Origin: Allobaculum sp. Allo2
GTDB taxonomy: Bacteria > Bacillota_I > Bacilli_A > Erysipelotrichales > Erysipelotrichaceae
Length of the DNA stretch: 64,000 nt
Reading direction: 5' to 3'
Assembly (NCBI RefSeq): GCF_022701175.1
Contig: NZ_CP078088.1
Location: forward strand, 992,001 to 1,056,000
Program-made: the position numbers and the translations under genes
Shown: piece after piece, positions 1 to 64,000 of the stretch
Numbering within the stretch: the first letter of the stretch is position 1
Layout of the letters: each line of letters opens with the position of its first letter
The notes under the pieces: generated by a model
Database searches by the model: none
Seen by the model: only the letters and a program-made list of their open reading frames with translations
Told to the model about the DNA's origin: nothing

Positions 1-549
1 AATCATGCGTTCGGAAGATTTGGCGCTGATGACCTCATCCGCCGTTCCGTGCAAAATGAGAACCGGACAGTCTACCTGCAAAATCGAATAGCGATACGTC
101 GAGACGACTTTCAGAAACGTCTGGGTATGATTGCGGCTCAGACTGCCGGAATCCCCGTCGCTGAAGGGAAAGAGCGCTTTTCTGGCGGCGCGTTCCACCT
201 GATAAAAATCGAGCGGGAAATAGGCCGGTGCGCAAAGCAGCAGATGCTTCACCTTGAATACGGAAGCCAGATAGGAAGAAACCACGCCGCCCATGGAAAA
301 GCCAAGCAGGTGAACGGGACGACCCGTCGCAATCGCCTGGCGCAGTTTTTCTTCACAGCGGCCGATCCAGTCTTCCATGCGGGTATCGCCTGGATCCTGC
401 GGATCAAAGTAATCAAAAGTCCAGACTTCAAAGCCCTGCTTTTCCAGCCACGCTTTGAGCGGATCCATCTCGTGAGAAACTCTTCGCCCGAATCCGTGAA
501 TGGTGACGACAATATCCGGACGGTGAATAAACGGGAAATGTAAGTTCAT
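1..549 (-). CDS. Alpha/beta hydrolase (esterase/lipase-like), 3' end outside window
   Basis: Reads on the minus strand from an ATG at 549 and runs off the left edge, so about 183 N-terminal residues are visible. An IHGFG segment at residues 17-21 fits the oxyanion-hole HG motif. GFSMG at residues 83-87 is a classical nucleophile elbow with Ser85. HGTADE near the visible end fits the strand carrying the catalytic Asp; the His would lie outside the window. The family hydrolyses esters or related bonds; the substrate cannot be told. No signal peptide is visible, so it is probably cytoplasmic. There is no Shine-Dalgarno before the ATG, but a TATAAT box (556-561 on this strand) ends about 6 nt upstream, suggesting a leaderless transcript or a later start at Met28. 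No frameshift is seen in this part. Confidence 0.75.
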   Translation of the reverse strand, partial: MNLHFPFIHRPDIVVTIHGFGRRVSHEMDPLKAWLEKQGFEVWTFDYFDPQDPGDTRMEDWIGRCEEKLRQAIATGRPVHLLGFSMGGVVSSYLASVFKVKHLLLCAPAYFPLDFYQVERAARKALFPFSDGDSGSLSRNHTQTFLKVVSTYRYSILQVDCPVLILHGTADEVISAKSSERMI

Positions 550-1159
550 GGCCGAATTATACCATGGGCAAAGATCCGGCTTCTGTCCGCTTTTCGAAGA
601 AGGCCGTCCGCCCTGTCCAAGACGATCATCAAAAAAGAGACTGGCGGGAAAGATAACGCATAAATCCCATATTCTCGTCAGAAATGGACGAAAAAAGACG
701 GTGAAAAAGTGCCTGAAAAAGACGAAATTTACTAAAACATCAGGCGATTTTTAACCGTTCTGTACGCGGGCAGGGAAATTTCTCAAGCGGAGAATGAGAC
801 AAAAAGAGATAGATTAGACAACGAAAGTATAGACATATTTTGGCCGTTGTGGATTCGATTGTCAAAACGGGTCGAAAGACAGAAAATCGATGCCAAATAT
901 GAATTTCGGCATATATGGCATTTATTCATTATTTTCTTATCCGATTATGATGATTAATTGACTATTTTCTATCTTAATACGAACTTAATGCTAATTAATG
1001 TGTTCTTAATGCAAACTTTACCCTGGTTAAATTTCCTGTGTATCCGCCTTTTCCTCGAAATATGGCATCTGATACACTTTAACCGTCAAAGAAATCAGCA
1101 GGTAAAACCTGAAGAGAACTTAGACATTTGAGAGAAATAGAAAAAGGAGCACAGCAGCC
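550..1159. other. AT-rich intergenic region, no gene seen
   Basis: About 610 bases between the hydrolase start and the next plus-strand gene. The section 800-1080 is distinctly AT-rich. Short open frames here have no recognisable protein features. A promoter for the downstream gene is expected here but no convincing -35/-10 pair could be fixed. Confidence 0.5.
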
Positions 1160-1456
1160 ATGAAAGACGATAGACGAATGAAACTTTACCAGCTCAATTC
1201 CAACAGCCGAAACCTCCGGGCGAAAATGGTAAAATCCCTCCGCATGATGCGCGATGGAGAATTTGAAAGGGCGAATCAGGTTCTCAGCGAATCCAAGGAG
1301 GAATTCGATGAACTCAGAGAAGAAAACCGTTCCATCCAGGACGATTCCTTTGAATCTTCCATGGGATTTACGGAAGTCTTCCACGAGGCGATCGCACAGG
1401 CCAATCGGCTTTGTTCCCGCAACTGCTCGGCGATCAAATTCCACGTATACAACTGA
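1160..1456 (+). CDS. Small helical protein resembling PTS lactose/cellobiose EIIA
   Basis: 98 residues, with a good GGAG ribosome site 11 nt before the ATG. The protein is predicted all-helical. The stretch at about residues 14-50 (helix, GEFERA turn, then LSESKEEFDELREE) resembles the LacF/ChbA EIIA pattern (AL..A..GDFE.A..L..EA...L..AH). His75 falls near where the phosphorylated His of that family sits, in the third helix. The usual second His of the HAQDH signature is absent, and no EIIB or EIIC gene is adjacent. It may be a divergent or orphan EIIA-like phosphocarrier, or only a similar helical bundle. A strong hairpin terminator follows about 120 nt downstream. Confidence 0.4.
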   Translation: MKDDRRMKLYQLNSNSRNLRAKMVKSLRMMRDGEFERANQVLSESKEEFDELREENRSIQDDSFESSMGFTEVFHEAIAQANRLCSRNCSAIKFHVYN

Positions 1457-1574
1457 TCCATCATAATTCACACACGCCGCAGCGCACTTTGCATTTCCAG
1501 TCATAATTCGATTTATCTCTGGCAAAGGATCGTGGGTTGAATCGTCAAGCTGTGCCAGAAAGAAATCTGCTGCG

Positions 1575-1605
1575 AAAAAGAGTCCATGGGCAATGGGCTC
1601 TTTTT
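1575..1605 (+). terminator. Rho-independent terminator
   Basis: A 12-bp stem (1575-1586 with 1594-1605, one G-U pair) has a 7-nt loop, and the right arm ends in a T run. It is the natural end of the 1160-1456 transcript. The A run on the left arm would also allow termination from the other strand. Confidence 0.75.
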
Positions 1606-2217
1606 CATGCCCGTTTCTTTTGAGAAAACAAAGCGGACCGGATGGGGGATAAGAAATACGGGTGCAAAGAGAAATAGAAGAAATAGAAATATGAAATAGA
1701 AATTCAGGTTTTGAGAGAAAAATGAAGTTTGAGAAAAATAGAAAAGGGGACAGCCGATGGACATCGGCCGGTTTGGGGACGCAGAAATTCTGGGGTTTTG
1801 CCTGGATTGGACAGGCGCTCAGCAGGCTGCTTCTCCGGAAACGCGATTGAGCCTTAATATCCTCTTTATGCGGAGTCAAGAATTTTTTACACAGTCGAAA
1901 AAGGGAAACTGCAAGCGCATTTGAGACAGGCACGCATAGCCCAGATTTCAAAAGAGGACGCATGCGATCCGCCGTTCCGTCTGGATGGGGTCTGGATTCT
2001 GTCTGCTGGTACGAATACGCTCCAGAAAACCAGACGTATCTTTTGGGGTATACACGAAACCTTAAAATTAAGACTTTGTTTAAGAAGAATGGACAGAAGA
2101 CGCAAAAATGCGCCGTTTCGATTCATCCTGGACGTTTGAAAAAGGGAGAAACCCGCTCAAAAACTGCATTCGAACCCGGAAAAATTCACATAGTTCCCAA
2201 AATATTCTGTTTTTCTT
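1606..2217. other. Intergenic region without convincing gene
   Basis: Several short open frames on both strands have no domain, signal peptide or ribosome site. A perfect short hairpin (GCCGAT arms, about 1752-1765) is visible. No function is assigned. Confidence 0.4.
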
Positions 2218-2245
2218 TTGCCATTTTCAAGAAGCGTGATAGAGT
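2218..2245 (+). promoter_or_regulatory. Possible promoter of the met T-box leader
   Basis: TTGCCA at 2218-2223, a 16-nt spacer, and TAGAGT at 2240-2245 lie immediately upstream of the T-box leader. The match to the sigma-A consensus is moderate. Confidence 0.4.
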
Positions 2246-2264
2246 ATGCGCATAAATAAGCGAA

Positions 2265-2505
2265 GAAGAGAAGAGTAAGACATTCCTAGGGTGCAGAGAG
2301 TTTCTGGCTGGTGAAAAGAAATGCCGAAGATGTCCGAACATGGTCTTGGAGCAGCATGGCCGATTAACAGGTCTGACGGGAACGCCCGTTACAGCGTTAG
2401 AGTATGTTTGTACTTGATGAGGCGTATCTGGCGACAGGTATGTGAATTTAGGTGGTAACACGAAGTGTCAGCTTTCGTCCTAATGTGATGAAGGCTTTTT
2501 TGTAT
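2265..2505 (+). promoter_or_regulatory. T-box riboswitch leader, methionine specifier
   Basis: The leader shows the diagnostic T-box element AGGTGGTAACACG at 2450-2462. It is followed by an intrinsic terminator: stem 2470-2479 with 2487-2496, 7-nt loop, then six Ts. Upstream, stem I elements are visible, including GCAGAGAG and the CTGGCTGGTGAAAAG segment. The likely specifier is ATG at 2340-2342 in the context GAAC-ATG-G, which reads methionine. T-box RNAs bind uncharged tRNA directly and then favour antitermination. The leader therefore should switch on the metNIQ importer when tRNA-Met is uncharged. The specifier was assigned by eye from its context, without folding. Confidence 0.9.
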
Positions 2506-2546
2506 CCGGATTTTCCAATCTGGATTCTGACAGGAAGGAGAAAACT

Positions 2547-3566
2547 GTGATTGAGCTTGAACATGTCACAAAGACGTTTCAGACAAAAGACGGAACCGTC
2601 AGCGCGGTAAAAGATGTTTCGCTCCATATCAAAAAAGGACAGATCTACGGCATCATCGGATTTTCCGGTGCCGGTAAATCCACGCTGGTTCGCTGCATGA
2701 ACCTTCTTGAGCGTCCGGATGAGGGAAAAGTAATCTTTGACGGCGAAGACTTAATGGAAGCATCGCCCAAAGCGCTGCGTAAAGCCCGTTCGAAAATGGG
2801 CATGATTTTCCAGCACTTTAACCTGCTGCCGGCCCTGACGATTTACGAAAACATCGCCCTGCCGCTGCGGCTGGAAAAACGGCCAAAGGAAGAAATCGAC
2901 GCCAAGGTCATGGAACTGCTGGCGCTGATCGATCTGGTCGAGCGAAAGGATTCCTATCCTTCCCAGCTTTCCGGCGGTCAGAAACAGCGCGTGGCGATTG
3001 CCAGAGCGCTCGTTAACGATCCGAAAGTTCTGCTCTGCGACGAGGCCACTTCGGCACTCGACCCGCAGACGACGCAGACCATTCTGAAACTGATTAAGCG
3101 CATCAATACCGAACGGCACATTACGGTGGTTGTCATTACCCACGAAATGTTCGTCGTTAAGGAGCTGTGCGACGAGGTCGCTATTATGGCCAATGGCCGC
3201 GTAGTGGAACAGGGAGACATCATCCCGATCTTCACCAACCCTCTGCAGGAGATGACCAAGGAGTTCATCGCAACCGCGTCCAACGCCAACAAGGTAGATG
3301 AACTGATTCGTCAGAATCATCCGCTGACCCGCCTGAAAGCCAACCAGCAGCTCGTCAAGCTGCAGTACGATTCGAGCAGCACAGCCGAAGCAATGATTTC
3401 GCACATTTCCAGAGAATTCGGCATCGACTGTTCCATTATTTTCGGAAGCGTCGAAATCTGGAAAGACGAGCCGATCGGCCAGCTGGTAACGATCTTTACC
3501 GGAAGCAACGAGCAGATTGAAAACGCCGTTGCGGATTTGAAAACAGTCATATTCGAGTGGAGGTGA
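2547..3566 (+). CDS. metN: Methionine ABC transporter ATP-binding protein MetN
   Basis: 339 residues, intact. It starts at a GTG 6 nt after GGAAGGAG. The ABC ATPase domain has Walker A GFSGAGKST (residues 38-46), signature LSGGQ, Walker B VLLCDEATS and the switch His in VVITHE. The C-terminal third (about residues 265-339) fits the NIL domain, which binds methionine and inhibits the transporter when the amino acid is plentiful. MetN powers import of methionine, including D-methionine in known members, with MetI and MetQ. It is the first gene after the methionine T-box, and its stop lies 6 nt before the metI start. Long LivF/GlnQ-type ATPases lack the NIL domain, so the call is firm. Confidence 0.95.
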   Translation: MIELEHVTKTFQTKDGTVSAVKDVSLHIKKGQIYGIIGFSGAGKSTLVRCMNLLERPDEGKVIFDGEDLMEASPKALRKARSKMGMIFQHFNLLPALTIYENIALPLRLEKRPKEEIDAKVMELLALIDLVERKDSYPSQLSGGQKQRVAIARALVNDPKVLLCDEATSALDPQTTQTILKLIKRINTERHITVVVITHEMFVVKELCDEVAIMANGRVVEQGDIIPIFTNPLQEMTKEFIATASNANKVDELIRQNHPLTRLKANQQLVKLQYDSSSTAEAMISHISREFGIDCSIIFGSVEIWKDEPIGQLVTIFTGSNEQIENAVADLKTVIFEWR

Positions 3567-3572
3567 TCAAGC

Positions 3573-4249
3573 GTGGACACATTGAGTAACTGGATTCCAA
3601 ACGTCATCGCGTTTGCGGACGAATTCCCCAGGCCATTGTGGATACCCTGATCATGTTAGTGATCACCGGAATCGTCAGCTTTATCATCGCGCTGCCTCTT
3701 GCGGTGCTGGTGGTCATCACCAAGCCCGACGGCATTGCCCCGAATAAAGCGGTCTTCTGGATCCTGGATAAAATCATCAACCTGTTTCGCGCCATCCCGT
3801 TTGTCATCCTGATTCCGCTGATGATGGGGCTGACCCGTCTGATTTTCCATACGACGATCGGTATCAAGATGGCCATCGTTCCGCTCATTGTCGGTACGAT
3901 CCCGTTCATGGCGAGACAGCTGGAATCGGCGATGGAAGAAATTCCCGACGGCATTGTCGAAGCCAGCATTTCCATGGGCATGAGCACCTGGGAAATCATC
4001 TGCAACGTCTATCTTCGTCAGAATATTCCCGGCATGATCCGCGGTCTGACGATCGTTCTGATCGCCGTAATCGGGCAGATCGCCATTGTCGGTACCGTCG
4101 GCGCCGGCGGTCTGGGCGACCTGGCCATCCGCTTTGGCTGGCAGAGACAGATGTGGGATATCACGTTTGTCGTTCTGATCCTGCTTCTGATCATCATTTC
4201 GATCATTCAGTGGATCGGCGACTGGCTCGTGCGCAAGACAACGCATTAA
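3573..4249 (+). CDS. metI: Methionine ABC transporter permease MetI (one frameshift)
   Basis: The inferred product is about 225 residues with five hydrophobic segments typical of MetI. The permease EAA-type loop that contacts MetN is recognisable at EIPDGIVEASISMG. The natural start is the GTG at 3573 behind AGGTGA, giving VDTLSNWIPNVIAFADEFP. The frame is then lost at about 3626-3631 in a CCCC run, where one extra C restores ..PQAIVDTLIMLVITG. Read as given, only the part from 3638 is open. Membrane channel of the MetNIQ importer, in an operon with metN upstream. The single lost base in a homopolymer matches the pattern seen across the window and is probably a sequencing error. Confidence 0.9.
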
Positions 4250-4467
4250 TGAATTAAAAACGCTTAAAACAAACGCTTTCTCCGGCAAATGAAAAAATGC
4301 GGACCATAAAAATTCCACAAAGACGAAAGTGTCTGAATCCAGCCGGAAAGCCTGACTTCATTTCAAATTTGATCTGTATCCTTCTCGCCTGACCGGACCG
4401 GCTGCGCATCCTGACCGGCCAGAGCGAGTCCGATAAAAACATTTCCAGTAAAAGGGAGGAAAACAAA

Positions 4468-5333
4468 ATGAAAAAACTGACTTCGCTTCTTGCCTGCGGC
4501 GCACTCGCGTCTCGCTGGCTGCCTGCTCGAACAGCCAGCCTGCCGCCTCTTCAGCTGCTGCTTCTGCATCCAGTGCCGAAGGCGAAAGAACCACACTGAC
4601 TGTGGGCGCAACGACCAGCCCGCACGCGATCATCCTGGAAGAAGCCAAAGACGCACTGGCCGATCAGGGCATCGATCTGAAAATCGTGGAATTCTCCGAT
4701 TATCCAAACATCAACCCGTCCACATCCGACGGCTCTCTGGATGCCAACTACTTCCAGCACGAACCGTATCTGATCAGCTACGATGAAGACAACGGCTACA
4801 AATCCGGAGATGACGGCTACCTCGTAAGCGCAGGCGCCATCCACTACGAACCGCTCGGTCTGTATTCCGAAAAGCACAAGTCTGTTGATGAAATCGAAGA
4901 CGGAGCAACCATCGTCGTTCCAAACGATGCGACCAACGAAGCCCGCGCTCTGTACCTGCTCGAAAGCCTTGGCTGGATCACGCTTGATGAAGACGCAACC
5001 ATTTCCACGGCAACCGTTCGCGATATCGTCGACAACCCGAAAAACCTCGACATCGTTGAAATTGCGGCGGACCAGGTGGCTTCCAAGCTTCCGGATATCG
5101 ATTACGGCGTAATCAACGGCAACTACGCCCTCGCTTCCGGCGTGGAAGACAAGCTGCTCGAAACCGAAGCTGCGGACTCGGTAGCTGCACAGACGTACCA
5201 GAACGTCATCGCCGTTAAGGAATCCAGAAAAGACGATCCGGCGATCAAATCACTTGTCGATACCCTGAAATCCGAAGAAATCAAAAACTTCATCACTGAA
5301 GAATTCAAAGGAATCGCCTTCCCGGCGAAGTAA
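4468..5333 (+). CDS. metQ: Methionine-binding lipoprotein MetQ (one frameshift in signal peptide)
   Basis: About 288 residues; NlpA/MetQ family substrate-binding protein. ATG at 4468 follows AAAGGGAGG. The N-terminus is a lipoprotein signal, MKKLTSLLACGALA then SLAACSNS, with lipobox LAAC. One base is missing at about 4512-4516, between ALA and SLAAC; without it the protein would appear to begin at 4602. The mature part has the family pattern VGATTSPHAIILEEAK, NPSTSDGSLDANYFQHEPYL and the ending FKGIAFPAK. It captures methionine at the outer membrane face and passes it to MetI. It is third in the metNIQ operon, about 220 nt after metI, and a strong terminator follows. Confidence 0.92.
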
Positions 5334-5371
5334 GACACGCCCTTAAAGCAAAATCCAGGCGGATGCAAAAA

Positions 5372-5412
5372 CGGCTCAAGCAGAATGTAACTTCTGTCTG
5401 AGCCGCTTTTTT
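5372..5412 (+). terminator. Rho-independent terminator of metNIQ
   Basis: A 14-bp near-perfect stem (5372-5385 with 5392-5405) and 6-nt loop are followed by seven Ts. It closes the metNIQ operon. Confidence 0.9.
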
Positions 5413-5539
5413 ATGGGGTGAAAAATCAGAGCTCCAGCAGGGCGCAAAAAATTGCTCGCAATAGGAAAAGGCAGCTTTCGAAGGAAAGAGCAGATTCGTC
5501 TTTAAAAACAGTCTTTCATAGCGAAAAATATGGAATATG

Positions 5540-5568
5540 TTGTTCAAATAAAAAAGACGATTTATAAT
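5540..5568 (+). promoter_or_regulatory. Sigma-A-type promoter for the exported transglutaminase protein
   Basis: TTGTTC at 5540-5545, a 17-nt spacer, and TATAAT at 5563-5568, about 40 nt before the ATG at 5610. The -10 is a perfect consensus. Confidence 0.7.
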
Positions 5569-5609
5569 AATGTCCAGGCAATTCACACTGGAAAGGAAAA
5601 AGAAAGCCT

Positions 5610-8600
5610 ATGCATGCGAAGAAAATACGAAAGAGAGCCTTCGCCGGTTTTTCGGCGATCCTCTCGGTTTCCCTGTTCCTCTCCTCGAGCGTACTCCCGG
5701 CCTTCGGGCACGAAGAACCGAAAAACGAGCCCGTCGAAAGCCAGCCGATTCGGTCTGCTGGTCAGATCAGCCGGGATTTCGTTTTGAAATCGAAAAAGCC
5801 TGGTCGGATGAACATTCGTCTCAGAAGATTCTTCTCCATCTGATCTTCCTGAAAGACGCTGGAAGAGTGGAGAAGGGCGATACGGTACGACTCCCGATTC
5901 CCGAGGCGATTCATGTCGAACACACGCATAAGCCGCAGCCGATCTGGCTGGAAGGCGAAGTTCTCGCCGGTCAGTGGACGATGGAAGGAAACGAACTGGT
6001 CATAGAACTGAATGCACGAAGCGGGAAGGACCTTCAGGACCCGCTTCCTCTTACCCTTCCTGTAGAAGCGGCAGCCGAAGATCTGCCGTTTTCCTGGAAA
6101 CTGAATGCGAATGAAGAGCCAGCTGTTCTTACGTTTGTCGACGAGTCGGAAGAAGACACGGAAAACGAAGAGAAGCCGTCCTCGTCAGAAGATACGGACA
6201 GACCGGATTCCAGAGCGGACCAGTCCGAAGACAATGCGGCGACAGACCGTCCGGCGCAGGAAGACAGCGGAAGGCCGGAAGCCAGCCGGCAGACAGAAGA
6301 AAATTCGAATTGTGAAAATGATCAGACGGGCAGAGACCTGCTGAAAGAAAACCAGATTCAGCTCAAGCCAGAACAGATCGGCTCTACCGTTTTCCTGAAT
6401 CTCGAATATCCTTCTTCTTATAGATGGCAGGACGGAGATCATTTCTCGCTTCGTCTGCCGGATTTTGCGTCTGTATGGGTCGCTAATGAATTTGAGCCCG
6501 GTGCAGAATCGGGTTTTGAGACGAAAACCGAAAATGGAACGATGCGCGTCGCGTTCAAGGACGGCGGCAATCTGCCTTCCTGCATCGCCTTCCAGCTTCA
6601 GAGCGACGACCCAGAACGGGAGCATGCCCTCTGGGTTCTGTATCAGAGCGAAAGCCAGACGATTTCTCTGGATGTGGAATTCGTCAATCGGGAGGAAATC
6701 CTTCTTTCACGGACAGCGACATTCTTCTGGAAAGCTATGCTCCGTCCATGAGCGATTTTGTCCGGATGATTGATAAAGATTCCTATTCCAGATACGAATG
6801 GAATGAGATTGCAAAAGCCTTTGGAACATCCGGTCAGCAGAAAGTATTCAATAAAGTTAAGGAAATCGTCAATAAAGGCAGTCTTACGTCTCTGGATAAA
6901 CGGCCGCTGATCGACATTTCCGATAAAGTGCAGAAGCTGAAAGTTATTAACCGGTATCTGATTCAGACGATCGATTATGAAAATAACTACAAGAAGCTGA
7001 AAGATGGCGGACAGACCGCCTACAGTGCTTTAATCGGCCGCAAAACGGTCTGCTCAGGATATGCCCATGCGTTCAGCCTGCTGGCCAACGCGTCGGGCGT
7101 GGAAACGTATATCGTCGGGGGAACCGGAAATGCGACCGGCAAATTTGAGCCTCATTCCTGGAATATTTCAAAACTTGGCAATTACTACTATTCCATCGAC
7201 GTGACATGGAATGACTCCTTTAATGCGGAAACCCGGTGGTTTTTATTGGGTAAAACGAACATCAATAAGGACCACAGACCGGATCCTGCAAATTTCAAGA
7301 CGCCAGGTACAAAGCTTGCAAAGAGGGAACCTGGCTTGCCGCCAGCAATTTTGTACACGTGTCGGGTGTGTCCGCGTCCTATAAATCGAAGACGGTTCCC
7401 AACAACGGCAGGCTGACGCTGGAACTTGGAGGTACGTATTCGATCAGTCTGTCCACATCCAGCGGTTCCAGATACTCCCTGACGTGGTATTCTGGCGATA
7501 CGAATGTTTTTACCGTCAATTCATCCAAAGGCGCCGGAGCCGTCATCAAGGCGACCCCTGTGAAAGCCGGATCCGCAGAGCTGAAAATTTATTCCCCGCA
7601 CCGAAGGGAATACACCATTCAGGTGCAGGTGCCAGACAAAAAGTTCACCATCAAGTATGAGGCTAACGGCGGAAAGGGAGCGACGATGAAAGATACCGTC
7701 GTCCATTACGGCCAGAAGGTAACGACCACAAAATGCACATATACGCGAGACGGATACAGCTTTGGCGGATGGTACGTATACAGCGACAGGAAGAAGCAGT
7801 ACATGTATAAAAGTTCATCCGGAAACCGGTTCATGTCCGACGCCGAAGCCGCCAGACACAAATATCCAAAATCGATTTACTCCAACGGCACCCCGCTGGC
7901 CAAAACGACAGACATAGACGGAGATGTCCTCCGCTTTAAAGCCGCGTGGAATGCGCTGCCGTCTTTGAACAGCGCTTCCGTTACCCTGTCTTCGACAAGC
8001 TATACGTATACCGGAAGCGCGATTCAGCCGGGCGTAACGGTGAAACTCGGAAACAAAACCCTCTCATCCGGCAAGGATTACACCGTTTCCTGTTCCAGCA
8101 ATATCAGTGCGGGAACCGCGACCGTTACCATTACCGGAAAAGGAAACTATACGGGCTCCGCAAAGAAAACTTTTACGATCAAACCCGCCTCTCTGAAGAC
8201 GGATATGATTTCGGCAATACCGGATCAGACCTGGACAGGCCAGCCGATTGCGCCGTCCGTAACCGTCAGCCATGGCAAAACGCGTCTGATACAGGACAAA
8301 GACTATACCCTCAGCTATTCGGGTAACCGGGAACCTGGAACGGCCTCACTGAGCATCACGGGGAAAGGAAATTACACGGGAAGTGCAGTCAGGAAGTTCG
8401 AGATTGTTCCTGTCCGCCTGAGTGAAGACATGGTCGGTCAGATCGCTGAGCAAATCTGGACAGGCAGGGAGATTCAGCCGTCTTTAACGGTCCGCAGCCG
8501 CGGCGCAGATCTGATTCCAGGTCAGGACTACACCGTAAGCTATGCCAATAACGTGAACGTCGGAACAGCCAGTCTTACCATCCAGGGCACAAACCATTAC

Positions 8601-9058
8601 ACAGGAAGCGTAACGCGGACGTTTTCCATCCGAAAGAGGCGGCCGTGCCGCGCGTCGCCATGTTCCGTCTGTACAATCCAAACTCGGGCGAACACTTCTA
8701 TACGGCCCAGGAGAGGGAAAAGAACAGCCTGATTCAGGCAGGCTGGACGTATGAGAACATTGGCTGGTACGCGCCGCAAACGTCCCGTACGCCGGTATAT
8801 CGTCTGTACAACCGCAATGCGGGCGATCATCACTACACGATGTCGGTCAATGAACGCGATCATCTGATCCGCGCCGGATGGACGGACGAAGGCATCGGCT
8901 GGTATTTCGATGATGCCCAGGGCGTCCCGCTCTATCGTCAGTACAATCCCAACGCGAAAAGCGGAAGCCATAACTACACGACCGACCCGAACGAAAACGC
9001 CTTCCTTGTCCGAAACGGATGGAACGCGGAAGGCATTGGCTGGTACGGCTTAAGATAG
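5610..9058 (+). CDS. Large exported protein: transglutaminase-like, InlB repeat, Ig-like repeats, DUF5648 (four frameshifts)
   Basis: Inferred product about 1150 residues. It has a signal peptide (MHAKKIRKRAFAGFSAILS..), a beta-rich domain (5790-6110), an acidic Ser/Glu/Asp linker (6120-6350) and a second beta domain. A transglutaminase-like domain follows (6750-7290), with Cys in VCSGYAHAF, His in PHSWNI and Asp in SIDVTWND. Then come an Ig-like region, an InlB-type repeat (YEANGGKGATM..GYSFGGWYV, about 7640-7800) and three Ig-like repeats ending NYTGS or HYTGS (7960-8630). The end has three DUF5648 units (RLYNPNSGEHFYT type). Frame losses of one base fall near 5780, 6715, 7330 and 8635; the pieces read continuously across them. 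Probably a secreted or wall-associated enzyme or adhesin. Transglutaminase-like folds can be proteases or crosslinkers, so the reaction is open. Monocistronic, with its own promoter and terminator. Confidence 0.8.
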
Positions 9059-9101
9059 CCAGACAGATCAATCCAGTCTTTCTCTTAAACAGAACAAAAA
9101 A

Positions 9102-9170
9102 CAGCGCTTTCCAGGCGGATCCGGACTGCATGTCCTGCATGCGTTCCAGCCGCCTCGAAGGCGCTTTTCA
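9102..9170 (+). terminator. Rho-independent terminator
   Basis: Left arm 9102-9118 pairs with 9151-9166 (AGCGCTTTCCAGGCGG against CCGCCTCGAAGGCGCT), followed by TTTTCATTTTT. A small extra hairpin sits in the loop. It ends the 5610-9058 transcript. Confidence 0.8.
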
Positions 9171-9231
9171 TTTTTGGATGCTGCGTCAGACATAGGCACT
9201 TCGGTGAAGGACCTCAAAATCGCTGCAGGAC

Positions 9232-10712
9232 TTAGTCGAGCATCTTATCGTAAGCCTTATCTGCGAAAATCACGATGCCTCTTTGACCGCTGCAATCGAG
9301 CGTATATACCGTGCAGCGAATAAATGCTTTCATACAATCTGGATCCATCGAATACTGGAAGACGGCATCGTCTCCCTCTTTCCAGTAAAACCCGCTTTCT
9401 TCGTCGATATTGTTTCGAATGGGTCTGGCTGTTTCCTCCCTGACCGGGCTGTATGGCAAACGCATGGAAATCAATTCCGGAAGTGCTGGCCGCACGAATT
9501 TCAAATTCAGAGTCGCCATCCGGCTTTCCCCGCTTCAGGCCAGATTCCATGAACAGTACGTCACGGAACGCCAGAGAACGGACAAAATTGAAAACGATGC
9601 CGTTTCGATCCTGGTCATAAACTAAAGGCTGCAGCCTGTCCTGATCTTCTGCATGTTCAAAGTCTAAACTGAAAGAGCGATTGAACGCCTCCAGCAGTCG
9701 AGCGCGGCGGCTGGAATAGAAATAAAACGGCGAAGAACTGCTGCCATAATTCATGGTGCTGCCAGGCATCCCCATAAGACAGCCATAATAGTCTTTTGCC
9801 GGCATATGCAGATCTTTGACTTCAAATTCGCAGAACATATACAGGGCGATGGCGCGCATTTCCTCACACAGCCTGTCCTTATATTCATGCCGCGCCTTCG
9901 TATCCAGTATCTGCAGAGGAATAAATCCGTCGAAAACGGTTCCTTCCTCGCTGGCCGTCCAGCGGGCACCCAGCGTGCGGCTTAAAGCCTCGAGAAAAGC
10001 CTGTTCATTTTCCTTTGAAAAATGGTCAGCCGGTTCGATCTTCAGATCGTCCAGCCCTTCGCTTCGAGCATCCGCATCGTCAATCAGGTGCGTATGCGTA
10101 AAGTACTGGAATCGTATGCGTCAGAAAATTCCAGCGGATACTTTTCACGGATCTGGTCGAAAAGTGCGATCCGACGGCTGAATTCATTTATGTTGTAGTC
10201 TGCCGAAAAGGTTTTCCGCTGTTCCGGTCAATACTGAGAGGCCCTGTCCTTTGACGATTTCAGCAGATCCACAAACTCCCGGATCCATTCCTTGAGTTTC
10301 GGATCCTGAAATAGCGGTCATAAAAGGGTTCAGGATGCTCCAGTTCTTTCTCAAACATTTCTGAGTAAGCTGTCATCTGCTCTTTCTGACTGTTTACGAG
10401 TCTTGTGGTTCAGTGACGAGTCGGCCTGGACTCCAAAGCGTTCAGACATTCCTGATCGCTTCCCTTTGTCCAGGTTTCCACCAGACCTGAGCCAACCAGG
10501 CCTGCAAGCGCGACAGCCGCCGCCAGCCCTGCCAGCAGAATCCATTTCGTTCTGGGCGCAGACGGCTGGGAAGTATCCGATCCAGAATCGGACTGCGCAC
10601 TGGGAATCGGCCTGGATGGCAAAGGCGGAGGCGGCAGCAGGAAAGAAGCAGAGGATTCACTGAAAGCAGAACCTGGATCGAGAGGATCCGTATTTGTCTG
10701 CAGGAAAAGCAT
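9232..10712 (-). CDS. Unknown single-pass membrane protein, heavily frameshifted
   Basis: Pieced together from several minus-strand frames. The N-terminal part is Ser/Pro-rich (LLPPPPLPSRPIPS), then a transmembrane segment (WILLAGLAAAVALAGLVGSG). A large extracytoplasmic domain follows with segments such as MFEKELEHPEPFYDRYF, NINEFSRRIALFDQIREKY, ARHEYKDRLCEEMRAIALY and YYGCLMGMPGSTMNYGSSSS. The end is DCSGQRGIVIFADKAYDKMLD. At least five frame breaks occur between 10435 and 9500, denser than elsewhere, so it could be a true pseudogene or an error-rich stretch. The start at 10712 is uncertain because no ribosome site is seen. No known family is recognised. The Pro-rich-plus-TM layout resembles the zinc-ribbon/SH3 protein at 12694. 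Confidence 0.5.
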
Positions 10713-10803
10713 GGGTTCGATAAGATAGGACTGAACCGATAAATCCGTCTGCTCAAAGAAAGAGCGATGGACAAGAAAGCCATAAGCCAGAGAGGGGATC
10801 CGA

Positions 10804-11496
10804 ATGAAAGGTGTAATTTTCGATTTTAATGGAACGCTGTTTCTCGACCACGACAAGCATGTCAAAGCGTGGAACCAGATCAGTCTCGAACTGCGAAACC
10901 GTCCGGTGACACAGGAAGAACTCGTTTTGCATATGAATGGAAAGCCGAATGTGCAGATCATTCGCTACCTCAATAACGGGAAAATCGACCCGGCAAGGGA
11001 AGAGCAGCTCTCCCAGCGCAAGGAAGCGCTGTATCGCCAGTGCTGCGCAGAAGATCAGGCGTCTTTTCATCTGATCGAAGGCAGCGAAGCGCTGTTTGAT
11101 GAACTGACCCGGCGCGGCATTCCCTTTACGATCTGTTCTGCTTCCATCTGGGAAAACATCGAGTTTTTCGTTCGCAGCTTTCATCTCGATCGCTGGATTC
11201 GAGAGGAAAACATCGTCTACGATGACGGAACATACGTAAATAAAATCGCCATGTTTGAGCGGTCCGCCGAAATTCTCGGCCTTCCGTTAGAGGAACTGAC
11301 CATTCTGGAAGATTCTGTGGCGGGAATAAACAGCGCGATTGAAAGCGGCTGTCAGGATGTGCGGCTGCTGGATTCGTCGCATATTGCCTCACAGATGGCC
11401 GGCAGAAAACAGATCCGTCAGGTCGTGCATTCCATGAAGGAGATCCGCATTGATCTGCCAATCGAAGCCATTCCATCCGAAAAGGAGAACGATTAA
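10804..11496 (+). CDS. HAD-superfamily hydrolase, beta-phosphoglucomutase-like subfamily
   Basis: 230 residues, intact, with GAGGGG a few nt before the ATG. Motif I is IFDFNGTL (Asp7 nucleophile, Asn at the +2 position where most phosphatases have Asp). Motif II is Ser in ICSAS, motif III is probably Lys in NKIAMF, and motif IV is LEDSVAGINSA. A helical cap lies between motifs I and II. Cytoplasmic enzyme of the sugar-phosphatase or phosphomutase type. The DxN variant is common in the PGM-like subgroup and argues neither way about substrate. Followed by two hairpins, the second a bidirectional terminator shared with the convergent gene. Confidence 0.85.
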   Translation: MKGVIFDFNGTLFLDHDKHVKAWNQISLELRNRPVTQEELVLHMNGKPNVQIIRYLNNGKIDPAREEQLSQRKEALYRQCCAEDQASFHLIEGSEALFDELTRRGIPFTICSASIWENIEFFVRSFHLDRWIREENIVYDDGTYVNKIAMFERSAEILGLPLEELTILEDSVAGINSAIESGCQDVRLLDSSHIASQMAGRKQIRQVVHSMKEIRIDLPIEAIPSEKEND

Positions 11497-11561
11497 GGAA
11501 AATCGATTAAAGAAAAGCAATAAAAACGATCGGCGATAGAAAGCCGATCGATCAGAAATAT

Positions 11562-11592
11562 GGGGAACGGTACGATCCGTTCCCGTTTTTTT
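11562..11592 (+). terminator. Rho-independent terminator between convergent genes
   Basis: GGGAACGG, a 6-nt loop (11571-11576) and CCGTTCCC, then G and seven Ts. A second hairpin (GATCGGC arms, 11528-11549) lies just before it. Confidence 0.88.
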
Positions 11593-11599
11593 AATGGCA

Positions 11600-12420
11600 T
11601 TATTGGGCGTAATCGCCGCCGTCCACGCCAAGATATTCTTCCAGGCAAAGACCGCTTTGCGCGATGGCCTGCGCTTTGTCGCCGATATAGCGCAAATGCC
11701 AGGGCTCCGCCTGATAGCCGGTAATTCCTTCTTTTCCTTCCTGATAGCGAACGATGAAACCATACTTCCAGGAATTGTCCAGAAGCCACTGGGCTTCTGT
11801 GGGTCCGGTCAGCAGCGCGCCGCTGCTGTGCTTCAAATCGAACGCCAGTCCGGTCTGATGTTCCGAATATCCAGGTCTTGCAGAGAAGGTATCCGCCTCA
11901 GCCTGACCATAGCCGGCGACATAGTTGTTGTAAAGGCCGGCCTGCGTGTCGTAGCTTCGAAAATTGGACGTGTCATAGCTTACGTCCATGCCCTGCGCGA
12001 TCATGTCCGCAATCAGAGCGGAAACCTGCGCGCTGGCGGTCGGATCGACGCCTGGGGCATAATCCGCCGGAAGACCGTGCTTTTATTCGCAATCAGAATG
12101 CCGTCCTTATAGTAAATGCCGTCGATTGTCTCTTCTTTTAGAGCAGTAGCCTGCCCGTTTTCCGGAAGCGTTTCAGCGGGAACCGAATCCCCATCCTGGG
12201 GACCGTCAGGCGACTGGATGGCTTCTTCCGCTTTGCGTCTGGCTTCGGCAATTTCTTCGAATGTTCGTTCCGAGCGCTGAGCCGAGGGAACGGTCTGGCT
12301 GCTCGGATCCGCCTGGGAAGAAGTGCCTGACCTGGAAGAGCTGCAGGCGGCCATTCCAAAAATGGAAAGCGCAGCGAGCTGGGCGGCTAAAATCAGTTTT
12401 TCGATTTGACGTCCTTTCAT
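11600..12420 (-). CDS. D-alanyl-D-alanine carboxypeptidase, VanY/LdcB family lipoprotein (one frameshift)
   Basis: About 275 residues. Start at 12420 behind GAAAGGAG. The N-terminus is a lipoprotein signal with lipobox in FGMAACSSS, then a Ser/Gln/Glu-rich linker. The peptidase M15B domain follows: KSTV-LPADYAPGVDP, then SEHQTGLAFD and EPWHLRY, which carry the His, Asp and His zinc ligands. Members trim D-Ala or D-amino acids from peptidoglycan stem peptides outside the membrane. One base is lost at about 12077, between KSTV and LPADYAPG, in a short CT-rich run. It converges on the HAD gene and shares the terminator with it. Confidence 0.9.
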
Positions 12421-12625
12421 GCGAAGGCTCCTTTCGACCGCATCCGCTTCTGGCAAAACTGCGGACGCAGATGTTTTCTCTTTTTCATACGTGTTGAATG
12501 TATTGCCCTGGAAGAGGAAAGACCAGACCGATCAGTTCCGGCTCCTGTTTTATCAAGCAGACCGTACACTTTTGCACCGAAAAAGGGATACGGGCTTGCT
12601 GGATTCCGGTGGAGTTCAGGCTGTC

Positions 12626-12655
12626 TTGTTTTATCGGTTTTGGCAATGATAAGAT
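12626..12655 (+). promoter_or_regulatory. Possible promoter for the zinc-ribbon/SH3 gene
   Basis: TTGTTT at 12626-12631, an 18-nt spacer and TAAGAT at 12650-12655, about 40 nt before the ATG at 12694. Moderate consensus match. Confidence 0.35.
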
Positions 12656-12693
12656 GATTATAACTAATTAATATTCATATTCAGGGAGGTTCT

Positions 12694-13552
12694 ATGAAAA
12701 ACTGTCCATCCTGTCATTATTCCAACAAGGATGAGGCTCGATTCTGTGCAAAGTGCGGGACGCCGCTGCCCAATTCGAACTTCAGCGCAAATCCGAATCC
12801 AAACCCAGCGGATCGTCCAAATCCGGCATCGTCTGACGGCCTGCAGACCGGGCAGAGGCCAAATCCTCAAAATCCGTCGTCCAACAGAGGATTTTCGCCC
12901 CATTACGGTCCGAACAGCGCAGGGCCAAATGGCTATGCTGAACCGCCGCGTCAGCCCGGTCCGCAAAACTATGCCCCAGTGCCGCCTGCACCCGTTTCCG
13001 GTCCTTCCGCTCCTCAGCCCAAAAAGTCTGGCTCTGCAGGAAAATCGTTCTGATCGTTCTGGCTGCTGCACTTCTTTAGGGGTCGGCGCCTTTGGCGGAT
13101 GGTTCTTCTTCACCTATAACGGGGCTGGCAGGCAGGATGTGGCCGTCATCTCCTCCGATTCGTCCGCGAAGGATTTTCTGTCGGACAAATCGTCGGATTC
13201 TTCCCAGAAGCCGAGTGCCGAATCGTCTTTAAAGGCTTCTGAAGCTCCCGCATCCGACGAAAAAGCATCCGTCAGCTTGCAGGCTGCGCAAGCAGAAGAG
13301 CCGAAACCTGAACCAAAACCGGAGCCAAAGCCAGAACCCGCAAAGACGCAGTATCGCCTCAATTATGTGATGAAGGTTCGCAGCGGACCGTCTCTGGATC
13401 ATTCCCAGGTCGATCGTCTTAGCGAAGGCACCATCATTACCGTGCTTGAAGAAGAAACCGCGGGTGACGGCAGCGTCTGGGGGCGTGTTGGCGAGGACAA
13501 GTGGGTCTGCCTTTCGGATGACGACTATGTTTACGCTTCCCGCGCAGGCTGA
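12694..13552 (+). CDS. Zinc-ribbon, single-pass membrane protein with extracellular SH3 domain (two frameshifts)
   Basis: About 286 residues, starting 9 nt after GGGAGG. It begins with a zinc ribbon (CPSCHYSNKDEARFCAKCG). A long Asn/Pro/Gly-rich linker follows. The membrane helix is restored as GKIVLIVLAAALL..GVGAFGGWFFF by adding one A near 13043 and one base near 13074. Next are a Ser/Asp-rich linker and four or so Glu-Pro-Lys repeats, then an SH3_3-type domain (YVMKVRSGPSLDHSQV..DRLSEGTIITVLEE). The order cytoplasmic zinc ribbon, TM, wall-facing SH3b is common in Bacillota membrane proteins thought to sense or bind the wall. A specific role cannot be given. No operon partner. Confidence 0.75.
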
Positions 13553-13725
13553 TTCTCATCCGTTTTCCTTCTGCGTACGATCGCGTTTGAAAACAGGCCG
13601 TTTTCGGATCTGTTCCAATTTCTTCAAAAAGATTGCCGCTTTATCTGGACAGAACGCCGAAAGCATTAATTAAAAACCTTACCACTGTATTTACAATTCA
13701 TAAAAATTATTATTCATACAATACA

Positions 13726-13770
13726 ACAGCCAGCAAGCTTCCCTCTTCATAAGGAAATCCTGCTGGCTGT
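13726..13770 (+). terminator. Stem-loop, likely bidirectional terminator
   Basis: ACAGCCAGCA (13726-13735) pairs perfectly with TGCTGGCTGT (13761-13770). A 25-nt insert can itself fold by TTCC/GGAA. The flanking T-rich stretches are modest. It sits between the convergent genes ending at 13552 and 13872. Confidence 0.55.
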
Positions 13771-13871
13771 ATTTGAATGCATAGTTTGAAATTGTCTACG
13801 AAGTATCATCGGGCGCTCAGGCCTTCTTTTTGTACGCAGAAGGTCAGATTTCGCCAGGTGATGACTCAGCT

Positions 13872-14794
13872 CTAGCCGTTTTTCGCTTCGGCGATGGGGT
13901 CGGGATGTTCGGGACGAAACGAGGTCCACCGTCCAAACAGACCGCATGGCAGTACCGCGTCGCCGGCCTGAATCGGCAGAAGCGTTTCGCCGGTTTCCAC
14001 ATAGCCGTCATGCTGGCGAACAACCGTGCGCTCCAGGGTCTGCGAAAGGGTCGAGAGCGGGAAGCCGGTAGTGTACAGATTGACGATAAAGAACAGCGCG
14101 TCATCGGCTAGCAGCTTCTGCGCTTCGTCGATCAGTTCATAAATGTTGTCTTCCAGTTTCCAGACTTCGCCGTTCGGGCCGCGTCCGTAAGAAGGCGGGT
14201 CCATGATAATGCCCTGATACGTCCGTCCGCGGCGCAGTTCGCGGCGTATGAATTTCAGCGCGTCATCGATCAGGAAGCGGATCTTTTATCCTGCAGATGG
14301 TTCAGTTCCATGTTTTCTCTGGCCCAGGCGTTAATGCCTTTGGAGGCGTCGAGATGGATGACTTCATCGGCACCGGCTTTGGCAGCCGCCATAGTCGCCC
14401 CGCCGGTATAGGCGAAAAGGTTCAGAACGCGGATCGGCGCTTCGGGCGCTTTTTCTTCCGTTCGCGGATGGCCTTCATTATAAAATCCCAGTTGGACGCC
14501 TGTTCCGGAAAAAGACCGGTATGCTTAAATCCGGTCGGGGAAATTTTAAAGCGAAGATCTTTATAGGAAATCGTCCAGAAATCCCGGACGGATTTTTGAA
14601 TTCCCACTGTCCGCCGCCTTTGTTCGAACGATGATAGACGGCGTCCGCTTTTTCCATGGCCGTTCGTCATCGATCGGCCAAATGGCTACCGGATCCGGGC
14701 GGCGCAGAACGACATGGTTCCAGCGCTCGAGCTTTTCTTTATTTCCTGCATCAAGGACCTCATAATCGGTCCAGTCTCTGGCAATTTGATTCAT
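13872..14794 (-). CDS. Class I SAM-dependent methyltransferase, RlmI-like (about three frameshifts)
   Basis: Minus strand from ATG 14794, with GAGGT 8 nt upstream; inferred length about 308 residues. N-terminal part: MNQIARDWTDYEVLDAGNKE then RWNHVVLRRPDPVAIWP. The SAM-binding loop reads VLNLFAYTGGATMAAAKAGA and the acidic strand VIHLDASKGI. The catalytic-type motif is MDPPSYGRG. This layout fits the short Bacillota homologues of the YccW/RlmI family that lack the PUA domain. RlmI methylates cytosine of 23S rRNA; the substrate here is not proven. Frame breaks occur near 14640, 14590-14450 and 14280-14205, the last inside the fold just before DPPSYGRG. Stand-alone gene. Confidence 0.8.
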
Positions 14795-14987
14795 AATCGA
14801 TACCTCTAATCAACAACAGTATAATCGATTCAAAGAAAATGACCGGCCGCAACGATGTTTCGTTTTTGACCGCGCCCGGATCAGGCCGTACCGCATGAAA
14901 AAGGCAGATCGGGCATGAGCCCAATGGGCGATGCCAAAAAATGAAATAATACTTGTGGTCCTATTTAGAACAGAAAGGATGTTAATC

Positions 14988-16163
14988 ATGTTTGTTCAGC
15001 TGATCTGTAAAAACAGAGAAGAGAAACAGATGGAAGAACTGTATGAAGTGCTCGGCGCACTTTGCGAGCGGGAAGGCGTTCAGATTGAAGAGCGCGGCGG
15101 CCATGTTGAAATTCTGGTCTGCCCGCAGGGAAAAATCGTCGCCAGAGAAGATGGAAAGGATCTGATTCTTTCTTCCAATACCCGTCACGGCGGTCCTGGC
15201 TTCCACGCGTTTGTGGTCGATCTGTTTAAAGACATTGAAGAAGAAATTCCCGGAGACTATGAGCTCGATGACGATCTCGACTATGCCAGGGACGAAAATT
15301 TTGACCGTCTGGTGCAGCAGTACGAGCAGGAGATCGATTATGTCCGTCAGCTCGTTCTGGAAGAACCCGGATTTAAAGATCGAAACTATATGTTCGATGA
15401 AACGTACTATCTGCCCAAAGCAGAGGCAGGACAGATTCTGACCGCCAGCGGCGACATGGATGAACACGAATTCCGCGCAAAGGATGCGGCTGAACTCATG
15501 GATCATTTTTATGTCTGGAACAACTGGGATCGCGACGGACGCTTTTTCCGCAACGCAGCCCTGACGCTTCTGGCCAAGGAAAGCTACGGCGAATTTTCCA
15601 AAATGAACGAACAGACGGAAAAGGTGGCCAACGAAATCTGTGATGATCTCGAAATCGCCTTCCGTCTTGACCCGACGTTTGGACTTCCAATTGACGCCTA
15701 TAAGAAACTGATTTCTGTTCTCGGACGCGACAACAAACTGGAAGGAGCCATCGAAATGGACGGGGAAGCTGTCTCGTATCGGACACGCGAAGTCTACCAC
15801 ATCTTTGAAGACGTGCGGATTGTAGCTGCGGGTACTGCAGAGAGAAGCTACGATCCAGCCACACAGTCCGTTTTCCTGACTTCTCCATTCAAAGAAGAAC
15901 AGGAATGGGCCTGGCTGCTGCAGGCTTCCAAGCAGCCGTCCATTCTTCCTGACTTGAAAAGCGTACAGGAACAGGAGCCGGAGTTCCGCAAGGACGACAG
16001 CGTCCTGTGGCTGGAAGAATACAAGCAGGATGGCATTTACACGATCGATGCCATGATCCGCGACAACATGCGCGATCTCTATATTCATGGCGTAGCGCGC
16101 AGCGAAGCGGAACGCGACTATTTGAAGACGTGCATTGAAGAATCCGGCTTTACCACCCTTTAG
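14988..16163 (+). CDS. Uncharacterised acidic soluble protein
   Basis: 391 residues, intact. ATG at 14988 is preceded by AAAGGA. An in-frame upstream start at 14931 is possible but has no ribosome site. It begins MFVQLICKNREEKQMEEL, lacks signal peptide and membrane segments, and is strongly acidic. Visible segments include RHGGPGFHAFVVDLFKDIEEE (residues about 65-85), an aromatic patch HFYVWNNWDRDGRFFRNAAL, and a C-terminal half with DLKSVQEQEPEFRKDDSVLW. No catalytic motif is recognised and no family name is offered. Its survival without a single frameshift over nearly 1.2 kb is notable for this window. It stands alone, followed by a terminator. Confidence 0.8.
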   Translation: MFVQLICKNREEKQMEELYEVLGALCEREGVQIEERGGHVEILVCPQGKIVAREDGKDLILSSNTRHGGPGFHAFVVDLFKDIEEEIPGDYELDDDLDYARDENFDRLVQQYEQEIDYVRQLVLEEPGFKDRNYMFDETYYLPKAEAGQILTASGDMDEHEFRAKDAAELMDHFYVWNNWDRDGRFFRNAALTLLAKESYGEFSKMNEQTEKVANEICDDLEIAFRLDPTFGLPIDAYKKLISVLGRDNKLEGAIEMDGEAVSYRTREVYHIFEDVRIVAAGTAERSYDPATQSVFLTSPFKEEQEWAWLLQASKQPSILPDLKSVQEQEPEFRKDDSVLWLEEYKQDGIYTIDAMIRDNMRDLYIHGVARSEAERDYLKTCIEESGFTTL

Positions 16164-16252
16164 TCAAAGCAAGAAGAAGTTTTGAGACTTCATACCTGCA
16201 GGATGTGCGGGATGATAAAACCGAAGACCCTCAGCCAAAACGAAGCAAGACA

Positions 16253-16289
16253 GGGAAGCCGGCGTATAAACGCGTCTGGCTTCCTTTTT
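16253..16289 (+). terminator. Rho-independent terminator
   Basis: GGAAGCCGGCG pairs with CGCGTCTGGCTTCC around a TATAAA loop, followed by five Ts. It ends the 14988-16163 transcript. Confidence 0.85.
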
Positions 16290-16392
16290 CTATGCATGAC
16301 CCGGCAGATTTTGCGCACCGATCCGCCGGGCAGATTCGCACAGCCGATCCGGCAAAAGCATTCGCCAAAAGTTTTCCAGCCTGAGATTTCCC

Positions 16393-16434
16393 AAAAACAA
16401 AGCGGCCGTTCTGTGCAGAGCAGAGCGGCCGTCT
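16393..16434 (-). terminator. Rho-independent terminator (minus strand)
   Basis: Arms around AGCGGCCGT (16401-16413) and ACGGCCGCT (16421-16432) are followed on the minus strand by TTTGTTTTT. It ends the SIS-domain gene. Confidence 0.8.
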
Positions 16435-16453
16435 TTAAGACAGAGGCAGGTTT

Positions 16454-17185
16454 TTATTTCCAGTAGCCGTAATACGTTTCGAACAGTCTGCGGTTGACTT
16501 CGTCGCCGCCGTCCACGTTCGAGCTGACAAAGACGGGCGGCTTCCTGCCGGCTTTGGCGAGGTTTTCAATGACCTGCGTCATCATGGCATCCATCAGGAA
16601 AATGCCCAGGAAGTTGGAAACCGGGCCGACGGGCGTATCGCAGCCTTCAATTTCCAGAGAGGCATCGCCTTTGGGGGCGTGGTTGTCGAGAACGACATCG
16701 GCAAGCTCAAAGAGCCGCTTGCCCGACGGCGCGCGGGACGTGCACGCTTTCGAGTGAGCCAGAGAAGTCAGAGCTATGACTTTGGCACCTTTTTCTCTGG
16801 CGGCCTGCGCCATTTCCACGGGTACGCTGTTTCTTCCGGAGTTGGAGATGATGACAATCGTGTCCTTTTCATCGAGCTTGTACAGCTCAAGCAGCGAGGC
16901 GGCATAGCCGGAAATGCGCTCGAGACCGGTCGACTTGGTCGGGAAGTCGATGACCATCAGCTCCTGGGGAAGGATAGCTTTAATGAGCGCCAGTCCGCCG
17001 GCGCGGGCGTACACTTCTTCAGCCATCATGTGCGAATGGCCGGAACCAAATACGTAAATTCGTCCGCCCTGCAGACAGCTGTCTGTCAGCAGCGAGGCGG
17101 CTTGCTGAATGTGAGCTTCTTCGTCTTCAAATGTCTGATCGAGAAGGCTGGAAGCATGCTGGTAATACTTTGCGGCTGCATTCAT
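16454..17185 (-). CDS. SIS-domain sugar isomerase/phosphosugar-binding protein
   Basis: 243 residues, intact. Start chosen at the ATG at 17185 (MNAAAKYYQHASSLL) behind AGAAGGAAA; an in-frame upstream start at 17239 has a basic, unlikely leader. The SIS fold is visible as IYVFGSGHSHMMAEEVYARAGG and the second phosphosugar loop VIISNSGRNSVPVEMAQAA. The closing segment is FVSSNVDGGDEVNRRLFETYYG. The sequence fits the UPF0309/YfeU-like group, relatives of MurNAc-6-phosphate etherase and KpsF isomerases. A role with an amino-sugar phosphate is likely but unproven. No transporter or kinase gene is adjacent. Confidence 0.85.
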   Translation of the reverse strand: MNAAAKYYQHASSLLDQTFEDEEAHIQQAASLLTDSCLQGGRIYVFGSGHSHMMAEEVYARAGGLALIKAILPQELMVIDFPTKSTGLERISGYAASLLELYKLDEKDTIVIISNSGRNSVPVEMAQAAREKGAKVIALTSLAHSKACTSRAPSGKRLFELADVVLDNHAPKGDASLEIEGCDTPVGPVSNFLGIFLMDAMMTQVIENLAKAGRKPPVFVSSNVDGGDEVNRRLFETYYGYWK

Positions 17186-17697
17186 GAGGATCCGTTTCCT
17201 TCTTTCTTTCCTTTTTACGGGGATGAGCAACAGTACCATCTTTTGCTGCGCCGCCTGGAGTGCGGATTTCTTTTCAGGAGGCGGAGAGATTGGCAGGCGC
17301 AGGTGCGGACACAGATCCGGCTGCCGGATCCATGCCGGAAGATGGTAAATCGCTTCCTGCTGTCTTTACTTTAGCCGACAAAAAACAAAGCGGTAATCCT
17401 TTGTATGCATATGCAGACAATTGGAGCCGCCAGGATCCGAAAAACGGCGTTTTCCGTATACGATAGATGTTTTATTATCCATTCAATGAAGAAATAAATT
17501 CATACGGACTAAATTGTTCAAACATTCCGCCAGGTAAACGAAAAGAGTACCCACATTTGTACAGACCTGCGCCTGCCTTTCGGGCATGGGGGAGCATGGT
17601 ATAATAACAGGACGATTCTTACCGCCCGAACGGGCAAAACGATGCGGTCAGAGATCGGATTTCGACCGCTTTTTCGAGAAAAGAAGAGGGAAGCAGA
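17186..17697 (+). promoter_or_regulatory. Intergenic region carrying the pcrA promoter
   Basis: An extended -10 (TGG-TATAAT, TATAAT at 17600-17605) lies about 95 nt before pcrA; the -35 is poor. A short open frame at 17260-17466 (68 codons, starting GTG) has fairly protein-like composition but no ribosome site or recognisable domain and is not called. The stretch 17465-17530 is AT-rich. Confidence 0.5.
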
Positions 17698-19973
17698 ATG
17701 AGCGAGTTGATGGAGAAACTGAACCCGGCACAGAAAGAAGCGGTGTGCTGTCTGGACCGGCCGCTGCGCATTGTCGCCGGCGCCGGATCGGGCAAGACCA
17801 GCGTACTGATGGCCCGCATTGAATATCTGATCCGTGAAGCGGATGTGTACCCCAGCCGGATCATGGCGATCACCTTCACCAACAAGGCTGCCCGGGAAAT
17901 GAAAGACCGCCTTGAGGCAATCCTGCCTGAAGAAGCGGGTGACGTGCGCATTTCGACGATTCACTCGCTGTGCGCCCGCATTTTGCGCATGGACGCCAAA
18001 GCGGCCGGCTATCCGTCCAACTTCACCATCCTCGATGGGGACGACCAGAAATCCATGGTCAGCCGCATTCGCAAGGAAAAAGGATTCGATAATAAGAAAT
18101 ATCCCGCCGGGCAGATTCTCAGCTTCATTTCTTCATGCAAGCGCGAACAGGTCGATCCGGAGAAAGCGCGCGTTCTGGCCGATACGCCGGACGGACACGT
18201 GCTGACGACGATTTATGCCGAATACCTTCGCGAACAGAACGAAATGTTCGCCATGGACTTTGACGATCTGCTTCTCAATACGGATGCTCTCCTTACCGAA
18301 AACGAAGTCGTCCGCACCAAGTGGCAAAACCGTCTTGACTACATTCACGTCGACGAGTTTCAGGATACCGACCCGATCCAGTATTCCCTGATTCGAAAAC
18401 TCGTTCGCCCCGATGCCCAGCTCGTGGTCGTCGGCGATCCGGACCAGACTATTTATTCGTGGCGCGGCGCTTCGGTTTCCATCATCATGGATTTCGAAAA
18501 AGATTTCCCCGATGCAAAAACGATTATCCTCGATCAGAACTACCGTTCAACACAGGTCATTCTCGACGCGTCCAACGCGCTGATCGCCAACAACCGCAAC
18601 CGCGTGAAAAAGATCTGTTTTCCACGCGTCCAAGCGCGCAGCCGATCCTTACCTTTGGGGGCATGGAAGACGAAAGCGAAGCCAGCTTTGTGGCGATGAT
18701 GATCGCCCGTCTTCATTCGATCGGCGCCAAGGATCTCAAGCCCGTTCCGTATAAAGATATTGCGGTTCTGTACCGGGCCAACTATATTTCCCGTATTTTT
18801 GAAAAAGAACTCGTAAAGCAGAAAATTCCGTACCGCATTCTGGGCGGCATCCGCTTCTTCGAGCGCAAGGAAATCAAGGACATCCTGGCCTACCTCTTTC
18901 TTCTGCGCAAACCGGATCCCGATGATCCGGCGTTCATGAGCCAGGATCTGTATCTCGAGCGCATCATCAATGTGCCAAGCCGCAAAATCGGTCCAAAATT
19001 CATGGATACGCTGCGCAAGGAAAGTCAGGATCGAGGATTAAGCATGCTCGATGTGCTGCGTGATCCAAAACCGTCAATGCGGCCAGGGCCAGATCCTTTA
19101 TCGATGTGCTCGACCGCATTCAGGCGCGCTATGAAAAGTACGGTCTGCTCGGTCTGGTCGACGCGGTCGTCGAAGAGACCGGCTATAAGAAATCGCTGGC
19201 GATGGATGAAGTCGAAGAGCGCATGCAGAACATCGGTGCGCTCGAGAGCGATATTACCGCCGCCTATTCCAACGACGCGACCCTCACCCTCGATGAATAC
19301 TTAAGCAATCTGGCGATTTACACCGGCCGCATCGACGAAGAAGACCGCAACGCCGTCACCCTTTCTACGGTCCATACCGCCAAGGGCATGGAATACCCGG
19401 TGGTGTTCGTGAGCGGCCTGTATGAAGACACGTTTCCGTCCATGCGCTCCGTTATGGAAAGCGGAAAAGAAGGCATGGAAGAAGAGCGGCGCCTCATGTA
19501 CGTCGCCATGACCCGCGCAAAGGACCTTCTGTTTCTGACGTGGAACACCGGCTATATGTACAGTCAGCAGGGCAATCGAATTCCTTCGCAGTTTATCGAC
19601 GAAATTCCCGATACGCTGACTGCCCACATGCGCCGTCCTGGTCCCGTACCGGAACTGAGCGATTTGGAGCAGGAGAAAAGGACGTCAAAACGTCGAGACA
19701 GACCGGCGAAAAGATCGCCAAACTGGTCGAAAATCGCGAGAAGCGCATGAAGTCGGCCCGTACCCTTGCGGCACGCGCCAAGTCCAGACCGAAAAAGGTG
19801 ACGTACCATAAGGGCGATCGGATTTTCCACAATAAGTTCAAGCAGGGAACGATCCTCGACGTTTCCGGCGATATTATCCAGATTCAGTTTGACGGATACG
19901 ATCACGTCAAAAGATTAACGCGAACTTCATTACGCCGTTAGCCGACGTCGATCCCGAAGATCTCGCCAGCTGA
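17698..19973 (+). CDS. pcrA: ATP-dependent DNA helicase PcrA/UvrD (four frameshifts)
   Basis: About 760 residues, a normal length for PcrA. Superfamily 1A motifs are present in order: Walker A GAGSGKTS (residues 28-35), ITFTNKAAREM (Ia), DEFQDTD (II), GDPDQTIYSWRGA (III), DQNYRST (IV), VTLSTVHTAKGMEY (V) and RRLMYVAMTRAKD (VI). The C-terminus is the PcrA Tudor-like segment (KQGTILDVSGDIIQIQFDG) ending ITPLADVDPEDLAS. It unwinds DNA 3'-5' in repair and plasmid replication and removes RecA. Single-base losses are inferred near 18630, 19075, 19682 and 19905, the last in AAAA. All shift in the same direction, and the product is essential in Bacillota, so these are most likely sequence errors. First gene of the pcrA-ligA-camS-gatCAB block. 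Confidence 0.95.
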
Positions 19974-20125
19974 AACCCGTCCTTAGCCGCCTGCGACAAG
20001 CGGGGTGCACTTTGATACAATGGACGATGGTTTCATTTCCTTTTCAGGCCCGCCGCGCAGTATGCGGCAGGCTGTAATCCGAACAGGAATAAAGAAATAC
20101 ATAAGAAAAGAATATGTACGAATAA

Positions 20126-23358
<3,233 letters not shown>

Positions 23359-23495
23359 GACAGAAACGAGAGGCTTCTGCTTTTCGGATCCGGCGGCTTT
23401 AAAAGCCCTTTGAATCCAGCGAAACGTACAGGCCGCTCGTTTTCAGCCGGTTTTCCGGCCAGATAAACAGAACAGCACAGAAAGAAAGGAAACCG

Positions 23496-23788
23496 ATGGA
23501 AAAATTTTCAACCGAATATTTTCGCAAACTGGCCTCGGATCTGAAATTTGATCTGAGCGATGCGGAAATTGAAGAGCTTAAAAGGACTTTCAGGCGGTGG
23601 AAGCCCAGGTTGAACTCTTCGAGAGTATCGACACCGAAGGGGTGGAACCGATGATTTATCCCTTTGAAGACGAAACCGTATTTTTACGGGAAGATACCGT
23701 ATGCGATGTGCTCTCCCGCGAGGAAGCACTTGAGAACGTGCCGGATGTACGCATGGGACACGTTCATGTTCCAAAGGTGGTGAAATAA
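23496..23788 (+). CDS. gatC: Aspartyl/glutamyl-tRNA amidotransferase subunit GatC (one frameshift)
   Basis: About 97 residues, normal for GatC. ATG at 23496 behind AAAGGAAA. The product MEKFSTEYFRKLASDLKFDLSDAE..IEEL is followed by one lost A near 23580 (AAAA run), then KDFQAVEAQVELFESIDTEGVEPM. The end LREDTVCDVLSREEALENVPDV is the family's conserved (L)R.D....EALxNAP signature. GatC stabilises GatA and GatB in the amidotransferase that makes Gln-tRNA and Asn-tRNA from mischarged precursors. gatA starts right after its stop. Confidence 0.93.
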
Positions 23789-25166
23789 ATGAAAACCCGT
23801 CTGACTCCAAACGAATCCGCAGCCCAGATTGAGGCGCTCCAGCCGACGCTGAACGCGGCGGTCACCATCGTAAGCGAACCGCAGGAAAATCCCGTTCAGG
23901 GCCTTCTTTCTGGCATTCCGGTTGTCCTCAAGGACAACGTCAGCACAAAAGGCATCCGTACGACCGCCAGCTCGAAAATTCTCGACAACTACGTGCCGGT
24001 CTACGATGCCACGATCGTTGAAAAACTGAAAAACGCTGGCGCCGTCATCGTCGCCAAGTCCAGCATGGATGAACTCGGCATGGGCGGGACCAACCGCAAC
24101 GCATCGACCGGTCCGGCCTGCAACCCGTGGAATCCCGCCCACATTACCGGCGGTTCTTCCGGCGGAAGTGCGGCCCTGATGGCTGCCGGCTGCGCGCCCT
24201 TGCCATCGGTACCGATACCGGCGACTCCATCCGTAAGCCGGCTGCCTTCTGCGGTGTCGTCGGCTTCAAACCGACCTATGGACGCATTTCCCGCTACGGC
24301 ATCATTCCGTATGCCTCTTCGCTCGATACCGTCGGCTTCTTTACCCGCACTATCGAAGACGCGGCCGAAGCGCTCGAAGTGCTCGCCGGCCGCGACGATC
24401 ATGACATGACCAGCTCCTTTCTGCCGGTCGAACACTATAAAGAAAATCTCAATCCGGATTTAAAGGGCAAGCGAATCGGTATTTTCCGTACCGTCAGCGA
24501 TCGCATCGCCCGCCCGGAACTGAAAAAGGATTTTGACGAACTCGTTGAAAAAATTCAGGCAGCTGGTGCAGAAGCTGTGGATCTGTATATGGATGAAAAG
24601 CTGATGAATCTCATCGCGCCCGTATACAAGACGATTGCCAACGCCGAAGCGACGGCCAACCATTCCAACCTGGACGGCATCCGCTTTGGTGTGCGCAAGC
24701 CGGGTGGATCGGTCGAAGAAGTCATGACCAATTCCCGTACCGCCGGTTTCTCAAGCTACGTGCGCGCCCGTTTTGTGATCGGCTCCTACACCCTTTTGAA
24801 GAAAACCAGGACCGCCTGTTCCGCAAGGCGCAGAAAATCCGCCGTCTGCTCGTCGACGCCTGGAAAGAACTGTTCGACTCGTGCGACGTGCTGCTTGCCC
24901 CGGCCGCACCGGATACCGCGCCGCTCATTGAAGAAAGCAGCGATGTCCGCTTTGGCAAGGACCGCTTCGAAGAAGAGCATATGCAGCTGGCCAACTTCTC
25001 CGGCTATCCGTCTTTGACGATGCCGCTTTCTCTGGCCGATAACGGTCTGCCGTTTGGCATTAACCTGAACGCCCCTGCCTTCCAGGAACAGGAACTTCTG
25101 GATGTGGCCGCTGCGCTCGAGAAAATCATTGACTTTAAGGAGGAACCGGCATGCCGCGTGAAGTAA
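23789..25166 (+). CDS. gatA: Aspartyl/glutamyl-tRNA amidotransferase subunit GatA (two frameshifts)
   Basis: About 460 residues, slightly short for GatA (usually about 485). Amidase-signature enzyme: catalytic Lys48 in GIPVVLKDN, cis-Ser and nucleophile Ser in ITGGSSGGSAALMAAG, then GTDTGDSIRKPAAFCGVVGFKPTYG. It releases ammonia from glutamine or asparagine for GatB. The usual GGSIRQPA appears here as GDSIRKPA. Single-base losses occur near 24200 (TTGCC run) and 24795 (TTTT run). Its end overlaps gatB by 16 nt. Essential in organisms lacking GlnRS, so the breaks are likely errors. Confidence 0.95.
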
Positions 25167-26570
25167 CCATTGGAATTGAAATCCATTGCGAGCTGAAAAC
25201 AAAAACGAAAATGTTTTCCGGAGCGCTGGTAGCCTTCGGCGATCCGGCCAATACCAACACTTCGGTCATCGACCTCGGTCATCCGGGAACGCTGCCCTGC
25301 GTCAACAAGGAAGCGGTCCGCCTGGCTATTAAAGCGTGCACCGGTCTGCACTGCACGATCGACCCGCTCGTCAAATTCGACCGGAAAAACTACTACTACT
25401 CCGATCTGCCCAAAGGCTTCCAGATCACCCAGCAGTTCCACCCGATCGGCAAGGACGGCTATGTGCTCATCCAGACCGATGAAGGGGAAAGAAAGTGCGC
25501 ATCGAGCGCATTCACATGGAAGAAGATACGGCCAAGCAGTTCCATAAGGACACCGGCACGTACATCGACTTCAACCGCGCCGGCACGCCGCTTGTCGAAA
25601 TCGTTTCCCGACCGGATATGCATTCCGCAGCCGAAGCGGCTGCATATGTCGAAGCGCTGCGCCGCACGCTCTTCTATCTGAACGTTTCCGACGTCAAGAT
25701 GGAAGAAGGTTCCATGCGCTGCGACATTAACATTTCGCTTTCCGACGATCCCGAAAAACTCGGAACGAAAGTCGAAATCAAAAACCTGAACTCGATCGCC
25801 AACGTGCAGAAAGCCGTTCAGGCGGAAATCGAACGCCAGAACGCTGCGCTGGATGCCGGCGAAGAAATCGTACAGTCCACCCGCCGCTACGATGAGCCGA
25901 CCAAATCGACCGTGCTCATGCGTAAAAAGAAGGCAATGTCGACTACAAGTACTTCCCGGAACCGAACATTTTCCCGATCCGTCTTGATGAAAAGTGGATC
26001 GAGGAAATCCAGAACTCGCTCGAAGAACTGCCCGAACAGCGCCTCGAACGCTTTAAAAAGCAGTTTGGCCTCAACGATTACGACGCGTCCGTTCTCGTCA
26101 ACGACCGCGATATGGCCGACTTCTACGAATCCGTGATGGCTGATGCAAAAGACGCCAAGAAGGCCGCCAACTGGGTCATCGGCGATCTGAGCGCCTGGCT
26201 CAATAAAAACGGCCTGAACTTTACGAAAAATCCGGCTTCCGCCAAGGCGATCGCCCGTCTGGTCAACCTCATCGAAGAGGGTACCATTTCCGGCAAGCAG
26301 GGCAAGGAAGTCTTTGAAGACGTCATGCAGGGCGCCGATCCGGATCAGGTGATCAAGGACAAAGGCATGCAGCAGATGTCCGATGACGGCGCGCTGCTCG
26401 AGCTGATCAACACCGTACTCGATCAGAACCCGAAATCGATCGAAGACTTCAAGAACGGCAAAAACCGTGCTGTCGGCTTTCTCATGGGTCAGGTCATGAA
26501 GGCGTCCAAAGGCCAGGCCAACCCGAAAAAGGCCAACGGTCTGCTCGTTCAGGAACTGAACAAACGGTAA
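25151..26570 (+). CDS. gatB: Aspartyl/glutamyl-tRNA amidotransferase subunit GatB (two frameshifts)
   Basis: About 474 residues, normal length. ATG at 25151 behind AAGGAGG and inside gatA. Family hallmarks: IGIEIHCELKTKTKMFSG, DLGHPGTLPCVN, FDRKNYYYSDLPKGFQITQ, VRIERIHMEEDTAK, and the C-terminal tail domain with GNRAVGFLMGQVMKAS-like text (NRAVGFLMGQVMK). GatB phosphorylates and amidates the mischarged aminoacyl-tRNA. Single-base losses near 25490 (GGGGAAAG) and 25930 (AAAAAG). A weak hairpin follows the stop. Confidence 0.95.
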
Positions 26571-26573
26571 ATT

Positions 26574-26593
26574 CTCCCTTTGAACAAAGGGAA
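26574..26593 (+). terminator. Weak stem-loop after gatB
   Basis: TCCCTTTG and CAAAGGGA form an 8-bp stem with a 2-nt spacer immediately after the gatB stop. There is no clear T run, so termination is uncertain. Confidence 0.4.
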
Positions 26594-26748
26594 AACCGGA
26601 GTTTTCTAACAGTTTGTTCACGCGGCCGGCCTCAGCCATCACAAAAGTCTTCGTGTGATATGATTGTGTTGGTTTTGAGAGAGCTCAGAACCGGACACGA
26701 AAAATACTGCTGCCTGAGGCAGCTGATGGAAATGAATTGGAGAGAACT

Positions 26749-27482
26749 ATGCCCGATACACCTAAAAAACGAAACGGGTCAGAAAGCCGAAAAAGGAGAA
26801 AGTCAAACAGGGCCACAAGCTCGTCTGGTTTACTCTGATCATCATTCTGATTCCGTTCCTCATTGTCGGTTACGTCCTGCTGACCAGTGCACAGGGCAAC
26901 AACCACCCCGTTGAAGGAAATCGCTTTGGCGTCAACGACCTGCAGCCGCGCATTCAGGATTCGCAGATGAATGCCATTCAGGGCGATCTGCTTACGATCG
27001 GCGGCGTAGAAAGCGCCACGATCAATCTCGAATCCGCCACCCTGCGCGTCAACCTGAACATGGTCGACAATGCGGACAACGCGATTCTCGAAGAAGCGTG
27101 CCGCCAGGCGTACGACATCGTCAACAACTACCTGCCGATCGATACGTACTTCACGAATTCGGAAAACGGTAAAAACTACGATCTGGAAATTTCCGCTTAC
27201 AACTACATCGTCGACGATCAGCATCCCGCCGACGGCTGGCACTTCACCAAGCTGCTGAAAACCGCGGCCGCCAGCGACTTTGTGGTGGATCACATTACCC
27301 AGCCGAAAAATCCGGAACTCGCCGAACAGGTGCGCAAGAAGGAAGCTCAGACGCCGCAGGCGCCTGCGCAGGATTCTGCAGCCGAACAGCCGGCCGAAGA
27401 TCCCAACGCGCAGCAGGAAGCTCTGCCGGATGAAAATCTCGGCTACTACGACGAATACGGAAACTTCATTTACTACCAGTAG
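26749..27482 (+). CDS. Unknown single-pass membrane protein downstream of gatB (one frameshift)
   Basis: About 245 residues. ATG at 26749 behind TTGGAGAG. A basic, Lys-rich N-terminus is followed by one membrane helix (LVWFTLIIILIPFLIVGYVLL) and then an outside domain. That domain has MNAIQGDLLTIGGVESATINL, LRVNLNMVDNADNAILEEACRQAY and a short Tyr-rich end. A linker rich in Gln/Ala/Pro/Glu precedes the end, GYYDEYGNFIYYQ. One base is lost near 26785 in the Lys-rich leader (GAAAAAGG). No family is recognised. Its position after gatB suggests cotranscription or a read-through from the gat block. A terminator follows at once, then the IS66 insertion. Confidence 0.75.
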
Positions 27483-27500
27483 AACATTTGAAACAGACAG

Positions 27501-27525
27501 CCAGCCGGAATCCCCGGCTGGTTTT
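27501..27525 (+). terminator. Rho-independent terminator
   Basis: CCAGCCGG and CCGGCTGG form an 8-bp stem followed by TTTTATTTG. It ends the 26749-27482 transcript. Confidence 0.85.
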
Positions 27526-27551
27526 ATTTGGAGCAAGCTCGCAAACGAACG

Positions 27552-27559
27552 CGCTGACC
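27552..27559 (+). repeat. Target site duplication of IS66 copy 1, left
   Basis: CGCTGACC immediately precedes the left terminal repeat and is repeated at 30048-30055. Eight base pairs is the known IS66 duplication length. Confidence 0.93.
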
Positions 27560-27635
27560 GTAAGCGTCAAATAAAAGACGGGTATTTTCTCGACCGCCTC
27601 CTTGGGATAATTCCTTTATTCAAGGAGGCTTTTTC

Positions 27636-28022
27636 ATGGAATCAATCATCCCTGCAATCGATCTCGGTATCGATTTCTCCAAAGTTAAAAACATCTATCT
27701 GGCTCAGATGCCTGCTGACCTTCGCAAAGGAATTGACGGTTACGTCTCCCTGGTTCAAGGACCTCTCGCTCTGGATCCGCTGGATGGATCCCTCTTTCTC
27801 TTCGTTAATCGACAGAAGAACAAGATCAAAGGTATCCTTCGTGACGGAAATGGATTCTGGCTTGTTTATAAGCGACTCTCCAGATCTTCCCTTCAGTGGC
27901 CTGTCAGCCCTGACCAGTCCGACTTCATGCGAATTGACTGTTCGCAGCTGGCTTCTCTGCTTTCCGGTCTGTCGATTGTTCCCCAGCCGGCATTTCTGCC
28001 ACGAACTTATAAGTATGTTTAA
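27636..28022 (+). CDS. tnpB: IS66 accessory protein TnpB
   Basis: 128 residues, intact, behind AAGGAGG. Typical IS66 Orf2 features: YLAQMPADLRKGIDGYVSLV, LFLFVNRQKNKIKGILRDG and GFWLVYKRL. TnpB is needed with the transposase in several IS66 elements, but its biochemical role is not settled. Matches the copy at 56475-56861 except for one Pro/Thr change near WPVS. Confidence 0.95.
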   Translation: MESIIPAIDLGIDFSKVKNIYLAQMPADLRKGIDGYVSLVQGPLALDPLDGSLFLFVNRQKNKIKGILRDGNGFWLVYKRLSRSSLQWPVSPDQSDFMRIDCSQLASLLSGLSIVPQPAFLPRTYKYV

Positions 28023-28035
28023 ACCAATTTAAAAG

Positions 28036-28071
28036 GATGATTTTCTTGAAGGAATATCAAGATAAATCATC
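28036..28071 (+). other. Hairpin between tnpB and tnpC
   Basis: GATGATTTTCTTGA pairs with TCAAGATAAATCATC around a short loop just after the tnpB stop. There is no T run. It is conserved in copy 2 with a compensating-looking change, so it may control tnpC expression. Confidence 0.5.
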
Positions 28072-28114
28072 TAATTTACTTTATCTATCGCTCTAAATAT
28101 GTTAAAATTAATAC

Positions 28115-29957
28115 ATGGATGTGCCGAACCCTTACCAGACAATCCGCAACGAGCTCCTCGAAGATCTTCATCATCAGATCAGCACCATGACGGAAGAAGA
28201 GAAAGACAAATTTATTGAGGATATGTACCTGGATCTCTATTTCGCTAAAGAAATCAATAAAGCCGTGAAAAGCGGCCGCTTTGGTCCTTCTACGGAAAAG
28301 ATGGTTCCCTTGAAACTGGATTACTCTGAAAACGAGGACGGCGGCCCAGATATCAATATTCTGAATAAACAGCTGGCTCAGCTTGATCTGAAAGCCGATG
28401 TTTGTTTTAACCGGGCTGCGAAATATCAGGAAGAGGGAGACCGCTATCGTAAAGAAGCTGAAGATTTAAAGCTCAGTTCTGTTGAAGGAAGCAAGAAAAA
28501 CCTTCCACCAAGTGCAGAAAGCAGGAAGCGGTCAAAGAAACCACTACCTTCAGTGTAGAAGGGAAAAGCGCATTTGCCCAGTTTGCGGCTGTGAGATGAA
28601 AACTGTTGGAATGAAACGTCACTATAGGATTCATCGGATTCCCGCTCGCTATAGGCTGGAAGAAGTGCTGCGTGAGACAGTCGCGTGCCCAAACAAGTGT
28701 ACGGATGAAAACGGGAAAGCCATCATCCGCACCGCCGAACCTGACGAGCCTGCACTGATCGACAAGAGTGTCGCAACTTCCTCTATGGTCGCGGGAATTG
28801 CCTACGATAAGTTCGTAATGGGAACCCCGGCCTATCGTCAGGAAAAGCACCTGAGTCTCACGGGACTGCCGATCAGCCGTCAGACCATGGGCAACATCCT
28901 GGAAAAAACTTACGATCTTTATCTGAAGCCACTCGTAAAACAAATGATTGAGGATCTCCCAAACTGTAACGTCGTCCATATGGATGAGACGGTTTTAAAG
29001 TGCACGGAGGTTAAAGATCGAAAACAGTCTTCTATGGTTGTCGCCGTCAGCGGAATCTATGAAGAGAACCAGATGGCTGTCTATAAGTTTTTCCCTTACA
29101 AGAAACAGGAGTTCGTAATCGCCCTCCTTGGCGGTTCTTTTCGTCATGCCCTTATGACAGACGGGCTTTATGCATATGCCAACTACTATGGCCCCTGCAG
29201 AAAGCTCAACTGTATGGCCCATGCGAGAAGAAAGATCTTCGAAGCCATCAAAGTCCGGTCAGACTTCGCGCAGTATCAGGCAGACGTCCTGAAGTGGGAA
29301 AAGACCACACTGGAGAACGACGAAGAGGCCGCAGAAGCGGCAGCCCAGCTGGACGAAACAGAGAGACCCGAACCAAGTCCGGGTCTCCAGATTCTGCTCA
29401 CAGCCCTGTCTCTGTTCGGGAAGCTCTACCACATCGAATCCCACGTTGCTTCTTACTCGCACGAGGCGAGAACCGAAGTTCGGCAGGAACTTTCAAAGCC
29501 CTGCTTTGAAAGACTCACAAGAGTCATGATGGTGGAGATTCAGAGTGGATTCGAGGAAAGAAGCACCGCCTACAGAGCAGCCAAGTACTTCATGGATCGA
29601 GCGAACTCGTTGGGAAGGTGCCTGGAAGACGGTGATTATCCGATCGACAATAATGTGGCAGAAAGAGCCGTAAAGCCATTCGTGATCAATCGCAAAAACT
29701 TCCAGACTACGAAGAGTATCAAAGGTGCGGAAGTCGTCGCAGCGTTTATGACTTTGTTTCGATCGGCTGAAATGAACGACTTAAATCCAGAGCGCTACAT
29801 GGAGTACGTTCTGGATGAACTCAAATGGTTCAAAGACGATGAAATCGCGGTAGATGTATTGAAGTCACTTCTGCCGTATTCAAAGGATTTACCTGAATAT
29901 CTTCGAATTGGATACCGTGGACCGGATCCGAAGTATGAAGAAAACGATGAAGAATAA
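28115..29957 (+). CDS. tnpC: IS66 transposase TnpC (frame change in the middle)
   Basis: The first frame (28115-28558) gives a helical N-terminal part with GRFGPSTEKM, the usual IS66 start. The second frame (from about 28495 to 29957) gives the zinc-binding segment CPVCGCEM, then the DDE core: Asp in VVHMDETVLK, Asp in LMTDGLYAYANY, and Glu in YPIDNNVAERAVKPF. The IS66 C-terminal segment closes it. The change of frame falls in AAGAAAAACC near 28490-28500 and needs one base fewer or two more. Exactly the same arrangement occurs in copy 2. Either the transposase is made by frameshifting, or both copies carry the same mutation or base-calling error. No ribosome site precedes the ATG. Confidence 0.88.
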
Positions 29958-29960
29958 AAA

Positions 29961-30002
29961 ATACGCCAAGCGGGATCTCGAAAGGGATCCCGTTTAGCGT
30001 AT
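29961..30002 (+). other. Long hairpin at the right end of IS66 copy 1
   Basis: ATACGCCAAGCGGGATC pairs with GGATCCCGTTTAGCGTAT just after the tnpC stop. There is no T run on the plus strand. It is present in copy 2 as well and probably insulates or stops transcription at the element's end. Confidence 0.6.
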
Positions 30003-30047
30003 CTAATATTCAGTCTCGCGTATACCCGTCGATTGTTTGACACTTAC

Positions 30048-30055
30048 CGCTGACC
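30048..30055 (+). repeat. Target site duplication of IS66 copy 1, right
   Basis: CGCTGACC, identical to 27552-27559. Confidence 0.93.
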
Positions 30056-30135
30056 CAATAGAAAGTCCGCGCAAAACGGGGAAAGCCGCCAGTTCAGCCG
30101 AAGCCATTGTCAAAGTTTACGAACAGGAAATGCAA

Positions 30136-30178
30136 AGGAGAAAACGTCCGCACAGGTGCGGAACGCCTTCTCCTTTTT
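30136..30178 (+). terminator. Rho-independent terminator
   Basis: GGAGAA..CGTCCGCAC, a 2-nt loop, GTGCGGAACG..TTCTCC and five Ts. It lies downstream of IS66 and insulates the beta-galactosidase gene. No gene that it serves is visible. Confidence 0.8.
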
Positions 30179-30293
30179 CATTTAGAACGGAAATTTTGCG
30201 GCTGAGAAACACGAAAAAACGTGCCTGCATACGGGACGAATGTACAGAAAAAGTATCGTCAATTCGCAAAATCATGTGCAAAACGGGAAATAA

Positions 30294-36734
<6,441 letters not shown>

Positions 36735-36809
36735 AATTCTTTCTTGGCCCGGTTGAAACGCGTTTTGCGTAATACCAGAAACGAGAAAGTGCCGCTCTCT
36801 CAAGGCGGC

Positions 36810-36860
36810 AGCCCTCTGATTTCCGGCAGAATGTTCTGCCCAGAAGCCAGAGGGCTTTTT
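36810..36860 (+). terminator. Rho-independent terminator of the beta-galactosidase gene
   Basis: AGCCCTCTG (36810-36818) pairs with CAGAGGGCT (36848-36856), with a further small hairpin in the loop, then five Ts. Confidence 0.82.
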
Positions 36861-36891
36861 CTATGGGGCGAAGAGAACGTACGGCGAGAAA

Positions 36892-36941
36892 AAGACCAGA
36901 ACTTTTACAGCCGGCATGAGCCGACTGCAGGTTCTGGTCTT
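36892..36941 (-). terminator. Rho-independent terminator (minus strand)
   Basis: AAGACCAGAAC and GTTCTGGTCTT pair perfectly across a loop holding its own GC-rich hairpin. On the minus strand the right arm runs into TTTTT. It ends the patatin-like gene. Confidence 0.8.
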
Positions 36942-37020
36942 GCATGAGAACTGGTGAGAAGGAAATCGTTTATCGCTTGGAAAAAAGCGGAAGAAAGAAC
37001 CGTAAAGGGCAGGGAGCGCT

Positions 37021-38304
37021 TTAGAGAAGCTTGAGGACGGGCGAGAATTTCTCCAGCACGTACCAGGCGAGGGCAAGCAGGAAGACGGAATCGAATTTGG
37101 TTTTGAGAATGTCGTATTCCGCGGGCAAATGGCCGTTGTTTCGCTTGAGTCCGCCATAAAAGAACGCCATCAGATTCATCGCGCCCATGCGATCCGTCTG
37201 TAAAGTGGAGCCAAGAACAGCCGCCTGCGGATGCAGGAGAAACTTTCCAGACGCCTCAGCATTTCCTTTGTGAAATCGCGCAAATGGTACTGACGGTAAA
37301 AATCCATACCGGCGACTGCAGCCAGACATTCGAGCAGAAGCCCAAACTGGTAGTGCTTCATATACTCGTTTTCCAGTGGCTGCAGCCTGCAGCCCATCAG
37401 CGTTTCGAGGCCTTCGATTAACATGCCGTTTTCGAGCTGAATGTGGCTTCGGTTGAGAATGTCGACGGCCATACGGGAGAGAGAGAGAAGATCAGCGCGT
37501 CGTCCGGATAAAAGGTGTAGACGTAGCCAGGCGCCAGATTCATCGTCTTCAGGGCTTCGAGCCGTCCCTGCATAATCTGATTGCGCAGAGTAGCCGTTCC
37601 AAAATTGAGAAAGCCGGCCAGCGGGACAATCGGGCGGATCAGCAGTTCCGTCTCGTCTTTTTCGTACACAAGATTGTCTCCAGGCTGAGCCAGCGAGACG
37701 AGCGTCATCTTTTTCGCGCCCAGTTCTTTGGCCACACGGCCTAACGACCAGTTGAGAAAACCGCCGTCGCCATAGTAGTCCCCATCAATATTCACGAGCG
37801 AATACGCCGGGAAATAGGCAGCCGAAGCCAGAACGGCCTGCTCCGTTTTTCGGGGAAGTGAGTTCGTTTTTGTAAAGATGCGCGCCTGGTTCTTGCTGAC
37901 GTTGGATGCCAGACACGCGAAGTTCAGACTGGATTTTTCAAAGGCGTCAAAGTCAAAGAGCGAGTGAAACACCTTGGAGAGGGTTTGTGTCGTCGGTCCG
38001 TTGTTCTGAAACGCCTTGACATAGGCATCAAAGCCTTTGTCGGCTTCGTCGGCTGCCTTGTGGCAGTCCGGAAAGGAAAACAGACCGTCGGCCAGACCGC
38101 TTGAAGGAAAGGAAGCAATCATCGACGAAAGATCGACTGGCTTATTCATCGCATACAGCGCGCCGACAATGGCGCCGATCGAAATGCCGGTGACCAGATC
38201 ATACGTTTTTTCTGTTCCATCAGCGTCGTCAAAACGCCGATTGTATAACTGCCCCGGCTGCCTCCGCCGCCAAGGACTAATGCATGGGTATTGGAATTGT
38301 TCAT
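37021..38304 (-). CDS. Patatin-like phospholipase/lipid hydrolase (about three frameshifts)
   Basis: About 428 residues on the minus strand, starting near MNNSNTHALVLGGGGSRGSY at 38304. GGGGSRG is the patatin oxyanion-hole loop. The Ser of the catalytic dyad is in TGISIGAIVGALYAM, restored by one base near 38205. The catalytic Asp is in YYGDGGFLNWS. Such enzymes cleave acyl esters of phospholipids or glycolipids, usually at the inner membrane face; no signal peptide is seen. Frame breaks also near 37485 and 37230. The C-terminal 140 residues are helical and not assigned. The downstream minus-strand hairpin is its terminator. The ArdC-like gene upstream (38416-39338) is on the same strand, about 110 nt away. 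Confidence 0.85.
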
Positions 38305-38415
38305 ACTCTCTATTTTAGGCGTCCGGATCAAGGAGCAGGTCCGGGAAGACCGTATCGATGTCCGGGTAAATCTGGCTGGGAAAACCGCGCACTGGAATCG
38401 ATTTGGTCAGAGCGG

Positions 38416-39338
38416 TCAGGCTTTTGTTTGCGAGGCAGGAGGAGAGCTGGAAGTGCGATGAGCATTCTGTGCACCCGGCGCTGTATCCTTAAGCAGCGTC
38501 TGCAGTGCGAGAAGCATTTTCTGCGCGCAGTTTGAAATGCGCGCGAGGGAAGCGGGAAGCAGTTCTTTTCCCGAAAGCCAGGTGGCGATATAGGCAAAGG
38601 AATACTCGGAACAGTCGATGCCGCAGGCCATGCACACCACAAAGCTTACCGATTCGCTTTCCGTCTCCCGCAGTTCGGGCGACTGAAGCAGACGGTCGAT
38701 GAGCGCCTGTTCTCTGGCATCCATTCGGCTGTGATCGCAGACGCCAAAATTGTGCAGAAGCGCGTGGGCGCATTCGTGGGTGAGCGTTTTAAACGCGTGG
38801 CGGGAGTTCAGCGTTTCGTTAATGCGAATGCGCTGCTCGTCATAGCGGCAGGTGCCGTTGACACCATGTTCGAGCGCGCAGCGTTCGATTTGAAAGCCGG
38901 TCAGCTTTTCGAGCAGCGGTATGGCCGGTTCGAACAAGTCGCATTCGCCTTCGAGCGTTTTAACCTGAGGCGGCGGGGGCAGCGGCTTGCCTTCGGTCTG
39001 GGAAATGTCGAAGACGGAAATGGAGCGAAAGCCGGTGCGGGTTTCGATTTTCTCCTTTGCGGCGTCTTTTGTTTTGACTTTATAGGAATACGGGGCGAGA
39101 ATGCGCAGACCTTTCTCCCCTTTTTGACGTGCCGGCCAAATACGCCCTCCCACGTCTGAAAACCGGCCACCAGACTGGCCTGCGGACACTGTTTGTAGAG
39201 CAGCAAGGTATTGCGCATGGAATAGGACGGAAAGCGGGACATCGTTTTCAAATACTGGCGGTATTCATCGCCTTCGAGCAGCTGGGCAACGCCTTCATCG
39301 AGCAGGGCGAGCAGTTCTTCAATCGTTTTGTTTTTCAT
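38416..39338 (-). CDS. ArdC N-terminal/zincin-like metallopeptidase domain protein (one frameshift)
   Basis: About 307 residues; ATG at 39338 behind GGAGGATGT. The first 110 residues fit the ArdC_N domain: PSYSMRNTLLLYKQCPQASLVAGFQTW then GRHVKKG-EKGLRILAPY. The second half holds a zinc peptidase helix, LTHECAHALLHNFG (HExxH), as in IrrE/ImmA-type zincins, followed by ESVSFVVCMACGID. This architecture is typical of ArdC-like antirestriction proteins and of hypothetical proteins of plasmids and integrative elements. One base is lost near 39122 (CCCC on the plus strand). No relaxase, integrase or conjugation gene is near. The role could be antirestriction, ssDNA binding or peptidase regulation. 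Confidence 0.8.
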
Positions 39339-39388
39339 ACATCCTCCAGAACCGATATACGAAAAACGAACGATCCCGGGCAGATGTC

Positions 39389-39560
39389 AAACCAGACAAC
39401 GCTCCGATCCGGCCTGGTTTTGAAGGTCTGTACAAAACAAGTCTTTTGTTTGTGCAAACCAGACGATAAACTGACAACGGTTGTGTCCAGATTGCACCGT
39501 TGACAGGATATGGACAAAAGAAAACCAGACCGGGACTGTATAAAGCGGGCCGTCTGGTTT
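39389..39560 (+). repeat. Clustered AAACCAGAC repeats upstream of a secreted protein gene
   Basis: AAACCAGAC occurs at 39389-39397, 39456-39464 and 39522-39530, and as its reverse complement GTCTGGTTT at 39552-39560. A shorter CCTGGTTT lies at 39413-39420. The last direct and the inverted copy can form a stem with a 21-nt loop, 36 nt before the start codon. Spacing of the direct copies is 67 and 66 bp, about six helical turns. This suggests binding sites for a dimeric regulator, or a leader structure. Confidence 0.5.
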
Positions 39561-39595
39561 GGAACCGATTCACGAAAGAGAAAAAGGGGAAAACA

Positions 39596-42478
39596 ATGAA
39601 TCGATCCAGTACAAAAAACAAATGCACACCGCGCTTGCGCTGCTTTGCGCCTGTACGATCAGCTCGAGCATCCTGATGCTGCAGGCGAAAGAAGACCCGG
39701 CAATCCAGACCGAAACGTCCAGGCCGATGCCCGCCATGCCGAAGCGGCCAGTGGAAAAGAAAACCACGGATTCAGAAGAAAGCACAGACAATGGTTTTGC
39801 TTCCAATACACAGGAAAGCGGAAAGTCAGAAGAAAAAGCGTCCGAAGAAGTGCCTCAACAAAAGGGTGAACAAGCGGATGAAAATACCGACACCGAAGGC
39901 TTGGATGAAGCTTCTCCAGCCGATGTTCAGACGAACTGGACGTGGCTGACCTCCCAGAAGGATGGCTGCGTTCTGTATCGTCTGTATAACCCGAACAGCG
40001 GGGAACATTTTTATACCAGTTCGGCCAAAGAGCGCGAAGTGCTGATTTCCTCCGGCTGGAAAGACGAAGATACCGCCTGGAGTACGCCTGTGGAAGATGG
40101 CGAACCGGTGTACCGGCTGTACAATCCCAACGCCTCCGATCATCACTACACGAAAAGCGAAAACGAGAGAAACGGTCTGGTTCAGGCGGGCTGGAAAGAT
40201 GAGGGAATCGCCTTTTATTCGGAAAGCGAATACGGCCGTACGGTGTATCGTCTGTACAATCCCAACGCCCGATCCGGATCGCATCACTATACGCTCTCAC
40301 TCAAGGAGCACAATGCGCTGATTCAGGCCGGCTGGAAAGCGGAAGGAACTGCCTTTTTCGCGATCAGCGATTACGATTTCGCGCGAAACGATAACGGGGA
40401 AATCCACGGCTTTGATTCAGATCAGAACGAACTCAAAGGGCGTGTCGGCCTTTACGACGACTGGTACGAATTCGATGAAACCGGCGTTCTTCAAACCGGA
40501 TGGATCGAAGAAAACGGACAGCCCGATAGGTATTCCATGCCCGACGGCCGTCAGCTTCTCGGCTTTGCGCAAGTTGAGAACGATCGCTATTTCTTCGATC
40601 TCGAAACCGGTTCGATGCACCGAAATACTCTGGAACAGGATGAAAACGGCAGCGAGTTCTGGTTTGACGAAAACGGTCGGGCCGTTTCGGGACGCGTCTT
40701 TGTTTATCCGAAAGTTGGTCAGGCCAGTGCTGAGGGCATTGTCTGGAACACGTTTGGCTGGGATGAAAATCCGGTACGGCACACTCTTCTGCGCCGCAAG
40801 CAGGAACTCGAAACGTATCGCGAAAATCCGGAGGTTCTCGTACAGTGGAATGAAACCTGCAGCAATACGCTGATTCAGGACGCGATTGCCGAATACGAAA
40901 TTGTCCAGAGCGCGCTGAAAAAACAGGAGCACGTATCCGTTTCTTCGGTTTACAATCCGAACAGCGGCGAACACTTTTACACCGCCGATCCCAAGGAAAT
41001 CGCAGGCCTGGTCAAGCAGGGCTGGAAAGATGAGGGCGTGCGCTTTTTGCAGCCGGTCTCTTCGAATACACCCGTGTATCGTCTGTATCAGAGCGCGAAT
41101 GGCGAGCATCACTATACGTGCAGTCCAAACGAGCGGCAGGCGCTCCTTTCGATGGGCTGGAAAGATGAAAACATCGCCTTTTATTCCGCTGAAATCAATC
41201 AGCAGCCCGTGCTGCGGCTCTACAATCCCAACGCGAAAACCGGCTCGCATCATTTCACGCTCGATCGAAGGGAAAAAGAGCGGCTGGTGGAATTTGGCTG
41301 GGAAGAAGAAAACGGCAGCTGGAACGCGCTCAATCTGTATTCGTTTGTGAAGGATCCAGACGATCCGTCTTTCATTACCGCCTTTGATCCCGACGATCAG
41401 CCACTGTATGGCTTTACTTCGATTTTTGGGGATCGCTATTGCTTTGACGAAAGCCAGGGAGGACGCATGCTTACCGGCGAACAGACGTTAACCTTGAACG
41501 ATCAGGTCCATGAATTTCAGTTTGGATCGGATGGAAAAATGGTGACTGGCGAAGTGCAGAAAAGCGGCGGAATCGCTTTTATGATCTCAGTGACGGCCAC
41601 CGTGTGAAAAATTCCTTTGTGCAGTACGGAAATCCGAAAAAGGTTTGCTGGTACGACGAAAACGGCTGGCGCGTTTCCGGACGCAGAAACATCAAGGGCC
41701 ATATGTGCCGCTTTGATGACGCGACGGGTGCACTGATGCCCGACTTTGAAGATCTCCAGCGCCAAATCGAGCAGACGATTGCGAACAGTTCCGCACGAAA
41801 CGCTGAAATTTCCTTTGCGGTTCGCGTGCCCGGACGAGATGAAAAAATTGTGGTGAATTCTCATTCCCAGCAGTCGGCAAGCGTCATGAAGATGTTTGTG
41901 ATGGGCGCCATTTTTGAAAACTACGAACGATACGCCGCGTTTGCGACGCCGATGCGCCTCGAACAGCAGCTTTCGGTCATGATTTCCGTTTCCAGCAACG
42001 ATGCCTGGGTGTATCTGGTGAGCGTCCTGGGCGGCGGCAGTTATTCGGCCGGCATTCAGGTGCTCAACGCCTGGAACCGGGCGCACGGCTACAGTGACAC
42101 GTACATGTCAGGCCGTCCGTACGGCAACTTCACTTCTGCAAAAGATGCCTCGCAGATGTTGTGCGACATTCAGGAAGGCCGTCTGAAAAACTCCAGACGC
42201 ATGAAAACCCTGCTGCAGACGCAGGCCGTCCCCGGTCGTCTGCTCAACGGCATTCCCTCCGAAGCGAGAACCGCCAACAAGCCCGGCTGGCTCGATTTCT
42301 GCCAGAACGATACGGTGCTTGTTGACGCCCCTTTGGCACATACGTGATTACAATGCTCTGCGACGATCTGCCAAGTGCCGCTTCCGGTCAGAATCTGATG
42401 GGACAGGTTTCTCCGCTGGTGTATGGCTGGATGAAGGCGAACATGAATCTCGGCCAGTCCATTCCCGACTGGGCCTGA
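39596..42478 (+). CDS. Exported DUF5648 protein fused to a class-A beta-lactamase-like serine hydrolase (three frameshifts)
   Basis: About 961 residues. ATG at 39596 behind AAAGGGG; one A is lost in the A run at 39609-39615, after which the signal peptide reads KKQMHTALALLCACTISSSIL. A Ser/Glu-rich linker leads to three DUF5648 units (39960-40370; VYRLYNPNASDHHYT type). Wall-binding-type repeats (GWIEENGQ, FDENGRAVSGRV) and a second DUF5648 triplet (40930-41330) follow. The C-terminal domain (from about 41760) has SVMK as the SxxK motif, SSND as the SxN motif and NKPGW in the KTG position. Such domains occur in beta-lactamases and transpeptidase-like proteins. KPG instead of KTG makes beta-lactamase activity doubtful. 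Other breaks near 41585 and 42330. Confidence 0.82.
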
Positions 42479-42680
42479 AGAGCATCCAGCCGGTTCGGAA
42501 AACCCGATCTGCATACAGAACGGTATCGAGGAACAGGAAATGCACAGACGTGCACGGAATGCATAGAGTTCCTATATATGTTCGTTGTATACAAAATATG
42601 ATTGGTTAGATGGATAAACAAAGCAAGCGGTACAAAAAACATCCGCATCCATGTTTATGGTCAGCGTGCATACTAAAGAA

Positions 42681-42708
42681 AAAGCCCGATGGAGATCCAT
42701 CGGGTTTT
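42681..42708 (+). terminator. Rho-independent terminator
   Basis: CCCGATGG, loop AGAT, CCATCGGG, then TTTT, with matching As on the left arm. It ends the 39596-42478 transcript. Confidence 0.85.
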
Positions 42709-42775
42709 GCTTCGGCAAAATATTGCCGAAAAGAGAAGAAATCAATCCGACACCGATAAGAAAAGGGGATATATC

Positions 42776-44946
42776 TTGTCAAAACGATTTCTTCTGTCGA
42801 TCGCTCTGTGCTCAGCGCTTGGCCTGAGTGCCATGCCGGCGCTGCTTGTCTGGGCTGACGAAGCGATGCATGAAAGCACGCAGGCTACCGCATCGGATCC
42901 GCAGACCATGCCGGAAAGCACACCGGAAACGGCGTCCGATCCAGAATCTGTCCTGGACAGCGAGCAGGAAATGATGCCGGATACAGCGACCGATCCGGAA
43001 ACAATTCCGGAAAGTACGCCGGCCACCACGCTCGATCCGGAAACGATCCCGGAAAGTGCGCCGAAAGCGCCAGCGGACAGCACACCGGAAGCGCAGGCGC
43101 AGGACATCAACCTGTATGCGCTCGATTCCACGCAGGCAGGCTTCGTGCAGATTCCGCAAAATCTCGCCACGTCCTTCCAGCTGCCCGCAGGCACCTACTC
43201 GTTTGTGTCTCCTAATTCCTGGAACCCGAACGTGGAAATCAGTTCGACCGGTCTGGTCAAGCCGAAAGGAACCGTCTGGTACTGGTCCGGTATTTTCTGG
43301 ACGAGCGGGCCCATTACCGGGGCGACAAAAACGCGTACCCAGTATGAAACCGGAAGGACGACTGTTCGCGTTACGCAAAACGACGGCAGTACGCAGGACT
43401 TTACGTTTAACGTCCTGAACTACGCCGATGACGTCTATGCGCCGCAGCGTCTGGAAGAGCTGATAAAGGAATATATTCCAGCCGGGGCAACGCCGTATCA
43501 GGTGCTGGAAGGCGCCTGCAAACTCGCCGCCAGCTTCGACTACAGCGGCAAGGCGTCCGACTGGAAGAGCATGATTCTGGTCGGCAGCGGCGACTGCTGG
43601 GCCAGTTCGTATAGGATTCAGAAAGTCTTTGAAGATTATGGAATCGAAGCGCGCGTGCGCAATGCCAACCGGGATCCCGGCGCCTTAAGCGGATACCGCA
43701 ACGGCATCGCCTAAATCGAGGACCGTTATTTTGTTGCGGATGCCGGTAATGACGGAAAAGCGCCGCGCCATTATTCCATTCTTCCCAGCGACGGCTATTT
43801 CTATTCGTTCGACCGCAGTACCCAGACGAATACGCTGTATCAGTACGACGCGTTTGATACCGATGTGAAGATTCCAACCGAACGAAACGGCCACCCCGTA
43901 ACCGCTCTGGGCGAGAGGGTCTTTGATAAGAGAATAAACACCGTGCATATTCCGGCGTCGATCCAGACGATCACGTCCATTCATACGACCGACCAGGGCG
44001 TCCGCTCGGGTACGTTCTCCTATGCAGAAGGCCTTCAGAACATTTACGTGGATCCCGCCAATGCAAACTATACGGACATCGACGGCGTTCTCTATTCAAA
44101 AGACGGAAAAACGCTCGTTCAGTTTCCAGCAGGCCGCAGCGGTTCCTGCACAATTCCCGCAGGCGTAACCGCAATTGGCCCAGGCGCCTTTTACTCGACG
44201 CATCTGACCAGTCTGGAACTGCCTGCCTCAATGGCATCGACTTTGGCGACCATGCCAGTGTCAAATACCGCAGCACGGCGACAAAAGGCAATCTGGCCGA
44301 CGCGCAGATCGATTCCATCCCCGCGCAGACGTATACCGGTCAGCCCCTGACGCTGCAGCTAGTCGTTCGCCTTGATGGCCAGGAACTGACGCTCAATGTG
44401 GATTACACGCTGAGCTATTCCAATAACATCGAAGCGGGAACCGCGACCGTTACCGTAACCGGCATCGGCTATTACGAAGGTTCGAAAAATGCGACCTTTA
44501 CCATCCGCACAAACGGCACAAGCCGGCCGGCGACCAAACGGATCATGTACCGTCTGTACAATCCAAACTCCGGCGAGCATTTCTATACCGCCGGTACGCG
44601 CGAACAGAACTATCTGCTCAGTGTGGGCTGGAAAGATGAAGGCATCGGCTGGATTGCGCCGCTTTCTTCTCAGCATCCGGTTTACCGTCTCTACAACGCG
44701 AATGCGGGCGACCATCACTGCACGATGGACGCCAGAGAGCGCGACCAGCTCATTAAGTTTGGCTGGAAAGACGAGGGCATCGGCTGATATTCCGATGACA
44801 GCCAGAGCGTACCGCTCTATCGTCTGTATAACCCGAACGCAAAAGGCACCGGATCGCATCACTACACGACCGACGAGCACGAACGCAATTACCTGGCCGC
44901 TAACGGCTGGAACGCCGAAGGCATCGGCTGGTACGGCGTTCACTAG
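42776..44946 (+). pseudogene. Exported transglutaminase-like/BspA LRR/Ig/DUF5648 protein, disrupted by two nonsense codons and a frameshift
   Basis: Starts at TTG 42776 behind AAAAGGGG, with signal peptide MSKRFLLSIALCSALGLSAM. A repetitive ATDPETIPEST linker follows. The transglutaminase-like domain has Cys in GSGDCWASSYRIQKVF; the usual SGHRN His appears as Tyr (SGYRN). Then come BspA-type LRR_5 repeats (PSIQTI, SYAEGLQNIYVD, PAGVTAIGPGAFY), one Ig-like repeat and three DUF5648 units ending GIGWYGVH. Two in-frame stops are present: TAA at 43712-43714 just after SGYRNGIA, and TGA at 44785-44787 where its paralogues have Trp (GIGW-Y). One base is also lost near 44235. The nonsense changes are substitutions, unlike the other lesions of this window. 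It is a shorter relative of the 5610-9058 protein. Confidence 0.75.
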
Positions 44947-45019
44947 TTCAGTCCAAGCCAATCCGAAACACTCGAAAATTCAATGCAGAAACGGCGGATT
45001 CGCCCGGGAAACTTCCAAA

Positions 45020-45043
45020 GATCCCGGTGCGGATCCGTTTTTT
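45020..45043 (+). terminator. Short stem-loop with T run
   Basis: GATCC and GGATC arms with a short GC loop, then six Ts, about 75 nt after the 44946 stop. The stem is short, so confidence is limited. Confidence 0.5.
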
Positions 45044-45203
45044 GTGTGCTGACTTGCCGGCAGGCGATCGTCCATCCCAAAATCGAAAAAGCAGAACCTC
45101 GACAAACCAAAGCACGGCAAACCAGAGAACCGGCAGGGCAGAGCGTCAATTCGGCAGAGAGCCGGCAAGACAATGCTCCGGTTCGATCGAGAGCGGACCA
45201 TAC

Positions 45204-45232
45204 AAAAAGCCTGCCGCCACAGGGCGACAGGC
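45204..45232 (-). terminator. Rho-independent terminator of the ABC exporter operon (minus strand)
   Basis: GCCTGTCGCCC, loop TGT, GGCGGCAGGC, then TTTTTG on the minus strand, about 65 nt past the end of the second exporter gene. Confidence 0.85.
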
Positions 45233-45295
45233 CGACTTTCAACCGGGATGAAAAAGATATCGATCGAAAGAAAGAAGATTCAAAGGAGAAACGGA

Positions 45296-47189
45296 TTAGT
45301 CCATTTCGAGCGCGCCGGTGTACAGCTGGTAGTACACGCCTTTTTGGCGAGCAGGCTTTCGTGGTTTCCGCGTTCGATGATGCGTCCCTGATCGAGAACC
45401 ATGATCGCGTCGGAGTTCATGATCGTGGACAGACGGTGCGCGATAACGAAAACCGTACGGCCTTTCATCAGCTCGTCCATGCCGTTCTGAACAAGACGTT
45501 CGGTACGGGTATCGATCGAGCTGGTCGCTTCATCGAGAATCAGAACCGGCGGGTTGGCGACGGCAGCACGGGCAATGGCGAGCAGCTGGCGCTGACCCTG
45601 GAAAGGGAATCGCCGTTGGCGTGAATGTACGTCTGGTAGCCGTTTTCGAGATGGTTGATGAACGAATCGGCGTTGGCGAGTTTGGCGGCGGCAATGCATT
45701 CTTCATCGCTCGCGTCAAGCTTGCCAAAGCGGATGTTGTCCATAATCGTTCCAGAGAACAGCTGCGTATCCTGCAGAACGATGCCAAGGGAGCGGCGCAG
45801 GTCCGGCTTTTCGATCAGTTCGATGTTGATGCCGTCGTACGTGATCGTTCCCTGGTTGATGTCGTAGAACCGGTTGATCAGGTTGGTGATCGTCGTCTTG
45901 CCGGCGCCCGTCGCGCCGACAAAGGCGATTTTCTGACCGGCATGCGCGTAGAGCGAAATGTCGTGCAGAACGGTTTTTCCGGGGTGTAGCCGAAGGTGAC
46001 ATCGTCGAAGATGACGTCGCCCTTCATTTCCACGAGCTGGTAGCCGCCGTTTTTACGCGGGTGCTTCCAGCACCAGTGGCCGGTATATTCCTTGCATTCC
46101 TGCCACTTGCCGTCGACTTTTTCGCACGGACGAGGGTAACGACACCGTGGTCGGTTTCGGAAGGCTCATCCATCAGTTCGAAAATACGGGATGCGCCGGC
46201 CTGTGCCATAACCACAGAGTTGATCTGCTGGGAAATCTGGGTAATCGGGTTGTTGAAGGAACGGTTCAGCGTCAGCATCGCCGAAATGGTACCGAGCGTC
46301 ATGCCGAACATGCCGTTGATGGCGAAGTAGGATCCGGCCAGTGCACAGGCAACATAGGAGATGTAGCTGATGTTGGCGCAGATCGGCATCAGAATGTTGG
46401 CGAAGGTGTTCGCGTTGGTCGATGCCTGACAGAGATCGTCGTTGATCTTGTCGAAGTCGTTTACGACCTGCTTTTCGTGGGAGAACACTTTGACAACGCG
46501 GGCGCCCTCGATCATTTCCTCGATATAGCCGTTGGCTTTACCAAGCTGCACCTGCTGCTCGCGGAAGTAGCGGCCCGAAGAGCGGGTGATGATACGGGCA
46601 ACGAGCATCATGCCGACCGAGAAGAGAACCGTCAGCAGAGCGAGTACCCAGGAAAGGCGGATCATGGAAATAAGAACCATGAGAATCGTCATGCCCGAGG
46701 AGAACACCTGCGGCAGCGACTGAGAAATGAGCTGACGCAGCGTATCGGTATCGTTGGTGTATACCGACATGATGTCGCCGTGCGCGTGGGTGTCAAAATA
46801 GCGAAGCGGCAGCGACTGCATGTGCCTGAACAGATCTTCACGCACATTATTCAGGGTGCCAAGGCTGACTTTGACCATCATGCGGTTCCATGTGTAGGTG
46901 GCAGCGACGCCAAGCAGATAAATCATGGCCAGCTGACTCAGCGCCATCGTCAGCGGGGTGAAGTCCTTCGATCCGCTCTGGACCATCGGGAGAATGTAGT
47001 CGTCAATGAGCGGCTGCTGGAACGTGCTGCCGTATACGTTGACTAAGGAAGAGCAGAGAATAAGCACAGCGATGATGATCAGCTGCCATTTGTAGCTTTT
47101 CCAGATCATCGCCATGATGCGTTTGAGTCCGTTGAGATTTTTGGACGTCCGTGCGCTGCGTTACTTTGCGGTCTCATCGGTGCCGGCAT
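45296..47189 (-). CDS. ABC exporter subunit B, membrane plus catalytic ATPase domain (several frameshifts)
   Basis: About 630 residues. ATG at 47189 behind AAAGGAGG, overlapping the end of the partner gene by 29 nt. Six membrane segments form a type IV exporter domain ([23 protein letters not shown]..), with [21 protein letters not shown] as the coupling region. The ATPase domain reads [15 protein letters not shown], signature LSQGQRQLL, and Walker [13 protein letters not shown] with the catalytic Glu kept. It is the consensus-site half of a heterodimeric exporter. Frame breaks near 47142, 46130-46050, 45975, 45605 and 45345. Substrate unknown; the marR linkage suggests drug or toxic-compound export. 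Confidence 0.9.
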
Positions 47190-48916
47190 CGTCTGCGCCT
47201 CCTTTCTGCTGGGCCTGCCAGGTCGTGCGGTAAATTTCGCTCGACTTCAGCAGTTCTTCATGCGTACCGGAATCCACAAGGTGGCCTCGATCGAGAACCA
47301 GAATGCGGTCCGCATCCTGAATGGAGGATACGCGCTGGGAAATAATAATTTTTGTGGTATTTGGAATTTTGGTGCGGAAGGCTTCACGGATGAGCGCGTC
47401 GGTTTTCGTATCGACCGCGGACGTGGAGTCGTCCAGAATGAGGATTTTTGGCTTTTGAGCAGAGCACGGGCAATCGTCAGACGCTGACGCTGACCGCCGG
47501 ATACGTTGGTACCGCCCTGTTCAATGTACGTGTCGTAGCCGTGCGGCATACGGGAGATGAAGTCATCGGCCTGGGCAAGCTTGCATGCTTCGACGATTTC
47601 TTCATCGGTCGCGTTTTCATCGCCCCAGCGCATGTTTTCCTTGATCGTGCCGGAAAACAGTACGTTTTTCTGCAGGACCATGGAAACCGAGTCACGCAGC
47701 GTTTTCAGATCGTATTCACGAACGTCCCTGCCGCCGACTTTAACGGAACCTTTCGTAACGTCATACAGACGCGGAATCAGGCTGACGAGCGACGACTTGG
47801 ACGAACCGGTCGCACCGAGAATGCCGACGGTCTGGCCGGACGGAATATTGAAGTTAATGTCGCGCAGCACGTAGTGGCCGTCGACCTGTTCGGCATAGTT
47901 GAAGTAAACGTGATCGAATTCGACCGAACCGTCCTTAACTTCTTTAATGCCGTCCCTGGGGATTCGAGGTAGGAAACCTGGTTGATGACTTCCACAATAC
48001 GCTTGGCCGAAGCCGTCGACATCGTAACCATGACGAGGATCATCGAGAACATCATCAGGGACATGAGCAGGTTCATGATGTACGTAAACAGAGACATCAG
48101 CGTACCGTCCATCATGGTCCCGTTGACGATCTGGTGCGCGCCGACGAAGCTGACGATCAGCACGCAGGCATACATGGCCAGCTGTACGAACGGCTGGTTG
48201 AGAATCATCATCAGTTCGGCCGTACGGTTGACGGAGTAGATGTCCTGGCTGCGCTTGTTGAAACGCTGAATTTCGTAGTCTTCGCGAACGAATGACTTGA
48301 CTGGACGGATGCCCGTGATGTTTTCCTGAATTTCTTCGTTCAGGTTGTCGTACATCTTGAACATCTTGTTGAAGACCGGACCGGCGCGCTTGATCAGAAT
48401 GCTGACCGCGATGGCGAGCAGGACAATGACCAGAAGCATGTACCAGCCGATTTCCGCGGAGAGATAGAACACCATGAACAGCGCCATGAAAAAGTTGAGC
48501 GGCGCACGGACCGCGATGCGGATGATCATCTGGAAGGCCATCTGTACGTTAGAAACGTCGGTGGTCAGACGGGTAATCAGGCCGCCGGTAGAATACTCGT
48601 CAATATTGGAAAACGAGAAGTTCTGAATGTTGCGGAATTCCGCGTCGCGCAGGTTTTTGGCAAAACCGGCGGAAGCGACGGCTGCGTATTTGCCGGAAAG
48701 GCCGCCTGTGATCAGCGCGCCCACGGCACACAGCAGCATGAGCAGGCCATAGTTCCAGACCACGGCCATATCGCCGGTGTTTACGCCTTCGTTGACCATC
48801 TTGGACATCAGAAACGGAATCAGAATGTCGAGGACAACTTCGATCGCAACCAGAATCGGCGTCAGAATGGTTTCGCGCTTATACTGCTTAATTTGTTTGC
48901 ATAAAGTTGAAATCAA
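47161..48916 (-). CDS. ABC exporter subunit A with degenerate catalytic site (two frameshifts)
   Basis: About 586 residues, start ATG at 48916 behind GGAGG, 21 nt after marR. Six membrane segments (ILTPILVAIEVVLDILIPFL..), then an ATPase domain with Walker A GATGSSKSSL, signature VSGGQRQRL and Walker B ILILDDSTSAVD. The Asp following the Walker B Asp replaces the catalytic Glu, as in the degenerate half of TM287/288- or BmrCD-type heterodimers. It should pair with the 45296-47189 product. Single-base losses near 47960 and 47455. Second gene of the marR operon. Confidence 0.9.
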
Positions 48917-48937
48917 ATTGGATTTCCTCCTTTCCTG

Positions 48938-49365
48938 TCAGGTTGTAAAAATCTGCGTGAGTACACGCTTGACGGTATCCAGATCTTCTGGATCGATCCC
49001 CGCAAACATTTCGGAGCGCTTCTTGTTGAGCGCACCGGATATGCGGCCGACCAGATCGCGCGCCTCATCCGTAATCGTGATGTAGCGGATGCGCCGGTCG
49101 GAACGCGACGTGTGGCGCTCGATCAGGTTCTTGCTTTCAAGACGGTTGAGCATCGAAGAAATCGTCGGGTTGGAAATCTGGAAAAGGATTCCAGATCCCG
49201 CTGGTTTACCTGAACGTCCTCCTCCTGCCGGCAGCTTAAAAACAGCAGCGTATCAAACTGCGCCTTGGTCAGACCGTACGATTTGAGCGTGGCGTTAAAC
49301 TCCTTCTTCAGCTGGTTGCTCAGGATCTTGAGCAGAAACTGGACCTGCTGGGTATTTTCCTCCAT
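48938..49365 (-). CDS. MarR family transcriptional regulator (one frameshift)
   Basis: About 143 residues; ATG at 49365 behind AAAGGAGGATT. Winged helix-turn-helix layout: LKSYGLTKAQFDTLLFLS, then SNPTISSMLNRLESKNLIERHTS and the wing RSDRRIRYITITDEARDL. One base is lost near 49187. It leads the operon with both exporter genes, so it probably represses them together with itself. The palindrome at 49535-49574 is the expected operator. The ligand is unknown. Confidence 0.9.
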
Positions 49366-49534
49366 CCTGTAATCCTCCTTTCCTTCCTTTCCAGAATAAA
49401 CTGTACCTGTATATTCGCTGTATGCTGGATCGATTCTTCCCTGAATTTTTCCAGGAGAAACCGGAAGAAATCCAGAGATATTTCGGCTCGTTCCAGAGGA
49501 ATGGGCTTCGAATCCGGCACGGCGTATAGAAATA

Positions 49535-49574
49535 TAGTCGCCTAACAGATAGCAGGCTATAAGATAGGCGGCTA
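49535..49574. promoter_or_regulatory. Nested palindromic operator, likely for the MarR regulator
   Basis: A 40-bp imperfect palindrome matches 15 of 20 half-site positions. The outer arms are TAGTCGCCTA and TAGGCGGCTA, the inner arms ATAGC and CTAT. It lies directly downstream of the -10 box of the marR promoter and covers the expected start of transcription. Confidence 0.7.
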
Positions 49575-49575
49575 A

Positions 49576-49604
49576 ATATTATTTCATGACAGGGGCGCTG
49601 TCAA
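49576..49604 (-). promoter_or_regulatory. Promoter of the marR-ABC exporter operon
   Basis: On the minus strand, TTGACA (49604-49599), a 17-nt spacer and TAATAT (49581-49576). A perfect -35 and a near-consensus -10, immediately followed by the palindromic operator. Confidence 0.85.
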
Positions 49605-50629
49605 CATTTCTGACGAGGGATTTTCGACTTTCTTTTTCGCGTTATGACCACCCGAAAACGGGAGGAAAAACCGCGTAAATCCTGCGGGGAAAGGGTCGGA
49701 TTTTCCCGGAAAAGCCAGGAAAAATCAGCGGAAAATCGAGCCAGTAAAAATGAAAAACAGGAATACACGATAACAAAATTTAACCGGAATAGACAGAAAT
49801 TACTCCTGATGAAACGCACGGATCGAGGTCGAAACCGACACCTCCAGGCAGACCAGGGAGAGTTCGAAGAAGGGAGCAAAAAACTGGTCCGCTATGATGA
49901 GCGCAGTCATGAACGCGAGCCGCTTTCCCACAGTCTCTCCATCACGGCTGGCGATTTGACGTTTTTCCTCAGGGGCGTAGCTCACGAACATGAGGAAAGC
50001 CCAGGGATTCGCAGCCTGAGTCCTCTGCCTCTTCCTGTTGAAGAAAATCGTCGTGCGGCAGCTTTTTCTTTTCGGATATCTGGCTGCTTCTGACGAAGGA
50101 AAAACAGGAGGCCGAAACAGAATCCAGCACCCAAAAACCACGGGAAAGCCAGATAAAAGAAAAGGTCCTGTCCTGCCTGTGATTTTCGCCAGCGAAGAGG
50201 AATACCAGACGTGACCTCATGCTTCGTTCCGGCTTTCAGTTCGGATCATGGAGGCTTCGTAAAGAGCCAGGAGATACAACAGACCCAAAAGACCCAGAAG
50301 ATAAAGCCATATCTTTAAAAGCTCAATCTTTAGAAGTTCAAAAGATTCAGAAGGAAACGAGAGACCAGACATAAATCAGCGGACAGCGGTAAGCTCGACG
50401 AACGCAAGCCGGAAAAACGGCTGGCTGTAACAAAGCAGTCTTCTAACCCAGCATCGGTTAATTGAAGATCCTGTATTCAAAAAGCCCATATGAAAATCAA
50501 TATATAAAAAAATAGGAAAGAAATCAGAACGCAGAGAATGTCTGCTGCGGCCGCAAACCAGTTCGCTTCCCTCTGGTCTGATGAATTCATCATTGCTCCT
50601 GTTTGTGCAGGAGCGGGTAAAATAATGTC
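49605..50629. other. Long intergenic region with a possible gene remnant
   Basis: About 1 kb without a convincing intact gene. Minus-strand frames between 49969 and 50220 can be joined into a small protein with one hydrophobic segment (FPWFLGAGFCFGLLFF) and a charged tail. It has no ribosome site and at least two frame breaks, so it is at best a remnant. A GCTCCTG/CAGGAGC hairpin at about 50595-50614 precedes the next gene. Confidence 0.4.
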
Positions 50630-51941
50630 ATGAGAAAAACGATGAATTTGATCTGGTCTGCACCGATTTAAGCGACCAGGGATTTGGGATAGGCCATCAT
50701 GAAGGCATGACCGTCTTTGTTTCCGGACTGCTTCCCGAAGAAAAGGCGCGCGTGCACATCGTGCTGGTCAAGAAAGATTATGCGATTGGAAAAATCGTAC
50801 GGCTCGAACAGGAGAGCGCGGATCGCGTAACTCCCGCCTGCGATGCAGCAGCCCGATGCGGAGGCTGTTCGCTGATGCATTTGCGCTATCCCGCGCAGCT
50901 TGAGTGGAAAGCGAAAGGACTGCGTACCCTGTTTGGGCGGGTGGATCCCTCCATACAGGTTCTCGATCCCATCGGAATGGACGAACCGTATTACTACCGC
51001 AATAAAGCGCAGTTTCCGATTGCTGTAAAAGACGGAAAGATTATCGCCGGCTTTTACCGCCCCAAAAGCAATACGATTGTCCCCATTGAGAAATGCAAAA
51101 TTGAAAACCGCGAAATCAACGCGATTTTTGGCTGGCTGATCGAACATCTCGACCTCGAACAGGCCAGAGAACTGCGCCACCTGTTTATCCGCTTTTCCCC
51201 GGAAACGCATCAGGGACAGGTCGTTCTGATCGGACGGAAAAATGTCCGCCTCAAAGAGCTCGCCCAAAAGCTGCATGAAGCCTTCCCAGCCCTTGTCAGC
51301 ATTGTCTTCAACCAGAATACGCGCGATGATAACGTGATTTTAGGCGATGACTACACCGTTCTCTATGGATCGGATTCCATGGAAGAAGGCTGCATGAGCC
51401 TGAAAATCCGCCTGCATTTCAAGAGCTTCTTCCAGGTCAATCCGCAGATGACCCGCGTGCTCTACGCCAAAGCGCTTGAATTCGCAAATCTGAAAAAGAC
51501 AGACCGTGTCATTGAGCTGTATTCTGGAACCGGAACAATCGGTCTGCTTGCGGCAAGAGAAGCCAAAGACGTCACTGGAGTGGAAATTGTCCCGGAAGCT
51601 GTGGAAAACGCACGGGCAAACCAGCAGCTCAACGGCATCGAAAACGCCCGCTTTGTCTGTGAAGACGCCAGCGTATTCGCTAGACAGAACGGAAACAGCG
51701 CCGATGTTGTCTTTGTCGATCCGCCTCGCAAGGGAATGAGCGAACAGGGAATTGAGGACATTGTCCGTCTTTCCCCGCGCACCATCGTCTATATTTCCTG
51801 CAACCCGCGAACGCTCGCTCGCGATCTCAAGCTTTTTCAAAAGGCGGATACCGTGCTGATGTTATTCAGCCCGTCGACATGTTCAGCCACACCGCCGGCA
51901 TGGAATGCGTCTCCAGACTCCAGAAAGAACCAAACGCCTGA
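50630..51941 (+). CDS. 23S rRNA (uracil-C5)-methyltransferase, RlmD/RlmCD family (two frameshifts)
   Basis: About 437 residues. It starts at ATG 50630 with one A lost in the following A run (50634-50638), giving MRKNDEFDLVCTDLSDQGFG as a TRAM domain. Cysteines of the FeS cluster are in CDAAARCGGC. The methyltransferase core has FFQVNPQM, ELYSGTGTIGLLAA, VFVDPPRKG and the catalytic Cys in YISCNPRTLARDL. A second lost base near 51842 (AAAA) is followed by KGGYRADVIQPVDMFSHTAG, the usual C-terminus. It methylates uridine in 23S rRNA, U747 and/or U1939 in known members. A terminator follows at 52056. Confidence 0.92.
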
Positions 51942-52055
51942 GCGTCGATCCAGAACCACAGGCTTCATAGGACGATCCGTCATGTCGGACTTATTTGATC
52001 GTAGGTCTGCAGGTAAACCGCTCTCTTAAGAAGAAAAACGATCCGTAACCAGAGT

Positions 52056-52085
52056 CCTGAAGCCGAAATCCTTCAGGCCTTTATT
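52056..52085 (+). terminator. Rho-independent terminator
   Basis: CCTGAAG and CTTCAGG arms around 52056-52077 are followed by CCTTTATT. It ends the rlmD-type gene. Confidence 0.65.
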
Positions 52086-52454
52086 CGTGGATCCTTAAAG
52101 AAAGTACCTGGATTGTCTTCCGTAACTAAACAGCTGTTCATTCCAGAAAGAATGTCGACAAAAGCCCTGTTTTTCTTCAAAAAACGAAAAAGTACAAAAA
52201 TGGGCGAATTTCATACACTTTTAGTGTCAGTTGCAGAATTTTAAACAAGAAATATTTTCGATTGAAAAACTCATAATGAATTATCAAATAGGAAATAAAA
52301 AATACACAAGCAGGCCGTAATTTTAGGTTTGAAAGCTGTTACATTCAGGTCTGGTCATTTAACTTTACTCGGGTGAAGCTTTCAAAGCTGGACGGAACCG
52401 ACACGTCCAGAGAAAGCCCGGTATGAATTTCATGCATCGATTTGATCTTGCAAA

Positions 52455-52500
52455 AAACGGGTATACATAAATAAAACAAACGGGTATACATAAATAAAAC
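52455..52500 (+). repeat. Exact 23-bp tandem duplication
   Basis: The unit beginning AAACGGGTATACATAAATAA occurs twice without spacer (52455-52477 and 52478-52500). Each unit contains GTATAC, a perfect 6-bp palindrome. Confidence 0.9.
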
Positions 52501-52682
52501 AGTAGAAAATTAAAACGGCGATAAAAAATAGTCAGAAAACAATTAAAAACGGCGGAAAATGGCCGAGAGGAAAAAACGCGACATATTTAAAATGACATAT
52601 CGATGAAAACACGATACTCAAAAGGGAAAACGACACCGCAGGAAATTCAAAGTCAGATCGGCATCGCCAAGGATGGAAAAAG

Positions 52683-52716
52683 GGACTGGAGCAGCGAAAA
52701 CTCCAGTCCATTTTTT
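52683..52716 (+). terminator. Strong Rho-independent terminator
   Basis: GGACTGGAG and CTCCAGTCC form a perfect 9-bp stem, followed by A and six Ts. It lies in a gene-free stretch 660 nt before the adhesin gene. It may end a small transcript starting near 52600, or attenuate the pilus operon leader. Confidence 0.85.
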
Positions 52717-54444
52717 CTGAAACGTAATTATTTAAGTTTATTTAATTTAAGGAATTTGTCAAGCGATCATAAAAAAATAAACATAGTTAGAAAACACTAA
52801 ATACATTTAAAAACAATTAATCATGGGATAGCAGTCGATACCGAAAAGTGCCGGACGTTTGTAAAAAGGAGCTTGTCTAGGCCATAAGTAACCGATAGTA
52901 TGGTAACCGAACATTCGTTGAAGCCAAATTGCATGCCGCAAGATGTGAAATGATGGGATACCTTCTCATACGATCCATCCCAAGGCATGGGATAAGGCTT
53001 ATACGAGTGGTCGCATGACGGGCGAAAGGCAACACGCATTTAAACAGTTCAGAAAAAATCTTGTTAAAAATGTCCCTTTTCATAGAGTGACTCTCATAGA
53101 GGGAAAGTGATTCTCCTGCGGGAATTGTTCTGGAGGGGCGGTTGTCGCAAAGAAAAAGAAAAGGAAACCCTATTGCAAATTCAGCAGACGTGCTGGGTCG
53201 GCATAGACGCTTCCTGCCGCCGTGCGTTTCTGTTTTTCAGTGAATATGACGATATCCGCCAGACGAATGGAAAAGCAGAAAGCATACCCTGGATCGCCGT
53301 TTTCAAAGCCGTCGATCCGGATTCAAGAATGTGGCCCTTCTTTTGCCGCTTTGAAGTAGATGAAGTATGGAGGGCGATTGTGACACGAAAGAAAACTCTA
53401 CGAAAACTCAGCGCGGCGCTGCTCAGTGCTGCAATGTGTTTCGGATTTCTGATCCCGGTGTTTGCCGAAGGAGAAGGAGACAATCCTTCTTTTGCGCAGA
53501 CGGAGAACATGCCCGTCTCAAATACAGAGCCGTCTGCCGGCAATACCGAAATCTCCGAACCGCAGTCCGATGCATCGGCCGCGCAAGGAAATCCGGATCC
53601 TACGTCGGATCAAAGTACAGAATCTCCAGATGCTGCAGCGGATAATTCTGTACAGGACGCAGAAGAATCCTCGGATTCTTCGAGCTCTTCAGATGAATCG
53701 ACTTCCGTTACCGATTCGAAACCGTCTGACTCCTACAGTGAGGCAGATGGGGAAATCGGCAAGGAAGAAATCGATTCCGCTGAAGATGCAAACGAAAAAG
53801 ACGGGTCGTCTGAAGAGGAGACGCCCGCAAAGACTGTTCAGTTTGAAAAGACCGCCGATCTTATTCATGTAACAGCAAAAACGACTTCCGATATTCTTCC
53901 CGAAGATGCGGAGATGCGCGTAAAGCTCTACTCCGATCAGGATGAAGGATTCCGGGCAGCCGAAAATGCGCTGAACAGCAGCCAGGTGAACTATGACGGT
54001 TTGCTTGTCGTTGATGTCTCGTTCTGGAAAGACGAAAAGGAAATCGAACCCGAAGATGGAACCGTTGACGTCCAGATGTCCTTTAACAAGACGCTGGTCG
54101 ATGACGAAAAAACGGAGAATTCCCTGCAGGTCCATCACATCTCTGAAAAAGACGGAACCAAAGTCGAACAGGTTGCCTGTGAAAGCAAGCAGACCATTCA
54201 GGATGCGAACGAAACTTATAAAGCAGAATTCAAAGTGGACAGTTTTTCTTCCTTCACGATTACCTGGACTCGAGATGAAAAGGCTACCGCCAAAATTACT
54301 TTGTCTGCGGTAGATGAAGAGGGCAACAACTTCAAGCTTCACAAGTACCTGTAACCGTCGAAAGGGTTTCAGATTCTGTAATCATTCGCTTGGAAGCGTA
54401 TGCTCGGACACATGCTCCAGATGGTTATGAGTATGTTCAAGCGA

Positions 54445-54452
54445 AGAAGACT
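54445..54452 (+). repeat. Target site duplication of IS66 copy 2, left
   Basis: AGAAGACT immediately before the terminal repeat, repeated at 56938-56945. Confidence 0.93.
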
Positions 54453-54542
54453 GTAAGTGTCAAACAATCGACGGGTATACGCGAGACTGAATATTAGATA
54501 CGCTAAACGGGATCCCTTTCGAGATCCCGCTTGGCGTATTTT

Positions 54543-56382
54543 TTATTCTTCATCGTTTTCTTCATACTTCGGATCCGGTCCACGGTATCCAATTCGAAGA
54601 TATTCAGGTAAATCCTTTGAATACGGCAGAAGTGACTTCAATACATCTACCGCGATTTCATCGTCTTTGAACCATTTGAGTTCATCCAGAACGTACTCCA
54701 TGTAGCGCTCTGGATTTAAGTCGTTCATTTCAGCCGATCGAAACAAAGTCATAAACGCTGCGACGACTTCCGCACCTTTGATACTCTTCGTAGTCTGGAA
54801 GTTTTTGCGATTGATCACGAATGGCTTTACGGCTCTTTCTGCCACATTATTGTCGATCGGATAATCACCGTCTTCCAGGTACCTTCCCAACGAGTTCGCT
54901 CGATCCATGAAGTACTTGGCTGCTCTGTAGGCGGTGCTTCTTTCCTCGAATCCACTCTGAATCTCCATCATGACTCTTGTGAGTCTTTCAAAGCAGGGCT
55001 TTGAAAGTTCCTGCCGAACTTCGGTTCTCGCCTCGTGCGAGTAAGAAGCAACGTGGGATTCGATGTGGTAGAGCTTCCCGAACAGAGACAGGGCTGTGAG
55101 CAGAATCTGGAGACCCGGACTTGGTTCGGGTCTCTCTGTTTCGTCCAGCTGGGCTGCCGCTTCTGCGGCCTCTTCGTCGTTCTCCAGTGTGGTCTTTTCC
55201 CACTTCAGGACGTCTGCCTGATACTGCGCGAAGTCTGACCGGACTTTGATGGCTTCGAAGATCTTTCTTCTCGCATGGGCCATACAGTTGAGCTTTCTGC
55301 AGGGGCCATAGTAGTTGGCATATGCATAAAGCCCGTCTGTCATAAGGGCATGACGAAAAGAACCGCCAAGGAGGGCGATTACGAACTCCTGTTTCTTGTA
55401 AGGGAAAAACTTATAGACAGCCATCTGGTTCTCTTCATAGATTCCGCTGACGGCGACAACCATAGAAGACTGTTTTCGATCTTTAACCTCCGTGCACTTT
55501 AAAACCGTCTCATCCATATGGACGACGTTACAGTTTGGGAGATCCTCAATCATTTGTTTTACGAGGGGCTTCAGATAAAGATCGTAAGTTTTTTCCAGGA
55601 TGTTGCCCATGGTCTGACGGCTGATCGGCAGTCCCGTGAGACTCAGGTGCTTTTCCTGACGATAGGCCGGGGTTCCCATTACGAACTTATCGTAGGCAAT
55701 TCCCGCGACCATAGAGGAAGTTGCGACACTCTTGTCGATCAGTGCAGGCTCGTCAGGTTCGGCGGTGCGGATGATGGCTTTCCCGTTTTCATCCGTACAC
55801 TTGTTTGGGCACGCGACTGTCTCACGCAGCACTTCTTCCAGCCTATAGCGAGCGGGAATCCGATGAATCCTATAGTGACGTTTCATTCCAACAGTTTTCA
55901 TCTCACAGCCGCAAACTGGGCAAATGCGCTTTTCCCTTCTACACTGAAGGTAGTGGTTTCTTTGACCGCTTCCTGCTTTCTGCACTTGGTGGAAGGTTTT
56001 TCTTGCTTCCTTCAACAGAACTGAGCTTTAAATCTTCAGCTTCTTTACGATAGCGGTCTCCCTCTTCCTGATATTTCGCAGCCCGGTTAAAACAAACATC
56101 GGCTTTCAGATCAAGCTGAGCCAGCTGTTTATTCAGAATATTGATATCTGGGCCGCCGTCCTCGTTTTCAGAGTAATCCAGTTTCAAGGGAACCATCTTT
56201 TCCGTAGAAGGACCAAAGCGGCCGCTTTTCACGGCTTTATTGATTTCTTTAGCGAAATAGAGATCCAGGTACATATCCTCAATAAATTTGTCTTTCTCTT
56301 CTTCCGTCATGGTGCTGATCTGATGATGAAGATCTTCGAGGAGCTCGTTGCGGATTGTCTGGTAAGGGTTCGGCACATTCAT
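54543..56382 (-). CDS. tnpC: IS66 transposase TnpC, copy 2 (same mid-gene frame change)
   Basis: Begins MNVPNPYQTIRNELLEDLHH at 56382. It changes frame near 56000 at the same GAAAAAC run as copy 1 and ends at 54543. The DDE residues and IS66 C-terminal segment are kept. Because both copies transposed (each has clean target repeats) and share the frame change, the arrangement may be functional, by ribosomal frameshifting or by two separate polypeptides. Confidence 0.88.
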
Positions 56383-56474
56383 GTATTAATTTTAACATAT
56401 TTAGAGCGATAGATAAAGTAAATGGGATGATTTATCTTGATATTCCTTCAAGAAAATCATCCTTTTAAATTGGT

Positions 56475-56861
56475 TTAAACATACTTATAAGTTCGTGGCA
56501 GAAATGCCGGCTGGGGAACAATCGACAGACCGGAAAGCAGAGAAGCCAGCTGCGAACAGTCAATTCGCATGAAGTCGGACTGGTCAGTGCTGACAGGCCA
56601 CTGAAGGGAAGATCTGGAGAGTCGCTTATAAACAAGCCAGAATCCATTTCCGTCACGAAGGATACCTTTGATCTTGTTCTTCTGTCGATTAACGAAGAGA
56701 AAGAGGGATCCATCCAGCGGATCCAGAGCGAGAGGTCCTTGAACCAGGGAGACGTAACCGTCAATTCCTTTGCGAAGGTCAGCAGGCATCTGAGCCAGAT
56801 AGATGTTTTTAACTTTGGAGAAATCGATACCGAGATCGATTGCAGGGATGATTGATTCCAT
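56475..56861 (-). CDS. tnpB: IS66 accessory protein TnpB, copy 2
   Basis: 128 residues, intact, one residue different from copy 1 (Thr for Pro after WPVS). Behind AAGGAGG on the minus strand. Same family hallmarks (MPADLRKGIDGY, LFVNRQKNKIKG). Confidence 0.95.
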   Translation of the reverse strand: MESIIPAIDLGIDFSKVKNIYLAQMPADLRKGIDGYVSLVQGPLALDPLDGSLFLFVNRQKNKIKGILRDGNGFWLVYKRLSRSSLQWPVSTDQSDFMRIDCSQLASLLSGLSIVPQPAFLPRTYKYV

Positions 56862-56937
56862 GAAAAAGCCTCCTTGAATAAAGGAATTATCCCAAGGAGG
56901 CGGTCGAGAAAATACCCGTCTTTTATTTGACGCTTAC

Positions 56938-56945
56938 AGAAGACT
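56938..56945 (+). repeat. Target site duplication of IS66 copy 2, right
   Basis: AGAAGACT, identical to 54445-54452. Confidence 0.93.
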
Positions 56946-58453
56946 GGCGGAGGTAGCGTTTATATTATTGATGAGATTCAGTTAACCAAGAGTAAAAAGG
57001 TATTACTGCTTCTTACTGCTATAAGAATGAACAGAGTTATTCTGAGACACAATCTTTGGATTACAGCTTCTCAGCGGATTTGGTCTATCGGAAAAAGACA
57101 CCTGATATGTATGTGTTGAACTTCGACAATAACGGTGGACCTGATCTTGTCCTGCAACCAAAAACAGGGCAGCGAGGAGAAATCGTCACTCTTCCAGATG
57201 TGAACGTAGAACGACCAGGATATAAATTCCTGGGCTGGTCTATTTCAAAGGATCTGCGAAACGGTAATGGAGATCCTCTGTATCCAGCCTCTACGCCTTA
57301 TCAGCTTACGCAGGAGAATCAAACGCTTTACGCAATCTGGCAAGATGAGAGTGTTAATTTGCCTGCAGAGTTCTATATCCGGTTAGATGGTGAGATCCCA
57401 TTCGAACCGAGTGATTACAAGACTGGCGATTACACGGACATGATCAAGATTGAGGGAGCAATTCAGGAAGAACGTTGGATTATTGACAACAGCCATAACG
57501 GTTATGTGGAAAAAACGACCCGAAAGTCAACGCCTTAAATGATGTTTCACAAAAACTGAATGTCCTTCCGACCGCAGATCAGATTCAAAATGTGATGAAG
57601 AAAGCAGGCCATGATTTTGATCCGGAAACTGATTATGTGCTCTGGTATGTGCAAAAGCTTCAAAACCTTTCCGAAAATGAAGGAAAAGGAAGATGGCATG
57701 TAGACGGAGTTGTATTGAAAAAGCAGCTTGTCAACGTTACATACAATCGAAACTGTGATGATAACTCAGTCCAGGTACCTTCTGGATATCAGAAAGAGCT
57801 TGGGACTGAGATCACAGTAGGTCATGACAGTGATGGAAAAGAAGTTGTCCCTGAGCGCGTTGGATATATTTTCCTTGGCTGGACGAAAACTCCGGATGGA
57901 ACTGGACAGACGATCTATCACAGTCTGGATCCTTACATTCTGAACGAAAATACGACCTTTTATGCGCAGTGGGCTTTGGATTTGAAACAGCTCATTGTTC
58001 GAAAAAGTGTTGTGGGTAACTTTGCGGATCGAACGCAGAAGTTTGAGTTCCACGTTCGAGTGTTAGATAGCGACTACAAGCCTTATCTGTCTGCAAACTC
58101 AGCGATTGAGCCTGACGACGCAGGATGGTACACATTTGATCTGAGTAATGGTGATCAATGCATTTTCAATGTTCCGCAAGGCGGTCATTATCAGGTGTGG
58201 GAAGATCCATTGGGATACACCGCATCCTACAAAATCACCACTCAAACGAAGACGGAATCTGGTAGTACGAACGATACTGGATCAAAAGAGTTTAACGGGG
58301 AAACAGTGGTAATCTTCCAGAATGAAAAGCAGGGAACTGTTCCTGGTGGTCTTCACGATGACAGTGAAGAAAATTCAGTTCTTGTTACCGGCGGTGCTTT
58401 AGGCATTCTGGCTCTCGCAGCCTATTCCTTAATTTTCCAAAAGGAACGTGAAC

Positions 58454-58744
58454 ATGAGCAGCGCTAAAAGCAAAGGGAAAACCACACCTGAGAAAAAGAA
58501 AAAATGAGCCCGGAATCCTGCAAGAACATGGAGGATCTGGCTCAGTTCATTTCCCAGATGAAATTTACCAAAAGACTTTTGGCGGTGTAAGTGAGCTGAG
58601 CGTATGGCGTCAGATGGAAGAATTGCAGAAAGCCTATCGAACCGTCATGGCGTGTCAGGAATCGTACTACCGAGCTTTGCTGGATGAAAAAGATCTGGAA
58701 ATCCAGAAACTCAAAAGCAGCGATTCCTCTTCGCTTAGCGAATA
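58454..58744 (+). CDS. Small helical protein of the pilus operon, unknown (two frameshifts)
   Basis: ATG at 58454 overlaps the adhesin's last codons and is preceded by the AAAAGGAACG region. Joined across two A-run losses (near 58505 and 58575), it reads MSSAKSKGKTTPEKKKK, then MSPESCKNMEDLAQFISQM, KTFGGVSELSVWRQMEELQK and AYRTVMACQESYYRALLDEK, ending in a Ser-rich tail. About 97 residues, very basic at the start. It is probably an alpha-helical or coiled-coil soluble protein without signal peptide. No family is recognised. Its place between the adhesin and the sipA-like gene makes it part of the pilus transcript, and streptococcal FCT loci have no obvious counterpart known to me. Confidence 0.6.
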
Positions 58745-58780
58745 AAAATTTAAATGCTCCATATAAGAGGTTAGAAATCA

Positions 58781-59337
58781 ATGCAAAAAAGAAAGCAAAA
58801 CCAGTTACCCCGGAAGCAGTGATTGCTCGAAGGCGAAAGGATTTACTGGATCGGCGAGACATCAAATCCTTTCTGACTCGGCTGGCGGGACTAATCCTCT
58901 TCATTTATGTCCTGTTTGGCGTCGTCTTCCGACTCACAATCGTTTCCGGTGATGACATGAAACCTGCACTTCGGTCTGGTGACATTGCTCTGGTCTACTG
59001 CTTTCCCTCGAATTTATGGAACAACGATATCGTTTCCTATGAGGCAAACGGTAAAGTCCGGACCGGAAGAATTGTCGCACGGCCCGGCGATACGGTAGAA
59101 ATTACCGAAGATGCGAAGCTGAAAGTAAATAACGGAACCGTCAGTGAAGGAGAGATTTATTATTCCACCCCTGCATACGATTCAGACGTTACGTACCCAT
59201 TGCTTCTTGGCGACAATGAATATTTCATTTTGAGCGACTTTCGAGAAGGCGCAGCCGACAGCCGGCAGTTTGGCCCTGTTGAGCGGGAAAACATTATTGG
59301 AAAAGTTTCCACGATTCTCCGCCGCGTCTCTCTCTAA
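58781..59337 (+). CDS. sipA: SipA-like signal peptidase homologue lacking the Ser/Lys dyad (one frameshift)
   Basis: About 186 residues. ATG at 58781 behind AGAGGTTAG; one A is lost in the A run at 58785-58790, then MQKKKAKPVTPEAVIARRR. One membrane helix (LAGLILFIYVLFGVVF) precedes the S26 peptidase fold. The catalytic Ser box reads SGDDMKPAL, with Asp59 in place of Ser. The Lys box reads TGRIVARPGD, with Gly96 in place of Lys. Spacing between the two is 37 residues. From memory, streptococcal SipA has Asp48 and Gly85, also 37 apart, and acts in pilus assembly without protease activity. Box D/E text (LGDNEYFILSD, REGAADSRQFGPV) is kept. Placed before the major pilin, as in FCT loci. Confidence 0.88.
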
Positions 59338-59350
59338 ATTCAGCCGCCCT

Positions 59351-59370
59351 TTCAAAGATTTAACTTTGAA
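59351..59370 (+). other. Small hairpin upstream of the major pilin gene
   Basis: TTCAAAG and CTTTGAA form a perfect 7-bp stem with a 6-nt loop in the 120-nt gap between the sipA-like and pilin genes. It may mark mRNA processing or partial termination; evidence is positional only. Confidence 0.4.
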
Positions 59371-59459
59371 TAACAAATCATAAAAAATTTCTCGGAATTT
59401 GGTTTATGTCGGTCCAGGGCTTATACCGATTCATTGAGAAATGTGAAAGAGGAAAGAAA

Positions 59460-60515
59460 ATGAAAAACTTTAAGTCTCTCGCAGCTCTTACAGCAGCAAG
59501 CATGATTTCTCTGGCTAGCGTAGCTACTCCGATCTTCGCAGCTGAGGGCAGTACACCAACATTCAACACAACTTTAACTACTCACGATGGACATCACCCT
59601 GCAACAGCTACAACCTTCTCCTATACGATCACGCCTGCTATAGGTGATTCTGAATGGTCTGAGACGGCTGCTGGAGGTACGATTTTCAACGGTGAAGCTG
59701 CACCCAATCTGCATGTAGAAGCTGATGCAGCTCCAGAAGATGTTGATACTACTAAAAATATTATTGAGTACACCCAGAGCAGGATCGTATGTGACAACGT
59801 AAATGCTTTTAAAGGAGCCGGTGTATTTAAATACACGATCAGCGCTGATGACAAAACTGGTGATAACTACCACGGAGTTACTGTGGATACGAAGACTTAC
59901 GATCTGTATGTAAACGTAGAATGGGAGGGCACCAATAAGGTAATCAAGAGTTATACCTTCAGAAAGGCTGGCACAGACGTAACCGATCCAGCAGGCAAGG
60001 AAGATGACCTCGTGTTTGCGCATGAGTATGATACGCGTCCGCTGACTGTCTCCAAAACTGTAGGTGGTAATCAGGGAGACAAGGCGCAGAAATTTGACTT
60101 CACGCTCACTGTTACGAAAAAGCCTGGACAGACATTCACCATTAAAAGTAATAACAATCAAGAGATTACTCCGGCCACTAGTACAGCAGATGATCAGGTG
60201 ACTTACATCTTCAAACTTGCTGACAGTGAATTCGTAACGATTGACGGTTTGACAGCTGATGATATCTACACAGTAGAAGAGCAGAGAGCTGGGTATGAAG
60301 CAAAACACAGCATTAATGATGCGGCTGATCTCCCTGGATCCAAAGCTGAAAACATTGCAATCAACGATGGACAGGAAGATAAAATCAAATTCACCAACAC
60401 CAAAGATGGTAACGTTCCCACGGGTATCCTGATGACTGCTGCTCCTTATGTAGCTGTAGTTGGTCTGGGCGGTGTATTCGCTGGCATGTTCTTCCGTCGT
60501 AAACGCGAAGACTAA
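59460..60515 (+). CDS. fctA: Major pilin, FctA (T-antigen)-like, sortase-anchored
   Basis: 351 residues, intact. Start chosen at ATG 59460 (MKNFKSLAALTAASMISLAS) behind AGAGGAAAG. The signal peptide ends near FAAEG. Two pilin domains follow. The first has FSYTITPAIG, GVFKYTISADDK and the streptococcal pilin repeat text YHGVTVDTKTYDLYVNVE. The second has AQKFDFTLTVTKK and an E-box YTVEEQRAGY, typical of intramolecular Lys-Asn isopeptide bonds. The C-terminal sorting signal is VPTG, a hydrophobic stretch (AAPYVAVVGLGGVFAG) and RRKRED. It forms the pilus shaft after polymerisation by the sortase downstream. Sequence is AT-richer than the housekeeping genes. Confidence 0.9.
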   Translation: MKNFKSLAALTAASMISLASVATPIFAAEGSTPTFNTTLTTHDGHHPATATTFSYTITPAIGDSEWSETAAGGTIFNGEAAPNLHVEADAAPEDVDTTKNIIEYTQSRIVCDNVNAFKGAGVFKYTISADDKTGDNYHGVTVDTKTYDLYVNVEWEGTNKVIKSYTFRKAGTDVTDPAGKEDDLVFAHEYDTRPLTVSKTVGGNQGDKAQKFDFTLTVTKKPGQTFTIKSNNNQEITPATSTADDQVTYIFKLADSEFVTIDGLTADDIYTVEEQRAGYEAKHSINDAADLPGSKAENIAINDGQEDKIKFTNTKDGNVPTGILMTAAPYVAVVGLGGVFAGMFFRRKRED

Positions 60516-60593
60516 TTTCGGATCATCGAATCTGGAATAGACGAATTCATAAGAAGATTTAGAGCTTCTCATGAACAAAGGAGAAAGAGTTAA

Positions 60594-61366
60594 ATGGACA
60601 GAGCTGCAAAACTGGCCCGGATGGGAGATCGACTGATCAGTTTCATCGCAATGATTCTTGTTCTTTGCATGATGCTGTACGGCGGCTATTCTCTCCTGGA
60701 CAACTGGCGCTTGTCGCAGGCAGGCTTTGGTTCCGATCTGATGAAATACAAACCGGCTCCTGGCCAGTCCTGGTCAATGGATGAACTGGTGGCGATGAAC
60801 AAAGACGTGATCGGATGGATTACGATCGATGATACACATATCGACCAGCCGATTGTTCAGGGCAAGGATGACATGGAATATGTGAATAAGGATCCTCTGG
60901 GAGACTTCTCTCTTTCGGGTTCGATCTTCCTTTCCTGTCTGAACAGCCTGGACTTCTCGGATCCCTATTCGCTGCTGTATGGACATCATATGGAAAACGG
61001 CGGAATGTTCGGAGATCTGACGAAGTTCCTGAAAAAGGACTATTTCGATGATCACAAAACGGGGACGCTGTATTCTCTGGATTCGCAATGGGATATCGAA
61101 GTGTTTGCGGTACTGAAAACTGATGCTGCAGACCCGGACGTATATTCCATTCCGCAGGGAGCTTCGACTCTTGACGGACGATTCCTGGAACGGCTCAAAA
61201 AGACTGCCAGCAGTACCGCGATATCGGCGTAAAGCCGGATCAGCAGATCATTGCTCTTTCGACTTGCTATGACGTTGAAACAAATGGACGCGTCCTTCTC
61301 TTTGGCCGCATCCAGAATAAGCAGGAGGTGAAGAATGCTAATGAAAATTCGTATGAACAAAATTAA
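60594..61366 (+). CDS. Class B-type pilus sortase (one frameshift)
   Basis: About 257 residues; ATG 60594 behind AAAGGAGAAAGAG. N-terminal membrane anchor (LISFIAMILVLCMMLYGGYSLL). The sortase fold shows DVIGWITIDDTHIDQPIVQG, catalytic His in LLYGHHMENGGMFGDL, catalytic Cys in IALSTCYDVE and Arg in NGRVLLFGRI. The one-base loss near 61212 lies between KKTAS and QYRDIGVKP; without repair the Cys and Arg would be lost. The HHMENGGMF pattern is of class B sortases, as for SrtC2 of streptococcal FCT loci. It should polymerise the pilin by transpeptidation at VPTG-type signals. It overlaps the next gene by 32 nt. Confidence 0.9.
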
Positions 61367-62101
61367 GCATCTTCTTCTTGCCGGTCTTCTATTCGTGATG
61401 TCCTTTCAGCCGATTTCGGTTTACGCGGCGTCTTCAGTCGATGTAAACATCCCGGTTTCCACCTTCTTTACGGAAGGAAAACCGAAACCGGGTCCCGAAG
61501 TATCGGTTGTAACGGAATTCCGACTTGAAGCTGTTGACGGCGCACCGCTTCCTCAGAAAACCGTACTTCGCATTAACGGCGAAGGGAAAGACTGGTTTGG
61601 AAATATCACGTATACCGTCCCTGGCGACTACTATTACGTGCTCGTTTCCGATCTGATCGAGGGAGACAACTGTGAACTGCTGATTGAAGACGATACGACG
61701 ATCCGCGTTTCGATCACGAATGGTGAAGACGGCCTGGTGGCTGTCGTGAAGGCCTATCCGTCAATGGATCATGCGGCGTCGGATCAGGCGAAACGCGATA
61801 CCATGCAGGAAATTCAGTACAAGCCGACGATCGACCCGGGCGATGACAGCTCGGACACTTCCTCCGGCTCCAGCAGCGACAAGTCTGATTCAGGCAATAA
61901 GCCAAGTGATTCAGGAAGCAAACCTGGCGGTTCGAATGGATCGGGAAGCAACTCCAGCTCCTCGAATCCCCCACCAAGGGCCATGGACCGAACACTGCCG
62001 CAGCGCTTAGTGCCAACCTTTGGATCTGGATTGCTCTTTCCGCAACGATCATTCTGATCTTCACGCAGAGAAAGCTTTCCCGTGATAAATCGAACCGGTA
62101 A
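61335..62101 (+). CDS. fctB: Minor/basal pilin, FctB-like (one frameshift)
   Basis: About 256 residues; ATG 61335, 6 nt after AGGAGG, inside the sortase gene. Signal peptide MNKIKHLLLAGLLFVMSFQP. One pilin domain (VDVNIPVSTFFTEGKPKPG, ITYTVPGDYYYVLVSD, AVVKAYPSM) is close to FctB/Spy0130-type basal pilins. A long Ser/Asp/Gly/Lys linker (61840-61965) follows. After a lost C near 61972, the end is PTKGHGPNTAAAL, a hydrophobic helix (LWIWIALSATIILIF) and RKLSRDKSNR. It probably anchors the pilus to the wall. Last gene of the pilus operon. Confidence 0.82.
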
Positions 62102-62178
62102 GCGCCGGGCAGAAGAAGAAACAGCCTAAAACGCTTATCCATTTCTATCCGCTTAGTGCGGAACTTAGATGGAAAATC

Positions 62179-62221
62179 AGCAGCTTTCCTAACGTGCTCT
62201 AGCATGAGGAAGGCTGCTTTT
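62179..62221 (+). terminator. Rho-independent terminator of the pilus operon
   Basis: AGCAGCTTTCCT (62179-62190) pairs with AGGAAGGCTGCT (62207-62218), followed by five Ts. Confidence 0.88.
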
Positions 62222-62306
62222 TGCATGCGTTTCTAAACGTTCGCGGATTGAAAATAGAGAATGGCGGCGAAAAAGGTTACGCGCACTGCAGGGGTGGGAG
62301 GGCGGT

Positions 62307-62335
62307 TTGTCAAAAGGAAAATAATCCATTAAGAT
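62307..62335 (+). promoter_or_regulatory. Promoter of gltX
   Basis: TTGTCA at 62307-62312, a 17-nt spacer and TAAGAT at 62330-62335, 24 nt before the start codon. A good sigma-A match. No T-box is seen here. Confidence 0.75.
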
Positions 62336-62359
62336 TTGTATGTTAAGGAGTTGATTGTT

Positions 62360-63819
62360 TTGTCTCGTAAAGTTAGAACTCGTTTTGCCCCATCTCCGAC
62401 TGGCTATATGCACATTGGCAACCTGCGTACAGCTCTGTTTGAGTATCTGATTGCCAAACACGATAACGGCGACTTCCTGCTTCGTATTGAAGATACGGAC
62501 CAGGGACGAAAAGTCGAAGGCGCAGTAGATATTATTTATAAAACTCTGAAAGATGTCGGCCTGAACTGGGACGAAGGACCAGATATCGGCGGCAATTTCG
62601 GACCGTATATTCAGTCTGAGCGTCTTCCTATGTATAAAGGCTATGCCGAAGAACTCGTAAAAACCGGCCATGCCCACTACTGCTTCTGCTCGGAAGAGGA
62701 AATTGAAGCGCAGCGCAAGGAAGCTGAATCCTCGGTATTTCCTTCAAGTTTGACGATCCCTGCAAGCATCTTGATGCCAAGGAAGTGCAGGAGCGTATCG
62801 ATCGCGGTGATCCGTTTGTTATTCGTCAGACCATTTCCAATGTCGGAGAAACATCCTTTGATGACATGGTTTACGGCCACATCGAATTTGACGGCGACCT
62901 GCTCGACGAGCAGATCCTGCTGAAATCCGACGGCTATCCTACGTATAACTTCGCCAACATCATCGATGACCACACGATGGAAATCAGCCACGTTGTTCGC
63001 GGCAACGAATACCTGTCTTCGACCCCGAAATACAACCTGATTTATGACGCGTATGGATGGGAAAGACCTACTTATGTTCACGTTCCGCCCGTAATGAAAG
63101 ATGAGAAGCATAAGCTGTCCAAGCGTAACGGCGATGCGTCCTTCCAGGATCTCGTAGCCAAAGGCTATCTGCCCGCTGCCATTATCAACTACATTGCGCT
63201 GCTGGGCTGGGCACCGCCAACGGAGCAGGAGATCTACACGCTCGAAGAGCTGATCGATGTCTTCGATGTATCCCGCATTTCCCGCTCTCCGGCGATTTTC
63301 GATATCGACAAACTGACCTGGATGAACGGCGTCTATCTGCGCAGCATGGATGAGGATACATACTTTGAAACGGTTAGACCGTATCTGGAAAAAGCTGTCA
63401 AAGGTCCGTATTCCCATCGTGAAATCGCGAAGATCATCCAGCCGCGTATCGATATTCTCAACCAGATCGAAGAGGCTGTTGATTTCTTTGATCAGCCAGG
63501 CGACTACGATCTCGAGATGTATCGTCACAAGAAAATGAAATCCACACCGGAAACGGCCCTGACCGCACTGAAAGCCGCGCGTGAAGCCATTGCCGGTATT
63601 CAGGACTGGACAGAAGAAAACGTTCACGAAACTCTGCTTGCTCTGCCAAAGGAAATGGGCATGAAAAACGGGCAGGTTCTCTGGCCTGTACGTACTGCCG
63701 TATCCGGCAAGCAGTTCACCCCGGGCGGCGCGATTGAAATCGTGCATATCCTGGGCAAAGACGAATCCCTCGCTCGAATTGATCAGGGAATCGCGCGTCT
63801 CGAAGAGGTGCTCGCCTAG
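62360..63819 (+). CDS. gltX: Glutamyl-tRNA synthetase (one frameshift)
   Basis: About 487 residues, normal length. Start chosen at TTG 62360, nine nt after AAGGAG, giving the usual [20 protein letters not shown] with the HIGH-type motif HIGN. The KMSKS motif is KLSKRNGD. A one-base loss near 62738, between AESS and the [13 protein letters not shown]-type text, separates the halves. The enzyme charges tRNA-Glu, and probably tRNA-Gln as well, whose product GatCAB (encoded at 23496-26570) would amidate. No glnS is visible in the window. Essential, so the break is likely an error. Confidence 0.95.
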
Positions 63820-63855
63820 TCGTTTCCTTCAGGAATCGTTCCGACTTAAACCATT

Positions 63856-63891
63856 ACTGTGCTGTATCCTTATGGTATGGCACAGTTTTTT
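63856..63891 (+). terminator. Rho-independent terminator of gltX
   Basis: ACTGTGCTGTATCC pairs with GGTATGGCACAGT around TTAT, followed by six Ts. Confidence 0.88.
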
Positions 63892-63949
63892 CTGTCGGTT
63901 TTACCCGTCCCATCCCAATTCTGCAAATTTTGGAAAGGAGTGAGGATTG

Positions 63950-64000
63950 ATGAGCTGGGAACAGTTTATTCATAACAATTTCTTGATGAAGCTTCTTGCG
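63950..64000 (+). CDS. Start of an unidentified gene, runs off the right edge
   Basis: ATG at 63950 behind GGAAAGGAG with a 9-nt gap. The 17 visible residues, MSWEQFIHNNFLMKLLA, are an amphipathic start followed by the beginning of a hydrophobic stretch. This is compatible with a membrane-anchored protein such as a YbbR/CdaR-type protein, but too little is seen to identify it. Confidence 0.6.
   Translation, partial: MSWEQFIHNNFLMKLLA

Follow-up and report, generated by a model that had tools for sequence, protein, structure and literature searches.

An exported PBP-A-like wall protein of Allobaculum with a clade-specific change in the third catalytic motif

The 64,000-nucleotide stretch of Allobaculum sp. 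Allo2 DNA analysed here (the window) encodes an exported wall enzyme of an ordinary kind, whose C-terminal serine-hydrolase domain carries a clade-specific change: its third catalytic motif reads KPG in place of KTG. On sequence comparison, this is a real change that is fixed in one Allobaculum clade, and it probably alters either the enzyme's substrate or its inhibition by penicillin. In penicillin-recognising enzymes KTG hardly varies, since this motif holds the substrate. A clade in which its Thr has become Pro or Ala, with the rest of the pocket kept, is a natural experiment on substrate change or on escape from penicillin. In addition, PBP-A-like domains, which the accessible part of PMC11189452 describes from cyanobacteria only, are extended here, at the level of fold and of a missing glutamate, to Allobaculum and to wall-attached proteins of gut Bacillota.

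Organization of the gene

The gene (Table 1) begins at an ATG immediately preceded by a G-rich, ribosome-binding-like stretch. Its two DUF5648 domains (PF18885), each composed of three repeat units, pass the cut-off of 25 bits. The wall-binding repeats of this copy are real but weak: Choline_bind_3 (PF19127) reaches 24.5 bits in the frame at 39559-41607, below its cut-off of 27, glucan_65_rpt scores 35 bits against a cut-off of 147.7 in the first set, and in the second set residues 1-19 of the frame starting at 41577 give another weak glucan_65_rpt match. In contrast, the orthologue of A. mucilyticum 128 (L064, NZ_CP078089.1), which has the same order of domains in an unbroken 990-residue frame, contains a Choline_bind_3 match of 74 bits that passes this cut-off, together with two DUF5648 domains and PF13354. 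The repeats would bind glycans of the wall. The initial annotation had described an exported protein of 960 residues with six DUF5648 units, wall-binding repeats and, at its end, SxxK, SxN and KPG in the order expected of a beta-lactamase fold, and all of these features were recovered.

Table 1. Features of the gene and of the protein that it encodes (positions in the window)
Feature	Position	Strand	Remarks
Whole gene, exported multidomain protein	39596-42478	+	about 960 codons over several frames; intact in relatives
Hydrophobic signal-peptide-like stretch MHTALALLCACTISSSILMLQA	39622-39687	+	read directly from the sequence
DUF5648 no. 1, three repeat units	39973-40362	+	PF18885, 172.4 bits
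Wall-binding-like repeats, first set	40390-40690 (approximate limits)	+	weak Choline_bind_3 / glucan_65_rpt
DUF5648 no. 2, three repeat units	40945-41328	+	PF18885, 144.3 bits
Wall-binding-like repeats, second set	41390-41735	+	contains frame change at T-run 41577
Catalytic domain, PF13354 (Beta-lactamase2)	41736-42478	+	contains C-run frame change at 42328; tail in third frame
Motif 1, SVMK (nucleophile Ser, Lys)	41880-41891	+	read in the sequence
Motif 2, SSN	41991-41999 (SSND to 42002)	+	read in the sequence
NFT after the shortened omega region	42126-42134	+	no acidic residue from DTYM to NFT
Motif 3, KPG replacing KTG	42279-42287 (NKPGW, 42276-42290)	+	read in the sequence

The catalytic domain and its closest known relatives

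The frame at 41577-42344 matches PF13354 at 60.7 bits (E = 1.7e-16; curated Pfam cut-off, 22). Set against the residues that characterise class A enzymes, SVMK supplies the Ser and Lys of SxxK, and SSN retains the Ser and Asn of the SDN-type motif with a different middle residue; no catalytic Ser, Lys or Asn is lost. The third motif is neither KTG nor KSG, and the omega loop, shortened to SGRPYG, has no acidic residue at the place of Glu166. Because this glutamate is missing, a functional class A beta-lactamase appears unlikely. The hydroxyl of the third-motif Thr or Ser contacts the carboxylate of the substrate, and Pro, which has no such side-chain hydroxyl for the use that DD-peptidases and lactamases make of it, may mean that the usual recognition of D-Ala-D-Ala is lost. 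Thr235 of class A enzymes has been held to aid substrate binding, and its replacement by Ser is by itself sufficient to lower the activity of CTX-M-14 (PMC9837174, accessible part).

The check that had been suggested for the domain, structure prediction, was carried out on the A. mucilyticum orthologue, whose catalytic domain likewise carries KPG and is 65% identical to that of the window, and the outcome agrees with a serine hydrolase. The AlphaFold2 model of this orthologous domain (72 sequences; pLDDT 95.8, pTM 0.92) has the serine-hydrolase fold with the pocket motifs in the right order: a long helix (47-60) starts with the Ser, helix 87-97 follows SDN, and strand 177-185 contains KPG. The full-length model of the orthologue is poor outside its C-terminal part (mean pLDDT 64.1), with block means of 82-92 for residues 681-740, just before the catalytic domain. 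When the entries listed by Foldseek for the orthologue model were compared with VIA-align 2, LRA-5 (8EO5, 8EO6, 8EO7; Z 29.8-29.1) and PBP-A of Thermosynechococcus elongatus (TLL2115; 2J7V, 2J8Y, 2J9O, 2JBF; Z 29.1-28.6) were tied at the top, with ordinary class A enzymes about 1-3 units lower, and the PBP-A match had an rmsd of 2.1 over 226 residues at Z 29.1. Foldseek's own ranking of matches to this model places 4ewf first and gives PBP-A a TM of 0.81-0.82. By profile, the top solved relative is again PBP-A (67.7 bits), with entries named beta-lactamase next.

PBP-A resembles the window's domain in SxxK, in SxN and in a class A-like fold (judged here on the orthologue model) without the deacylating glutamate of the omega loop; in the profile alignment, its residue equivalent to Glu166 sits in an insertion relative to the PF13354 family of the window. 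It differs in that it keeps KTG, is about 23% identical, and has neither DUF5648 nor wall repeats in the aligned chain. According to the accessible part of PMC11189452, PBP-A is both a DD-carboxypeptidase and a DD-endopeptidase, prefers amidated muropeptides, and does not have the catalytic omega-loop glutamate of class A enzymes. LRA-5, a metagenomic class A-like protein, also lacks Glu166, having Val at this position, and shows insignificant activity on beta-lactams in the available portion of PMC12777564; unlike the Allobaculum protein, it comes from soil and has been described as a beta-lactamase precursor.

Distribution of the third motif among relatives

Scanning of genome contigs with an alignment of the family yielded at least 588 pattern matches and at least 390 confirmed relatives. 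The best 80 loci were taken, and these gave 82 domains longer than 150 residues, shorter matches being dropped. Among these domains, from the best 80 of at least 390 loci, SxxK, SxN (SDN in 76, SSN in six) and KxG are present in 82 of 82, a result that is partly one of selection, since the scan patterns contained the three motifs. The third motif itself is KTG in 78, KPG in three and KAG in one; all four of the non-KTG domains belong to the Allobaculum clade, and outside the genus KTG is found in 78 of 78. A second sample, which overlaps the first, covered the family: 36 of 272 genomes had a match, and 30 loci were obtained (matches below 120 residues dropped). Inside the genus, it again contained three KPG and one KAG, whereas the 26 loci outside the genus comprised 19 KTG, six KSG and one degenerate row, so that 25 of the 26 have KTG or KSG. 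Thus, among the relatives sampled (the best 80 of at least 390 loci and the family sample), Pro or Ala in place of the Thr or Ser is seen only in the Allobaculum clade, and it is in this residue that the Allobaculum proteins differ from the PF13354 serine hydrolases of other gut Bacillota, which carry the same domain, mostly at the C-terminus, with SH3_3, Amidase_3, ChW or choline-binding-like modules.

KPG is known from five genes in three genomes, including the window copy, and KAG from one further gene. In a tree of 72 domains (71 of the 82 together with the window piece), the KPG and KAG rows form a single clade with support of 100/99, and the KPG rows alone are joined at 100/100. Pairing of the third motif with Trp (KxGW) is not exclusive to these proteins, as KSGW is found elsewhere. 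In viral contigs there were 40 pattern matches, none of which was a relative, and PHROGs contained no match to the catalytic domain.

DUF5648 and the company of the catalytic domain

Fusion of DUF5648 to a serine hydrolase of this class had initially been regarded as unusual, and this view was not supported. All five genomes of the genus contain between 19 and 57 DUF5648 matches each, and the idea that the fusion is the surprise was therefore rejected. Among ten DUF5648 open frames chosen from the 30 loci of the window's genome, eight contain another Pfam domain (GH25, GH5, CAP twice, trypsin, transglutaminase, FIVAR and Amidase_2) and two do not. DUF5648 is a stock module in Allobaculum, where its carriers include muramidase, amidase, cellulase and protease proteins. 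Within the relatives of the catalytic domain it is found in three of 82 (L064, L067 and also L068, which lies outside the genus; best 80 of at least 390 loci).

The partners of the catalytic domain in these 82 full-length relatives, again from the best 80 of at least 390 loci, are SH3_3 (10), Amidase_3 (seven), Choline_bind_3 (seven) and ChW (three), followed by ricin-type lectins (two) and by M15_4, phage lysozyme, C39 and GH3 (one each). As judged from domain content, such partners suggest a role at peptidoglycan and surface glycans. For DUF5648, the ligands proposed are glycans, O-antigen or alpha-glucan for instance, and not specifically the cell wall. DUF5648, choline, serine hydrolase and beta-lactamase all go unmentioned in the main text of PMC8409761, on Allobaculum, and, judged by title and the start of the abstract, the papers found on PF13354 or beta-lactamase2 combined with wall terms and those on Allobaculum and peptidoglycan included none on this type of protein.

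Proposed function and alternatives

These findings have led to a model that we favour with somewhat better than even confidence, in which the protein is a wall-bound, PBP-A-like DD-peptidase that acts on peptidoglycan and whose binding of the substrate carboxylate is altered; an enzyme of this kind is suggested by the comparisons with PBP-A, LRA-5 and Thr235. The protein would be attached to the surface by its wall-binding repeats and two DUF5648 modules, and its C-terminal domain would act like PBP-A, as a low-molecular-weight DD-peptidase. The Ser at 41880, activated by the Lys of SVMK and the Ser of SSN, would attack a D-Ala-containing bond in the stem peptides of peptidoglycan, and the resulting acyl-enzyme would be released by hydrolysis without the Glu166 of class A. 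KPG occupies the strand whose Thr or Ser hydroxyl is normally the contact for the substrate carboxylate. Loss of this residue would make a free terminal carboxylate less preferred and favour, for instance, cross-links (an endopeptidase activity) or an amidated or ester end, and the Pro would perhaps also lower the affinity for penicillin.

The DD-peptidase reading is supported by the peptidoglycan enzymes and wall-binding modules that accompany the domain in its relatives, and by the presence of a GH25 muramidase and an Amidase_2 protein among the other DUF5648 proteins of the window's genome. Against it, the Pro may abolish the usual recognition of D-Ala-D-Ala, the full-length orthologue model is poor beyond its C-terminal part, an amidase partner is a minority condition (seven of 82 relatives, best 80 of at least 390 loci), and the glycans proposed for DUF5648 are not specific to the cell wall. 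Furthermore, although the gene directly downstream of the A. mucilyticum orthologue encodes a PF00912 peptidoglycan glycosyltransferase, this neighbour is not conserved, the best match in the window's genome being about 250 kb off. The initial annotation had argued from the modified KTG that the substrate is a peptidoglycan or an ester instead of a beta-lactam. The lack of the omega-loop glutamate and the fusion of relatives to peptidoglycan hydrolases do support a non-beta-lactam substrate; the step of the argument that starts from KPG is only suggestive.

The main rival, considerably less probable than the DD-peptidase but still credible, is an esterase, in which the altered third motif would allow removal of ester-linked groups, such as the D-alanine of teichoic acids or acyl groups of glycans, and not of peptide-linked D-Ala. 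DltE of L. plantarum, which belongs to another, R61-like branch of the beta-lactamase/PBP fold, provides a precedent: with SxxK kept but motifs 2 and 3 altered, it fails to bind penicillin and acts on lipoteichoic acid as a D-Ala esterase (PMC10241514). The restriction of Pro and Ala to the Allobaculum clade among the sampled relatives also speaks for this reading. However, of motifs 2 and 3 DltE retains only a Tyr (Tyr213, in motif 2) and a Gly (PMC10241514), whereas the protein here preserves motif 1, motif 2 (SSN) and, in motif 3, both Lys and Gly, and the fusion of relatives to peptidoglycan hydrolases likewise speaks against an esterase. Slightly more doubtful again is the proposal that the Allobaculum protein is a naturally penicillin-insensitive serine hydrolase, held by DUF5648 on mucosal or wall glycans, whose substrate, either a cross-link or a teichoic acid or glycan ester, has no free carboxylate.

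It is unlikely that the hydrolase domain has become inactive in Allobaculum, leaving the protein as a surface adhesin or regulator. Such a loss might be read from the missing Thr of KTG and from an omega region six residues shorter than in most relatives: the spacing from SDN to NxT is 48 residues in 65 of the 82 domains and 42 in the four rows of the Allobaculum clade (best 80 of at least 390 loci). Yet the 42-residue spacing also occurs in KTG relatives in Faecalitalea and others in the same set, and the Ser, Lys, SxN, Lys and Gly are kept in all six genes of the genus, with identity to the window copy down to 43%; in an inactive domain, one would expect some of these residues to be gone.

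Less likely still is that the copy in this strain is a true pseudogene, so that any function would apply to its relatives only. This possibility is raised by two clear frame changes and one probable one in 2.9 kb. The coding part switches frame twice, near 41577 and near 42328, each time at a homopolymer run. Since the ATG at 39596 and the signal-peptide-like stretch, as read, occupy different frames, a third change is probable near the A-run at 39613. However, runs of 4-6 bases underlie all of the changes, and the same assembly treats housekeeping genes no better. With ParE and ParC orthologues as queries against the genome, four genes were matched, parE, parC and two paralogous genes at 394930-399189, presumably gyrB and gyrA (gene names were judged from the beginnings of the proteins); all four are split, with six frame changes among them. 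In addition, four of about 27 DUF5648 domains in the genome (31 matches, including four adjacent pairs) are split between frames, and the assembly, a single contig of 2.73 Mb, has a listed completeness of 58.4%. Because housekeeping genes are split in the same way and close relatives are intact, the breaks look like assembly errors, and the housekeeping-gene control led us to reject a pseudogene as the main reading.

Finally, the class A-like fold and the large share of class A enzymes in the list of structural matches might suggest a secreted class A beta-lactamase that defends the cell against beta-lactams. This reading is highly improbable and was rejected, given that nothing aligns with Glu166, that KTG is altered, and that LRA-5, likewise without Glu166, is nearly devoid of such activity (PMC12777564, available portion).

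Related genes and genomic neighbourhood

Two other PF13354 proteins are encoded in the window's genome (L001, 2420155-2420769; L002, 305786-306250), and in the profile alignment the third-motif region of the first is divergent and reads KIG. A second KPG gene of A. mucilyticum (L066:1977-5885) looks as if an insertion sequence has broken it: its signal-bearing frame of 350 residues and the KPG catalytic domain are separated by a DDE transposase gene (3176-4486). This transposase shares its beginning with the one encoded upstream of the orthologue in L144 (8330-9640).

Within the window, the next gene (42689-44960, + strand) encodes an exported-looking DUF5648 protein with a weak match to BspA-type leucine-rich repeats and is split over frames. 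On the other side, at 38416-39338 of the - strand, there is one gene split into two frames, which combines an ArdC N-terminal domain with a metallopeptidase-like part (DUF6782/M78-like); genes of the ArdC and metallopeptidase-like type are typical of mobile elements. Beyond it, a patatin-like phospholipase gene (37421-38331, - strand; 24.4 bits, below the cut-off of 27.7) is again split over frames. A T-box leader RNA is found at 2254-2485 of the + strand (105 bits).

Follow-up and report, generated by a model that had tools for sequence, protein, structure and literature searches.

Pili of the FCT-3 type in Streptococcus pyogenes are encoded by the operon cpa-sipA-fctA-srtC-fctB. The operon described here resembles it in gene order, in an FctA-like major pilin with a VPTG-type sorting signal, in a signal-peptidase-like gene and in a probable class B sortase. 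It differs from FCT-3, however, in its first gene, which contains Listeria-Bacteroides repeats and a DUF7601 domain but no recognised thioester domain, and whose tail is TVPGG rather than VPTG; besides, a small extra frame may precede sipA. The element that interrupts this first gene exhibits the hallmarks of the IS66 family, i.e. an 8-bp target duplication, inverted ends of the GTAAG type, TnpB and a TnpC transposase of the DDE type, whereas it lacks tnpA, its tnpC is read in two frames even in the consensus of copies, and the nearest TnpC matches among 273 genomes of the bacterial family are 34-35% identical. In Agrobacterium, IS66 copies flanked by unmatched 8-mers have been ascribed to recombination between copies, and those flanked by matched 8-mers to original insertions (PMC6778807).

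The pilus operon and its interrupted first gene

The features of the locus are given below as positions in the window, i.e. the whole stretch of 64,000 nucleotides that was analysed.

53380..54452, + strand: 5' part of the first pilus gene (putative tip adhesin); GTG start, GGAGG upstream, signal peptide
54445..54452, + strand: target duplication, left copy (AGAAGACT), by sequence match
54453..56937, - strand: complete IS66-family element, 2,485 bp; transposase genes antisense to the operon
54498..54545, + strand: strong predicted intrinsic-terminator hairpin in the element, facing the adhesin/operon direction; stem followed by TTTTTT
54543..56015, - strand: tnpC main frame, DDE_Tnp_IS66 (PF03050, E 4.2e-60)
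55939..56382, - strand: tnpC N-terminus, read in a different frame (sub-threshold match to LZ_Tnp_IS66)
56475..56861, - strand: tnpB, IS66 Orf2 (PF05717, E 3e-29)
56938..56945, + strand: target duplication, right copy (AGAAGACT), by sequence match
56946..58467, + strand: 3' part of the first pilus gene; two Listeria-Bacteroides repeats, DUF7601, TVPGG-type sorting tail, membrane segment
58684..59337, + strand: signal-peptidase-like gene in the sipA position (PF10502 and TIGR02227, above cut-off)
59460..60515, + strand: FctA-like major pilin with a VPTGI sorting signal (PF12892 above, TIGR03065 just above cut-off)
60594..61232, + strand: probable class B sortase (TIGR03064, just under cut-off), shortened by a frame break that is probably an assembly error
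61335..62057, + strand: candidate fctB-like basal pilin, mainly by operon position

The order adhesin, signal peptidase, FctA, class B sortase, basal pilin is of the FCT type, and it recurs in a congener (from the 3' end of the adhesin gene to FctB, the contig beginning inside the adhesin gene) and in two loci of one more distant relative. The nearest solved relatives of the FctA-like protein are streptococcal T-antigen pilins (PDB 8f70, E 1.5e-14). The truncated sortase frame covers positions 7-183 of 235 in TIGR03064 and scores 150.6 bits, just short of the cut-off at 153.75, and the fctB-like candidate exhibits weak matches, both under cut-off, to FctA (E 0.087) and EF0750 (E 0.0012). The frames of sipA, fctA and fctB are open. 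Between the adhesin gene and the signal peptidase gene, at 58467-58750, there is a small open stretch (...MEELQKAYRTVMACQESYYRALLDEKDLEIQKLKSSDSSSLSE) that may represent an extra small gene.

We refer to the first gene as a putative tip adhesin from its position in the operon. Its 5' part includes a Ser/Glu-rich stretch. Neither half gave a family match to Cpa-like sequence (thioester domain, VPTG signal), and the match to pilus_ancill_1 is confined to a C-terminal pilin-like domain and lies far under the cut-off. In one relative (L065), an ORF of 2439 aa contains matches to both halves, in the same frame and separated by about 400 bases, and in another (L078) the frames R2 and R1 of the 3' part lie within one ORF. 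Relatives of the same gene were not found by DNA comparison in four congeners, and a scan of genome contigs for them returned repeat-domain matches only.

An earlier note, made from the letters of this stretch, had proposed that an IS66 element with an intact 8-bp duplication sits in the pilus adhesin gene and parts its signal-peptide half from its sorting-signal half. Our analysis bears this out: the element is complete, AGAAGACT stands at both of its edges, and a full adhesin cannot be read through the insertion. The junction peptides were also given correctly. The last residues of the left frame, ...YEYVQAKKT, coincide exactly with the end of the first duplication, the right frame (GGGSVYIIDEIQ...) begins directly after the second, and the two are in the same phase, the host frame running on across the duplication. 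A further + strand occurrence of AGAAGACT inside the element, at 55464, is a chance occurrence, because five matches on both strands are seen where 1.9 are expected. An uninterrupted adhesin elsewhere, which according to the same note would have spoken against the loss of the protein, was searched for throughout the genome; either half occurs once in the assembly, and no second copy of either was found. A protein with DUF7601 at genome position 1704305 was considered as a second adhesin and rejected, as it is a different sortase-anchored protein with no pilus operon nearby. It is a large surface protein, broken into several frames (genome 1696500-1711500).

The IS66-family element and its copies

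The ends of the element, GTAAGTGTCAAACAATCGACGGGTAT and GTAAGCGTCAAATAAAAGACGGGTAT, agree at 22 of 26 positions (manual count), and its terminal inverted repeats begin with GTAA. In the main frame of tnpC, zf-IS66 and IS66_C were matched below their cut-offs. The interval from tnpB (56861) to the element's right end (56937) holds no ORF for tnpA and leaves no room for one; some groups of IS66 have no tnpA, and its absence concerns the subgroup to which the element belongs, not its membership in the family. The division of tnpC into an N-terminal and a DDE frame falls at an A-run (55939-56015) and is retained in the consensus of 31 copies, and it may reflect a homopolymer error that recurs systematically, or else a programmed frameshift. 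In addition, at a C-run, the copy in the pilus gene departs from the majority, with a variant common to 12 copies.

The earlier note spoke of two IS66 copies, but the single 2.73-Mb contig carries 33 near-identical ones, of which 31 could be aligned at full length, the other two being interrupted. One copy (1621785-1624269) is base-for-base identical to that in the pilus gene. The second copy in the window (27560-30047, minus strand) is flanked by a duplication of its own, GGTCAGCG, and contains three additional bases. Each interrupted copy (1342438-1350576 and 761859-769957) contains an element of about 1.6 kb; these two elements exhibit no match to each other, and by eye, the translation of one looks like an IS4-type transposase and that of the other like one of the IS256/mutator type.

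Close relatives of the IS66 element are absent from the four congeners at the DNA level, a search of 316 genomes from the order gave no protein match at E 1e-100 outside the source genome, and plasmids and viral contigs yielded none at the limits used. From these comparisons, the element was probably acquired and amplified recently. Open frames at its 33 sites are shorter than at random nearby points (median 158 vs 342 codons), as would be expected if hits in genes were mostly purged, which these lengths suggest.

With so many near-identical copies in a noisy assembly, misjoins are possible in principle, and the junctions at the pilus gene could be an artefact in which two copies were collapsed or misjoined, a possibility that the earlier note itself had raised against its reading. 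The flanks contradict it. All 33 copies carry matched 8-bp duplications, 27 of them exact and six up to homopolymer length, whereas none of the 1,056 cross-pairings of the left 8-mer of one copy with the right 8-mer of another gives a match. A misjoin would combine unlike 8-mers, while here the two 8-mers of each copy match each other and those of no other copy; in addition, the frame of the host adhesin is unbroken across the insertion site. A misjoin between IS copies is therefore very unlikely and was rejected, and we give an artefact at these junctions hardly any credence. The window copy is an original insertion, because its own 8-mers match and no cross-match occurs. The 33 matched duplications thus serve as an internal control for the correctness of the assembly and for homopolymer error.

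Frame breaks in the adhesin gene and in the assembly

Apart from the insertion, the adhesin gene is out of frame at three places, one in its 5' part (near 54330) and two in its 3' part (near 57000, within 56980-57030, and near 57535). The frames of the sortase and of the end of rlmD are also broken off, and the completeness of the genome is estimated at 58.4%. Long-read metagenome assemblies are known for single-base indel errors (PMC6785717). An internal sign of such errors is gltX, an essential gene that is split into two frames at 62336-63819 of the window. Among the 31 aligned IS copies about 42 indel events were counted manually in 77 kb, mostly in homopolymers, which amounts to ~0.55 per kb; at this rate ~1.4 breaks are expected in the 2.6 kb of the adhesin gene, where three are seen.

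One may ask if the adhesin gene was a pseudogene in decay before the element landed, so that the insertion changed nothing. The three breaks do lie outside the element, they are somewhat more numerous than expected, and across the genome the element tends to sit outside long open frames. Against this, gltX, the sortase gene and rlmD are broken in a similar way, and the same kind of indels distinguish copies of one young IS, so that we consider prior decay unlikely. Because homopolymer indels occur throughout the assembly, the three extra breaks are probably long-read assembly indels, and decay is not proven by them, although some, before or after the insertion, is conceivable. The significance of the locus is mainly that of a caution, as one gene here combines a genuine IS insertion with indels of the assembly, and the two need to be separated.

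Predicted consequences for piliation and comparison with known systems

The event is an ordinary case of a pilus gene inactivated by an inserted IS66 element while that IS was expanding in the genome. We propose that an IS66-family element recently amplified to 33 copies in the source genome and that one copy transposed into the first gene, coding for the putative tip adhesin, of an FCT-like pilus operon with a probable class B sortase, duplicating 8 bp, after which the adhesin would not be made. Transcription from the adhesin promoter is predicted to stop at a terminator ~50-90 bp inside the element, and the expression of sipA, fctA, the sortase gene and fctB would be reduced or off unless they are served by an unseen internal promoter. 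This explanation as a whole (recent amplification, insertion into the pilus gene, loss of the adhesin, predicted polarity and the other breaks as indels) is in our judgement very probably correct.

The hairpin was not listed by a pattern scan and was revealed by folding, which gave -23.2 kcal/mol (z -6.8), with none of 200 shuffles folding as well. A consensus scan, which has little power, counted seven promoter-like sites in the region when both strands were taken together, fewer than the 10.4 that chance would give, and it found no convincing promoter between the hairpin and fctA.

According to the earlier note, the rest of the operon looks functional and the strain may make tipless pili, or its population may be mixed for the insertion. 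The open frames of sipA, fctA and fctB agree with the first of these, but in the assembly the frame of the sortase is broken, probably by error, and the predicted terminator faces the operon. Tipless pili would require that an internal or IS-borne promoter drives the downstream genes and that FctA polymerises without the tip subunit. That sipA and fctA are open speaks for this, as does a review according to which deletion of the tip gene in several GAS types lowers the amount of polymerised major subunit (PMC7900414), so that some polymer would remain. Given the orientation of the hairpin and promoter-like sites fewer than chance, we regard tipless pili as possible but on the unlikely side. 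Low or absent piliation appears at least as likely, because the predicted terminator of the IS faces adhesin transcription; in group A streptococci, polymer levels already fall when the tip gene alone is lost (PMC7900414). It is also conceivable, with only a slight probability, that the insertion acts through this terminator as a heritable off-switch of the pilus operon, kept at intermediate frequency by selection for non-piliated cells.

The removal of a surface structure in the course of an IS expansion is already known from other bacteria, and our literature search found no paper joining IS interruption with the tip adhesin of a sortase-assembled pilus. A parallel is the iso-IS30 element at spaCBA of Lactobacillus rhamnosus, where an IS alters pilus capacity between strains (PMC3744422), as it may here. 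In L. rhamnosus, however, the IS is reported as a source of a promoter (PMC3744422), whereas the element described here interrupts the first gene of the operon and carries a predicted terminator.
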